A stretch of 64,000 nt of DNA from positions 29,554,543 to 29,618,542 of the forward strand of contig NC_064754.1 of the NCBI RefSeq assembly GCF_011397635.1, written 5' to 3'. The notes under the pieces were generated by a model. That model worked only from the letters and a program-made list of their open reading frames with translations. It was not told where the DNA came from and made no database searches. The position numbers were made by a program, and so were the translations under genes. This stretch comes from Epinephelus fuscoguttatus. Its lineage: Eukaryota > Chordata > Actinopteri > Perciformes > Serranidae. Shown here piece after piece: positions 1 to 64,000 of this stretch (the stretch's first letter is position 1; the number at the start of each line of letters is the position of its first letter).

Positions 1-228
1 GTCATTATGAGTCTGTTAGCATGCTGCTAGCATTTAGGAAAAAGTGTTGCAGTTCCTTACAGAACCGATATATGGATGTACACTTTTTAATAGAGAACAT
101 CTCAACTTCTAAGTAACAATATAAATTTAAAACAATTTAAGAAAGCTTTTTTACAATTCCAAATGATTCCTATAAGATTCTGGTATGAACGATTTCTACT
201 TCAATGAATGTTAAGAAAGTTTAGTACT
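1..228. other. Intergenic DNA, nothing recognised
   Basis: AT-rich sequence before the first recognisable repeat. I see no exon with splice sites and no repeat ends here. Confidence 0.5.
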
Positions 229-504
229 TAAAGGTCCAGTGTGTAGGATTTAGGGTAATATATTGGCCAAAATGTAATATAATACAATACGTATGTTTTC
301 ATTAGTTTATAATCACCTGAAAAAAAAGAACTATTGTGTTTTCATTACGTTAGAATGAGCCGTTTATATTTACATAGGGAGCAGATCCTTGCCCCTCAGA
401 GTCTGTCATGTTGCACTGCCTTGTTTCTACAGTAGCCCAGGATGGACAAACCAAACACTGGCTCTAGTTTGGGCAGTTATTGTTTTTGCAGTGGCCATTG
501 TAGT

Positions 505-745
505 TAGCAGCCCAGATCATAGGGACTTGGGTTGGGAACCAGAGGGTCGCCTGTTCAAGTCCCCTGTCAGACCAAATATGGAGCGTGGAGAGGTGCCAGT
601 TCAACTCCTGGGCACTGCCGAGGAGCCCTTGAGCAAGGCACCAAACCCCGCTCGGGGACCCTGACCAAGGTAGCTCACTCTGACATCGTTCCACTTTGTG
701 CATGTATAGGTCCTGTTTGTGCATGTGTGTATTTTCCTGTTAATG
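505..745 (+). repeat. tRNA-derived SINE-like sequence
   Basis: The segment holds an RNA polymerase III B-box-like motif (GTTCAAGTCCC, about 553-563), followed by GAGCAAGGCACC (about 632-643), a stretch typical of teleost tRNA-derived SINE bodies. It sits inside the larger composite repeat. The 5' A box is not clear, so the boundaries are approximate and the copy is probably old and inactive. Confidence 0.5.
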
Positions 746-748
746 AAT

Positions 749-1253
749 TAGTGTTGCACGGTACTAAAATAGTACCGCGGTACTAGAGTATTCCAAACAG
801 TGTGATACTGCATTTGGAAAATACCGGTACTTTGAAACTGATTCAATTCATTAATTTAGTTAATTTATTTTACTCAATTATGCGCACAAACGCCTTTCTT
901 GTTCCTATTGGAGCACAGATTGCACAAGTGGTGTGTATGACAACACCTGTATCAAGGTGCTGCAGCTGGTGCATGTGAAAAAAGACAAGAGAAAGTCTGC
1001 CTCGCAAAGGGCGACAACACGAGACAACACAAACTTGGTGGGACATTTGAGTTACCAAATCGTGACGTCCGTACCGAGGTACTTACCGAACCATGATTTT
1101 TTTGGTACCATGACACCCCTACTATTTATTGTTCTGAAGGTTTGTATCCAAAAGGGCTTTTCCTTAGGAAAAGTACCGAAGAGTATCGAAAAGTATCGAA
1201 ATTCATATTGGTATTGGTACCGAAACAAAGATTTTGGTATCGTGGCAACACTA
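749..1253. mobile_element. Non-autonomous hAT-like transposon with perfect 8-bp TSD
   Basis: The 505-bp element has inverted ends: the left end reads TAGTGTTGCACGGTAC and the right end is the near-complement, GTATCGTGGCAACACTA. It is flanked by an exact 8-bp duplication, TAATGAAT, at 741-748 and 1254-1261. An 8-bp duplication with short inverted ends is the hallmark of hAT-superfamily insertion. The interior is rich in GTACCG/GGTAC-like motifs and has no transposase open frame, so it must have moved using an enzyme supplied elsewhere. Confidence 0.85.
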
Positions 1254-1450
1254 TAATGAATAAAAGAGTGAAAAATTGAATTGATAAAGACACGTGTATT
1301 TTCACTTGTTTTGGAGAGGAAGAAACCTCTGCAAATAATTCAGCTCCCAAAAACCCTAAGCAATCATCACTGAGCAGATCCCTTACCACATGAAGTGTCA
1401 ACTGGTTGCAATGTGTGCTAAATATCCCTAAACCTTACACACGTTTTAAA

Positions 1451-2880
1451 AAAAAAAAAACAATTGAATTAAATATTACACTTACTTACTTAAAATAAAC
1501 TTAAAAACTTAAAAATAAATGTTGCAGGGATTTTATCTTCTCCTGTAATTCAATGACTGCTTGAGATGATCTTGAGCAGAGAACTTGACACGTAAGCAGC
1601 TGCATGGTAGCCTTTAGGTGTGGCTGGAAAGTAATGAATGTGAAGCAAGGTACTGTTGGTTAAAATGAGCAAATCCTACACGTTAAAGTTTCTAATCTAA
1701 TGGATTTAAAGTTTTCATTCAGTCTGTATTGATACTCGTTATTATCTTGTTTTAGGCATTTATAAGGAAGTAAAATACAAAAGTGTTGGAGACTTTATTT
1801 ATTACCTGTGTCCCACATTGCCTCATAGGCTGCATCTCTGATAAGCTGCCTTGGCGTTATCGTTATCATATGTCGTTACACTTCACAGGTAGATTTAATT
1901 CAGTTGAAAACATTTTTAAGATATTGCATTAAAATACAGTGCTTTGCAACAAAGAGAGACTGTGCAGACTCTTCTGCTCTGACAAAAAAGGGCAGAGCTG
2001 TGGTTTGAGCTGAGTGATTGATGAGGATGGTATGTGGTGGGGCGAAATGTGACTGTGGTTTCTGTGTGGGCGGCAAAGAATGAACGAGGTGTGCTGATTT
2101 TACTTGAGATATTCCTGCTAACTGGCATATTCTTCATTCACTAAAAAGGTCTTTTCAAATTTTCAGAGGATGAGATTTAAATGTATCTAAACCCCAGACT
2201 AAGTGCTGCATGTCCTGTATCTAGCAGGCGCCAGTCAGCTGTGGAATGCACACGGCATGTGCGGGAGTTGTACTTACACTTAAACTTGCAGGGCTTTTAA
2301 TAAAAACCATATCAGTAAGTCTTTTTGACACATTTACTGTGTCACATATCCTAACCACTTTACATCTTAATGGGAATGACTTCTCAGAATGCAAAAGGCC
2401 CATTTTAGTTTGAGTATGAAGTGGCCCCGTTGTCACAAATAGTTGGCATGTGTTGAAAACACTGGTGGAACAGTATGCTCAAAATGCACCGTGACATGAG
2501 AAATAGCCCGGAGAGCTTTAACCTGGGCGTGTATCTGTCACGGAGGCTGTGAGCCAACATAAAACAATATCTCCCTTTCAATTTCACGCAGGAGAGGGAG
2601 TGAGGGCTGCGGTGACTCACTGCAAGATCATGTGTTTTTTGACACTGATGCTCTCCCTTTGTGTTTATTTTATTTCAAGCACAGACTGGTTTCCCTCACA
2701 TCTTGCGATGCCCTGCAGATATTGACCGCACCCTTTACAGCGGTTATTCATGCAACACCTTGACTGTGCAGGTGCACTGAGAGATCTGGAAATTTACAAC
2801 AAAACTCTGAACTGAACAGAGTCACTTTTTCTGTCAGTAATAGATATAAAACTAACCAATATCTTTATTGTCTCCTTGAT
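1451..2880. other. Intergenic DNA, nothing recognised
   Basis: No reading frame here has both splice signals and protein-like composition. It is downstream (3') of the keratin gene, and I see no convincing repeat ends. Confidence 0.5.
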
Positions 2881-3342
2881 AGGTGGGTGGATTATGAGAT
2901 AAGGGGCCCCTGGTCCCAGACATGCAGAAGGTCCCACCACCTCTTCTGTAAAGTAGAATGACACGCAGACACTTGTAGTTGTTTAGTCTCCTTTTGTTGT
3001 CTCTTTGTAGTCATTATGCATCTCTCTGTGTCTTCTTGTGCTCAGTGTGAGTCTCTTTGCGACTGTTTTTCCCTTTTCCGTAGTTGTAAAGTCTCTTGGT
3101 GTTTTGCAGCTGTTTTGCATATTTTTTGTTCTCTTTGGAGTAATTTTGACTCTTAGAGAATTTTTTTTCTCCTTTTCCGTAGTTATTGTGTCTCTTTGTG
3201 TCTCTTTGCAGCTGTTTTGCATCCCGATGTAGTTGTTTCGCGTCTCTGTGCAGTCTTTTTGAGTCTTTTTGTGACATTTTGCAATGTTTTGCATTTTGCG
3301 GGCCCCAGACACCCAGTAGACCCATGCAATAATCCATCTATG
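2881..3342 (-). mobile_element. Minisatellite-bearing non-autonomous element, copy 1
   Basis: The left end (GTGGGTGGATTATGAGATA, about 2883-2901) is partly mirrored by the right end, which reads AATCCATCTATG (about 3330-3341). The core, about 2978-3298, is a degenerate tandem array of GTCTCTTTGTAGT-like units, the complement of the AC-rich array at 14.9 kb. Two other copies with related ends and the same type of interior lie at 14.8-16.07 kb and 53.2-53.72 kb. Open frames on the minus strand, rich in Lys, Thr and Arg, come from the repeat and are not genes. Confidence 0.6.
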
Positions 3343-4395
3343 ACTGTGAGTGAACTTAACTGAACTGTATGAGGAGCCCATGCGCTAAAAATTAAGCACT
3401 TAACTGCCTGTGTTTTGGTAATAATAACAATAATTGCAGTCAGCAAGGGGGAAATCTACATTTCCTCATGTGCTGCAAGCAACCATGAAGTAACACAGCC
3501 TTCTGAGTTTTCTATTTCTGTGAATCAAATATCCACAGAGTAAGTGCAACAGCAAAAAGCACATGTGCTCACCCTGTATGACAACTTTGCACATTTATAA
3601 TTAAGCATGAAGTTTGACAGCAGGAGGGTGAATTCAATGTTAGGATTTTGATTTAAAACAGGACTTTCTGTGTGTATCTTAGATGTGAGTTGCAAGGGTC
3701 CAACAATGGTGCACAATGTGTTATTTAGTTGATTTTGCCTTTAATTGTTGGGTTGAGACAGTGAGGGAAACAAAGCCTGTCCTAGTTGCCTAAACTTGAA
3801 TGTGCTCTGCTGCACAAAGCTGCGGAAACAATATTATTATACGAGCCACCAATTACATTTAACAGCACTGTTGATGAATAGCAACAATGTGTTAATAAAG
3901 TGTTGCACAAAAGCAGTGAAAGGAAGGGAGTCGATCATGTTGAGTCACTGACCAACTGAACAACTCAGGTGAATCACTGCAGAAGTCTCTGCTTGCTTCA
4001 GCTCCACCCAGATGAGCCTTTGTTGGCTCAGGTGACCTGTAATCCTCACCAAACCTAATCTACACCTTAAATGTATCTGGAGTACAAAGAAGCTTTTCTT
4101 TTCCGCATGCTTCTGTAAAAATCATATCCAGCAGCAACACACACGATTATTTTTCCTGTTCAACATTGCATCAATATAGTGCTTTGATTTTGTGCTATTT
4201 ATGAACTATTGTTTGTTGTCCTGTGACTTATTTAAAATAATCATGTTTCTGAATGTCTCTTGTGCAGCAGCAATCTGTTTCCACTTAAGCGAAATGACAT
4301 TATGCAATCCACTGAAGTTGTGCAAGGACCTCAGTTTTAGAGAGAAAGACAAAGGTGACACCTGGTGGCCATGAGTGAAATAACACCAGACATTT
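3343..4395. other. Intergenic DNA downstream of keratin
   Basis: AT-rich sequence between a repeat and the 3' end of the keratin transcription unit. I see no supported exons. Confidence 0.45.
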
Positions 4396-4414
4396 TTACT
4401 TAGAATCAGACTGC

Positions 4415-4420
4415 TTTATT
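4415..4420 (-). terminator. Poly(A) signal of the keratin gene
   Basis: On the minus strand this reads AATAAA, about 450 nt past the keratin stop codon at 4867-4869. It implies a 3' UTR of roughly 0.45-0.5 kb. A second AT-rich stretch near 4566-4580 (minus-strand TTTTTATTTTTTTTT) is not a canonical signal. Confidence 0.55.
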
Positions 4421-4866
4421 TTGGTGTATTGTTATCATTTTGAAAATATAAGAGACACTAACCTTGAGCTCAGACAACAAAACAATACTGAGCTTTAATC
4501 ATTTTCTTTGCATGACCTAAAACATCTTGAATCTTGACCCTTTTACAACTCCTGTGTTTTACATATGTCCAAAAAAAAATAAAAATTTGCAAATTTAAAA
4601 TCTAGGCACAAACTATAATACAGCTTTCTGAGTCGTAAAACACATTTAAGATTAATAATTCATGTCGTCATCTGTGCATTCTGGCATTTTGATCATATTT
4701 TGTTTTCATACTTTTCATAGTGAGCATCCGTCAAGGAAAGATCATCACAAGAAACACCCCTTAAAACCACTTTAGGGAACTATCATATACCAGGTATACA
4801 GCCAACTTGAAATTACAAATTACCATTAAAATGTAAGTTTAGTGTCAGCAGAGGTGGGCCGAGGTG

Positions 4867-6730
4867 TTACTGGATGTCCTCCACCTGGGTTTCCGTAGTG
4901 GAGGACACCACCTTCCCATCAACTATCTCCTCCACGATGGTCTTCACTCTCCTCTCGATGTGAGGTTTTTGCTCTGCAGGACAAACATAACGCATCATTA
5001 GACCACGGTGCAGCGAGAATTAAATCATATTGTTACAAGATCAGAGAGTCGGTTCAGTGAGTGAGGATTCTTACCTTCCACCTCCACAACCTTGCTGATG
5101 ACCACGGCCCTGTGGAGAGAGAGGGAGAATTGTTTTAAAACATTATTTTTCATGTTATATTTTGCTTACTTTAAAGAGCATAAAAACTGAATGGCTCACT
5201 TCTTTTGTTCGTACAGCCCCCTCTCACGCAGCTCTCCATCCAGCAGCCTCCTGTACTCAGCAATCTCCATTTCCAGCCTCATCTTGATGTCCAGCAGCAG
5301 GTTGTACTCGCTCTGCTGCTGCTCCAGGGTGACTTTAAGCTGCTGCAGCTCTGTCTCCAGCATATTGATGGTCATCTGCAGCTGGCTGAGCTGAACGCTG
5401 TATCGACTCTTCACCTCTTCCAAATTCTGCTGAAGGCACTGAATCTGCCAGACAGACGGGAGTGTGAGTAGAGAAGAATAGACCCAACGGGAGTACTAAT
5501 TAGTGCCCAGTGAAACAGTTTTTGCTTAATAAGAATCTTCACTATCCCAGACTGCTGAAGCATTTATTAACTTCAGATAAACTTTGGGATATACTTTTGC
5601 ACAGAATGGAGGCAGTGGATTTGTCCCCCATAGTTTACATTAAAAGCACATTAGGAATCTAAGATCTATCAATTAATTAGGGCCTTTATTGTCATTGTGT
5701 GACTGCACGACGAAATTTGGTGTCTCCAGTGGCAGATACAGAAATTCACAGACAAGCAGACACATTAAAGACTATATAGATAAATATAAAAACAAAAAAA
5801 TCAGGACATACTGCACAAATAGCTGGTTATTTACAATCCACTTTGCATCCATGTGCGCCACCACTGTGACCTATTTCCTAATCTCAGAGTGAAAACTCCC
5901 AACTCGTCAAATACTGACACTTTTTACTTTCAGCATCAGATACAGATGCACCCGGCACCCTTTAGCAACGGTCTGAGACGCACAGCGCAGAGTGACGGCA
6001 AAACTGCCATTCCCGTCTTGAATGAAATCAAAAGTCAGTCAATTTATTTTAATAACAATCTGGTGTGCAAGTATGTGTAGCATACCAAAGTAGTGATGTA
6101 TGTCATGTAACATTACATTACGTCAGTAACAAACATTCTTATTTAAAGCCAAACCACGTACTTTTGTTGCCTAAATGTCAGGAAGCAAACATTTAGGTTT
6201 TGTACCTACATTCTGAGTTTATTTTGAAAAGAGACTGTTTGCATTTAATGAGCGGAAAATTTACATTTCCTGTGAGAACTGAAGTTTATTTTGAAAAGAC
6301 ACAACGCTTGTATCAAGCGTAAATAGACACGCTGTCCCTGAGTGTCCAGTGCTGATGCTAGAGGGGTACCTAGAGCGTATTAGTGTGGCATGTAGGGCCA
6401 CTGATGAAGGGTTGGTGTTTCACGTGTTGAGAGTGAGAATGAACTCGTTATACTCACTAGGAACAAGCAAGCCAAGATGGATTCGATGTAGGCCTACATA
6501 TGCGCCTGTGAGTGTTGGTATTAGTCAGACCTACACTTTAATCTAAGTATGATCAGCTAACCCTGCACAGTGAAAGCGTGTTTTTGCATTCTGTCTGTTT
6601 TACCTCTGTGAGGACGCTTTGTCGACTTATCTCCAAACTCTGGTAGGTCCTCTTCAGCTCTGACAGCTCAGTGTAAAAGGTCTTCACCTCAGTTGTACAT
6701 TGCAAGATTTCTGTTTGGAGAGTAGCCACC

Positions 6731-6787
<57 letters not shown>

Positions 6788-9700
6788 AATAAATCCCATC
6801 TGGCATCTGTGGATGTTGTCATTACCATTGTTTATACATTTCCAGGCACTCTTGTCTCACCTTGGATTGGAACCATTTCTCCAGTTCCTGCTTGTTCTTC
6901 ACCACCAGACCTTCATACTGCTCCCTCACCTCCCGCAAGATTTCTGTCAGATCAACAGGCGCTGGGCTGTCCACCTCTACATTGACCGAGCCAGTCTGCT
7001 GGGCCCTCAGCGCAGTCATCTCCTGCAACACGGACACTTTTTAAAATCTCCTGCTCTTTTACAGGTGTGTGATATCATGGCTGCAACTACCAGCAGATGG
7101 AGCCATAGTACTTTCTCTGGATGGGTCTCACCTCCTCATGGGTTCTCTTCACATACACCAGCTCCTCTTTCAAGCCTTCGATCTGCACCTCCAGGTCACT
7201 GATGGCAAGAGTCATGCTGTCCCGGACCCCTCGGAGACGCAGCACGTCGGCCTCCACCATGGAACACAGGTTCAGCTCCGTCTCATACCTACAGAGGGAA
7301 GCCAGGGGTAGTTTAAATTAAATTAGATTTTTAAGCTTTCTTCAGATCTGTTTTTTCTATATCCAAATGTAACTACTGAAAAGTGCATGTAGCATGAAGC
7401 AACCTACTTCACTCTAAAGTCATCTGCAGCCAGTTGAGCATTGTCAATCTGCAGGATGATGCGTTGATTGTCTGCATATCTCTTCATTATCTAAAAGGGG
7501 GAAATGAGAGACTGTATCTGTTTCATGCGAATCTTACCCTGCTTTACTGGACAGACTCATCAGTTAATTAATGTGTCATTTTATACAGAAGTGGACACCA
7601 AAACATGACATTTCAGAAACTCAATCCTCTGCAGTGGGCTTTGATTGAAAGTCACTGACTGATTAAGTTGCGAGTTATTATGTGTCTCTAAAGCATGCAC
7701 AGAAATGTGGGTGGACATTACTGTATTTAAAGAGGGTGTGGCACATTAATTATTTAGTACATGTAATGGTATCTCATGAAATTACAGAGCCTTAGGCAAC
7801 CTGGGACTCCCAACCCCCACTAGAGGTCGCCAAATCTTCATGGGGGGTGATGAGGCCTGCTTGATTTTAAGGGGTGTAAGAAATCCTTTCAACCAAATTC
7901 ACAGTAGGCCTTTATCTCATCATTTCATGCATTTCTGTGATGAAAACTAATAAAATTGTTAATGTTTAGAAAGGACAAGGGCACAGTTAAGACCTGAACA
8001 CAAGCTACCTCCACAGAGCACTTCAGTCTCTGCATAAACAGGCTCGTCCTGCATTAAAAAAGTATGCAGTCAAAACAACCAAAGAGCTAATAGGGAGAAG
8101 AAAACACTGTATTTGTCAAAATATAAGCCAAATAAGTTTGTACGATTGTGAACAATTTAAAGATGACATAATACAGACAGGGAAACGTTAAAAAAAACAA
8201 AAACAAAAAAAAACATAACTATCAGGAGAGCTCATCTCAGGAAATAATCTCCTCAAAATGTATCCAAATCACATGTTTTATGTTTCATTCAAACTTTCTG
8301 CAGTCATTGTGTTCACTATTTGGGCTAATTGTAGGCCTACAGCTTGTCAGTTGGTCTGTACTGTTATTATCATGCAGTGAATATAATATGAAATATCCAT
8401 CAAACATGTCAGTTAGTTAGGGGTCGTCAGTTTAATCAGTGATAGAAAATGAGTCACCTAAAGAAACAGGTTTGATGGGGTCAGTAATGGAGGGGTCCCC
8501 TCAGATTATGTGTGGTCATATGCCTGCAAAGTTGCGTGGTGATCAGTGAAACCCTTGAGATGTTATACACCTTTATGTGATGAGCCACACCCTCCGCAAT
8601 ATTCATTGCCTTATAGAAGCTCAGTTTCAGTAAGTTTTCCAACTTTTGCCAACAGGGAACTTTAGATATTGGTCCCTAGATTATGTTCACCAAGTTTCAT
8701 GCAGATCGCTCAAACTTCCTAGGAAGAGATCGATTTGAAGTGTTTTTCAAAAAATTCAAAATGGCGGAAAATCTATATAACCGGAAGTTATGGGTTCTTG
8801 AGGCAAATTTGTTCCTCATGAGGAGAGGCATCTCTGTGCACAGTTTCATGTCTCTACGACATACGGGGCATGAGATATGCCCATTCAAAGTTTGCAATTT
8901 CAATCAGTTGCTATAGCGCCCCCCTTTGGCCAATTGATGTAATATTGCTTCATTCGCATCCTCCCATGACCCTCTACCACTGTGCCAAATTTCACATGGA
9001 TTGACCAAGTCAGTGAGGAGAAAAACGTGGGACAGACACACAGACGCACACAGACAGAGCTTTCGTCATTATATAGTAAGATAGTAAGATAAGACACTGC
9101 AGCATATATCAGTGTTTGAGTCTTTAAGTACACATGTCACACACTGACACGGTTTTTCACTAGCCACTAACTTTTCACTAACATCAAAAGCATAATCAAA
9201 TTCCTGAAATTAGGTTGTGGCTTTTGTTTTTGGTGTGCCACACCAAGATTTTCTGTGACCTCGTCTGGCCACCCACATTAAAATTTTGTGGGTGCAACTG
9301 CTGACTGTGTCTATTGGTTTTTCTATTGCAGAATAGTTTTGTGTCATGACGTGAATAATGTGAGCAGTGCCTGAGCTCGAAGGTCAGTGATGGTGGCGAA
9401 GTAGGCGCTGTAGTCTTTGGAGACACTAGGAGCTCTCTTTTCATAGTACTCTCTGATCTGCAGTTCCAGCGTCCTGTTGGCTGCCTCCAGGGAGCGCACC
9501 TGCACACACACAACCAGAGGGTGATGTCACACAGTGGCAGATGACAAATGACAGATGACAGATGGGTCCATTTATAAAACACTTTGGCTCTGGTTCATTA
9601 CTCCTGGGTGGGGCTTGGAAGCACATTTCTTTTTTCCTGTGTTTGTTGGTTTAAGATTAAGGTACGCAGACTATCTTGACTTCGTCACGAACTGTGATAG

Positions 9701-10777
9701 AAGAAGTATTCAAATACTCCGCTTAATTATTTACTTGTTCTAAGGTTATGTCTGTAAAATCAACAAAATGGCCTTAAAGTATCAAAAGTAAAAGAACTTT
9801 ATTATCCTTTCAGTGGTGTATTATTACTCACTGATGCATTCAAGAAGCATTTAAGTATCTTAAGTAAATGTATGTATTATTGTTTACTTTATCTTACAAT
9901 AATTTCGACTTATTGTAGGGTTTTTATATCATAATCTGCAAAGTAACTCTCAATTAAAAATATAAGCATAAAACATAAAACATTTGCTTCTTAAACGTAG
10001 TTGTTTGCATATATAAAGTGACAAATGTGTAATGTTCAGTTCAGTAGTTAATACAAGGTCATATATTTATTTAGATTTGATGCTGGAATAAATAGGCCTA
10101 TTTGCACAGAGAGAGGACTGTGGACTTCATCCCCCATCACTTACACTGTAAGTGCATTAGTATGTTTCTATTAAAGGCCATTGTGAAGAGGAGGATTTAT
10201 TACAGCTGCCAAAACCTGTCTAATTGTTGATGTGCGCACTTGACTTGTGTTTTAAGACAGACTTAAAAAGTCATGAACCTGCCCTTTAAAGTTGTGCTGT
10301 GTTGGCGTTAGGACAGATCATGCACTATCACATGGAGCAAATTGAGCCCCATTGAATTACATTAAAATGTATTGATGCAGTTGTTAAAAAAAGCATTCCA
10401 TAATCTCAAAGGATGGTGCAGCAATTTGTATCGTCATCATCATCATCATCATCATCATGGCTTACCTTCTCCAGGTAGGAGGCCAGGCGATCATTGAGGT
10501 TCTGCATGGTGAACTTCTCATTACTGATCACTGCGGACTCGTTGAACGCCCCGTTCTGCGCCCCGGAGGAGAAGATCGAGTAGGACTGGGAGATGCGTGT
10601 CCCGGAACCTCCCGCGCCTCCGTACATGCTGGGTGCGCGGTCCTGGAAGATCCTGCTGGTGGAGATGCGGGTCTGTCCGCCTCCGACCAGCTGCATCCCT
10701 TTGCTGACGCTGCTGCTGGAGATGCTGCGGGAGCTGTAGCTGCTGCTGCTGCTCTGGCGGCCCAGAGAGAGAGACAT
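4867..10777 (-). CDS. Type I (acidic) keratin, K18/K19-like, nine coding exons
   Basis: Type I intermediate-filament keratin; it pairs with a type II keratin to build epithelial filaments. Exons, 5' to 3': 10777-10466, 9499-9371, 7490-7408, 7288-7132, 7022-6861, 6729-6604, 5444-5200, 5109-5075, 4973-4867. All phases agree and give 451 aa. The Ser/Gly-rich head is about residues 1-85. The rod starts with [20 protein letters not shown] (about 86-105) and ends with the helix-termination motif EYRRLLDGE (about 386-394). The tail ends [18 protein letters not shown]. Exon lengths of 83, 157, 162 and 126 bp are the classic type I keratin pattern. The start is the ATG at 10777 (MSLSLGRQ), although an upstream in-frame ATG exists at 10864. 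Oddities: an intron splits coil 1A after SYLEK, exon 2 ends at a GC donor, and the tail uses a 35-bp exon. I cannot name the exact orthologue. Confidence 0.93.
6736..6785. repeat. (CA)n microsatellite abutting a keratin splice acceptor
   Basis: About 25 CA units. On the keratin (minus) strand this is a TG tract followed by TAAAAAG and then exon 6, whose first base is 6729. The microsatellite therefore takes the place of a normal polypyrimidine tract at this acceptor. Confidence 0.9.
7500..8530. other. Keratin intron 2, 3' part
   Basis: Intronic sequence between exon 2 (9371) and exon 3 (7490). It includes homopolymer A runs near 8190 and no exon-like open stretch in phase. Confidence 0.6.
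8560..9090. repeat. Dispersed teleost repeat in a keratin intron
   Basis: The stretch contains phrases I recognise as a widespread fish repeat: CACCAAGTTTCATGCAGATC (near 8690), AAAATTCAAAATGGCGG (near 8750), and TAGCGCCCCCCTTTGGCC (near 8915). The end is rich in CAGACACACAGACG followed by TATATAGTAAGATAG (about 9030-9090). I do not know the family name and did not find target duplications. Confidence 0.55.
9371..9499 (-). CDS. Keratin exon 2 with non-canonical GC donor
   Basis: This exon encodes the end of coil 1A and linker L1 ([20 protein letters not shown] onward, ending TDLRAQ). Family alignment requires the join LRAQ to IMKRYADNQ in exon 3. The exon end is CAG followed by GCACTG, so the intron begins GC rather than GT. 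The bases after it match the usual GC-donor consensus (GCAAGT) poorly. The nearest GT would insert about ten residues into the rod, which type I keratins do not have here. It is a genuine GC-AG intron, a weakened allele, or a sequence error. Confidence 0.8.
10432..10458. repeat. (ATC)n trinucleotide repeat
   Basis: About nine CAT units lie only 7-10 bp inside intron 1 of the keratin gene, next to the exon 1 donor (GAGAAG then GTAAGCC). Read through, it produces a poly-Asp run, which is an artefact and not coding. Confidence 0.85.
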
Positions 10778-10871
10778 GGTGAGAGGTGAAGGTGGAGGTG
10801 GAGGTGACCTGGAGGTGATGAGCAGGGCTGGAGAGTCTCCGAGGAGTTCCTCTGCCTGAGACAACTGGACA

Positions 10872-10878
10872 TTTTATA
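10872..10878 (-). promoter_or_regulatory. TATA box of the keratin gene
   Basis: The minus strand reads CCTATAAAATG, with TATAAAA at 10878-10872. This is about 95 nt upstream of the ATG at 10777, implying transcription starts near 10845 and a 5' UTR of about 70 nt, typical of keratins. Confidence 0.75.
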
Positions 10879-10880
10879 GG

Positions 10881-11560
10881 ACTCTGAGAGAAGGAGGCAG
10901 ACTGGCCCCATGCCACAACAATGTGTGGTATGCAGATCTGAAGTTTTTTTTTTTTTTAGGTGTGTTCAGTAGCATAGGCGGCGCTTTGTGATAGACAGGT
11001 TGAACATGTCGTTAGGTAGTCTGATGTAACTGATACGACTAATATCCAGCCATGCATGAAGATAATTGTTTTTCTGTTTATCCATCATTGTACTCATGCA
11101 GTGCCAGAAAGTCTGCTCTGGCATTTCTAACCACACACAGTCTACACAGCCTTGAGAGAAAATACTTAAAATGAGACTATGTTTCTTTAGATGGAAGACA
11201 TAACACAATCTCCCCCTGATGAATGAAAAGTTGAACTTATAAGCTGTAAAACAAAACCTTTCTTAAAGGTGCAGTGTTCTGGAGAAAAATAGTTGATTGA
11301 TGAGTAATAAATATAAATAGCCTACGATGCATTGATGTGGTGACCAACCCAAAGCATCTTGGGATCAATCAACACTCTTTCTTCTCAGTCACATACTGCA
11401 CCTACCAGCCTTACTTGATCAGGTATGACAAGTACCTTATGGTGGCTAATGTTAGCTACGATAACCAAATATAAGGTAAATATATCTGTGTAACTGACAT
11501 TACTGACTCTGTAGCCCTTTTTAAACAGGAATTGTGCAAATTTGCAGGAAAGCCCAATCA
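10881..11560. other. Intergenic DNA upstream of keratin
   Basis: This is the head side of the keratin gene. I see a poly-T run near 10946-10960 and no supported exon or repeat boundary. Enhancers may lie here but cannot be recognised by eye. Confidence 0.45.
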
Positions 11561-11564
11561 GTCT

Positions 11565-12300
11565 TCTTTCAGCATTGGCAGTATAAAAACAAAATCGGGG
11601 AGTGCAGCGAAATGCCGCCTACCTACTTTTGTTTATACAGAACGTGCCTTTTTCGGGGCAATGGGGGGCGTGAGCAAGTTACAAAACGTGTAGCTCAGCG
11701 TGTGACGTAAACAGTGACGTTCCCGTCATCTGCCAGTTAATGGCCTCTTCGTTTGCGAGGGCAAGGAGGGTGCGCAATTCCTTGTCTCCTCAGTTGCTCA
11801 TCTTTACAGTGTCTGTCAGGTTTGCGTTTCCCTCTTGCTACTAGCTGCTCGCTAATTCCTGCTATCAGTTGCTTCCTGTTTATCCACCGCCAGTGGGTCG
11901 CACGTACGGCATCATCAACAGCTCCTCCCACAAGTCTTCAACAGCCCCTCCCGTTGCGGAAGGCCACCTCGGTCTTGTTAGACTTGAAGGGTTCTGCCAA
12001 TATGTCTACCCTACAAGGCGGAAAACTGGGCACCTCAGATCAACTCACGAATCTGGCTCTGTGTGTCTAAACGCTCGCAGCTTGCCGGCAAAACAGCCCA
12101 ACATTCGCCGAAAATCTGGCAGTGTAAAAGGGGCTTATGACTCTTTTGGTGCTATTGTTAACATTTACTATAGTCCTTTAGTTGTCACTTGTGGCCATAG
12201 GACACCATTCAGCTAAAGCCACATAGCCAAGGTCATCGAAATCTGGCGCTAGGGCAGTGACTTGTGGTGTCAGACACTGACGAAAAAATCCGTCCTTTAA
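11565..12300. repeat. Probable decayed repeat with incidental open frames
   Basis: Two related phrases, GGCAGTATAAAAAC near 11577 and GGCAGTGTAAAAGGGG near 12118, bound a GC-richer stretch. Its overlapping open frames (11753-12070 and 11869-12216) carry no domain I recognise and lack splice or promoter context. I interpret it as repeat-derived rather than a gene, with low certainty. Confidence 0.3.
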
Positions 12301-12429
12301 TGTTGGTATGATACAGTCACGTTATAGTTTAAAGGCGCTTGGTGACATCAGGGAGAAACACGACAGGACAAGAACAAAAGTTAACATGGCGGAAGTCCAA
12401 GTAGGGTGGATAGGAGAGGTGGTGGTTGG

Positions 12430-13290
12430 GTCCAACAAACACTGACTTTCACCCAGGAGAGCGATGTTCACGTCCCTTAAGTTTATAGAGCCCAACCCTG
12501 TTCTTTTAGCTTCAACCTAACCTCATGCTTTTGTTGCCTAAAGCCAAAACTTTTTGCCTAAATTTTGAAAGAAGACAATGCAGGTAACAGGCAGAACGTC
12601 AACAACCAACACACCCAGAGTACCTTTCTCCATGACCAAATGTTAATATGTGATGAGGTCAGAGTGAGAATGTGTTGACATAGCAGGCATTTAAAGTCAT
12701 AGAGAAATATTTTGACAAACTTAAAATGTGCAACTTAACTGTCTTTGTTTTTGGACTCTTAAATTGAGGTCAACACATAACCACATCAAGGAGACCAACC
12801 GTTTTTATGTAGAAGCGTGTAGATGTTATCAGAAGGAAGCATAATAGCAGCAGCTACTGTACGAGTGGACGCAGCTCTCCTGTGTCCACAAAAACTGAAC
12901 CTATTAATGATATTTCCCCAGAGCACAACAGTGCTCAGTAATAATTTTACATGTATTTTTCTGCAAACCATGGATACATTACATTTGTACGTTTCATAGG
13001 TATCATGTCAACATGGGACCGTGAACAGCATGATGCCTGGGCAAGACGATCAGTGTTTGAGACCATCAAACAACAAGATCGCGAGTCATTGCTACATTCC
13101 TAGCAATTTTTTAGCCACCAAACGTGGGGATGGTGGCACAAAAAGCAGCTGATTTTTACTGAGACATCACTGTGTTTATAGCCAGCGTTATGCCCCCAGA
13201 GGCGGGTATTTTGAGCCAAACATGATCTTTTCCAGACCATAACCAAGTGTTGTTGTTTTTTGCCTAAACCTAACCACACATTGAAAGGAA
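12430..13290. repeat. Diverged dispersed repeats
   Basis: Phrases such as TTTTGTTGCCTAAAGCC (12530-12546), CCAAACATGATCTTTTCC (near 13217) and TGCCTAAACCTAACCACA (13261-13278) recur in fish genomes as dispersed repeats. A related phrase also occurs near 6160-6180 in a keratin intron. Boundaries are not resolved. Confidence 0.45.
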
Positions 13291-13299
13291 AAGAAACAT

Positions 13300-14800
13300 A
13301 CATACATTAGATAATACCGTACAAATGTTATGTATCCATGGTTCATGAAAATGTACAATGCCAACGTTTATTCCAGTGTTTGGGTTGCTAATGATGCTTG
13401 GTTTAATCACATCCACATTTCTCACTGCTACCTGCACCATCGTCACTGTCATCATCAAACCTGCGAATGGAATGGCTGAGAAAATGAGTGATGAGTTTTT
13501 AACCGTCACAAACGGGTTCTTCTTAATTGCTTTATGTTTTCTTTGGATACTGAAGATGTTCCAAAGAAGCAGAGGGCGGACACACAGACTGCCCATTTGA
13601 TGCTGTAAACACAAACACACAAACAGTCACACCTTTTTCATTAGAAGTTTATCTGACATGAAGTCAGTTATACAATTTCCTGTGATTGACACAAGAATCT
13701 AAAAAGCATCTCGATCTGCTGTGGAACACACCCATCAGGGGAAAAAACCAAAGCAACACGTTGCACTCTATAATTTTATGGCTTCCACTCACATCCATGT
13801 TAAAGACAATAACTTTTAAAAAAGTATTCCAAGACAGATACTAGCTACACTTAAGATCTGTATTTAGTATCATAATCCAAGGCTTTCCAATAGAGTTATT
13901 TTTGTTTTAATGTGAAGCTTAAATGAATGAATTCAGCAACATGTTATTTCAATAATTCAATAGTTAATTTGTGTGAGTAACAATGTTAACATCAGTCTCA
14001 GTAAATGACTTGTAGTCAATCCATTTCTGTTTCATTAACTGCAGTAAAATAATCTAAAAAATCAGCTTTAAATGTTTTATTGTGGATTTTTTTTTTTTAG
14101 AAAGGGTTAATAAAAATATGAAGAAACCCTTTTTGGGACCCAAAAAATGAAAGAGAGATGAGCAGCTACAGCAGCACAAGTAAACGACCTACAATAACCT
14201 CTCTCAACCTCTCAATGTGAAAATAAGAGTGTGAAAATAAACAAAAAGCAGCGATGAGCATCTATTGCATCTCCTGATAACGAGGGTGTGTACACATTTC
14301 AACCTGACCTGGGCAACAGGTGGAAAGGAACAAGGAACAAGCTGTCTACAGTTTGTGGTGTGTGGGACATTTATGAGATTTCAGTAATGGGTGTGTGTCA
14401 CGTCAGTGTATGAAGAGCATAAATGTCAAATATGGGACCAGCGATTGTCTTTCCACCTCAGGATTATTAGGAATAATGACATAAGGTCAAATAAAGTTCC
14501 CAAGAATCATTAAAAAAAAAAACGGTAGGCTCTCATCTCAAGTGCAGGGTTTAATTCACTGTAAGGCTGCTCAGATTTACTCATTAGTCAGCATATCCTG
14601 AGATGTTGTCTGCAGGTGAGCCCAAGCACGCACATTATCAGCTTTTCATTGTGTGGCTGTCACTTCTATTCATGTATCAAAATGTAGCACACAATTACTC
14701 AGTCAGTGCTACTCAAGAAAATCCAGCTGACAGATGATGCTTTCACTGCCTGGTAGAAAATATTCTGATGCTGCGTTCATGTTCGTCTTGCTTTTCTAGA
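13300..14800. other. Intergenic DNA, nothing recognised
   Basis: AT-rich DNA with short A and T runs. Short overlapping open frames near 13358-13620 lie on both strands and have no supporting splice or promoter context. Confidence 0.45.
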
Positions 14801-14804
14801 CACG

Positions 14805-16070
14805 ATCAACATGGATGGATTAATGAACAGGTCTATCGGACCCAGGACCAGGAGCCAAAAGTGTCAGGGTCCTCCCTGGCCTTCACTTTCAAAATGTCAC
14901 CTAAATGATCAAATGCTGACCAGAAAGAGACACAAAATTACCAGAAGGAGACACAAAAAGACCACAAAGCGATGCAAAGGAACTGCAAGGACACAGAAAA
15001 TAACTACAAAAGGGGCAAAACTACTGCAAAGAGAAACAAAATTACCAAAGAAGACACAAAATTACCTCAAGGATATGAAAAACAACTGCAAAGAACTTAA
15101 ACTACCACAAAAAGACACACAATAACTACAAAAAGAGGCAAAACAACCACAAAGAGACAAATAATAACCAAAAAAGACATAAAATTATCTCAAAGAGATA
15201 CAAACAGCTACAAAGACACACAAAATAACTACAAAAGGGACAAAACGACTACAAAAGATCAAAGGATAATTACAAAAAGAGGCAAGACAACCACAGAGAG
15301 GCACGAAATTATCAAGAAAAGACACAAAATACCTTGTAAAAACAGAAAACAACTACAAAGAGATACAAAACTACCAAAAAAAGGACACAAATACCTCAGA
15401 GAAACAGAAAACAACTACAAAGATACACAAAATAAATACGAAACGGCATAAAATACCTCGGAGAAACACAAAACACCTGCAAAGAGACACAAAACGACCA
15501 AAAAAGGACACAAAAAAACTACCACGGAGAAACACAAAAGAACTGCAAAGAGACACAAAAAAATTGAAAAGACACAAAAATACCTTGGAGAAAAACAAAA
15601 CAACTACACGAAGACACAAAACAACCAAAAACAGACACAAAAATATCTTGGAGAAACACAAAACAACTACAAAGAGACATAAATCTACCAAAAAAAGACA
15701 CAAAAACACCTTGCAGAAACACAAAACAACCACAAAATGGCCCAAAAAAAAGGCACAAAAATACCTCAGAGAAACCCAAAACAACTACAAAGAGACACAA
15801 AACGACAAAAAAAGGACACAAAATACCTTGCAGAAACACAAAACAACCAATAAGAGACACAAAACGACCAAGAGATGCAAAGCAACCACAAGGAGATACA
15901 AACTGACCACAAACAATAGAGACAAGAAACCACAAAGAGATAACTTAAAGACGCAAAACAGCAACAAAATAGGCAAAACCAAGACAAAATCTGTGTGTCT
16001 TGCTTCTATGTATGAGAGGTGGAGGTGCTTTTGCATTTCTGGCCTATTCTCTCCTGATCCGCCCATGGTT
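14805..16070 (+). mobile_element. Minisatellite-bearing non-autonomous element, copy 2 (largest)
   Basis: The ends are loosely inverted: ATGGATGGATTAATGAACAG (about 14811-14830), and at the right CTCCTGATCCGCCCATGG (about 16051-16068). Between about 14925 and 15990 lies over 1 kb of degenerate tandem units like AAAGAGACACAAAACGACCA, with a basic period of about 14-16 nt and higher-order units of roughly 30-60 nt. The plus strand is almost free of T and G. Long open frames on both strands here, up to 198 codons, are composition artefacts. Confidence 0.65.
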
Positions 16071-16700
16071 GTTAGTAACAACTGGATACGCAATAACAGG
16101 GCCACTTGTAGAAAATCTATACAGTATGTAAACAGCGCTAATGTCAACCATGCTCTGTAGTATTTTTACTAAAAGGGTAGAGTGTATGTCATGTGGAAAG
16201 TCCAGGCCACATTGTGACGTGGTGAAGGCAATAATCAGCTCCAAGGGATCATTAAAGTATAAACACTTTGCTTTTTTATCAAATTAGATTCTTCATCATC
16301 ATCAAGCTACTTTCTTCTAATGAAAACAGATGTCTAAAGCCTGTACAGTGTTGAAATTAAGGCACACAGATGCTACATGGGAATGGGAAATAAAGGATTG
16401 TCCAACATGTGTCTAATGCTTAGAGAGGAGACATCTGATCAGAGGACGCCAGTTAAGAACACCAGTCTTCAATGGCTACACAGTTACATCAGGTCCTCTG
16501 TATTGGATTTCTTATGTAAACCCATTGACTCGTTTTATTGTTATTGCGGTGCAAAAAAAGGCCTTTCCAGGTAAGTCAGAAGCTTAGTAATGGATTTGTG
16601 GGTGTAGTCATCCGTCACTTCCTGTACGCACATCCTCCCAATGCATCCGTCACCAATCAATCAGTGAACACTGTTATCTGTCTTTGATTTGGGGACATAT
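16071..16700. other. Intergenic DNA and upstream region of gast
   Basis: No exons are supported. The last 200 bp probably contain gastrin promoter elements upstream of the TATA box, but I cannot assign individual factor sites. Confidence 0.4.
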
Positions 16701-16719
16701 TGCTCACACCAAACTCGTG

Positions 16720-16727
16720 GTATAAAA
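16720..16727 (+). promoter_or_regulatory. gast: TATA box of the gastrin gene
   Basis: GTATAAAAGG lies here, placing the transcription start near 16750. It is followed by a short untranslated exon 1 ending at 16808 (CAGAG, then GTAACT). Confidence 0.75.
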
Positions 16728-16749
16728 GGAGTCGATCTGCTCAGCGTGC

Positions 16750-16808
16750 ACCAGAAGCAACACACCTGTTGGGTTTTGTTGTGCACTTACTTCATTCAGT
16801 CGTCAGAG
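16750..16808 (+). other. gast: gast 5' untranslated exon 1
   Basis: A non-coding first exon of about 60 nt, beginning some 30 nt after the TATA box and ending CAGAG before a GTAACT donor. Gastrin and CCK genes characteristically have a non-coding first exon. The start is estimated. Confidence 0.65.
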
Positions 16809-16887
16809 GTAACTTCTTTCATTCATTCTTAGACTGTTTTGTCTTATGGTGATATAGTAAATCTTTTTTTTCTTCTTGTACACAGAC

Positions 16888-17359
16888 ATGTCAGGGAAAG
16901 TTATTGTGGTGTTTGCACTGCTGGTTGCACTGCTGGTATCCTGTGCAGCTGGAGAGGCTGAAGACACTCATCTACTACAGCAGCTCCTAGCCAAGAGGGA
17001 GAAAGTGAGAGGCACAGGTGGCAGACAGGAACCGGCGCCTCAGGCTGTCTCTGCACGAATGGAGAGACGGGCACACCTTTCAGAGGATGAACGGGAGATT
17101 ATGACTAAACAAATAATGCAAGCCATCTCAGGTATGCTGTGGGTATGGGTGTGAAAGTTCCTTCTCGCTTCACTTGTGATAACATTTGATAAACGAGTAC
17201 GTGGCCAGAGATCCAAGAGATGCTTAAATGTGTTTACTGAACCCGTGTGTGTGTGGTTCATGTAGGAATGGTTTGTTCACAGAGATGATGAACTCTGAGT
17301 GCATGCTGGATCGGGACTACCAGGGCTGGGTGGACTTCGGACGCCGCAGCACAGAGTGA
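16888..17359 (+). CDS. gast: Preprogastrin (gastrin/CCK family peptide hormone)
   Basis: Secreted gut-hormone precursor. The coding exons are 16888-17131 and 17283-17359; the join is phase 1 and gives 106 aa. Residues 1-23 are a signal peptide (hydrophobic core VIVVFALLVALLVSCAAG). A propeptide with basic residues follows. The bioactive end is DYQGWVDF, then GRR (glycine amide donor and dibasic cleavage site) and the terminal STE. The Tyr next to Asp is a likely sulphation site. The hallmark C-terminus WMDF is here WVDF, which argues for gastrin rather than cck; the Tyr is seven residues from the end, as in CCK. The start is the ATG two bases after the acceptor CACAG. The exon 3 acceptor is CACAG at 17278-17282, because an earlier AG gives a stop. 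It converges with hap1. Confidence 0.93.
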
Positions 17360-17443
17360 GACACGGCGATGAGAGCTCAGCCTCGCTGCTTCTTGTTCAC
17401 ATTTCATACAAAGTCAATGTTTTACTCTCACTGCAACTTTATA

Positions 17444-17449
17444 AATAAA
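17444..17449 (+). terminator. gast: gast poly(A) signal
   Basis: AATAAA lies about 85 nt past the stop codon, inside TATAAATAAAACC. It implies a very short 3' UTR ending near 17465-17475. Confidence 0.8.
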
Positions 17450-17539
17450 ACCTTTTTGCAGAATTATCACAGTAGTCACATCTGTCATCACTGCCAGGAG
17501 GTAACAGAGAGCAAACTGTACTGGATGGAAATGCAAAGG

Positions 17540-17545
17540 TTTATT
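17540..17545 (-). terminator. hap1: Candidate hap1 poly(A) signal
   Basis: The minus strand reads AATAAA, with the cleavage site expected near 17520-17530. It would give hap1 a 3' UTR of about 1.7 kb. Another minus-strand AATAAA at 17991-17996 is an alternative nearer site. Either leaves the hap1 and gast transcripts tail to tail. Confidence 0.45.
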
Positions 17546-18263
17546 CACAGGTGGTACAGTTTATACACACACTGACATGTACAGCTGTGACGCTAACACA
17601 GAACAGAGCAAACAGTAGTGCAGAGAAACAGTGGTTTGGTTGATTCAAGTCAGAACACAAATCATCAGAACCTGTGTTTATGATTTTTTTTCCCTTTTTA
17701 ATCCACAGTATCCTATGCCTTTTTGCTACAGCTGATTGTTCAGAAAGATCTCAAAGAAACATGCCGTTTAAATAATCAGGACCACTCTACTTTAAATAAG
17801 GGTTCCCCTTAACATCACAGCCGATTCACTCCGAATGCCCAAAATTATGTTGATTTCATTTACATCCCAGCAAATTTCAAAATTCCTGATGACGTGAAAT
17901 GCAGCAGATTTGTACAAGCAAGAGTTTCGGTCAACGCAGTGAAGTAAATATACATATTGCTTCTTCTTTGATGATGCGTGATAAACCTGATTTATTTTTG
18001 GTGAGGTCTGGCTAAGGATAAAGCTCACAAGGTCGCAGGTGAAACTTTACTGTATGCAGCCATAACAACACGTGCTACGTGATTCATAAACATTTCCCAG
18101 TTCGGTCAGTGCGTCAAAATGCCTCTTGATCAATTTCTCAAGTGTTTAATTCAGTACATCTGACAATCTTATATACAACATGCTTTCCTCAGTGCAGCAG
18201 CTAATAAGCAGGAAGACCAGAGTGTGTTCTAGTGCATTTGAAAGTTCTTCAGTGTGACAGCAT

Positions 18264-18709
18264 TAGGGCTGGGTATCGGTACTCCATACCTTTAACTAAT
18301 GAAAAAAATAAAAATAAAAAAAATAACCCAGTACCAAGTACTATTGAAACTTCCCCAGTCAATGATACCTGTATTTGATCCTTTTTGTATCAGGATCTAG
18401 AAAAAATGACAATTTTTGCTTGCAGCCAATTTAATGGGACGTGTGACTATCCCACTAAAACAGCCGCTACAACTCATACAGTTGTGGTGAAGTTGAGCCG
18501 CTTTAATGTGCCATGGTGGCACCAATGGTCAAAAGTATGGTTATACACGTCTGTTGCATTTTAAGCAACTGAATACTTCCGTTCACATGAGTATCGACAG
18601 AAGTAGAAATAAAAGGTATCACATAAAGTACTCGGCTGGTATCAGTATCACTTAAAGGAAACTGGTATTGATACTGGTATGTTCATTTTTAAAACGATAC
18701 CCAGCCCCA
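18264..18709. mobile_element. Non-autonomous hAT-like transposon with perfect 8-bp TSD
   Basis: The 446-bp element starts TAGGGCTGGGTATCGGTAC and ends AAACGATACCCAGCCCCA, an inverted pair. It is flanked by the exact duplication GACAGCAT at 256-263 and 710-717 of this kilobase (18256-18263 and 18710-18717). The interior carries GGTATC/GATACC motifs and no transposase. It lies between the stop codon and the candidate poly(A) signals of hap1, so it is probably transcribed within the hap1 3' UTR. Confidence 0.85.
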
Positions 18710-19257
18710 GACAGCATTGGTTTGGTTTGCCGTTTCAACTAACAATAATTTACTGCACAGTCTTTTTTTATCTTTCCCAAATGACAACTTTGTTATATAC
18801 ACATAAGTGATGTTCCACTTTGGAAACAACCACACACAAAAAAAACAAGTGATGAGGTTTTTTTAAAACCTGTGGCTGGAAAAAAATGTGTAAAATGACA
18901 ATCACGAAACACTGTAGAAATTTTTTATCTTTCAGATGTTTCCTTTTTTTTTTGTGAAAAAAGAAGCTATCTCTGCAGGTTGCAGTCAAACAGACTAGTG
19001 ATCAGGTAATCAGGTGATTTTCCTGAGAGGAAGATGTTCAACACACACACACAACTACTGTACACACATTCATTGAAAAGAATATTACTGTACACTACCG
19101 ACAACTTTAAGTATGGCTCTAGCACATTCTGTGGCTTTTGTTTTCAAGACACCAGAGCTGCGGGCCCTGAACAGCCCTGTGGGGATCACATGGCTGGGTA
19201 CAAAGTCACTACGGTGAATAAGACAGGAGGAAGTGATGAACAGTCTTCATCAAACTT

Positions 19258-22200
19258 TTAGAGGACGACTGACTGCTTCTCTTTCCCACTGCGGTCCTTC
19301 ATCCCCCAGGCTGCCACTCGGTGTAGGCCCAGACCTTGAAGCTTCTCCACCAAGTTCAAACTAAAAATGTTCCTTCTCCCCTCTTTGTCCGACGGTGAGC
19401 CTCCACCTTTGTCTTTTGCTGTGGGGGGTGAAGGTTTTGTGCTATGGCTGTGGTGCAGGTAGTTGTGAGGATAAGGTGAGGCTGAGATGCCACGTTCTTG
19501 CAGCAGCTGCAGGAGTCCCGGTGATGAAGTGGATACATTTGTGGTGGTGGTGGTGGTCCGGCCTTGCAGGCCAAAGTGTTGCTGGTGGGATGGCGACGAA
19601 GTGCTCACGAGCTCACAGTTCCCACAAGATGGCAGGCCGAAAGAGTGAAGGCTGCAAACAGAAAAAAAAAAAACAGTAATTAACTTTAATCTAATTAAAA
19701 AAAAAAAAAAAAAAAGCAGATGAGAAATCTAAGCTGTGTCTTGTTTCACGAACATGCAAGCTCATTCACAGATAATAAAAAACAATACAATGTAAAAAGT
19801 TGCAGTTAGTCCATTTCCTGTTAGTGTGTCTATCACTGCTGTAAGATGGATAAACATGATGTTAGTTTGGTGGCGGTGATGACACAGCATCTGGTGGTTT
19901 GACGAGATGAAAACCTGGAAACGGCAAGAGGCATTAAAATGTTGTGTAACATGCCAATTATATGTGAGTACAAACAAGTTCAAGCAGTGTTAGTCGGTGG
20001 TGAAAGAAGCACAGAGCATGATTTTTTCATGAACTAGCTACGATCGTTTTAATTTGGTCACAGAAAACATCTCAGTTTCAGACATTACACAAAGACTCCT
20101 TAAATTATTAACCTTGCTGTTTTTTCGGTAAACAAACATGGTACTGTGCCTCCATTATTAATACTGAAATCCAGCATTCACTGTGCATCCATAACCCCTG
20201 ACTCTTACTTTGCCACGAAGGCGACTTTTAGAGTTGGAGAAAGAGCCTCTGCAGACGTTTTCTGCCACTGTGCGGGTAAAGAGCAGAAGTTAAGAGGAGG
20301 AAAAGCAGCGTAGAAGACTGGAAATCTGGAACATCCACACTTATTGAATGAAAGTGATGCTGCAAAAATGAAGCTGTTAATTAATGAACATAGAATAATA
20401 TTTTTTACGAGATCCTTGTTTAGAGATAACGGTATTTCAGGTACATCACAACGATACAAAATCCCCAAAACTTAAAGGGACAGTTCACTCCAAAATGGGG
20501 GAAAGACATATCTTCTCTCTTACCTGTAGAGCTGTTTATCAATCTAGACTGTTTGTGTGTGAGTTGCCGAGTGTTGGCAGTATCAGAAGTAGAGATGTCT
20601 GCCTGCTCTCCAGTATCATGGTGCTAGATGGCACTCAGCTTGTGGAGCTCAAAGCACCAAAAAACTACATTTGAAAAATTCAACAGCAATGTCTCTCTCA
20701 AGAAATCATGACGTTGTTACTCAAGATAATCCACAAACCTTGCTGTGAGCAGTTTCATGTAGGAACAATTTTCTTCAAACACTCTGCAACTCACACTGAA
20801 ACAATCTAGACTGATGAATAGCACTACAGGTGAGAGAAAAAAAATATTTTTGATTTCAAGGTGAACTGTCCCTTTAACTTCAGGGCTGTGAAAATACATG
20901 AAGAAAACACAAAAAACCCCACACAGGAGCAGTCACAATTGTTCACAGTATGTATATTCTTACCTAGTGGAGAAGGAGGGGATGAGAAGGGAGGGTTGGA
21001 GGACTTGACAGGTGGTAATGGTATGAGTGGGAGAGGTCTGAGGGAGGTTGGGACCAGATGGAGAGACTGCGAGGTCATGAAGCGGGAGAAAAGGAGCATT
21101 AAACTATGCATGGAGAAAATGACGGTCAATGAAAAACTACAAGAGACACTGAAGCTGGGAACTAAAGTACAACTACACAATTAATGGGACATAAACAATG
21201 CAAAGTTGAACACTGAGGTGGAGAGAAAGCAGGGAACATTAACTTTAGAGGGGATTTAATGAACAGGAATGATGAAGCTTAGTTGAGCTGTGTGGCATGT
21301 GTAAAGTGTGTTTACATGCATCTTACCCATGCCATGTGCTCCAGAGAGCTGCGACAGGTCTGGTTCATCCTCCTCCAGGTCGTTCAGACTGTAGACGTGC
21401 TGTATGTCGACCTCAAGCTCCCTGAAGTCTTTCGTCAGGACGCCTGGACGTGGATGAAGGATGCCTCCCAGGTTTGGTTTGGCCAACTGCTGCCACTGGT
21501 GCAGAGTCACTGAGCCTGATGACAAGAGAGTCAGAGGGAACTGAGGCTGAAAAATGTTGTTGCAGCTGGTGCAGTGACATGTTATTAGAAATAATAGGAT
21601 TTATTTCACATCATGTGCCTCTTGAACCCAAGAAGTTAGATATTTCCTTCTTTCTAATTTGTTTGGCAGTAGGGTTGAAATGGTTTTCACCATCAGCACT
21701 GACTTTTAGCAAGACACATTCTAAGTCAGCTTTGCTCGGGTACAAAAATTAAAAATGTAATGTTCACAGTTAAATTTAAGACTTACACACACACATAGAA
21801 TACTACATAGGCCAATGTATGAAAGTATAATGGAAAACCAGAAGAGATTATATGGATGATATTATCACATTTCTCCCCAAAAAGGATTAGACAGCCGCCT
21901 GTCTGGACAATCCACTGTCACAATAATCCCACTTTTAGTTTCTGAGTGTGTCACATCTCTCAACAGCTTGCAATCAGACACAAAAACATTTGTCAACTAA
22001 AGGAAATAACAAAAATCTCTAAGACTTTTGTAAACTAAATGTAGAAATTTTTAAAACCTTTTTGTTTAAATTCAATTCAATGCTTTTTAAATCTCTTAAA
22101 GACTTGCAGGTACCATGTTATAAATAGCAGATTCTCCCAAAAGATTCTGGTCTTGATGGTTGCAAAGTCTGGTACAAAACAAATGAAAATATGTCGTGAT

Positions 22201-25200
22201 AAAAAATGAAAAATTTTACTCTTAAGCATAGTTTTAACTGATACAAATTGTCTCATTATTCTTCAGAAGTCAAGAGAGATGTGAGCCAAAATCACAAACC
22301 ATATTATGTTCTGCGTTATTATGCATATGTTGATATGAAAATTAAATCTTGGCATATAATATTATGTTGGCTCAGTGGTTAAAGGTTCAGTGTGGAGTTT
22401 TTTCTTGCGCTAACAAGTTACATTTACATTCATTGTTTACATCCATATTTGCATGCTGTAAGTCTTCTTCATTTCTCGGGAGTGTCAACGCCACCAACTG
22501 TTGATCAGCTTCCTGCCGCTATATCAAATGTATTTGCATATTATCAGCTACAATAGATTTGTCACGTAATCATGTAATTAAACTGTTGCCTTGCTACCCT
22601 TGAAGAATGCTTTTTACTTTTATGAGAAGCGTGGCTTCACATCTGTGGTATTTAATTTGGATCACAGTCTGATGTTTAACGATCAGCGTTCTTTGCCTTG
22701 TTTGGATTGTTACTAACACTCCATATAAACTGGGACAAACTCCAAGAAATCATTAAGACTCAGTCTCACTCTTTTACCTTCCAGAGGTTTGACGATCTGC
22801 AGGCGGTCAGGCAGATAGGACCTGGATCCTCCTGAGGAGCCACAGGAGTGCCGTGAGCTGCCGTTAGAGTAGTTGGTGCCCGTCGATGCTGCTGGACTCG
22901 AGACCAGGCTGTCATTTGGTGTCAGGAAGCCACTGGAGCCCTCGCCCTCCTCGCAGTTTGCTGCCAAGGCATTGAGTTTGCGCTCACGCTCCACATCAAA
23001 GAAAGGCCGCTCAGAGGAATGGTTCTGCTGGCGGGCTGACAGGCTGCGCAAGGCGGCTTCGAGGTCCTGGCCTCCTGGTGTGCCTGGCTGGCCCAGACGC
23101 TTAGGTCCATTAACACTGTGGTGAATAGATGTGACAATGTTTTAGCTGCTTTAATCCTGATGACCTTTAAGTGGGTAAATCATTATCAACTCTTGCTGTG
23201 AAAACATTTCAACGTAGTCAGGAAGGTTTTTAAAATGACCAAATATGCGTATAAAATGATCAAAAATATATCTGTAATTTTGCATGACCTCATAATCAAA
23301 CACACCTGTTGTCCTCTTTGTGAGAATTACTGCAGCTGGGCTTATCTTCCAGTGTAAGGCTGGCATTGTCGGACCCATAGTAGCTGGTTCGAGGGGTGCT
23401 GGTGCAACTGGAGCGAGTGGACGGCGGGCTGGAGCCTGGCAGCCCTGGGGAGTGGCACCGAGAGCGCAGCCTCACAGTTTTGTTCACCACCTTCACTGTT
23501 TCAAACACACGCCACGGATGGTTCCTGTCAGGAGAAAAAAAGGGCGTGAGCAGGCGAAAAAGATTACACACAATCTATATCATTCATCTCAGTAGCAGAA
23601 CATACAACCCATAATGCAATCACTGCATTTTTTTAAACCGCAGTCTGCAAATTGTATGAATTATTATGATGTTAGAAGCAGAGAAGTGCTGTGTATATCC
23701 AGTTTATCACTGAGACACAAGCAGGGCAGCATGTCAGAGGCTAGGAAACAGTTGTAGTTAAATGTACAGGACCACTTTGAGTAAGTTACTTAGACGACTA
23801 AAGGATAGGTATGAGGTTTGCCATTACCAACTTTTATTCCCTTGTGTTTTAAAGTTGCTGCTTTCCATCATGTAACAGACTTTTCAAATCTCTCCATATC
23901 CATATGTTTTGTTTAGTATGCAATATTCTTTACCTTGTAAGCTAGTGGTAATGGAGGAGGGATGCTCTTTGTTGTTTATGCAGGGATGTCACACCCATTC
24001 TGTTTTAAGGGAACACATCCTCAAACTGAATGAGCATAGCAGTTTCAAGTATAACCAACATTAGGGTTAGACTGAGTCCATTAGTTAAAGTCCACATGTC
24101 CACCTGCCCTGATTTATTTCAATGTACTCCCATTCCTTAAGTGATTTTGAATGACGGACAATGTGAGAAATCTGTGATTTTTTAATCACTGGAGCCCAAA
24201 ATCAGTTGTGCACTTGTGGAAAAAAAAACAGATGTGTTCAGTATCTACTTTGTTCTATTCCAGTTGTTAAAAAACATTAAATAACACTGGGGGTTGCATC
24301 ATCTTTGAATTTTTTTTTTAATTTATTTCGTTTGGAAAGTAATATCCTTGGGAATCAAAATAATAAGCTGTACTGCACTAGGACTGTGTGGGTTTGGTTT
24401 GGTTTGATCCGATTTGATTGACAGTTCCCTGGCACTATAAACAAGCAACCCCAAAACTTTAATCATGTCTTCATTGAAATGTTGCTAAATCCAGATTGTT
24501 GGATGGAAATACCGTGACAGAGCAGAGACAAAAACATAAATGCAGACCTCTAATATGAAACACCCAAAAGCATGTTCGCTAATTTTAAGAAGTGATTAGG
24601 AAAATAGGTTTTCAGAGCCTTTAAGACTTCTCGTTCACTATCACAAAATAAAGTGCATTAAAGTGATCCAAAAATCTTAATTCCAACTGCTGTTTCTAAA
24701 GACAACACTCAAATTTGAACCTCAATTTTAGAATTAACTCTTCCTCAGCATTTAAACAAACACAAACAACAACACACACTTTGACTCAGAGCCTGGACCA
24801 ACAGTGTATTTTAAATGAAAACAAATTTATGCTACAGTCATCTAGTTAGCCAGCTGCTTCCTTACACAGTATCCTACAATATCTTTGTTTAGTAGACATG
24901 GGGAGCAAACAGACGAGAAAAAACAAGGTAAGATTTTCTTAAATATGTAGATAGAACTCAGCGAACTCAGCTCAATAAATAAATAACCACATTGTAAAAC
25001 CAGTAAGATACAAATACAATAGACTTGAAGCTAAATTGTTGTTTAAATGAAAAGTAGCTCTTTATGACTACATACAGTTTTGTTTGACAACAGATGTAAA
25101 AGGCTACAACACATTTACTGTGTGATTGTGATTTCACCCCTAACGTTACTTGTGTATTTCTGTCTTTAAGAGGAAGCAGTGTGGTATTGTTGCTAAACAA

Positions 25201-28200
25201 CACAAGCCAAGTGCATGCAGGCCAGCTGAGAACACAGGAGTGCTTGCACTTCAACAAAGCATTGAATCAGCTAATGAAACCATCCAGAAGCTGTCCTCAA
25301 TAAACACCAAACTAAAGAGGCAGGTTCAGGAACTCCAGCACATGGAGAACCAATGGGTGGTGGAAAAGAGTCAACTCCTGCATAGAAACAAAACTACACA
25401 GAGGATACTGGAGCGGAAGTACTTCAAGGCTCTTGATGAGATCAACAGGTTGGAGGAGATTTTGAAGAACACAGAAATCAACAAAGCTTTCCATTACAAA
25501 GAGAATGAAACAGGGGAACCAGTGGAGACACAAATACCTATGGAGCTTATAGACATGCATGAGAGGAGCCAGGAGCAGGAAGTTGTGATAATGAAAAAGG
25601 AAAAGCTGGTTGGAAGGTTCCTGCTGGCGACGAGTAGAGTATTTACAAAAAGAAGATGTACATACTTAGAGCGAGAGACAGCCGAAAATCCAACAGGAGG
25701 CCCAGGAGGTCAGGATCAAGAAGGAGCAGAGGACTGAGAGGAGGTATGTTTGTTTCATTTTAACTTACACTGATTATTTAGCTCACTAGATTCTAACTCA
25801 TCCTTTAAAAGACAAATTTAAATTTACTGTGATGTATCTTCTTTTTTCAGGAGCTTGTTTTGAGGAAAAAGCTTACCTGCTTCCTCTCCTTCATCTCTTG
25901 TCTCAGCTAGATCAGTGATTAACACTGCAGCCTCAGAGGAAATAAAATGTACTAGTTTATTATTAAGTTGTTTATATGTTCATTGTTTGACCAGTGATCA
26001 CAAGATATTTACTTAAAGTATGGAATTATTAGCAGCAACATTTATACCTAAAATATCAACACTAAAAGTCATCCTGCAGAAGAATTGCTCCTGTGAGTGA
26101 TATTATAGATGGCATTATAGTGATGCATCAATGTAGCAGCATTTTACTGCTGAAGCTGGATGAGGTGGCGCTGGTTTATCTGCTTTATAAGGTAGTTTAG
26201 TCCAGTGATTCACAAACTAGGGGTGGTGTCCCCTCCAAAGTGTGACTATATATGTCTAACAGAGTTGTGAGATGATTAATGGGGAAGGACAAAAACAGAA
26301 GAAAAGAAAAACTAAAATCTACTACATAAATTAGTTTTGTTTTGGGTGGCGTTTCTCCCTGTTTTTGTATAAATAGCAGATCATTTTTCCTCTTTGTCAG
26401 CTTAAACAATCTGAGAAGTTTAGAGGGGAAATGTCTAATAACTCACTAACATTGAAGAACACAACATTTCTTCAAGGGGTTTCTGTATTTGCCGAAGAGG
26501 TTAGCAACAGCTGGTTTAATCTCTAATAGCAAGAAGTTTTTGAAAGCTTGTGATTTATGTAAATCACAGTATTTAAAGTAACTAATAACTACAGCTGTCA
26601 GATGAATGTATTGGAGTAAAAAGTACTGCCGAAATTTAGTGAAACAAAAAGTATGAAGTGGCATGAATCGGAAATACTCAAGTACAGTGTCTAGGCACTT
26701 GTACTTAACCTAAATAAATGTAAAGTAAATGTAGTTAGCTGCTAACTATCACGGAGTGTGTGTCCCACTTGGTGTATTTTACTGATGTAAAGACAGTAAA
26801 TATAGCATCTTAAAATAATCTGTTATATCGTCTGTAAATATCACACTTCAATATGAGGCAGTGGTATATTCTTAAGTATTTGTATCAACCTTGGAAAAGC
26901 CAAAAATCCGAACCAAAACACACCACGATTCAAGCAGTAAAGGAAGTCAGTCTGTTGCCTCCCCACATGTCCTGTATACTGTTATGAAAGACATTTTATA
27001 TTCAGCCTCAGCTGTCTATCATATAATCTCAAAGTAAATGGTTTGGGTTAAGGTTTGGACCAACCCTGAGACTGTTAGAGTAAGAGTAGCAGCTTAGTAC
27101 TGCGTCCTATCAGAGAATAGCAACTGTAGTCACTTCGGATTTCCACCAGTTACAACAGATTCCAACAATGACAAGTGTCATGGAGGAGAAAAAAAAGACA
27201 GCCACAGAAAATACCTAAAGCCAGTCCTGCAGCATATCCCACTTTCTGCTGCCCATCTGTGTACTCAGACAAACATGTATTTTCACTGAAACATGGCAAG
27301 ATAGAGTGCTGCCTGCTCAGTCCTCCTGCATCATGATGTCATGTACCTCGAGTGAAACACACAGGGGGTTTAACACTCCAAAGACAGACTGTGAGTTGGG
27401 TTTTTATTGTATATAAACAAGACCAGGCAGGGCATTTAAGCAGCAAGCAAGTCTTGATGACTCACATTAAGTAAATATCCTGGGTTTTACCAGGATAGAA
27501 ATTGAATGTTTAGGGAGAAGTGTAAGAAAAGCCTTCCACACACACACACACACAAAATCAGACTCACTTGTACTCTGAGGGTGCCGGGGTGTCCAGGCCT
27601 TTGCGGAAAGTGCCCTCTATCTCAGCTGCCAGTGAGTCCATGGGGAGGACAGAGGCAAGTGCAGTGTAACGCTGCACCGTGCTGTTGGGTAGGCTCTTAT
27701 TCCGCAGGTTCTTAATGTCCTCTCGGGCCTCGCGGAGCATGTCCTCACACTGCGAGTACTTGTCCCGCAGGTCTTTGAGCTGCAGACAGGGGGAGACATA
27801 TCTGTCAAACTGTAGTACAGGAAGAAAACACTGACCATTCACAACGTCAGGGCTGAGTATTTACATATTATGGCTAAAGTATGCTTCTGCAAGGATACAC
27901 AAAGATAACATGTCTGTGTGGGGAGGCAGAGAAGGGCTTTCTGGGTAACCGTGTGAAGGCTTGCAGAGTAGCTGATTTTCAGATTAACAAGATCTTAACT
28001 ACACATCCTCTGGATCTGCACTACTGTGAGATACAAAGACCTAATCAAACTCACAGACTATGCTTCTATAGTGTGATCTTAGAAAATCAAAAATGCAACC
28101 TCCATAAACAGCACCTCAGTGCACAGGGAAATATTGGTGGAGGTCTAAAAACACTCCACTGTATCTCTGCCCCTTTCTAACAAACATAAGTCATTGCTTT

Positions 28201-28704
28201 TATCCAAGCCTCTAGAAGACTGACAAGAGCTCTGGACGTCTGACTAAGCAATGACAATGCTACCATCAGCCAGTAGCATGTACGTTTAGCTGATATCCCA
28301 CATGCAAAGGCATATAATTCTAAAGTTGAACTTAGGATGCGGTATCTAATTAGTTTCTGAACAGTAGTTTGTTAAATGCCCAAAGTAACAATAAATGAAA
28401 GGATGCTGGCGACACCAGCGCATGTTTGAAGATACAGCAGCATGCTCTAGGTGTCAACACTCTAATTGTTTCTTAAAGGAACACAACACCGAGCTCAAGC
28501 AAGAACGTGTCAGGATCCTATTCCAACTCTTAATTGACTATATTCAGTCAAAGTGTCTTGCCTCTGATCGAAGATTTAACTGGCTTTCACGTGAGGCACT
28601 CAGGTGTTGGTTCAGCTCCTCATTCTCATGGGTCAGCTAGAGGGACACAGAAAAGAAGGTTAGCAGAGTTTACTTGTGAAGTCTAACAGTGTGTGTGCAT
28701 GCGC

Positions 28705-28746
<42 letters not shown>

Positions 28747-31700
28747 CTCACCACTTTGCAACGGGCCTGCAGGTCAACAATCTGAGCCAGCAGTGAGCTG
28801 ATCTCCTCCTGTTGTCGCAGACAGTCCTCGACTTTCCGTGCTAGCTCCTCTGACAGGTCGACTACCTGCTTATTGACAGATGCTGAAACACACAAGTAAC
28901 AGTATGTTAATTCCCCCAGTCACTGATCATCTATGCAAAATTTTCAGTTTGAAAAACAAAACTGTAACACTTACAGAGTTCCTCCACACACACCATCATC
29001 AGCTCTTGTTCTTGCTCCTCATAGTTGGTGGTTTCTGTTGTGAGCTCATTGGCCTGCAGAAATAATGCCGATGTCAAAATGTCACATGTTTAAGACCATA
29101 GTCAATGAAGAATGACATATTTTATCAAACTGAACAACACTATTACATATCTGATCTGTGCCATTATAAGGTACTACATCCCTTTAATGTTTGTTACCTG
29201 AAACATCAAAAGCTAGATTTTATACATTACTTGCCATAAAAATGATGATGAACATTTTTAAGTGTTCTATTTTATGTTATGAATGAGCAACTTTAATTTC
29301 ATTCTGAGTGAGGACTTTGCAGTGGTGCATACCTCTAATCGCAGTTTGCGGTTCTCATCCTCCAAACCCTTCAGTTTCTGCTGCAGGAAGTCATAGTGGA
29401 CAAAGTTGCTAAGAGAGCTGCACGATGCGTTCCTTTTTATTCTACGACAAGAAAAGAAACATTTGACTCTATTAGACATCTTTCCATTTCTCTCACTAGG
29501 AGAAAAAAAGTGACCTGCAGCGTGTACCTAAGCAGAACCAGACAGTTATTAACAGCAAATACCTGAACAAACACGCTTATTTCAACCAGTTATTTTCTAA
29601 CTGAGTGAGTGGGAATAAATGTCCTTAAAAATGTTTAAATAAACTGCTGCAATGAAAGGAAATGAAAGACAACAGTAATGAATCGTGATGATGATTAACT
29701 GATTAACCTGCTGATGGGAAAGAGTTAAGCAGAAAGCTTAGCTGAGAACTTTGAGAGGATCAGAGGAGCCGTTCTGACGTATGTTTACGTACACACAGAC
29801 TCAGCGCACTGATGATCATAAACATTTAGAGACCTAGTTAGATCACTTAATAACTATAGCAAGAAGGCTGTTTTTTATATAATATACATATATAATATTT
29901 TATAATTGTATTTGTTACATTGTAGCAGAAATTATTTGTTTCTGTTCATTTTAAATTAGCAGAACAAAGATAAAGTAGCAGAGTACACCTTGTATGTTGT
30001 TTAAACCCAACAAGCACCGAGTGACATATCAAAAAGCTCTTATTTTGTTATTGAATGGTTAAAGGTTACTCTGTCTGTTTTTAAAGGGAAATAAGATTGT
30101 AGTTTGTCATTGAACAGAGATTAGTTGCATAAATCAAAGTAATTCTCACTCTTCTGAAGGACACAACAAACTAAAACTACATGTTCTCATGAAGCTAAAT
30201 ATCTCAAGCGGCATCACTTCACAACCTCCATATAGTGTTTGTATATGTGTGTAAACTCACGGCGAGTGTGATTCAGCATTCTCGATCTCCTCGGTGCTCG
30301 CATAGAACTGAAGGAGGTCGTCTCGCATCGACAGCTCATGGCGAAGCTGAGCAATCTAGAAAATATAGTGAGCTGATGTGACTTGAGCTCTGCAGACCGT
30401 GTAAGAGACCAGACCGATAACATCACAGATCATATATTTCAGTGTGAATCATGAGGTGTGTTCATACCTCTTCCTTTGCAATTTCAAGCTGTTCGTCTAG
30501 CATTTCATTGCGTGCGGTTATTTCTTGGTTCTGCTTCAGGAGGGACTGACCGATCCGCGCTGCCAACTCGAGATCCCGCTCTTTCTACAAAGTGATACAT
30601 GAATGATATAATGCATTTATTTTATTGAGTGGTAGATTACAATTTGTCAAAACTAGGCAGTTACACAATCACCGTTTGAGTGAGGCAATCACATCTGCAA
30701 GTATGTTTTTTTTTACAGATTTAATTTACTTTCTTTACGATCACAATAACAGAAACAAGAGTGCTAAAAAAAGGGTGACAGACAGTGATGGTCAGTGAGG
30801 CAGATAATTTTAATCCACCATAATCCCATCTCATCTGCTGTGTGTCCCTCTCTTACCTCCTCTAGCAGGTGGGTCACTGCCTTGATGTCATGATACGTCT
30901 TGGTGACCTGGCCCACTCTGTCTGAGCACAGCACTACGGGAGGAGGGAGAGAGAGATTTAATGAATGGAGGAAGAAGCAGAGCTGTGCAACTGTGTAACA
31001 ACAACACCTTGCTGTTTATCATAAGACAGGGGTTATGAGCCGTAACAACTAGCCAATGAGGGAGCTTTCTTCCTCTATTTCTTCCTCTATTTCTATTTTT
31101 CAACCAGCTATTGAACAAGCCAGCAATACTACAATAGAAAATACGACGTTAGAAAAGCACAGTTTTCACTTATTGAGAGAAAAATGTTTGATTTGTTTAA
31201 TATCCAATTTATTAAGTTATGTTATACTGCTGTTTCTGAGCAATTTGCCAAGAATGAACTTGCCAATCAGACATGTCCTGAACTGTAAAGTCTTATTCCC
31301 TGTGATTTTTTATGAAAAAGTTCCTGGTTTTCTGTTGCATGTCTGGATGCACTGCTCTGATGAAAATGGATTAGAGATTATAAATATAAAAAAATGGATT
31401 ATTATCTATAGATTATATAATCATGCAAACACATGAAAAAAATACTCTTGGTTACATTTTTACTCTTTCATATTAACCTGTAAATACACCAACATTACAC
31501 TCAGACAGAAAACAATATTCCCTGTATGAATGAGGCCTGAGTGGATGTTGGTTCTCCTTTAAGTTTCCACAGCTACCGACATGCTGTAGTCCATGTAGTC
31601 AGCCACATACTGATCCTCTTAGCTTGATCCCTTTCAGCCCAGATAAGACACCAATAAGGACCTCGTTCTCCTGGACACCAATATAGCTCATCAGGAGAGG

Positions 31701-34700
31701 CTGCCAGGGCTAAACTGACAAAGTGTTCACACCAGCAGGACATGTACAGCATGGAAGGGATAACAGCAACTGGCTCATGACCTGCAACTTTGTTTACATC
31801 CTGGACAATGCTTTGTTTATGTCCACTTCAAAGTCAATAAGGGTGAAGCAGTGTGGAGGGTCATAGAGTCATCTTCTCAGGTCAGACAGATCTAGTATTG
31901 ACGTAGCTCTTATTTGAAGCCAATGTACTGTACGTAAAGGACTTCGGTTTTAAACAACAACCATGAACTACAACACTATGTTTTGATTTTGTGTTACTTT
32001 TGTAACACTATCTGAAATCACCATGTGTCATGCTTTCTGAGCGGACTTAAGATGCATACTGCCTTTTACCATCTTTACCATCATGGCAAGGCATTTATAT
32101 GGCACATTTCGGCACCCGAGCAATTCAAAAAGCTTTAAATCAAAAATCAAGAGCATCAAGACAAAATGCAAAAGAAATATATCATAAAAGGACATTTACA
32201 GACAATTAAAAATGCCATTAAAGAGCTAGAGAACAGAAAATAAATAATAAAAACAAGACTAAGACAGGTGTAAAATACAACAATTAAAGTTAAAGTGCAG
32301 TGTAAGTAATAAATAAACATTTAATTTCAAGTATGTACAAAATTTGCCTGGACTTGCGTTCAATTCTGAATGACAGTGCATGCCTCTGAACCAAAAAATG
32401 TTGTGTAATCTTATTTTGGTACAGGGCTTAACTGGACTAAAGAGATGGGAAGTTGCCAGACAGCAAAGCAATTAGATCGAGGTCTTTAAATTTGGCCTGG
32501 AAACACAGTGATTGGATAGCTGTATCAGTGTCTAATCATCCTAATGGAAAGAACCTAACCTTGGGCTGAACTGCTGCACTGCACAGTATACTGTAGCTGA
32601 CCATGAATTATATAACATAAATCATGTCTACAGTAGTCTGAGGTGATTTACTGTAAAGATGAGGTCATGTTTCCATGTCCATTATGTAGATTAAAGTGTA
32701 TTGCAAAACCAAAAAGTGTGAGAATCAAAGAGTTTTCCACCAATTACAAATAACTACAATAAGCATCATGAGTCAAAGTCACTCCTGCAACAGTAGAATC
32801 TGGGACATCAAGATGGCAGAAGTGACATATGATGTTGGAAACTCTCTTAATTTAATTTAATGTATTTGAACACTGAATCTCATGGAGATGGACAAATCTT
32901 GCACCACTGGACAAGCCTGCCTCCCAAATGCAGGTCATGGATACTGTCCTTCTAATTTGTTAAATTATTTCATATATTAAATATTTCTGGAATTCTAAAC
33001 GCTCATTTTTAAGACAATGTGGATGAAAAGTCCTAAAAGAATAATAACAAAAAAACTGGACATTTAACATTAACAATTCCAAAACAAACAGACAAACTCC
33101 ACCTGCTGACATAGGTCCTGTTATATGATCGTAAACTCCACAACAGCTATTAAATGGATCCAAAGGTAGAATGATTTTACTGTTTCCAAGATCAAGAATT
33201 AACTTCAAAACTTGACCTTAAATTCAATTTGTGACATTACATTGCTTAAGGCCTATATTTAGCACGGGTGGCTGTAGCGGCAGTCAACTAATAAAGGTCA
33301 GTGGTTCGATCCATGGCCCCTGCAGTCTACATGTCAAAGTGTGCGTGAATGATTATCTGATGAGTAAGTCACACCTTGTATGGTAGCCTCAGCCACCAGT
33401 GTATGATCGTGTGTGTGGATGGGGTGAATCGTGCCTGCAGTGTAAAGCCTTTTGAGAGGTCTACTACAGTCTTAGCTACATCCATGTATGAGTCTTCTTG
33501 CACTCAACATGGCTGATTGTGTAATTACCAAAATACATTCTAGAAATTAACAAAGGGTTAATCAGATAATAGCTCAACTTCCTTAAATCCTAGTGTGCTT
33601 AAAGTGGATTGCAGCACTTGTGCTAAAAGCTGTTTATTAAATGCACTTGAATGAATGTACCCTTTAGCAAGCACCTGAACTGCCCATCCACAAAGTCTCA
33701 CCAGCCAAAATACCTGCTCTATTTCCTCCTGACCTGACTGCCAGAGAGTATCAAGCAGATCAGGGAACATTTGCCAGCTAGAGGTTTTAAGGTTTGGGCT
33801 GAGCTAAATCCAGATAGCCCTGAACTGCTAGTCTAATACTGTACCTACGGATGAACCTTGCTGACTTAGGTGTACTTATGACGTCTGTGATGTTGTGGGG
33901 ATCAGACAGGCATGGATGAGTCCAAGAAAAAGATTCACATTGATCTCCTACTGATCTCTACTGTTATGGAGGTGCAGACTTGACAAGATTGGCAGGAGCT
34001 AAAATATATCTCACAGAGCTTCCTAGTGCTAATCTGTCTGGAAAGTTAATACTCATAAGTATATACACATTTTATGATGGTAACATCAATTTTGCCATAA
34101 AGAATTAGGAGGTGTTATGAATAACATTATCATTGCCAGATCCATTGTTAATACATTAAAAATTACAGCTAGATTTTAGCCTAAAGATGTCAAAATAGAC
34201 ACTTGAACACAATACACAGGATTCGCAGCAACGTGTACACGCGCACTGAAAATATATCCAATTTATTTATCCTATTGCATAACAGAGAAGCCAGGAATTG
34301 GTTTTGTTTGAGCGTCTTTTTTCTGGAGTGGTGCCTGTGTCGCAGTATTCGTGCGGGTGCCAGCCACATGCCCATGTAGACAAAGAACGCCCGATACAAA
34401 TGAGAAATAGAGGAGACTTCCTGCTCACATTACCTGCTCTGTTAAAGTAGAACATCAGTGCATGCACCTTTTTTAATCTTAGATGTACAACCATGTAGAA
34501 CATATACATCAATTTGAAAAATACTGTAACAAGATTGAATTGTGCCAATACAAACTCGTCTTTGCTATAGGCCAACACCCTGAAATGATCTTATTTATGG
34601 CACATATTATTTGATATGCATCAGAAGTCTGACACTGCATCAGAGGAAAAGCCAAAACAACTAACAATACTGGACTGAAACTAGGGCAGCAGCATAGTTA

Positions 34701-37700
34701 ATGTTTCTGCACTCTTTGTTCTGCTGAACCACAGGCCACAAAGTAACGGCTTTGGGAACATTCAACACGCAGTCATTTGTTTGGAACATCATTCAGGTCA
34801 TTCCCTCAATCTCATTTGACTAATTTAATTCTCTGTTTCCAAAAGTCCCTCTGAAATTCAAACCATGTTAAAGAAGAGGAAAAACAAAAAAGGAAACTGA
34901 AGCACTGAAATACTATTCCCAAATTTTAGCGCTCTAACCTCAATATAGTAACAGCAGAAGTACAGGAGTAAACTCAGATTCGCAATGCTGCCAGTGATGA
35001 CTGCTGACATGTACACAGGACTTGATTGTGCTGCTGCAGCGTGCACGCACACACACACGGGCTCAGTGACCTTCACCACACCAACAGGAAACTGGATATA
35101 TTTACAAAACTTTACATGTCTCGGGGCACTTTGATGCTGAACTAAAGGCATCTCTTGAAAAGAGCTGCAATAACAAGCATTTTGTTTGAATGGATGAATA
35201 ATCATCATTTGCGTACTGCACCTTCAATGACATCACTGCTCCCTGCAGTACATGCTGAGCACTATTAAGTATTAAAGCACTTAGATAACACAGAATGCAA
35301 CGTACAACAAAACGCACCAGACAGCAGTGTCTGACTCACAGGGCAGAATAATCATTAACCTTGACACTTTATACTTAGTGATTTACATATAATTTTTCTT
35401 AACTCTCTTTTCTAAGCATTGGCTCTGCAGATCACTGACCAGTCTCCTGTGCATGCCACCTGCATTTTCCTATCCTCTGCCTCATCACGCACTGCCTTAA
35501 CTCACCTTGTGTCACCTCTCGGCAAAGGCTCTCCTTGTTGTTGTTGTTATTATTATTATTATTGTTATTGCTGTTGAGGCATTTCATCTCCTCGTCCACT
35601 ACTTCATCCACAAAATTGGCAGTGCTCTTGTCTTCCTCCTCCTCAGATGCAGAGGAGCTCCACACCTCCATGGTAACTGGAGAAAAACTGCCCTCTGCCT
35701 CTCCGTCCATCAGCTAAATCCCTTGTTCTTCTGAGTCTACTGTGTGTACACTGTGCTGTCACACACCAGCTGTGTCTCCGGCATCATCCTGCTGGCCCGT
35801 GTGTTTGGGGAAAAAACAATATCCACTAGCCTACGTGAGTGGGTGTGTGTCCACCTGCGTTCCTGTGTGCAAGAGAATCTGAGCTGCTTGGTGTTAATAT
35901 ATAATCCCTCAGACTGAAGGGACATCTGTCGTCATGCCTGCCTCCGTTCACCTGGCCACGTTGGACTACCGGGTAAGAAGAGAGGGGAGGAAGAGGAGGA
36001 GGGGTGGAGGAGGAGGAAAAATCTAATCCACACGCCGCAAAAACTGATATTGATCAGACCGACCTCGTCCAAGCACAAAAACACAAGTTTCACTGGCTAT
36101 AATCAAGAAAAAATTCAGGACAGGGATGCTGATGCAGTATCAAAGGATGCTGCAAAAAACCCACCCACCCCTGTGGAATTGAGGGAGATGGTAGGTTCCG
36201 CCCCTGCCAATGGCTGTTCTTGGTCTGTGCACATATGTAATACCAGATAGAGAGAGGGGGCTCTGCGTAATACTGGTGCATACAGAGCCACACCTACTTT
36301 ACGGGGGTCTGATGGGAGCAATAGACTGAATACAGTCTGAGAGATAATGTGCTTTGATGGGGATTATTGAGAGAGAATATGTAATTTTTCCAAATTGTAG
36401 CTTTTCATATACATTTCTTTCTATGCTAAAACAATTATTCCTTTGTGTAATACTTAAACATTATGTCAAAATAATAATTATATCATCTATAATGAAAATA
36501 ATTAATGTCATTCTGAGAACTAGGGGCCGGGGGTTGCTTTCTTTATGCAGTAAGTAATTAAAATTCTGTTTTCCCAGATTATTAGGGCTACCACAAAGAG
36601 TATTCCATTTTTTGAATTTCCAAATCATGTTCCAGTGAACTTGATTGTGTGTTGCGATGATCCACAGTCATTCTACACCTGGTCGTCATATTCACAGTCT
36701 TCTCTTTGCCTGTCCCATACCCTTGCAGTTGCTACCCTAGACACAGCAGTTTTCTAACAATCAAATATTAATCTCCTCATTCATTTTTCACCCACAGACT
36801 ACCTCTTTCCAGGTCAAATGCACCACGCAAAAGACAGCGGAGACACAACTTTTGCCATCTGTGATTGCCCACCCACACGCTCCACTTCTGCAAGCATTTA
36901 TTGTGTGCATGATAAAATCTTTGAGGGCAGCACATCTAAATTACACGTCTAAGGTTCAAGTGTAAATCATAAAACCCTCTATGGGAGTGGTTCAACCAGC
37001 TGAAGTTACCAGGCCAGTGCTATGATAACACAAGGTTATAAGGAAGTAACTTCTCACGTACTTTGCCCACAATAACAAGTTCTTAGAGTCACCTCCCGGT
37101 AATAAATTCAACACTCTGCACTCTGCTTTGATTCAACCTTCTTTAAACATTATACCACCTGGATCATTGAGATGAACCTCATATCAACTAACTACTGACA
37201 TATTCATGAGGGGCGGTTTGTTACAAAACACAGGTACTAAAATACAGTTTGAGTAAAATCTTGACAAAATCAACTCAGCCCACGACTGTGCCTTAATGCA
37301 AGATATAATAAGCACCATATTACTAGTACAAGTCTCCACAAACTGAGAGCTGATATCCCTAGTCAATATTTGTCTGGGGAAACACCCTGAAAGGTCATTT
37401 ACAACACTGTTTTGACCCACAGCGAAATTCAGCCCCACACAACAACCACGTAGCGCTCGTGTTTCTGATCTAATATATAACCAGTCATTATTTATTAAAG
37501 ATCCAACATGCACGCAGTCTGCCAACTCCCCAATAGAAGAGCAACACATGCTGCAGAGAATGTTTAGAATTTAGCCAGACAAGTGAACTCCCTTTGCAGC
37601 ATTGCATGTCTGAGTTGATTCGTGATTATTAACCATGCACTCCTTGTTACAGATTAGTGGTTTTGCATGTTACTTAATTATTTGCTCAAATGCTTCCTTG

Positions 37701-40700
37701 TAAGACTGGTTGTGCTTTTCCAATGAAATGTGATTTGAGGTTTATTCAGTTCATAACAACAACATAACAACTTTCAAAACTATGTTTCACACCCTTTCAC
37801 ACGGAACTAAGTGCATTTGATTTTCACCAGTCAGTTAGAGAAAATAAAATGGCTGAATAATATAATTAATTCTTTTTTCAGTTAATCTTTCAATAAACAA
37901 AACAAATTAAAAATATCTATATCTGCAGGGGATGTACCTTGAACCTGCATTAATAGAGTTTTTGGCCATTTTGGGGCGTAAAGTCCAAACAGTTGCCTAT
38001 GTACACATACAACAGACACAGAGCAATAATTCTGAGTCGTCTCCACCAGCCTCTAAGGACAATATCTGGCTCCTCAGCTGTCCCATGCTCAACTCTGTTT
38101 ACCAGCTAATCAGTGTTTGGTGCTGGACAGGTAGCATACAGTGTGTTTATTAGAGCTTTTTCACCAAAAACAGCTGCTTGCTGTGACTGAAATGATGGGC
38201 TGTGAGGGCAGTAAGACCAATGCACAACAGTTAAGTTACTGACTGTAAAAAGCAAACAATCAACTGAAAAGCAAAAAAAAAAAAACACTCCATAGAGCAG
38301 CAGTAACTGTCAAGTCAGGAGTAGGACGCATACACAGAGCAAAACTGGAATTAAAACACAAACAGATGGTGCAGAGAAGGAAGCAGTGAGCTAAAGTAAA
38401 GAACACTAAAAACAACACCATATGTCACCTGCCAAAAAGAGTCAAACACTGCAGCATGGCACAGCATGGCACAATCTGCATAGGGCAAGTTAGTTTGTCC
38501 TGGTCCTGATAGGAACATGTGGCTTGGCACCAGCAGAGTACAGCCAATCGAGCATTATGAGGACGCAGCCATACAATCTCATGAAATCCTATCACTATGA
38601 AGCAAGGTCATCAGGGGGAGGGGATATTTTAGAATAAAGTCTAGATAAGCAGATCTTTCTTGAGAAAGCGTTGAAATACACCTGCATGGTGCCCTTTGTA
38701 ATTTATTGGAGCAGGGGCATTATGTCTCAGCAATGACAACGTCTCAATATTAGCGGTAACCACCATATGAGCACAGTGCAGAGTGGCGGTGATTAGCTAG
38801 CCAGCCAGTATATCTACTACAATAAAGAACAGAGAAGATCAGATTACAACACATACAGAGGGAGCATAACTTCATCCTCCACTCAGGATGCCATTATTCC
38901 TCTATATCTTTATGCAGCAAATGGTGGTTTGCAGCTATATTAATGCTCTGAATGTCACTCCTTCATAACAAAGCAAATATGGCAGGCAGATATCTGCACA
39001 TTGAGCCCAATGTGAGTAGGAGTCATAAGAGTGACTGTTCTGATCACAGGTTTCACTTCCTCCACAACTATCGAATTCTGGTATCAATCATATGTAACAA
39101 CCAGTTATTTTCAGTTGGGGGTCCCTGAAGCAAAATATTGTCATATGGGGGCCTGTGTCCTAATGTGTGTCAGTTATGTCCTTGACATAAAAAAAGGTTG
39201 AGAAACACTGGTCTAAGCTACAGAACAAAAGACAGCCTTATCGTAGCTAGGGTGTGGATGCACACAACCTCCCATCACCCCACAAGTCTAGACAATCTCT
39301 GCATCTAACCATCAACCTTTTCTGGATTGCTGCGGCACTTGACTGCCAACAATGTCATCATGATGTCAGAGTGGCCGCTGGGATATGCTGTCTGCGGCGC
39401 TCCAGTGGAAACTGCTAAGGAAGCCAAGTGACGACAGGTTAATCGGCTTGGTGACATTTTGACATCTGTGGCTCACAAATGTGGCAGAGTGTGTGGAGGA
39501 GGGATTAGGTTTCACACACTCAGGTCAACAAAAAAATACACACATACACTGAAGTTCATTGTTAAGCAAGTAAATAAATGTATGTAGTGACCAGGGCTAC
39601 AACTAACAATAACGATATTATCATTATCACTTAATCTGCTGATTGATATCTTGATTAATCAACCAATCTTTTACTCTATTAAAATGTCAGATAATATTCT
39701 AAAATGCTAACCGCAATTCCCAAACAACCAAGGCAACATCATCAACTTGATTTGTTTTACCTCAACAATACTCCAAAGAAAAACAGCATATCTGTGAAAC
39801 TAGAAAAAAACAATGTTTAGCATTTTGCTGTATGAATCACTTACAGACTAACTGGAAGCATCACACAGCTGTTACCAAATGGTTATTAACGGGTTTGATG
39901 ACAAAGTCAAGTCGTTTTGTATCAGTGAACTTTTTTTTAAACTGTTTATTTGCTGTTGCAACCCTGCAGATGTTGAACTGATAGTTCACCAGTAGGAGAG
40001 AGGCTCCAGGGATGGTCCTTCAGGGCTGTGTCTACTGGAATGGAGTTAACAAGCAATGATGTCAGCTGAGTAGGCAGTCCTTTAGTGTGGCCCAGGACAT
40101 ATTATAGTATACACACTGCTGAAAAAAATTAGCCATATGCAGTCCAGACCACCTCTGAATGTGGTCTGAGAGATCAAATCTCAAGATACATTGAGGAGGA
40201 ATTGGGTGCTTTCACATCTGTACTTAGAGCTGTCCACTTGTGATCCGATCACCCAAGATTCATGTTAATAACAGCTGTAAGCAGGGCCAGAGATTGACGG
40301 ATACTGTTTTCACCAAACTGGGCGAAAAGTAGGTACACCCTCTCATTTATGTTCATGCCTTCCTTGTAAATTTGTTTAAGCATCTGCCAAATACAAAGCT
40401 GCTGTGTTCTACTTCTTGGCCAGCCATTAAAAGTGACACATTAATTTTCAGTAAACCTTACAACTTGACTTGTGCCAATACTGAACTTGTCAAACAAAGG
40501 TTAAAACAAAGCAGCAGTAAAACTTTCAAGACAGGAATATGGCAAAAACAAACCAATGCATGTATGAAAACACTGCAAGGAAATGTCCTGAAATGAAGGT
40601 GTAATCATTTCATGTTACTCTTTACCAGACTTTAACACACACAGTCCCAAAATATTTCACATTTAAGGTGAAAAGATCTTTCAGGGAACATGAAAAAGAG

Positions 40701-43700
40701 CTTAACATCAATTAAGCCCACAGAGCCTGTCACTGCTAATTCCATCACTACACACTGTGTGTTTAGTGCACATAAAACAGTACTCACAGAAGTACTTGAG
40801 CGTCTCGTCAATCTGCTCGTATGTGAGTCCCAAAGCGACTGTTGGGGGGAGCAGAGGGGTGTGCAGCCAGTCGTCATTGTCGTATCCAAAGACGCTGTCC
40901 GCTCGAAGAGTGTAATTGGGCCGACCCTCTGATAGGAGGCTCACTATCTCCAACTCTGGCAGGTCTGAACAAAGGTCTGGGGGTGGAGAGTGTTTGTTTG
41001 CACATATGTAATTTATATTAAGATTCATGAATGTATGTGTTTATGTATGAGGAAAGAAAAACAAAGAAAGAGAAAAAAAGCAGCACTTTAACAACTCAAT
41101 TAGGCTGACATGTCATCAACAACGGCACACTGCCCTCTACTGATAAATCTATGAACCTACATTACACTCTTACAACTGCTCCATATTCAAAATATAATTG
41201 AATTAACCTTTGTGTTTTTGGTATCATAAACATATAAGTAACTTGCAGACTGATGAGTGAGTGAGGTTTTTATCTAGATATCTCATTCACAATTATCTTT
41301 TTTTCAAAATGATACATATAAAAGATATTCCTCCTTTGTGAATTACCTGTTAAAGTTGACACATCTTGGCAGGGTCGCTGTCCCACATCAAGATGAATAG
41401 CCTGGGGGTCCACATCCAGGACCCCGGGTACCTCCCCCCGCCCCTCATGGAGGGAGAAGGCTGACTGGGAGTCCAGGTGGGCCTGTGGGGGCCAGGAGGG
41501 AGGAGAAAGAGGAGCAGGAGGAGAAGAAGAGGAGGGAGAGGAGGCAGAGTGGGACAGCTTGACTGGGGTGGGAGGGTTCAGGGTGAAGGTAAACTCACAG
41601 CTGGGTGCCCCACTGTGGGACTGGTGCCCCCTGGTGGTTTAGGGAGACAATGCAGGCGTCCAGGGCATCAGGCTGTGACAGAGAAGGTATTGACTGCAGA
41701 GAGGAAAATATAAAGAAGAAGAAGAACAGGGAGGAGAGAGAAAAATAGGGAGGGGAGAAAACAGAGTAGAAACATTAGAATGTTAAAGGAACTATGTGTA
41801 GAAATATTTTCAATATAGCACTGCACAACATGAATATACAGTACTGTGCACCTAGACTGCAGTATGGTGCGATGACAGTTTGTTTTCAATCTTTCAGATT
41901 TTCTCGGCAAATAAACATATAAAATTAAAAACTTTAATTCCATCAAAGACATTCCATCAAAGTGTTTGTTTTACCATGGCCCCGCATACTGTAGACTCCC
42001 AATTAGTTAGAAAACAAGGTACATAACATATCTCATGCTAGTGCATTTTTCAGACCTTTTTTTCTTCAATTATTTGTGCAGTGCTACTCTAATATACTGT
42101 ATATCTGTGATGAGGGCTGAGAATTAATCAAATTTTATTTTCAATTACGATTTTGGCTTATGAATACAAGATAATCGAGATAAAATTATAATACAGCCAC
42201 ATTCTGTTTTCAGTAGGATGTGGAAGTGCAACGTTACAACCCAGCTGATCTTATTTATTATGATGTCATTTTTTTAAAATTCATTTTTATGTTATTTATT
42301 TAAATATATATATTTATAAATTATTTTATTTATTTTTTATTCTTCTATTTTTTGTCTTTATTTGAATTACATTTAAAGCTCAATAAAATCTACAATACAA
42401 GTTTTTTTTTAAAAAAGAAACATGAAATAAATGCATGATGTTCCCAAAGTCATAGAATAATTGTGTCAAATAATAGTGATCTTATTATTGACCAAAATTA
42501 CTGTGGTTATGATTTTTGCCATAATCAAGAGGCCCTATCTGTGATCAAACATGAACTAATCATCAGAAAACACAGCGACTTCAGTGATGACAGTTTTTAA
42601 TACATCTTATCTGATAAGTAATTGAGACTCATTCATTTTGCAAAAGATCTGAACTCTCCCAGCATCGAATAACCTTTTGTTTGATCAAAGTGCCTTTCAC
42701 TAGAAGCAAAGCAGGGCCTGGCATCTTGTCTGTGCTTTAGGGTCACACATATAGGATTACCACAGCCTGAAGCTACACACAGATCAGGTTCGTCATAACT
42801 GTAACACCCCTTTTAAACACACACACAGCGTGAGGCATTGCGTGCTGTATAGATTACACACAGAACCCTTATACGTCAGTAGCTACAGCTACTGTAGGAA
42901 GAGTGTCCATACAGTATGCACTGTTACCAATTCAGTATTATCTCATCTATTTTAAAATACTGCCAATAACATACACACACGGAAAAGAAGAATGTCTTAT
43001 GTTTTAAGATTTGCAATCTTTGTATAACAATTTGGGTGATTGGGTTCACCTAGCTAAAACTAATGCTGTCTAATACACCTGCTTAATATCAATGGGGGTA
43101 GGTTTAATAGCAGAAACACCTCTCTGTATAATGCAACACAATTCATCTTCACACAACATCCTCCAAAACAGGAAGGATTCATTGTAGGACTGTTTTTTTT
43201 TACTCCACCAGGTTAGGTGTACCTAATAAAGTGGCAACTGAGTGCATGTACTTTTATAGTGGAAACGTGAGTATAATGTAATGGTATAATGGAAACGTGA
43301 TCGGAAACAGATCATTTGAATCTAGTTTATAGGGTATCTGCCAGCACAGCAATACATTTGCTTGCTATAAAGGCAGCCATAAATGTGGTGAAATAGATCA
43401 ACCACTACAAACATAAAAACATAATGTTGTATGTGGTGATATCATATGGTGATCATTATAGTCAAAATATACAGAGGTATGCTCATGACAAAGATTTTAA
43501 ACTGTTAAACGGTTAGAATAATGCTCTTCTCATAAACTCAGATCACATAAAAGACATGCTTTATCCAGGCTGGTAACAAAAGGACACTTGATACCTCGGC
43601 CCAGTTATTGCAGTCAATAAAACATGCTAGACGGAGGGCAAAGGGTTAGGCCCAATTAAAGCAACAGCTACTAGCCTATCATGTTAAGTACAGGGCGAGC

Positions 43701-46700
43701 ATGTGCAGCTAAAGACTGCAGCTGTGTACACATCTTCACACACCCATCTGATTACACTTGAAATGAACTGAACTCCCCAGCACTAGTATCACTTTCACCA
43801 CCAGAAGCCCTTTATTTCCCTTTATCCTTTTTGGTCTCTTCCCCTCCTCTGCTTTCCATCATTCATTCAATCAGCTGAGTGTTTTGGTTTGTGGCCAGCA
43901 TTTCTCCATCAATACTCTTTCTCCTACAGATGTCAGAGGAGTCACCCCGTCTGCACACTTCAGCTTTTATATCCAAACACATCAAACCTACCATATTTGG
44001 CAGTAAATCTACAGTATGTGTGTTTTGAGGTGAGTAAAGGTTCTCCTTTAAATGTATCCACAACAGAAATAAAATTCAATTAACATAGACTCTCTGGGTA
44101 TAAAATATCTTAATTTCACATGCACACACAACAAAAGCGATGTACTTATGCCGAGGGGGAAAAAACAGGCCTGTCCGAGCTTTTCACATTAATACTGTCA
44201 GTTCCAATTTAGCAGTGAGTGAAACACACTGTTGGGTTTGTTGACCATGCAGCCAAGCGAGACCATGTCAGCCACTTAGGGGTGACACTGGGGGACATGG
44301 TTATTAGCCATCTCTCCCTCCTTTGTATCCTCATCTTTTTACTGTGCTAGGCAGGATGCCAGAGAAAAAAAAATGTCTGCTGAGTAATCAACTCGAGCAT
44401 CACTCATACAGAACATAATGAAGCTGCAGAGAAGATTAGCACACCAACCTCTGTGTCTAGAGGCAGCAGCAGAGTAACTGGCCAAAACAGAAAAAACCAT
44501 GAGGGTTTTCTGAAAGTGATCTGTAAACAAAATCAATGTGACATTAATCTAATAAAATAATTACAAAATTAATCACATGAACTGCAGTAAGAAAGGCTGT
44601 GTTTGATGTTGCTTGCTTGAAGTGCAACTGTTCATCCTGCGTTTGACCTTGGAGCCTGGACTGACCTGAGCTGAACTCAAGAGAGATAGAGGGGGTTTGA
44701 AAAGCTCTACGTTGGTAGTCTGTGCAAACAATGCCCGTCCAGGAGGGTGTGTACGTGAGCAGAGGCACACAGTGTGAAAGAGAAGTGGACAGAGGAGGGG
44801 GGAGGGAGAAAGGACACTGAAGCGGCTGACAGAGGGGTGCACTCGAGACACACACACACTAGCACACAAGCAGATTAAGTGAGGCTCGTTCTGCATGCTG
44901 GCCAAAAGGCTCTTTTCTTCTGAACTCTTTTTTAACTAGCCAAAGGGATCAACAACTCTCAACAAAACCAAGTCCAAATTATCTACTGTGATTAAACAAT
45001 GTAGCAGTGTTTGCCATCTTAATGATTTAGAAATCAGAAAGATATGAACTACAACAGTACATCTCGGTACATCTTTAGCAAATGCTTCTAAAATACATGT
45101 ACAGTTTGGCACTCTTCCTAAACTGCCATGAAATGAAATGACAAGATGTGGAGAAAAGAGAAGTACTTTTTTCCAAAAGTAGCTACTGTAGTTTTGGTCT
45201 AAAAAGCAGACACCAATAAGTTAAAGGGCAGCCAAATTTCATGGACCTATCATTGATTAACTGAATATCTGGCAGTCAGCATGCCCTTGGTTCTGACGTG
45301 TTCATGTGACCAACCTTCAAATTACCTTTCAGGCGTCCCTGAACCAAATAAGGACAGGAGAGCCTCTGTGTGACGCAAAATAAAAGATGTGGGTTAAAGT
45401 GAATAAGAGTTAAAGTAAAAACACAGTCTGTCTCTCAACTTATAACAGCAGGCAGTAAATGTTTGCTTTCATGACTTACAGGGCAGTGCACAATGGTTCT
45501 CCAAGGTTATTAATATAACAAGAGAGTTAAGAGTAAAAAATGAGACTGACTTTGATATTTGTTTACTTCTTAAAAATCTCCAAAAACATCTGTGAGATCA
45601 ACAATTACAGTAACAGTAGCTAGAGCCTTAGCTTTAAGTGCCTTAAATGCGTTGGAGTGCAGATTAACTCACTCAACACCAGCATGCACCCACTACACAG
45701 GCCTTGAGCACACTAGAGAATAATGCAAAATTATCTAAGTTCTCAAGTTATCAAGTTCTTCAAAAGCTCCAGGTCCACGTTTTATTTGTGGAAAATGCCA
45801 TGATCCCAACATAAGGCTGGATTCAATATTTAAACCTAATCAGCAAAGAGGATAAGATGACCCAACCGTGTGTCTGCAGTATGTTTCAGTCAACAGATAA
45901 GCGGACGTGCATCAGTTCACGTCCTGGGCACACCATTAACTCAGCAAACACTTCATAATACCTGCAACCTGCTGCACACACACGCACACTCTGCATCACA
46001 AGACATTTATGGACCAATCAAAGTGCAATATGATGTTTGACAAGTAACACATCTGTTTATCCGTGTTGCCATTCTGCTGCTCAGGCTACAATATGACATT
46101 AAAACTGTGACATTCACACAGGACTGAACAATCACACTGATCATTTATTCTACTGTAATCCAAAAAAGGCAGAAGAAAACTTAAAATGCAAAGTATACTA
46201 TAATAACAGCTCACGTCATCTATATGACTTCATGCTGGGCTGCTAACTTTAGATGTTAATGGAATACTTCACCCAGAAAATGATCATTTGTATATCAATA
46301 TCTCACCCACGTGTTACACTAAGTTCCTGAAGAAACAGTAAACAAAGAATCCAAAAGCAGAGAAAATTCTTAATGAACTGAAGTGAATGGGGGCCGCATT
46401 TAATGACAGCAAAACAATAACATCTGCTTACAAACTGTAACATAACTTGTGCAATATAATTTAAGTCTCATTTATCCAGTTGTATGCTCAGTACTTCAGA
46501 AACACATGCATTTTTGCTAACCCTTACTGTTTAAGCATATGCAAGTGTTTGAACTGAGTTCATATGCTCCGGCTTGCCCAGGCACACTACTTGTCTGTGC
46601 ATCAGACTGTCCATGCAGAAGTGTTTTAAATAGTAAGGTTGAAGCAAAAATGCATGTGATTGGAAAGCACTGATCAAACAACTGGATAAATAAGATCTAA

Positions 46701-49700
46701 ATGATATTGCACAAGTTCTGTAACAGTTTGTAAACACATGTTTTGATAAAGTTTTGCTGTTGTTAAATATGACCCCTTTTACTGTACTTCCACTTATCGA
46801 GTATTTTCTCCGTTTTTGGATTCTTCATTCATGGTGGAAGCATGCAAGAAAAACAGTTTTCTTCACAAATTTAAAGCAACATGGGGTGAGTGATGTACAA
46901 ATTATCATTTTGTGGGTTTTTAACAGTATGCACCATTTTGAGGATGACACATTATGCAATGTCATATTTACTTTACAGTTTTTGAATCTTGAAGTATTCC
47001 TTCAATAAAACGTTGTTTTGTTTCAGTCGTGATCAGCGTACACACATTATATGGCTGAATCACCAGATAGCCACAAATCATTCTGAGAAATATAATGCAC
47101 ACATAGTAATAAATCAGCCAATTCTGAATCTCTTTAGACTTTTAGCTTGCCATTATTAACTTAAATAGGCTTTAGTAGGCTTTAACCATAACTGGAGCCA
47201 ATAAAACAAATGTAACAAAAAAAGTTTATGTTAAAGGTTGTGTAAAGAAAATTAATTAAGCTAATATATGATTATCATTTTTTAAACTCTCAAATTCCAC
47301 TATGCGTACCAGCTTTGAAACTCTTGTTCCAGCCAGGATACGGTCATAACCATAACTTCCTTTTCCATGTTATCGCTAACCACGTTCACACAGCCACATA
47401 AAAGTGGCCTGTGAAACTGGTGTCCTGACGGACAACAGTTTTTATCCCACGAATGACATCATGTAGTCATTATTGTAAAATGACGGTTGTTCTGAAGCAC
47501 TAGACTCCTCCACCATTGAATTAGAATTGTTTGGTTAACCATTAACAGCTCATACAGTCTTTGCAGTCTGTGATATGAATCATAAAGGTGAGTGATGTAA
47601 CAGCTGAGAGATGGGAGTATAAAATTTAGACAGGGAGTTTCAACTCTACAGACAGACTGGTGTCATCTCTCACCTGGCCATGGATCACTTCCATAGGCGC
47701 TGTAAAATTATATCTGTGCTGATATTAGTTAATGACATCTTTGTTTTAATATCAGGCTAAGGTCAGCACAATGCAAGCACAAAGCCTACACCATGACAAA
47801 AGACAGGATATGATGACTGATGCAAAACAAATACAGAAGTTTGTCACATTAAAGAGAGCTGGAAAGGCTTGGGAAATGGACAGACGGCATAGATGAAAAC
47901 CCAAAACATGACAGGAAAGGGTAGAAGTAAGATTAGTTTAAATACTGGTTGACCTATTAGTCATGTGTTTGAATCTATCAATGTATCATCGAGTCTATAG
48001 AATCATAGAAAACAGGGGAAAATGCCTATCAGAGAACAATGTAATATCTTCCAATTGCTTGTTTTGTCTCACATACTGTACAATGCAAAACTCAAATATA
48101 TTGAGTTATGTATTCAGTTTACAACAGAGCAGCAAAGCCTCACATTTGAGATGCTAAAACCAGTGATGAGTGACAATTAATCAATTATTACATTTGTATG
48201 TGATTAACAGTTTAATTACAGCACTAGGAAATAGTAGGGTTATCAGATGAGTGAGACAAGACCAAATGTGAAAGACAGTCTTATAGCTAGACAGTAGCAG
48301 ATATAAACATAAAGCCCAAAAACCTATACCATGGGAAACAAACAACAGGCCAGTGTAAAGAAGACCTTAACATGAGCAAGAATGTCACCCTGACAACTGG
48401 GAGAGCTATATCTGGACAGCAACCCCACAAGAAAAGAAAGTGGTCACAAAAACCCAAATACCAATTACTCACTCTCTAAAGGGCAATCTGCTCTGCTCAC
48501 TCAACATGTGGTCCTTTAAATCTGCTCCAAGAGTTGTAAGGAACATGCAAAACTTTGGCTCAATCCAGCAGACCCAAACTCCAACTTATTCACTCTGTAG
48601 ATCTTTGAGATTTGGTCAGAAACAACTTGTCTGACTCAGAGCTAAGGATTAGGTTAGTGTACAACAGAGAGCCAGCTTGCGGAGTTACTTTTTATCCAAC
48701 CTCAGCAGTAAGGTTCCCTGAGTTTGAGCACTTCTCTTCTCTAAGAGAAGCCACAACCCAGAGTTAAATATGTAACTGAAATGTGGGGGTAAAAAATAAT
48801 GGAGGTCAATCCACACATTAACTACCTCAAGTTAAACCAGATGAATCTGTTTCTCAGCAGTGCATTCACTGTGTTGCAGGTTACTGTACACTACTAAGTG
48901 TCTCTGAAATGACCCCAAGCTAAACACAGTGCTTAACATTTCTGAAAGATAACACAAGATGATCTCCTCATACTTAATAAATGGGGAAAATGTGTACACA
49001 TTTCACATCATATTTGCCTCTCTATTCTTGTCCTATTAGCCCACTTTGGTAATTCTTCAAATTAAACACAGAGAGGCTTTGTCAGCTGTAATGACAGTTA
49101 CAGCATGAGGTCAATATGTGCAACAATGAATGCCAGTGTCTTATGTTATGAATGCCAGCTGTTCAGATTAATAGCTAGGCATTCCTATGTGTTGTGATGA
49201 GAAACAACTAAACATAAAACAGCAAAAGACTGAAAATAAAAAGGGTAGTCTCCCTCACTTTGTCACATCTGACAGTTCAGAGACACTAGATCAGAACAAC
49301 ATATAAAACTGCCTCGAAACATCTAATCAGCAGGGTTGGTTCACAAGTACAACGAGATAAGCCTGAAGCTAATTAAAAAAATTACAGTGACAAAATGATC
49401 ACCAGACATAAATAGCATATGGCAGTAAATTCCTCATAAATTCTCCTTTATTGCACCCAAAGTGACAAAATTGGGCAGAAAAAAACATTTTATTTAATAC
49501 AGTCATGTTGACATGACAAGTACCATGAGGGTAGAAAAATAAACAGGCAAAGGCTCCTGTGTTGGATCAGGGCTAATCAACACAGACTGGGTACAGCAAC
49601 AGACATTAGCTAAATGCTAATAACACTGGAAAAGCTATAGAATAATTTAAAGAACTAAAACAGACTTACTGTGCTCCAGCTGCTGCTCCTGTGGTTTATC

Positions 49701-49747
49701 TTAGCATGTGATTTTCTGTGTATGTATAGCACTGTCTCCTTAAGCAT
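19258..49747 (-). CDS. hap1: Huntingtin-associated protein 1 / TRAK (Milton) family motor adaptor
   Basis: Adaptor linking kinesin and dynein-dynactin to cargo. Shared exons, 5' to 3': 41482-41347, 40976-40788, 30933-30857, 30584-30468, 30355-30261, 29441-29333, 29053-28975, 28882-28752, 28636-28562, 27779-27568, 23524-23306, 23115-22778, 21515-21327, 21066-20964, 19651-19258. All phases agree. A first coding exon is proposed at 49747-49670 (26 codons, phase 0), giving about 846 aa. The HAP1_N domain holds DLPELEIVSLL, GYDNDDWLHTPLLPP and ERDLELAARIGQSLL, then heptad coiled coils. The Milton-like C-terminal half holds SYLPDRLQIVKPLEG, LHQWQQLAKPNLGGILHPRP, a TITTCQVLQPS block, LLQERGIS and NLVEKLQGLGLHRV. 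Context (keratin, gastrin) favours hap1; trak1 or trak2 is the alternative. The extreme 5' coding structure is unresolved. Confidence 0.88.
20476..20873. mobile_element. MITE with TTAA target duplication in a hap1 intron
   Basis: The inverted ends are AGGGACAGTTCAC on the left and GTGAACTGTCCCT on the right, flanked by TTAA at 472-475 and 874-877 (20472-20475 and 20874-20877). A TTAA duplication is what piggyBac-type transposases leave. The inside is non-coding. The element lies in the last hap1 intron, between exons 21066-20964 and 19651-19258. Confidence 0.8.
22365..22700. repeat. Possible diverged dispersed repeat in a hap1 intron
   Basis: TTAAAGGTTCAGTGTGGAG near 22378 resembles the left end of the repeat at 229, but the right end is not evident. 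Low certainty. Confidence 0.3.
23530..24890. other. hap1 intron, 3' part
   Basis: Intronic AT-rich sequence between hap1 exon 23524-23306 and the nested plus-strand gene. I see no additional exon in phase and no clear repeat boundaries. Confidence 0.55.
24898..25737 (+). CDS. Nested gene encoding an unrecognised coiled-coil protein
   Basis: I do not recognise this protein. It lies inside a hap1 intron on the opposite strand. Exon 1 (24898-24927) encodes MGSKQTRKNK and ends at a strong donor, AAG then GTAAGA. Exon 2 starts at 25171 after CTGTCTTTAAG and continues in phase (RKQCGIVAKQHKPS) to TGA at 25735-25737, giving 198 aa. Residues about 40-140 are Leu/Glu/Lys/Gln-rich with heptad spacing (for example SINTKLKRQVQELQHMENQW and ERKYFKALDEINRLEEILKN), so a coiled coil is likely. 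Exon 2 appears to end at 25743 (GAG then GTATGT). A third exon may start at 25852, followed by AATAAA at 25941. After about 25640 another frame looks more coiled-coil-like but has an in-frame TAG. It may be a recent gene, a decaying gene, or contain an indel. Confidence 0.55.
25852..25965 (+). other. Probable last exon and poly(A) signal of the nested gene
   Basis: The acceptor TTCTTTTTTCAG ends at 25851. AATAAA occurs at 25941-25946. In the chosen frame the stop lies in exon 2, so this exon would be 3' UTR. Confidence 0.45.
25966..27560. other. hap1 intron, 5' part
   Basis: Intron between exon 27779-27568 and the nested gene. A short CA run lies at 27537-27554. I found no supported exon. 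Confidence 0.5.
28562..28636 (-). CDS. hap1: hap1 exon with GC-AG intron
   Basis: The 25 codons read LTHENEELNQHLSASRESQL and end LNLRSE, continuing with LKDLRDKYSQ in the exon at 27779. The family pattern (ENEEL..HL followed by ELEDKYAECMEML in TRAK) fits this join. The donor is TCAGAG followed by GCAAGA, a good GC-donor consensus (AG then GCAAG). No GT donor keeps the frame. Confidence 0.85.
28689..28744. repeat. (GT)n microsatellite beside a hap1 splice donor
   Basis: GT repeat with a GCGCGC interruption. On the hap1 strand it is an AC tract starting seven bases inside the intron after the donor GTGAGT at 28751-28746. Confidence 0.9.
30934..32080. other. hap1 long intron, 3' part
   Basis: Intronic sequence; an open frame at 31056-31436 on the plus strand has low-complexity AT-driven composition and no splice context. 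Confidence 0.5.
32086..32300. repeat. Possible diverged dispersed repeat
   Basis: GCATTTATATGGCACATTTC followed by AATTCAAAAAGCTTTAAAT resembles a common fish repeat phrase that carries TTTAGCACCTTT and AAAGTGCTTTA. The match is from memory and the boundaries are not resolved. Confidence 0.35.
33255..33510 (+). repeat. tRNA-derived SINE-like repeat in a hap1 intron
   Basis: GTGGTTCGATCCATGG (33302-33317) is an RNA polymerase III B-box-like sequence. Downstream phrases GTGTATGATCGTGTGTG and GTGTAAAGCCTTTTGAGAGG match a widespread teleost SINE-like family whose 3' half reads TGTAAAGCGCTTTGAGTGG. The copy is diverged. Confidence 0.6.
33511..35400. other. hap1 long intron, middle part
   Basis: No exon in phase and no recognised repeat. 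A short (CA)n lies near 35045-35058. Confidence 0.45.
35506..35710 (-). CDS. hap1: hap1 alternative first exon with poly-Asn tract
   Basis: The exon starts with ATG at 35710 and encodes 68 residues plus one base: an acidic, Ser-rich start (MDGEAEGSFSPVTMEVWSSS), then SEEEEDKST, then eleven Asn from an AAT/AAC trinucleotide repeat, ending ESLCREVTQ. The donor is CACAAG then GTGAGT, phase 1, the same phase as exon 40976-40788. It can therefore splice to exon 30933 in frame (EVTQ-VLCSDRVGQVTK), giving about 780 aa. This isoform would lack the DLPELEIVSLL and DNDDWLHTPL segment of HAP1_N. A TATA-like TTATATATTA lies upstream near 35904-35895. It is inferred to be an alternative promoter; no transcript evidence is available. 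Confidence 0.65.
35895..35905 (-). promoter_or_regulatory. hap1: Candidate TATA box for the short hap1 isoform
   Basis: The minus strand reads ATTATATATTA about 190 nt upstream of the alternative ATG at 35710. It would place a start near 35870. Confidence 0.4.
35910..39590. other. hap1 long intron
   Basis: No exon in phase is visible. Small repeats include GGCACAGCATGGCACA (38456-38473). Nothing else is recognised. Confidence 0.45.
39593..39965. mobile_element. hAT-like MITE in a hap1 intron
   Basis: The left end AGGGCTACAACTAAC and the right end GTTGCAACCCT form an inverted pair. The interior carries GATTGATATCTTGATTAATC-type motifs typical of a very abundant teleost non-autonomous element. 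I did not find an intact 8-bp duplication, so the copy is old. Confidence 0.6.
41347..41693 (-). CDS. hap1: hap1 N-terminal exon pair with conflicting reading frames
   Basis: Exon 41482-41347 (phase 0 in, phase 1 out) encodes AHLDSQSAFSLHEGRGEVPG onward, ending QDVSTLT, and joins the HAP1_N exon perfectly. Upstream, 41693-41599 has a strong acceptor (CTCTCTGCAG) and a strong donor (CAGCT then GTGAGT), and is open in one frame (SIPSLSQPDALDACIVSLNH). It ends in phase 2, so it cannot join the next exon in frame. The intervening 116 bp is open in the downstream frame and looks coding (SCEFTFTLNPPTPVKLSHSA). Either the short exon is skipped, or a one-base difference in the run of five C (plus strand, about 41626-41632) links both frames. 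Confidence 0.6.
41700..42110. other. hap1 first long intron, 3' end
   Basis: Purine-rich and AT-rich sequence; nothing recognised. Confidence 0.4.
42112..42530. repeat. Probable decayed hAT-like MITE
   Basis: GAGGGCTGAGAATTAATC on the left and ATAATCAAGAGGCCCT on the right form a loose inverted pair around AT-rich DNA. The pattern resembles the common AGGGCT...AGCCCT teleost elements. No duplication is visible. Confidence 0.4.
43030..43246. repeat. Dispersed DNA element fragment
   Basis: GGTGTACCTAATAAAGTGGC (43216-43235) is a well-known teleost repeat end. A partly complementary TTCACCTAGCTAAAAC lies near 43045. Family name not assigned. Confidence 0.5.
43260..46250. other. hap1 first long intron
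   Basis: No exon in phase and no repeat with clear ends. Overlapping open frames at 44544-44905 on the minus strand lack splice or family support. Confidence 0.4.
46255..46925. mobile_element. Long inverted-repeat (fold-back) element
   Basis: The left end TTAATGGAATACTTCACCCA, then GAAAATGATCATTTGTATATC, is mirrored at the right by TGATGTACAAATTATCATTTTG and GGGTTTTTAAC (to about 46924). Inner pairs also match: CATAACTTGTGCAATAT (about 46441-46457) with ATATTGCACAAGTTCTG (about 46704-46720), and CATGCATTTTTGCTAA (about 46506-46521) with GCAAAAATGCATGTG (about 46645-46659). Arms are about 300 bp with a loop near 46545-46620. There is no coding capacity. Fold-back MITE is the best description. 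Confidence 0.75.
46926..49660. other. hap1 first long intron
   Basis: No supported exon or repeat with boundaries. Scattered short open frames have no splice context. Confidence 0.4.
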
Positions 49748-49815
49748 GTGTCCATTAACTGAATTGCTCTCTGAGCTGCTTTACCGGCCGGCTTCTGTCC
49801 TGTCCTGCGTGTGTC
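49670..49815 (-). other. hap1: hap1 exon 2 (5' UTR plus proposed start codon)
   Basis: Bounded by a strong acceptor (CCTCTCTCAACAG) and a strong donor (GAGCACA then GTAAGT). The ATG at 49747 opens 26 codons (MLKETVLYIHRKSHAKINHR onward) and ends in phase 0. This joins in frame to exon 41482-41347 if the small exon at 41693-41599 is skipped. The 26 residues show no family similarity that I recognise, so the start codon is tentative. Confidence 0.5.
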
Positions 49816-51560
49816 CTGTTGAGAGAGGAAGCAACAGTGAGGCTGGGTGGAGGTGGGGCTGAAGGGAGAAAGGAGGAGGAGGAGGGACGTTCAGAGAAAA
49901 GGCGTGCTGGTTTATCATGGTGTGAGTCTGAGACACAATGGACGGACAGAAGCTTAACTTCAAAAGAGCAAGAGGTCTGTGAGCCAGCACTGTCCCGATT
50001 ATTGTTATACAGCAGCAGGTCAGGATGTCCCGCTTCCCAGTGGACACAGTTATTTGCATCAGCCAAACATTGCAAAGCTCCAGGCCATGTACTACCCAAA
50101 TTAGATTTATACCTATACTGTAGTGTAGCCTTTATCACAGCAACGATGCCAAGTCTGTTCCCAGCACTACTGGTTACTGATTTACAAACAGTAATCAGTG
50201 ATTAATTACTAGCTGTCTAAAAGTGAAGAAACCAATTTTGTTACAGAGACCTATGGATGTCTGAGACTCGTCATAAATGTATGCTTCTTCTGTTTAACTG
50301 TAACATCAAAATTCATCATAATGTCTATCATGACATCATTTTGACCTTATATCACACATTTGTCCTTATCTGGGATTTATCTTCATGACAGGGGGAGTAA
50401 TGAAAACACATTTACTTATAGATAACATCGGTGGTGTGTGCAGCAACCAGTTTAACATGAACCTCACAGAGGCCGCCACTGTTTGTTAAATCTGGCTTAA
50501 CATAATACTGGGGACAAAAATCACACTGTGCTGGCTGTCATAAGAACAAACAAGTATACTGTAAATATGAGATCACAAAACAAAGAGAAGCACTATTTAT
50601 GCTACAATATTCGACTTTCTTTCATCATATGTGGTATGTAGAGCAACTTAATTTCCAAACATTCAATGACTGACACTTGGAAACAGATTCTAATCTGTTG
50701 TGTTTACATTGCAATCCAGGCAAGTCTTATTAAGGACTGCATGTTTACCAAAAAAGGGCATTGTAAGGTTTTTTATGGAGCTTCTACTTGTTCTAATATA
50801 GCTGCAGGACTTCCACCTCCTCTGTTATTGAGCATGTAACCAAAGACAGTCATGATATCATAGGAAATAGTTAAAATATTCAATTACATCACACCAGATG
50901 TTGCCCAAAAAAGTAAGGAGCTTAAATTCCTCAACTATGCTGAACTCTCTGGGCTAAATCTGTTCTTTGAAGTAGCACCTCTACACTCCTCAAAAACTTT
51001 TACAGACTGAAAATAACACAAAACTATTTCAGAATGTGAAATGTGGTATTCAGACAGCATTTAGAGTAATCAGCTATTGAGATTGTTTGGCTTTGCAATC
51101 CCTAAAAAATGGACAGAAAAGCAAAAAGAAGAAGAAGTGCAAGACAGTCCCATTAAAAATGAGACAGCAGTTTTTTACTGAAGCTAAAATTACGCCTGGT
51201 TAACAGTGAAACAAACAAATAAATGTTGTAAAGATTACATACAGTAAAGGGAAAATAACTATGGTTGAACCCATGCGCTTCAGCAAGGGAGAAGAGACAC
51301 AAAGAGAGTAATGTTGATAGTAGTGTGTTGCTGCCTGCCAAAGATTATTGATAATCAGGATTCAATTTATTAAGTAATAATGAATCACATAAACCAATTT
51401 ATACGATCAGAGGAGTACAAGCTTTGTTCCAGTGGTTGTACAAGGACACATACAAATTACAATTTGGAGCCAATACCGAATGATTTTTTTAAAATACCTT
51501 ACTTGGAGAATTATAAATGTGTTTTCCAGAAAAGAAATGTCATTTCAATGTCATTTTTTA
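49816..51560. other. hap1 intron 1, 3' part
   Basis: A long open frame (49755-50138, minus) overlaps the exon 2 acceptor but is mostly pyrimidine tract and is not supported. Nothing else is recognised. Confidence 0.45.
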
Positions 51561-51567
51561 AAGAAGC

Positions 51568-51622
51568 CAAACTTGACTTAACAAGCAGACAAACAACCAC
51601 TCTGCTTGTTAAGTCAAGTTTG
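51568..51622. repeat. Perfect 21-bp hairpin
   Basis: CAAACTTGACTTAACAAGCAG at 51568-51588 (21 bases; first base C, last G) is exactly complementary to 51602-51622, with a 13-nt loop. No flanking inverted-end element is obvious. It lies in hap1 intron 1. Confidence 0.9.
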
Positions 51623-52877
51623 ATAGATAAATAGAAATAGAAAATAGAAAATAAATTAATATTGGCAAAAGTGTAATTCACAGTAAAAGCAGAGACTGTC
51701 TGATCGAAGAATAAGAGTAAAAAATAGAAATATGTATTGATCTGAGTAAGCATTTGATGCTGGCTCAGTTTTCATAACTCTATGCTACAGACACAGTATT
51801 TGATATGTACTGTTAAATACCCAGTTCTATTAATAACAAAGAATAAAGGGCATAATTCAGTGCACTTTAAAAATATTTCAATGCATTTTGATTAATTTTA
51901 AAAGTGTTCTTTCAAGCGTATATCTTTCATAACATGTTTTCAATGTGAGTGAAGAGTTGTGTGAATATAATGAGAGACACAAACAAAGAGGAGAGCTCAG
52001 GAGGACAGGTTGGGGCAGATTAATTAATCTTTCCCTTTGGCTGTGTTACATAAAGGATAATCATGTGCTTCTTGCTTCATACAGTATAATAACTAGAGTT
52101 CATGTTGTTTTCCCAGTGGTTTTTTTTCTGCCTCAGTGATGCCAGTTGTGTAGAATACACAGTGAATAATGTGCGGTGGACACACAAAGGTGCCATTCAT
52201 GTCCCACCAGTGTATGTGTGTACAGAGGGTGCACCTCTTGTGAGTCTCTGCTGTCTGACTCCACAGCAAAAGGTATACAGGAGCTATTGTTGCTGCAAGT
52301 TCACTGCTAGGTGCAACCTCAGGTAACTTTACTGGAGTGTTGAGCAGAGGAGGGGGCTGAAGATGAAAGGCGACGTTTGTACTCTAATAGGCTAATACTG
52401 ATAAAAGTGGCTGTGTTTAATATGTCTGCAGTAAAATAACAAGCACTATAATTAAAAATGAAAACGTCATGGGCTAGGAGCTGACCGCTGGCTCTTAATT
52501 TCACTTCCGAGGTATTAACGCTAGCTACCGTTATGTTATATTAGCAATACCACCAGGAAGATTAGCTAGCTTAACGTAGCGACAAATATACCTTATTAGC
52601 GACTGCTTCTTCACACCTGACCAAGAGTCACTCAAGTAAATGTTTAAATTCAAGTGTTAGCTCAAAGGTAAGTGTTTAAAAGATGTTTAAACAGGACAAC
52701 TTGAATTCCATCATCAACGCTTCCCAGTGGAGGGAGGAGGACTCCCACCCTGCAGCGGTATGGAAATTTCCCTCTTCCGAAGTTTGGACAGTTTAAGAAA
52801 CACACCCCATACCGACAGGTCTGCAACACAAATGTCAGTGAAATGACAGTGAAGAAAGAAGAACATATTTAACTTAC

Positions 52878-52985
52878 ATGTCTGTTTCATTCGTGTCTTT
52901 TCAAGGTCGTAGTCGCCGCTGAAGTTTCACTCAGCAAACTTGACGCTCAGCTGTCACAACGGCTGGTCCGCTCTGTGTGTTCCAT
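52878..52985 (-). other. hap1: hap1 first exon (5' UTR)
   Basis: On the minus strand the exon ends AAACAGACAT before the donor GTAAGTTAAA. The upstream edge is estimated from the ZNF143-like site at 53006-53026. It contains a small ATG frame (MKQT) that does not join the next exon in a useful phase, so it is treated as untranslated. Confidence 0.6.
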
Positions 52986-53005
52986 TTGGTCATCTGGGAA
53001 GCGAG

Positions 53006-53026
53006 GCATTATGGGACATGTAGTTC
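53006..53026. promoter_or_regulatory. ZNF143/SBF-type promoter motif
   Basis: GCATTATGGGACATGTAGTTC closely resembles the vertebrate promoter element GCATTCTGGGAATTGTAGTTC bound by ZNF143/STAF, often found in TATA-less and bidirectional promoters. It sits just upstream of hap1 exon 1. Recognition is from memory of the motif. Confidence 0.7.
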
Positions 53027-53200
53027 CTAAACGAAATCCATTTTTCAATCACACAGCAGTTAATTGAGCGAACGTTAGGTAATTTATGATATTTTTTTTG
53101 GTTTGCGTTTTTAGAAAAGTGGAAGCCTGAACCACTGAAGCTGTCTATTAAGTCCACATTAAACAAATGACTGGAATGATCAGGTTTCCAGCCTCATCTG

Positions 53201-53724
53201 CAGACATGGGCGGATAATGAGACAATGGGTCCCTGGGCACAGATATTCAAAAGGCCCTGTCAGGAGGCAGTAGCCTACACACAGACTTTGTAATGGTTTT
53301 GCCTCTTTTTTTAGTTGTTTTGTGTCTCTTTGAGATAACTTTGTGTGTCTTTGAGGTCACTTTGACCCTTTTTGTAGTTATTTTGTGTGTCTTTGTAGTT
53401 CCTCTGCATCTCCATGTGGTCTTTTTGTGTCTCTTTGGAGTCATTTTGAGTCTCTTCCTCTTTAGTACATGATGATTCGGTGGGTGCACTAATAGGTAGA
53501 TGGATAGGTTGCCCAGGCGGAGTTTTGTATACTCTCTGAAATATTCCAGTGGCTTTTTGGCTTATAGATAGGTTTACTATAAATGGCCAGAAAAAGAGTT
53601 GGGTATACCCCATATACCCAATATACCCTCCGCTACATCACTGAATACATGTTAATTAGAGTGACACTTTGGACCTCTGGGTGTGTACCCTGTAGGCCCT
53701 GTCCGTAATCCATCTACGCCTGCA
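53201..53724 (-). mobile_element. Minisatellite-bearing non-autonomous element, copy 3
   Basis: The ends are loosely inverted: CAGACATGGGCGGATAATGA (53201-53220) and GTCCGTAATCCATCTACGCC (53701-53720). The core at about 53290-53455 is a GT-rich degenerate tandem array (TTTTTGTAGTTATTTTGTGT-type units). It is the same family as at 2.9 and 14.8 kb, with a short array here. Confidence 0.65.
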
Positions 53725-55240
53725 AGGATTTCTTGACTCTCTTACTTATACTACTGTATGTAATAGCCCATACGAGAGGTTGATGGACTCATATGGAAAT
53801 TAAGCAAGGCTCTATATTAGCAGCTGGTCACATGCAAAGTATTTTAAGCCAGAGAAATCACAGCATGCCCTGCTGATATTTTTGGTTGTCCTATCTGACA
53901 CAGAGCCTGCACAGAACGTGTGACAGCTGGAGAAATACCTAAACACTACAAGCAGATCGAGGGCTGCATTGGTAGTAAATAAACAAAGATTAGCTATCAT
54001 TTAGCTGACGCAGTACATGCAACAGATAGAAGTGTTGATGATGTACTCACATATCTCAAGCAAAATCCCCTTCCATTAGCAGCAGCGACCTTTACAAGCT
54101 TAACATCTGTCTGATTGTTATGTGTGCCATTAAAAGAACATCTGTGGTTATTTCCAGCTGCCTCTCTAAGTTTATCTTCCCAAACTGGTAAGAACACCCA
54201 CATGTGACTGGACCAAATGCTGAGCTATTTTAACCACGAGAGCCAACCACCAAGCAAGCCTGAGAATGTGCACAGACATACTGTGCACCCTCAAACTTTC
54301 ACACTCAGAAACTCACACACATCTCATCTGACCCCAACATATGCCTCTGGTCTCACTGAGTGTTGACTGATTGTGTGAGCCTCTGTCTACCTCTAGTGGT
54401 AAAAGTCTGAATCAACTGAAAGATTGTTCACATTATTATCTGGTTCCAGGATCTCTCACTCAATTATTTTTGTGTCTAAGTGACTAATGGTAACAAAACT
54501 TTTCAAAATGTTATTGAGCGAGAGCGCTGCAGCTGCCAGGAGTGAAACTGGCTACAGTGTAACCACTCAGGGCATTCGTGTACCATCAATGTACGTCCAC
54601 TAAAAGTGCTTGTTTTTGCCACTGACAGACTCAGATTGTTACAAAGTGGCTGACACCTTTATGGGAAGGATCCCTACAGCGTTAGATGTATTAATTGAAG
54701 AGTAAGTTCCTATTATTTAACCAGAATCAGATTCAAAATTGCCATTTCCAAACACACCAGACTCCATTTAAATAAAGAGTTACTTACGAGTGTGTAGAGC
54801 CAGCCAATATTTGAATCTACCTGGGTGAATTAAGGGTTATTTCAACCAAACTAAAGTTGGTGATCTTTGGAACAGTTGGAAGATAAACCAAGATGGTTAT
54901 TTTGTTTCTGTTTAGTGTGTTTTACAATGGCAAAATTACTGTATATTTAAACTGAGCCTGGTTGGTTTAAGGATGGCAGTTTCGGGGCTATTTCTGGTGA
55001 CACAAAAAATATCTCACTCTTTATTAAAAAGGTTTATCTCTGTAGGGATCCTTTCTATAATATTGTCAAACACTTATAATAACAATCTGAGCCTTTCAAT
55101 GGCAAAAACAAGGCCTTTAGTGGACGTATATTGGTGGTTACATTGCAGCCTGTTTACATTTGTCACAAAGACAAAGACACAAAACATGGGGGAAAAGGGT
55201 TGAAAAATACCAATGTAACCCTTCATTTCAAACAAAGTTG
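53725..55240. other. Intergenic DNA, nothing recognised
   Basis: Lies between the hap1 promoter side and the next repeat. Short open frames are not supported by splice signals. Confidence 0.4.
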
Positions 55241-55252
55241 CTTGTTCTAGAC

Positions 55253-55560
55253 AAAAGCTCCAGAACAAGCAGTAAGTGGACCTTGAGTTGGAATAGTTTT
55301 GTCTGATGTTTCCAAGCTCATCATGGACAAGAAGTCCAAGTGAAAGGACAAGTGCTTCAAATAGAAGAAAAGAAGTGAGCAAACTCCATGAAGACCTTGT
55401 AATGAGGTGAAAAGCTCCAGAATTGGTAGTAAGTGAACCTTGAGTGGAGACTGTTTAAGGTCAGAAGGTGTCAAACTCGGTGTCTTTGTGCTAAGAAAAT
55501 CCTGTGACTTTGACTGAATCTGGTTAAATAAAACCATGTTTTTCTTGTCCTAATTTATGT
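55253..55560. repeat. Imperfect direct duplication
   Basis: AAAGCTCCAGAACAAGCAGT at about 55254 recurs as AAAGCTCCAGAATTGGTAGT at about 55410, each followed by AAGTG.ACCTTGAGT. This indicates a tandem duplication with a period of about 156 bp. Confidence 0.6.
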
Positions 55561-57330
55561 TCTTGCTTCATTTTACACTTATCAAAGTCAGCAAATGCTA
55601 CAGACACGAAAACATACCTTTACACTCAGAGTGTGTCTCTCTCCTGGTACAGGTGGTCAGCTGCAGCTCCACTGTCAATTGTTCCAAAACATTCCTCAGT
55701 GGACAACCAACGCTACCGTGTCTATGTGTCTTCCATTTGTAAGTGATGATTAATAATTTACCACAGTCTCCATCAATCCAGTGAGCTAGTGGTCTGCTCC
55801 AGGCCACTTCCTCTCCCAAGGACAATGGGGCCATTTCCTGTGGGGTGAGAGGCAGAGGACCAGGGTGAGCGAAACAGGCAAGTATTGTAGAGCAGGGACA
55901 TCATATCAGCATTTCCTGCTCTTGGAGTAAAGACAGATTCCAGCTTCCAGTGTGATTCATGATTTGTAAGCTGGGAGGTTACAGGAGCCAAGTCTGCCAG
56001 ACACCAGAGCAGACATCTTTTGACCGCTGCCTGTGGGATATTAAGAAAACATTATGACTTTATATTTATCATGTGACATATTACAGATACAGATAGATAA
56101 CATACTTCCTATACATAAGCTCATGAGTGTCAGCAAGAAGCCTTGTTCTCTGTGAGAGAGAAATGCTCCCACATAGGAATGACTGTTAAAAAAGGAATGG
56201 ACATCAAAAGCTTCTTATTAAATCAACAATAAAAAGCAATAAAAAAAAGTCAGGTGTCTTTAACAGAGTCAGCATGAGCTAAAGTCCCACATGAATCCCA
56301 CTCTTTTAATTGCTGGCTAATTTTCAAAATAAAGAGGCTGCTATGCTCAAAACAATGGCTGCATTCATGTCACTGCTGCCCCCATGTCCACTGTCCAGGG
56401 ATATCTGAGAGAGACAAAAACAAGCCAAAGAAATGCAATAGACAAGGATGAGTATCAGCTCAAAGAGTATGAAGTTATGAAACCACTATTCCATTCGATG
56501 AATGGTCTAATAAATGTCAAGCCCCTCAAGCAACACTTGAAAACCCAAGAATGTCAATTGGGCCTGAAGCTATTTTTAAAGAGAGCTGTCGTTCACTCTG
56601 ACAACTATAATGGCCTATATAACCAGCAGTGGCCCAGCATGCCTTGTCCCCCTCAGTCCCTGTCTCTTTCATTCTATGAGGCACAGATGATGACTGTCAC
56701 AATAGCCACAAAGGAGAGACCCATGACAATATGCCCTGAGGCAGGACATGGTATAGAGCCTGACCTATCTGAGACTGTCATCCAGTCTGAGTGTGTCACA
56801 TATGCAGCTTGACACTTCGTTACTGTTTCATGTAACAGCACCATCAGTGTCTGTAGGTGGAAGGATTTCATTATTTTTCTGCCTTTTACAGGTCTAAAAT
56901 TAATTAGCAAAGATAGATTTATCCATCACTTTATCAGTCATTATGAATTTCTTTATTTTCCTGTGCAGGAAGGAGCGCTGACATGTCAGGTGAGGAGCAC
57001 CTCACCAGTCAGTCCCCTACAGACTAAACAGAGTAGCAGCAATTTTTGAAATACGTTTATCCAAGTTGTCTGACCTCTTTTGAACTTTCCACATACATTC
57101 AATGGAAACATTACTTCCACATGTTTTGGCTTCTTTACACCTCCCTCCTGACACAACAAACGGTTTTAAAAAAGTAAACCTGGCAGTCACATGTTGACTT
57201 AAATGTAAAGCTTTTTCCACTGATAACAATTAATTTATTGGTCTATTAACACTATAGTAATAATTGTTTGGGTGATTTTTTTAGGAGAAAGTTCTCTGAC
57301 TCCAGCATCTAAAATGTTAACATTTGCTCT
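55561..57330. other. Intergenic DNA with an unsupported open frame
   Basis: A 142-codon open frame at 56384-56812 (plus) has no recognisable domain and no clear promoter or splice context. I do not call it a gene. Confidence 0.4.
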
Positions 57331-57334
57331 CTTC

Positions 57335-57460
57335 AGGGGCGTAAATATAGACAGGGCAGGCAGAGTAATTGCACTGGGGCCCATGAGGTGGGGGGCCCAT
57401 AGGGAGAGTGGGCACTCCAACAATGCACTGGGTGGCGAATGGGCCCTTATGAGTGACTGC
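57335..57460. repeat. Dispersed repeat fragment
   Basis: AGGGGCGTAAATATAGACAG followed by GCACTGGGGCCCATGAGG matches a phrase common in fish intergenic DNA. The element family and ends are unknown. Confidence 0.35.
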
Positions 57461-57569
57461 CACCTTGAGAATATGTCTGTGTTCAAAGAAAAACTCTCAT
57501 TAAATAATAAACAGTGCCATTTGCTATATACGCCCTTAAAAAGGCAAACCCATCTCCACTATGTTTATT

Positions 57570-57720
57570 TTTTCCATCCATCCATTAATTTTTATCCACT
57601 TATCCCAGGCCATGTCACGGGGGCAGCAGGCCGAGCAAAGCACCCCAGACGTCCCTCTCCCCAGCAACGCTTTCCAGCTTCTCCTGGGGGACCCCAAGGT
57701 GTTCCCAGGCCACATGAGTT
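57570..57720. repeat. Common teleost dispersed repeat
   Basis: CCATCCATTAATTTTTATCC, then GGGGGCAGCAGGCCGAGC, CCAGACGTCCCTCTCCCCAG and GTGTTCCCAGGCCAC form the recognisable order of a very abundant teleost dispersed repeat. The copy is diverged. Confidence 0.6.
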
Positions 57721-58860
57721 ATGTATATTTATAAAACAGTCGGTAGCATCTATAACAAAATCATATGCTTATTCTATGACTGTAAAAAAAGATTTCATAA
57801 ATAAAATATTCTATTAACTCTATTAACTTCTTATTTTCTTTGAAATTTTATACAGATATGCAATGATGATTGCAGGGTAATATGTATGGTGATGTTATCC
57901 AATGTCCAGTCTCTAGGGCCCGTTGTAAATACCTTATGCGAATGGCTCTCTTATAACTATAAATTGAATATTTTGGGGGGTTTGGGCTGCTGATTAGACA
58001 AAAGAAGCATTTTAAATAAGCCAAGCAGCCTATAGTCTTTTTGATTTTGTAATTTGACAGTCCAGTCCTACAGAGACAACTTTTAATCATGAGACTTTTA
58101 TAAGAACCATAGTATGTAACACAAAGGCTTAAAATACCATGGTAGGATCGATCTTAATCACATGATAAAAATCTCTCTCCCTCCCTGCCTGAAGAAACTG
58201 TTGAAAGACAAACAATAAAAAGGAAAGTTGTGTCCAACATATGACACAAACACACATAATAGTATCTGTTCCTTTGTAAATAGCGTGGGCAGCCCCTCTG
58301 TCTGACAGTGAATCGTTTCCCAGCTGCAGTGACTCATCCTGCCTCATGGTTTCGTGCTGTAATCAAGGTGTGGCCAGGTTGTCATACAGGTGCACGAAAT
58401 GGTTGCCAGCACACAGCGTCGTTGTTGTCTCTTTGAAATGAGGAACGAAACCAATGAAAACCCAAACACAATAATAGTCATCAACAATATCAGGTGCTCC
58501 GTGAACTATCACGTGTTATCTACTGTAATATATAGCCTATATCTATTAGTTTACAGGTCTAAATGTGTTGTTACTGTCAGTCCACGCAAATGTGAACTTT
58601 GTACTTTGTTCTTATAAGCTGGGCAATTGTGTGTCAGTGTATCATACTGTACACTGTATTATGGGCTATAGTTTACAGTAATGTGAATGTATACTATGTA
58701 AAAGCTTTAAACATGTATGATAAAGTTTTAAATCATATTTCCAGTCTTGTAGTAACATCCTAAACCTACAGCATGGTCCTCCATTATAAACTTTTATTTT
58801 ATTTATTTACAACATTGCCTAAGGGTTTCTCAAGACGTAAACTTCAAATTGGTGTTTATT
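57721..58860. other. Intergenic DNA, nothing recognised
   Basis: AT-rich sequence upstream of the GC-rich promoter-like region at 58.9 kb. Confidence 0.4.
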
Positions 58861-58984
58861 TTATTGACTCCGGTTCCCGACAATAAACCGCAGCAGCGCC
58901 GCCTCTCCCAGTGTGTGGAGCATAGTGTGGAGCAGCCTGTGGCAGGGTGGGGTCGGGCTGATGGAGGCGGAGTCTGAGCTGAGG

Positions 58985-59161
58985 TGACGCTTCTTTTACT
59001 CATTTTTGTTCAGAGGACTGTTGGCCAGCAGCAGCAGCAACAGCAGCAGCCGCGGCGCAGACAGTGGAGAGAAGTGAGGAGAAATACAGACAACTGCCCT
59101 GCTCTCCAGGAAAACAACACCGATCTGGAATAAACTAAAACGCCTCCGTGTGTTTCGACAG
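58985..59161 (+). other. Probable non-coding first exon of a downstream gene
   Basis: A locally GC-rich block (GGAGGCGGAGTC, GCAGCCGCGGCGCAGAC) ends TTTCGACAG followed by the strong donor GTAAGATTC at 59162. No useful ATG precedes the donor. This looks like a 5' UTR exon with an intron running beyond the window. Gene order in other vertebrates makes jup (junction plakoglobin) a candidate, but its orientation relative to hap1 in human differs, so I leave it unnamed. The exon start is estimated. Confidence 0.5.
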
Positions 59162-60130
59162 GTAAGATTCACTAAATATGTGTATGCTCAACTTTCTCCT
59201 AATACTTATTGCGTCTTTGTCACCGACGTCTGTTTTTCCAGCAGCCTATTTTGCCCGTAATAGTTCCTATCTTTCTCTCTATATATCATGTTTCTTTATG
59301 GGAAAACATTTAGTCACATTTCTTATATTTTCCTTACCTGGGTGCAAATACAGTCCTGTATTTGGACTTCATTTCCGCATGCCACAAACTGGCCGCTGCC
59401 TGCTGTTTCGGAGTCAAGCGCGAGCTCCTCAGGCCCCAAAAGTTTGTTTTCTCAAATTAAACAAGTTATTTTAATGTCCAAAGTGTCAAATATCTGTTTC
59501 TGATAAATCCTAACCATGGTTTTGGCCCCAGTATCGATCATAAAACTTGACGTCACCTGTCAATAGAGTCCCACAGTGTAATTAGTGGTGTAAAGTATGC
59601 GCGCGCGCGCGTGTGTATGTGTGTCCGCGTGCGAGAGAGGCAGGTGAAGAGAAAGAGGCCATACCGTAGGCCTACATACAGGTAATGTCGACGATATATT
59701 TCTTTTAGAGGACAAGTAAGAGCTGAAAGAGATGTGAATCAGTTTAAGGACAGTTTAACATGTTGGCAAGACAACAACATTTACAAGTAAGTAAGTAGGC
59801 TACAGTTAACTATACCATATAAACTTTAATTGAGCTGAGGCGATTAATCTATTAGTCAATCCAGAGATTTTTATAATCAGTTAGTCTAGTCAAAAAGGGT
59901 TTTTTTTAACTTAATGGGCCAAAATGCACTGGTTTTGATCTCAAAAGTAGCCTAGTACAAGATTTTCTATTTCTTTTCCTTTTTTTGTTTGCTCCTCTAT
60001 GATTATGATGTTTAATATATTTAGGTTTTAAAGTCAAGGTTTGACAAAGCAGATGATATAAAGACAGATTTTTGATATCTTATAGACCAATGATTAATCA
60101 ATAAGTTAATAAGCAAATTAATTCATAATG
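59162..60130 (+). other. Intron after the 59-kb exon
   Basis: Includes a GC/GT microsatellite near 59599-59625 (GCGCGCGCGCGTGTGTATGTGTG) and a decayed repeat near 59830-59890 resembling the element at 39.59 kb. No exon is supported. Confidence 0.45.
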
Positions 60131-60279
60131 AAAATTAGGGCTAGGCAATACATAGATATATCGATATCATGATATTAGTCCAAATATATTAAACTTAGTA
60201 ATCATAGCGAAACCTTACACTAGGCTATTTATGAAATCAAAAATCAGTGCATTTTTGGCCCCTTATAGTTTAAAAAAAA

Positions 60280-61310
60280 AAAGCACTTTGTACAGTGGTT
60301 AGCACCGGCTACTCCAGCTTCCTCCCACAATCCAAACACGTGAGGCCCGTTTCCACCGCAGGAACTTCGGGGTGATTTTGCGGGCTGGGGCCGTTGGTGC
60401 GTGTCTCCACCGCAGGAACCACCCCCGAAGGACAGAGTTCCGGAACTTTTACGGAGGCTAAACAAGTCCCTGCCTCGGGGTAGGTACTCTGAACGGCCCC
60501 GAAAGACTCCTGGCTGGGGCTTGGGGATTACTTGGTGCTGATTGGATATACTCAAGGAGGGATGTGACGTCAACAGAAAGCAACAAAATAGCCGGCATTT
60601 TTAAAACTCAGCAGACGAGGATTAGCTCGTTCATATAGCTTTTGCTGCCATGTAAAAAAAAACCTCACTAAATGGCCCGTGAAAAAATTATTCTTTCCAG
60701 CGGATGTCTTAGTTACAACATGATTGAGCTAGCAAAGCAGTTTTGTGTTGATATGTGTGGTATTTATTCAGTTTTGGGAAATCACGATGTCTAGAAAGCA
60801 TTGGCTGACAGGGACAGCAAACAGCAGCAGCAAAACTAACATCAGGATGTCATCTGTTAAAAGCCTCCCGTTGTCGGATACGACATGAAACTACTCCAGT
60901 TAGCTCAATCATGTTGTAACTAAGACGTCCGCTGGGAAAAATATTTTTTTCACGGGCCATTTAGTGAGTTATTACAGACACCGCTATCGGCTAACGGCGT
61001 CCCTACGTCGCCCTGGTCAAAATGGTCGTGCAACGATTACGTCACATCAAGAGGCAGCCCGTAACTTTACAGGAACCTTCCTCGTACTCCGCTCTCTCAG
61101 TGGAGACACGGCGGTTGAGAGGGCCGAACGAGAGGACATTCCTGTAGTAGTTCCTGCCCCCCAAATAGTACCAGGAACTTCTTCAGTGGAAACAGGCCTA
61201 TGCAGGTTAGGTTAATTGGTGACTCTAAATTGCATGAATGGTTGTCTATCTCCATGTGTCAGCCCTGTGATAGTCTGGTGACCTGTCCAGGGTGTACCTG
61301 TTTTCCTGCA
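60280..61310. repeat. Common teleost repeat, interrupted by a fold-back element
   Basis: The left half ends CTTCCTCCCACAATCCAAAC (about 60318-60337). The right half resumes at 61200 with ATGCAGGTTAGGTTAATTGG, then TGACTCTAAATTGCATG and CCTGTCCAGGGTGTACC. Together they restore the order of an abundant teleost repeat (TCCCACAGTCCAAAGACATG, then CAGGTTAATTGG). Confidence 0.7.
60343..61199. mobile_element. Long fold-back element (857 bp)
   Basis: The ends AGGCCCGTTTCCACCGCAGG and GTGGAAACAGGCCT are inverted. Inner pairs include CTCACTAAATGGCCCGTGAA (about 60664-60683), with its complement near 60950-60969, and TTAGTTACAACATGATTGAG (60710-60729), with its complement near 60898-60917. The centre is near 60.8 kb. 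No transposase is present. Short flanks GTG/ATG may be a diverged 3-bp duplication. Confidence 0.75.
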
Positions 61311-61563
61311 TTAAAAGGCTGCATTACAGTAAAGTGATGTAGTTTTCTGAACTTAGCAGACTGTTCTCGCTGTTCTACTATTTGCCTTTACTACTTTCTT
61401 ATTATATCCGCATTACTGAAGGTTATTTATCAAAAATCTTATTGTGTAAATATATTGTGAAAGCACCAATAGTCAACCCTACAATATTGTTGCAATATCG
61501 ATATCAAAGTAATTGGTAAAAAATATTGATATTGGATTTTCTCCCTATCGCGCTGCCCTGTGT

Positions 61564-64000
61564 TGAACTCTTGGTTGGACAAAATGACAAAAAAATGTCA
61601 CCAGCACCGTTTTCTGACATCTTATGAACCAAATTAATTCATAATGCAAATACCTATTCGTACGAGCCCTAGATTTGCATATTTGAGCTCAGACAGCAGT
61701 AAATAATACAATGAGCTAATTGTGCTTGGGGGAGTAAGTTCTTGTTCACACACATCTGTAATGTATGACAGTGAATAATGCATCATTAAATCATAGTCCT
61801 AAAATGTGTTGCTGTTGCTATAGCACCCATCCACTCCCACACAGCTGGTCATGCCAGCAGTGATACCTCCAGGTGTTGCCAAATCTTCCATGATGTCATT
61901 ACCTTCTTTTGCAGATGCTCCAGACTTGACGGGACAGCAGTGTTTCAATCCTGCTTAGCGACCACAGGAGCACAAATTTCATTTTAAATTACTTTTATCT
62001 TATCCGTCCCCTTCTTAAGTCATTTGCGATGTACTCTGTTGCCAACTTTAATATCTGCTGGCGTCAAATTTGACATGGGTCACATTGGAATTAGAAGTTA
62101 AACAGCTTTTCTGTCTCTTGGACCATTAAACGCTAAATCACATTACCCTTTGTTTTCTTGTTCGAACTATCAGTGAGTAACGCCATCACAAAGTGCCAAG
62201 AACAGCACTAACCAAGTTTGTGGCATCCAACTTGTTTCTACACTAATGCATCCAGCTGGGGCTGTTGAATGTGTGTCAGGTTGAATAGGACAGCGTGCCA
62301 ATGCTTTCTGCCAGTCAGGCCTCCACCGAGCGAGCTTGGCCTGGGTCTGTGTCATCAAGTATGCAGCAGCAACAGACAGCACCCTGGTAGGAAAGCTGTT
62401 CCTGTCTGCCCTCAGGGAAGAGGGTGGACGGGTGGTGGGACGGCGACAGAGGGGGGCGACTTACTGTAGATTTCGCAGCTACAGCTGTGGCGGCACGGTG
62501 ATAATCCCCCCCCCCCCCTTAATTCCCTGATACTGTCCTACATTAGCAGAGCAAGAGGCCAAGAGATCCTTCAGTATATAAATAGGTCTACACTTTGCAA
62601 AGGGGATTACTGTATGGCATATATCCTAACCTCTTTGTTTAGGATCAAGGATTTCTTTGCTGCGGACTCACTGTCTTACCTCGTCTCTGTGTCTTGTTCA
62701 GCGATGCCTGACTGAGTACTTTCCAGGGGCTCAGTTACAGCCACTCAAAGCACACGTCGTGTGACCTGCTATGTGTTTGCATAGCACCCTGCCTCTGTAT
62801 TTTACTGTTCCCATGGAGAAGGGTTACGCAGAGAGATAAAGTTTCCCGTCAGCTACGACAGGGCTCTTTGTGGTCGAAGTCAAAGGGGAGTTGGTGTGAC
62901 AACATCAAAATTCTCCACGGGGGTTAACTTCCACACAAATTAGAGGAAATAATTATCAGACATGCCCATACCATGGACCCTCCCAGACATCCTGTGCTCC
63001 AATGTTATTATTAATATTATCTCTGACCAAAGAACATAACTTTAACATCTAAAGGTAAACCAGGCAGAGAAGGGGTTAATTCATTAAAGCCAAAGAATTT
63101 TGAGCCCTTTTGTTTAGTTTGAATACAGTAATTAAATAATTGGCAGCATCGTCATGTGAAAGATTTCTGCTGTCACTGACAAAAACTAAAATCAGAAGCT
63201 TCTAGCGGAGCACGGCGGTATAATGCTGAGCAAGTAAGGCTGACACTGCCCAGCTGAACCCTACCCATGACAGTCACTGAAATTAATTATTTACCTTCAG
63301 CAGTCCGCATGGTCGTATAAAACCAGGACAAGAAAATGTCCCTTACTTAAAATGTCAAAGACCTAATGGCTGTGTCTTCCCATCACTTGCACTTAAAAGC
63401 TGCATGAATATCTGCCAGGTTTCAACTTCCGCCAAAGCGCTGTCCAAAACAGCCCTGCGTCACTCTAACAGCACGCTAGAAATAGCTGAACCCTACTGTT
63501 TTCGTCATGAATACATTACCTTTGATATTTTTTTTATTACTGACTGTGTATCCAAGCAGGGAGGGAGGGAGGGATCTGGATTCCAGCACTGACTCAAAAG
63601 ACAAAGTTTTCACAGTTGGATGATTTGGCTGAGCTGTACTTCTCAGCATAGTGACTCTGATGAGTTCTGTGGTGTCTGTTTTTCTCCTCCTCCTCCCTCC
63701 CTGTCACTTAATTACACTTCTACGAGAGGTTGAGGAAAGTGAGGACAGCAAGGGTGTGGCTGACACATAAAGCTTGACTTTTTAAATGTGCAACACGAAG
63801 AGCATCGGCATCACGGGGGAAGTTAAATTTGCATATAGTCACTGTGGATTGAAAATCTCGTGTCTCGGTTTTCGATCGTTTGCTTTGTTTCACTGCTGTT
63901 GAAGGATTTCATGCACTCTGGGGTAGAGAAAGTTGTGCAACCCTGAGGCCTGTGCATACTTTACAAAACACTGGATGAACTGAAAAAATGCATGAGTGTT
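61564..64000 (+). other. Intron or intergenic DNA to window end
   Basis: I see no exon with acceptor, open frame and donor that I can support. Local features are a poly-C run at about 62506-62518 and GGGAGGGAGGGAGGG at 63559-63573, a possible G-quadruplex. Confidence 0.4.

Follow-up and report, generated by a model that had tools for sequence, protein, structure and literature searches.

Within an intron of hap1 in Epinephelus fuscoguttatus, and antisense to it, lies an open reading frame that appears to encode a coiled coil. This raises the question of whether the frame belongs to a genuine gene and, if so, whether that gene still makes a protein or has begun to decay. We addressed it using the window, by which we mean the whole 64-kb stretch of DNA analysed here, together with searches of sequence collections.

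The locus and its exon structure

When the hap1 exons are joined, the resulting protein matches the Pfam families HAP1_N (E 2.1e-104) and Milton (E 8.1e-8). The candidate lies wholly between two consecutive hap1 exons and on the opposite strand (Table 1), which is the arrangement expected of an opposite-strand nested gene. That the host intron holds no additional hap1 exon follows from our reading of the sequence and from the joined Pfam match. Opposite-strand nested intronic gene pairs of animals are described in the available portion of PMC12274878, and the candidate is the same kind of locus. The available portion of PMC5064798 does not include the term ‘nested’, and the literature that we searched, by means that are weak for proving absence, yielded no mention of a coiled-coil gene nested in hap1.

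Table 1. Coordinates of the candidate gene, its parts and the flanking hap1 exons.
Feature	Positions	Strand	Basis or remark
Candidate gene	24898-25965	+	antisense, within hap1 intron
Exon 1, coding part (MGSKQTRKNK)	24898-24927	+	ATG at 24898; AAG, then donor GTAAGA
Intron 1, 243 nt, phase 0	24928-25170	+	sequence
Exon 2	25171-25743	+	GAG, then donor GTATGT after 25743
Exon 2, coiled-coil coding part, frame 0	25171-25633	+	periodicity, codon score, coil-exon model, heptad score
Frame-0 C-terminal tail, about 34 aa, unlike the ancestral frame	25634-25734	+	change-point analysis
Coiled-coil-like continuation in the +1 frame, RRVEYLQKEDVHT, stop, SERQPKIQQEAQEVRIKKEQRTERR	25634-25743	+	base-composition models
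Intron 2, 107 nt, GTATGT...TTTTTTCAG	25744-25850	+	sequence
Exon 3	25851-25965	+	acceptor TTTTTTCAG, then GAG; 3' end as given by the initial annotation
hap1 exon, one flank of host intron	23306-23524	-	joined-protein Pfam match, splice sites
hap1 exon, other flank of host intron	27568-27779	-	joined-protein Pfam match, splice sites

The initial annotation proposed two in-phase exons with strong splice sites, and much of this model holds. Exon 1 is phase-compatible with exon 2, and an in-frame stop at 24847 lies 16 codons upstream of its ATG. Scored with splice-site weight tables, both donors are strong (the first in the top 0.3% of 7889 GT sites, that of intron 2 in the top 0.7%), and among AG sites the acceptor of intron 2 ranks in the top 0.1%. 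However, the acceptor of exon 2 (TTTAAG, then AGG at 25171) is weak, with 8.5% of 8403 AGs being equally good. The proposed third exon and AATAAA are also present; the exon begins one base earlier than the 25852 first given, and the AATAAA occupies positions 25941-25946 within it. Read in frame 0, exon 3 is 3' UTR, and in the +1 frame it completes the final R of SERQPKIQQEAQEVRIKKEQRTERR and continues with SLF and a stop (TGA, 25861-25863). A 5' half comparable to that of the candidate occurred at 37 of 1240 test points; a comparable downstream acceptor accompanied 28, and 3 of these had an AATAAA as well.

Exon 2 bears the marks of coding DNA for a coiled coil

Frame 0 is free of stops from 25144 to 25734 and ends at the TGA of 25735-25737, which agrees with the proposed 198-aa product. 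Its length alone is unremarkable and was rejected as evidence for a gene, given that 2 of 60 simulated 64-kb sequences contain a frame at least as long. The three-base periodicity of 25171-25640 (4.96) is reached by 4 of 1271 overlapping windows across the whole 64 kb, all of which overlap a gene that we take to be a keratin, and by none of 293 windows in stretches taken as noncoding. The codon score of exon 2 (25.8, using a human codon table) is reached by 11 of 1269 windows, all located at the first keratin exon or at the hap1 exon 22778-23115, and by none of 488 windows in stretches taken as noncoding. These stretches were our own choice and reached no further than 58.8 kb, and the repeat over the whole 64 kb covers both tests; control windows overlap for periodicity, codon score and the frame tests below, and are not independent. 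Periodicity is no sure mark of an exon, as one true hap1 exon piece is without it (249 of 1000 shuffles equally strong).

Other measures are less favourable to the frame. Ranked by best-segment codon score, the candidate is 18th of 275 frames of at least 60 aa, and the frames above it include known exons but also shadow frames and, at 60.3 and 62.3 kb, unassigned ones. Per codon, the whole exon has a coding score of 0.135, which is lower than that of each of 14 neighbouring pieces of hap1, keratin and gastrin; for 25171-25640 the value is 0.160 and exceeds that of one such piece. Synonymous codon preference is close to nil (-0.006 per codon), compared with 0.26-0.55 in five hap1 and keratin exon pieces. 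A model trained on coiled-coil exons supports frame 0 from 25222 onward, and the first 100 nt or so of the exon form an ambiguous stretch in which the +1 frame fits better, by 12 bits.

The predicted protein has a heptad pattern beyond what its composition would give: on an ad hoc scale, 2 of 1000 shuffles attain the score of all 198 residues, and 16 of 1000 attain that of residues 31-160. Its N-terminus, MGSKQTRKNKRKQ, is very basic and, by general motif rules, might carry a myristoyl group or serve as a nuclear signal. The most likely role would be that of a small oligomerising scaffold whose coiled coil pairs with itself or with a partner, with the basic N-terminus targeting the protein.

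The coding signal changes frame near 25634-25641

From roughly 25634-25641 onward, it is the +1 frame that carries the coding signal, much as the initial annotation had proposed for a point near 25640. The evidence comes from base composition by codon position, for which the best change point is 25634 and positions 25631-25641 are nearly equal. A model of the head of exon 2 gives 22.6 bits for the frame switch (0 of 5000 base shuffles), and a single frame change gains 24.4 bits under it (0 of 2000 codon bootstraps). With training on ten hap1 and keratin exon pieces, the tail favours the +1 frame by 16 bits, and under this mixed-exon model the optimal single change improves the fit by 22.5 bits (0 of 2000 codon bootstraps). 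Five coiled-coil exon pieces give 29 bits and recover the right frame in all 129 overlapping control windows; these five of the ten were picked by protein type, post hoc, after the mixed-exon control had proved noisy. The tail of exon 2 is also periodic in its own right (8 of 1000 shuffles equally strong).

Wider controls give less support. When each true exon is judged by a model of the remaining ones, a frame other than its own scores best in 127 of 415 windows of 90 nt, and a wrong-frame margin of 16 bits occurs in 17 of 375 windows of 102 nt. When windows of the first part of exon 2 are left out one at a time, 11 of 113 are won by a wrong frame, with margins of up to 20.6 bits. Under the head model, a wrong frame comes out ahead in three non-coil exon pieces (38 of 40, 61 of 69 and 37 of 79 windows), whereas the other seven pieces show no such window. 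The codon-table test of the tail falls short of significance, with 159 and 404 of 2000 shuffles, and was rejected as support; once shifted, the tail has no significant heptad score either (265 of 1000 shuffles).

More elaborate readings of this region were rejected. Allowing a second shift, with 25628-25667 read in frame +2, improves the fit by only 7 bits. A tiny intron that would account for the frame change as well as the TAG finds no donor, as all seven GT sites in 25561-25700 score below zero; the next GT, at 25709, scores 3.4. The GT...AG stretch 25634-25669 is 36 nt long, a multiple of three that would leave the frame unchanged, and is far too short for an intron, given that the vertebrate minimum is well above this size.

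Nonsense-mediated decay is governed by the 50-55 nt rule, and the frame-0 TGA sits 6 nt ahead of the last exon junction, such that decay of this transcript is not expected. The nonsense change proposed earlier for the old frame is present as a TAG at 25667-25669. However, this codon is unread in the shifted frame and thus may simply have come later. We envisage that the ancestral product was probably a coiled-coil rod of about 204 aa whose last residues, ...RTERRSLF, reached into exon 3. Through an indel, the last part of exon 2 would then have shifted to frame 0, and the mRNA would escape decay and yield a 198-aa protein with its coiled coil intact and about 34 C-terminal residues changed. 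The old-frame TAG, unread now, is probably later than the frameshift.

Kinship and competing explanations

No relative of the candidate was found in Pfam, PDB, or the viral and prokaryote collections: the best PDB values are E 0.33 and 1.7, and none of 5 viral and 85 prokaryote pattern matches was confirmed. The earlier statement that no family can be assigned therefore stands for Pfam and PDB as searched, and extends to those only. No Rfam family reaches the gathering threshold in 23500-27600, and a structured RNA was rejected on this basis. A retrocopy or repeat was likewise rejected, since introns are present and the repeats seen amount to three weak direct ones of two copies each, with inverted repeats absent.

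Three proteins in total, human CFAP157, BBOF1 and LZTFL1, were compared using provisional sequences. CFAP157, a ciliary coiled-coil protein that is much longer than the candidate, resembles it in having a coiled coil preceded by a short, basic N-terminus, and may offer a weak lead. A colinear local alignment covers candidate residues 48-197 with a raw score of 81, which 0 of 200 simple shuffles match. However, block shuffles do equally well in 13 of 500 cases with blocks of seven residues and in 16 of 500 with blocks of fourteen, reversed CFAP157 still scores 71, and the best phmmer domain has 1.5 bits with HMMER bias correction. The first 294 residues of the provisional CFAP157 sequence are without an above-cut-off Pfam family, and thus Pfam is uninformative on this kinship either way. 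BBOF1, of the DUF4515 family (PF14988), also combines a basic N-terminus with a coiled coil; its raw score of 80 is equalled by 5 of 200 simple shuffles, and block shuffles equal it in 28 and 70 of 500 cases. PF14988 is unlisted for both versions of the candidate in a Pfam scan with a limit of E 10, in which the filters of HMMER remove the majority of matches weaker than about E 0.1, whereas the provisional BBOF1 sequence itself matches it at 3.1e-47. The Leu_zip family of LZTFL1 (PF15294) gives a weak match (E 0.0053, 16.8 bits against a gathering cut-off of 28.2) that is absent from the scan of the read-through version, and the LZTFL1 pairwise score is no better than that of shuffles (38 of 200).

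With confidence somewhat short of even, we favour a genuine three-exon antisense gene in the hap1 intron, with a frameshifted tail and a 198-aa protein that would still be made. The location, periodicity, codon score and heptads all support the nested coiled-coil gene that was first proposed. It is very improbable that there is no gene at all and that the frame arose by chance in purine-rich intronic DNA. An open frame of this length is within chance reach, a homologue was not found in the four kinds of collection, synonymous codon preference is absent, and frames without a known gene score equally by best segment. Yet the only windows in the 64 kb to equal its periodicity and whole-exon codon score lie over keratin or hap1 exons, the heptad pattern is rare among shuffles, and splice sites and a poly(A) signal are combined in one architecture. 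Rather less far-fetched, although still improbable, is a sequencing or assembly indel; in that case the +1 frame of a living gene would be undamaged, and one or two bases of the reference would be wrong. One single-base indel near 25634-25641 suffices for the frame switch, but the +1-frame TAG at 25667 demands a second error. The ten hap1 and keratin training pieces are free of stops, which is a mild objection given that they were picked and trimmed as open exons.

A young pseudogene deserves considerably more weight, and we regard it as a real possibility, if a distinctly less than even one. Function would have been lost in this lineage, with the frameshift and TAG as early lesions and the open exon 2 as a survivor of brief neutrality. 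The supported frame switch and the TAG in the old frame, read from this one sequence, are what a unitary pseudogene could present. Synonymous codon preference near zero, the weak exon 2 acceptor and a possible second irregularity where exon 2 begins point the same way. On the other hand, about 154 codons of exon 2 are still open in frame 0 with strong periodicity, splice sites are strong at three of four places, and the stop created by the frameshift is located where mRNA decay is not expected. Returning to the living three-exon gene, a broader version of it strikes us as unlikely: that the candidate may represent an unclassified vertebrate coiled-coil family, lying antisense within the hap1 intron in fishes, of which one lineage's functional protein gained a frameshifted, decay-escaping C-terminus.

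If the gene is alive, it would be a vertebrate gene that is as yet unclassified, and it would offer a clear view of a protein tail being replaced via a frameshift that mRNA surveillance should spare. If it is dead, it would date the loss of a nested gene and let one ask whether antisense transcription influenced hap1. Alive or dead, it would be a small nested gene of the sort that automatic annotation can overlook.

A candidate nested antisense gene within hap1

The candidate is a known kind of object, a nested antisense gene, lying on the + strand with hap1 exons 23306-23524 and 27568-27779 to either side. The gene structure proposed there by the initial annotation is confirmed, with exons, splice sites and an AATAAA signal all present within 24898-25965. 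Its two donors fall in the top 0.3% and the top 0.7% among 7889 GT sites, and the acceptor of intron 2 in the top 0.1% among 8403 AG sites; the exon-2 acceptor is weaker, reaching only the top 8.5% of the same set. Of 1240 test points sampled at regular intervals along both strands of the window, 37 had a comparable donor preceded by an in-frame ATG with an open frame; 28 had a comparable acceptor downstream as well, and 3 an AATAAA in addition.

The DNA of the window looks like teleost DNA. In PMC5064798, on the vertebrate HAP1 neighbourhood, keratin, gastrin and hap1 follow the same order as in the window, and gast is reported missing from the zebrafish hap1 region, whereas the E. fuscoguttatus window has gastrin. 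With gastrin beside hap1, E. fuscoguttatus thus keeps a tetrapod-like neighbourhood.

Features of the candidate gene and its neighbours (Pfam queries for gastrin and hap1 were exons joined by hand)
Feature	Position	Strand	Remarks
Exon 1, coding part	ATG 24898	+	ten codons MGSKQTRKNK, then donor GTAAGA
Intron 1		+	243 nt, between exon 1 and exon 2
Exon 2	from 25171	+	open frame to TGA 25735-25737; donor GTATGT after 25743
Intron 2		+	107 nt; acceptor TTTTTTCAG before 25851
AATAAA	25941	+	
Type I keratin-like gene		-	named by eye
Gastrin/CCK-family gene	16888-17359	+	Pfam Gastrin E 5e-10; ends ...DYQGWVDFGRRSTE; adjoins hap1
hap1		-	HAP1_N E 2.1e-104, Milton E 8.1e-8

Coding evidence

The length of the open reading frame is not decisive and alone is insufficient to establish coding, because stop-free runs at least as long as the candidate's arose in 2 of 60 simulated 64-kb sequences, and a tandem repeat elsewhere in the window contains a stop-free run of 296 codons. 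That repeat (14919-16160) is a long degenerate array whose CAAAGAGACACAAAA-like units measure 21, roughly 62 and roughly 120 nt, and its open frame (15270-16160, + strand) illustrates that a frame can be long without belonging to a gene.

Over 25171-25640 the three-base periodicity reaches 4.96, while the 293 windows of presumed noncoding DNA go no higher than 2.93; 4 of the 1271 windows of the whole stretch reach this value, all over the keratin gene. The codon score of exon 2, which rests on a human codon table, is 25.8 against a maximum of 14.6 in 488 supposed noncoding windows, and is reached by 11 of 1269 windows overall, each of them lying over either the first exon of keratin or hap1 exon 22778-23115. 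For the heptad pattern, 2 of 1000 shuffles equal the score of the 198-aa frame joining exons 1 and 2 (frame 0), and 16 of 1000 that of residues 31-160 taken alone. Ranked by best segment, the candidate comes 18th among the 275 frames that reach 60 aa, and those ahead of it include shadow and unassigned frames. Per codon it scores 0.135 (0.160 for 25171-25640) versus 0.138-0.678 in 14 hap1, keratin and gastrin pieces, its synonymous codon choice is without preference (-0.006 per codon versus 0.26-0.55 in five neighbours), and its third codon position is poorer in C (0.17 versus 0.36 in neighbours). These weak coding scores could stem from the C-poor third position, from weak expression or from decay.

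Elsewhere, the top coding score of the 488 null windows lies at 11550-12200, where a 123-aa frame has no Pfam match and no inverted repeat was found. At 60300-61200, frames on both strands have high codon scores; the element there is a palindrome whose 73-nt arms, 60659-60731 and 60901-60973, are 92% complementary, and is perhaps a non-autonomous DNA transposon.

The frame of the exon-2 tail

The coding signal of exon 2 very probably changes frame, although this is unproven. When base composition by codon position is modelled on the part of exon 2 that ends at 25610 (the head model), 25641-25743 is assigned to +1 with a margin of 22.6 bits, matched by 0 of 5000 base shuffles. A model from 10 hap1 and keratin exon pieces places the tail in +1 by 16 bits, with the best change point at 25634 and a gain of 22.5 bits there that 0 of 2000 codon bootstraps equal; among 172 overlapping true-coding pieces the gain never exceeds 16.8. 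Scoring every exon with a model built from the others makes for a noisier control: another frame wins in 127 of 415 windows when these span 90 nt, and 17 of 375 windows spanning 102 nt reach the 16-bit margin. The head model often picks the wrong frame in three exon pieces rich in Ser, Gly or Pro (38 of 40, 61 of 69 and 37 of 79 windows) and makes no such error in the remaining seven; in left-out windows of exon 2's own first part the wrong frame wins 11 of 113, by up to 20.6 bits. A model of five coiled-coil exon pieces only, picked after that noisy control, finds the correct frame in 129 of 129 control windows, assigns frame 0 to the candidate throughout the seven windows that begin at 25222 or later, and places the tail in +1 by 29 bits.

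The same model favours +1 by 12 bits at 25171-25272, a stretch with a low heptad score. At this beginning of exon 2, about 100 nt long, +1 suits the sequence better than the frame joining exon 1, which may reflect composition, a non-coiled N-terminus or a second irregularity.

The tail had initially been read as suggesting a recent frameshift plus a nonsense change, or else a lineage-specific C-terminus; this interpretation is partly supported. Base composition by codon position backs the change of frame, and the +1 frame does run into a TAG at 25667-25669, whereas neither the codon-table test of the tail (159 of 2000 and 404 of 2000 shuffles) nor its heptad score once shifted (265 of 1000) is significant.

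Relatives and the predicted product

The initial failure to assign the gene to any family stands for the collections searched: neither the 198-aa nor the read-through version scores above Pfam cut-offs, PDB gives no match below E 0.3, and viral and prokaryote collections, in which fish are not expected, hold no confirmed relative. One lead is left, CFAP157 (one of three human proteins tried), whose human sequence aligns colinearly with the candidate; 0 of 200 simple shuffles do as well, but 13 of 500 and 16 of 500 block shuffles match it. Reversing CFAP157 lowers the score merely from 81 to 71, and the bias-corrected score is 1.5 bits. Kinship with CFAP157 would be a lead at most.

Were the TAG absent, the +1 frame would continue past the junction and finish as R-SLF-stop within exon 3, giving a protein of about 204 aa. 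The frame-0 TGA lies 6 nt upstream of the last junction, from which position, under the 50-55 nt rule of nonsense-mediated decay, the candidate mRNA should be stable. With the frame already shifted, the TAG is no longer read and need not count as a second blow. The unread TAG and the TGA so placed would tip the balance slightly towards a gene that is altered yet can still be translated, and away from one that is simply dead.
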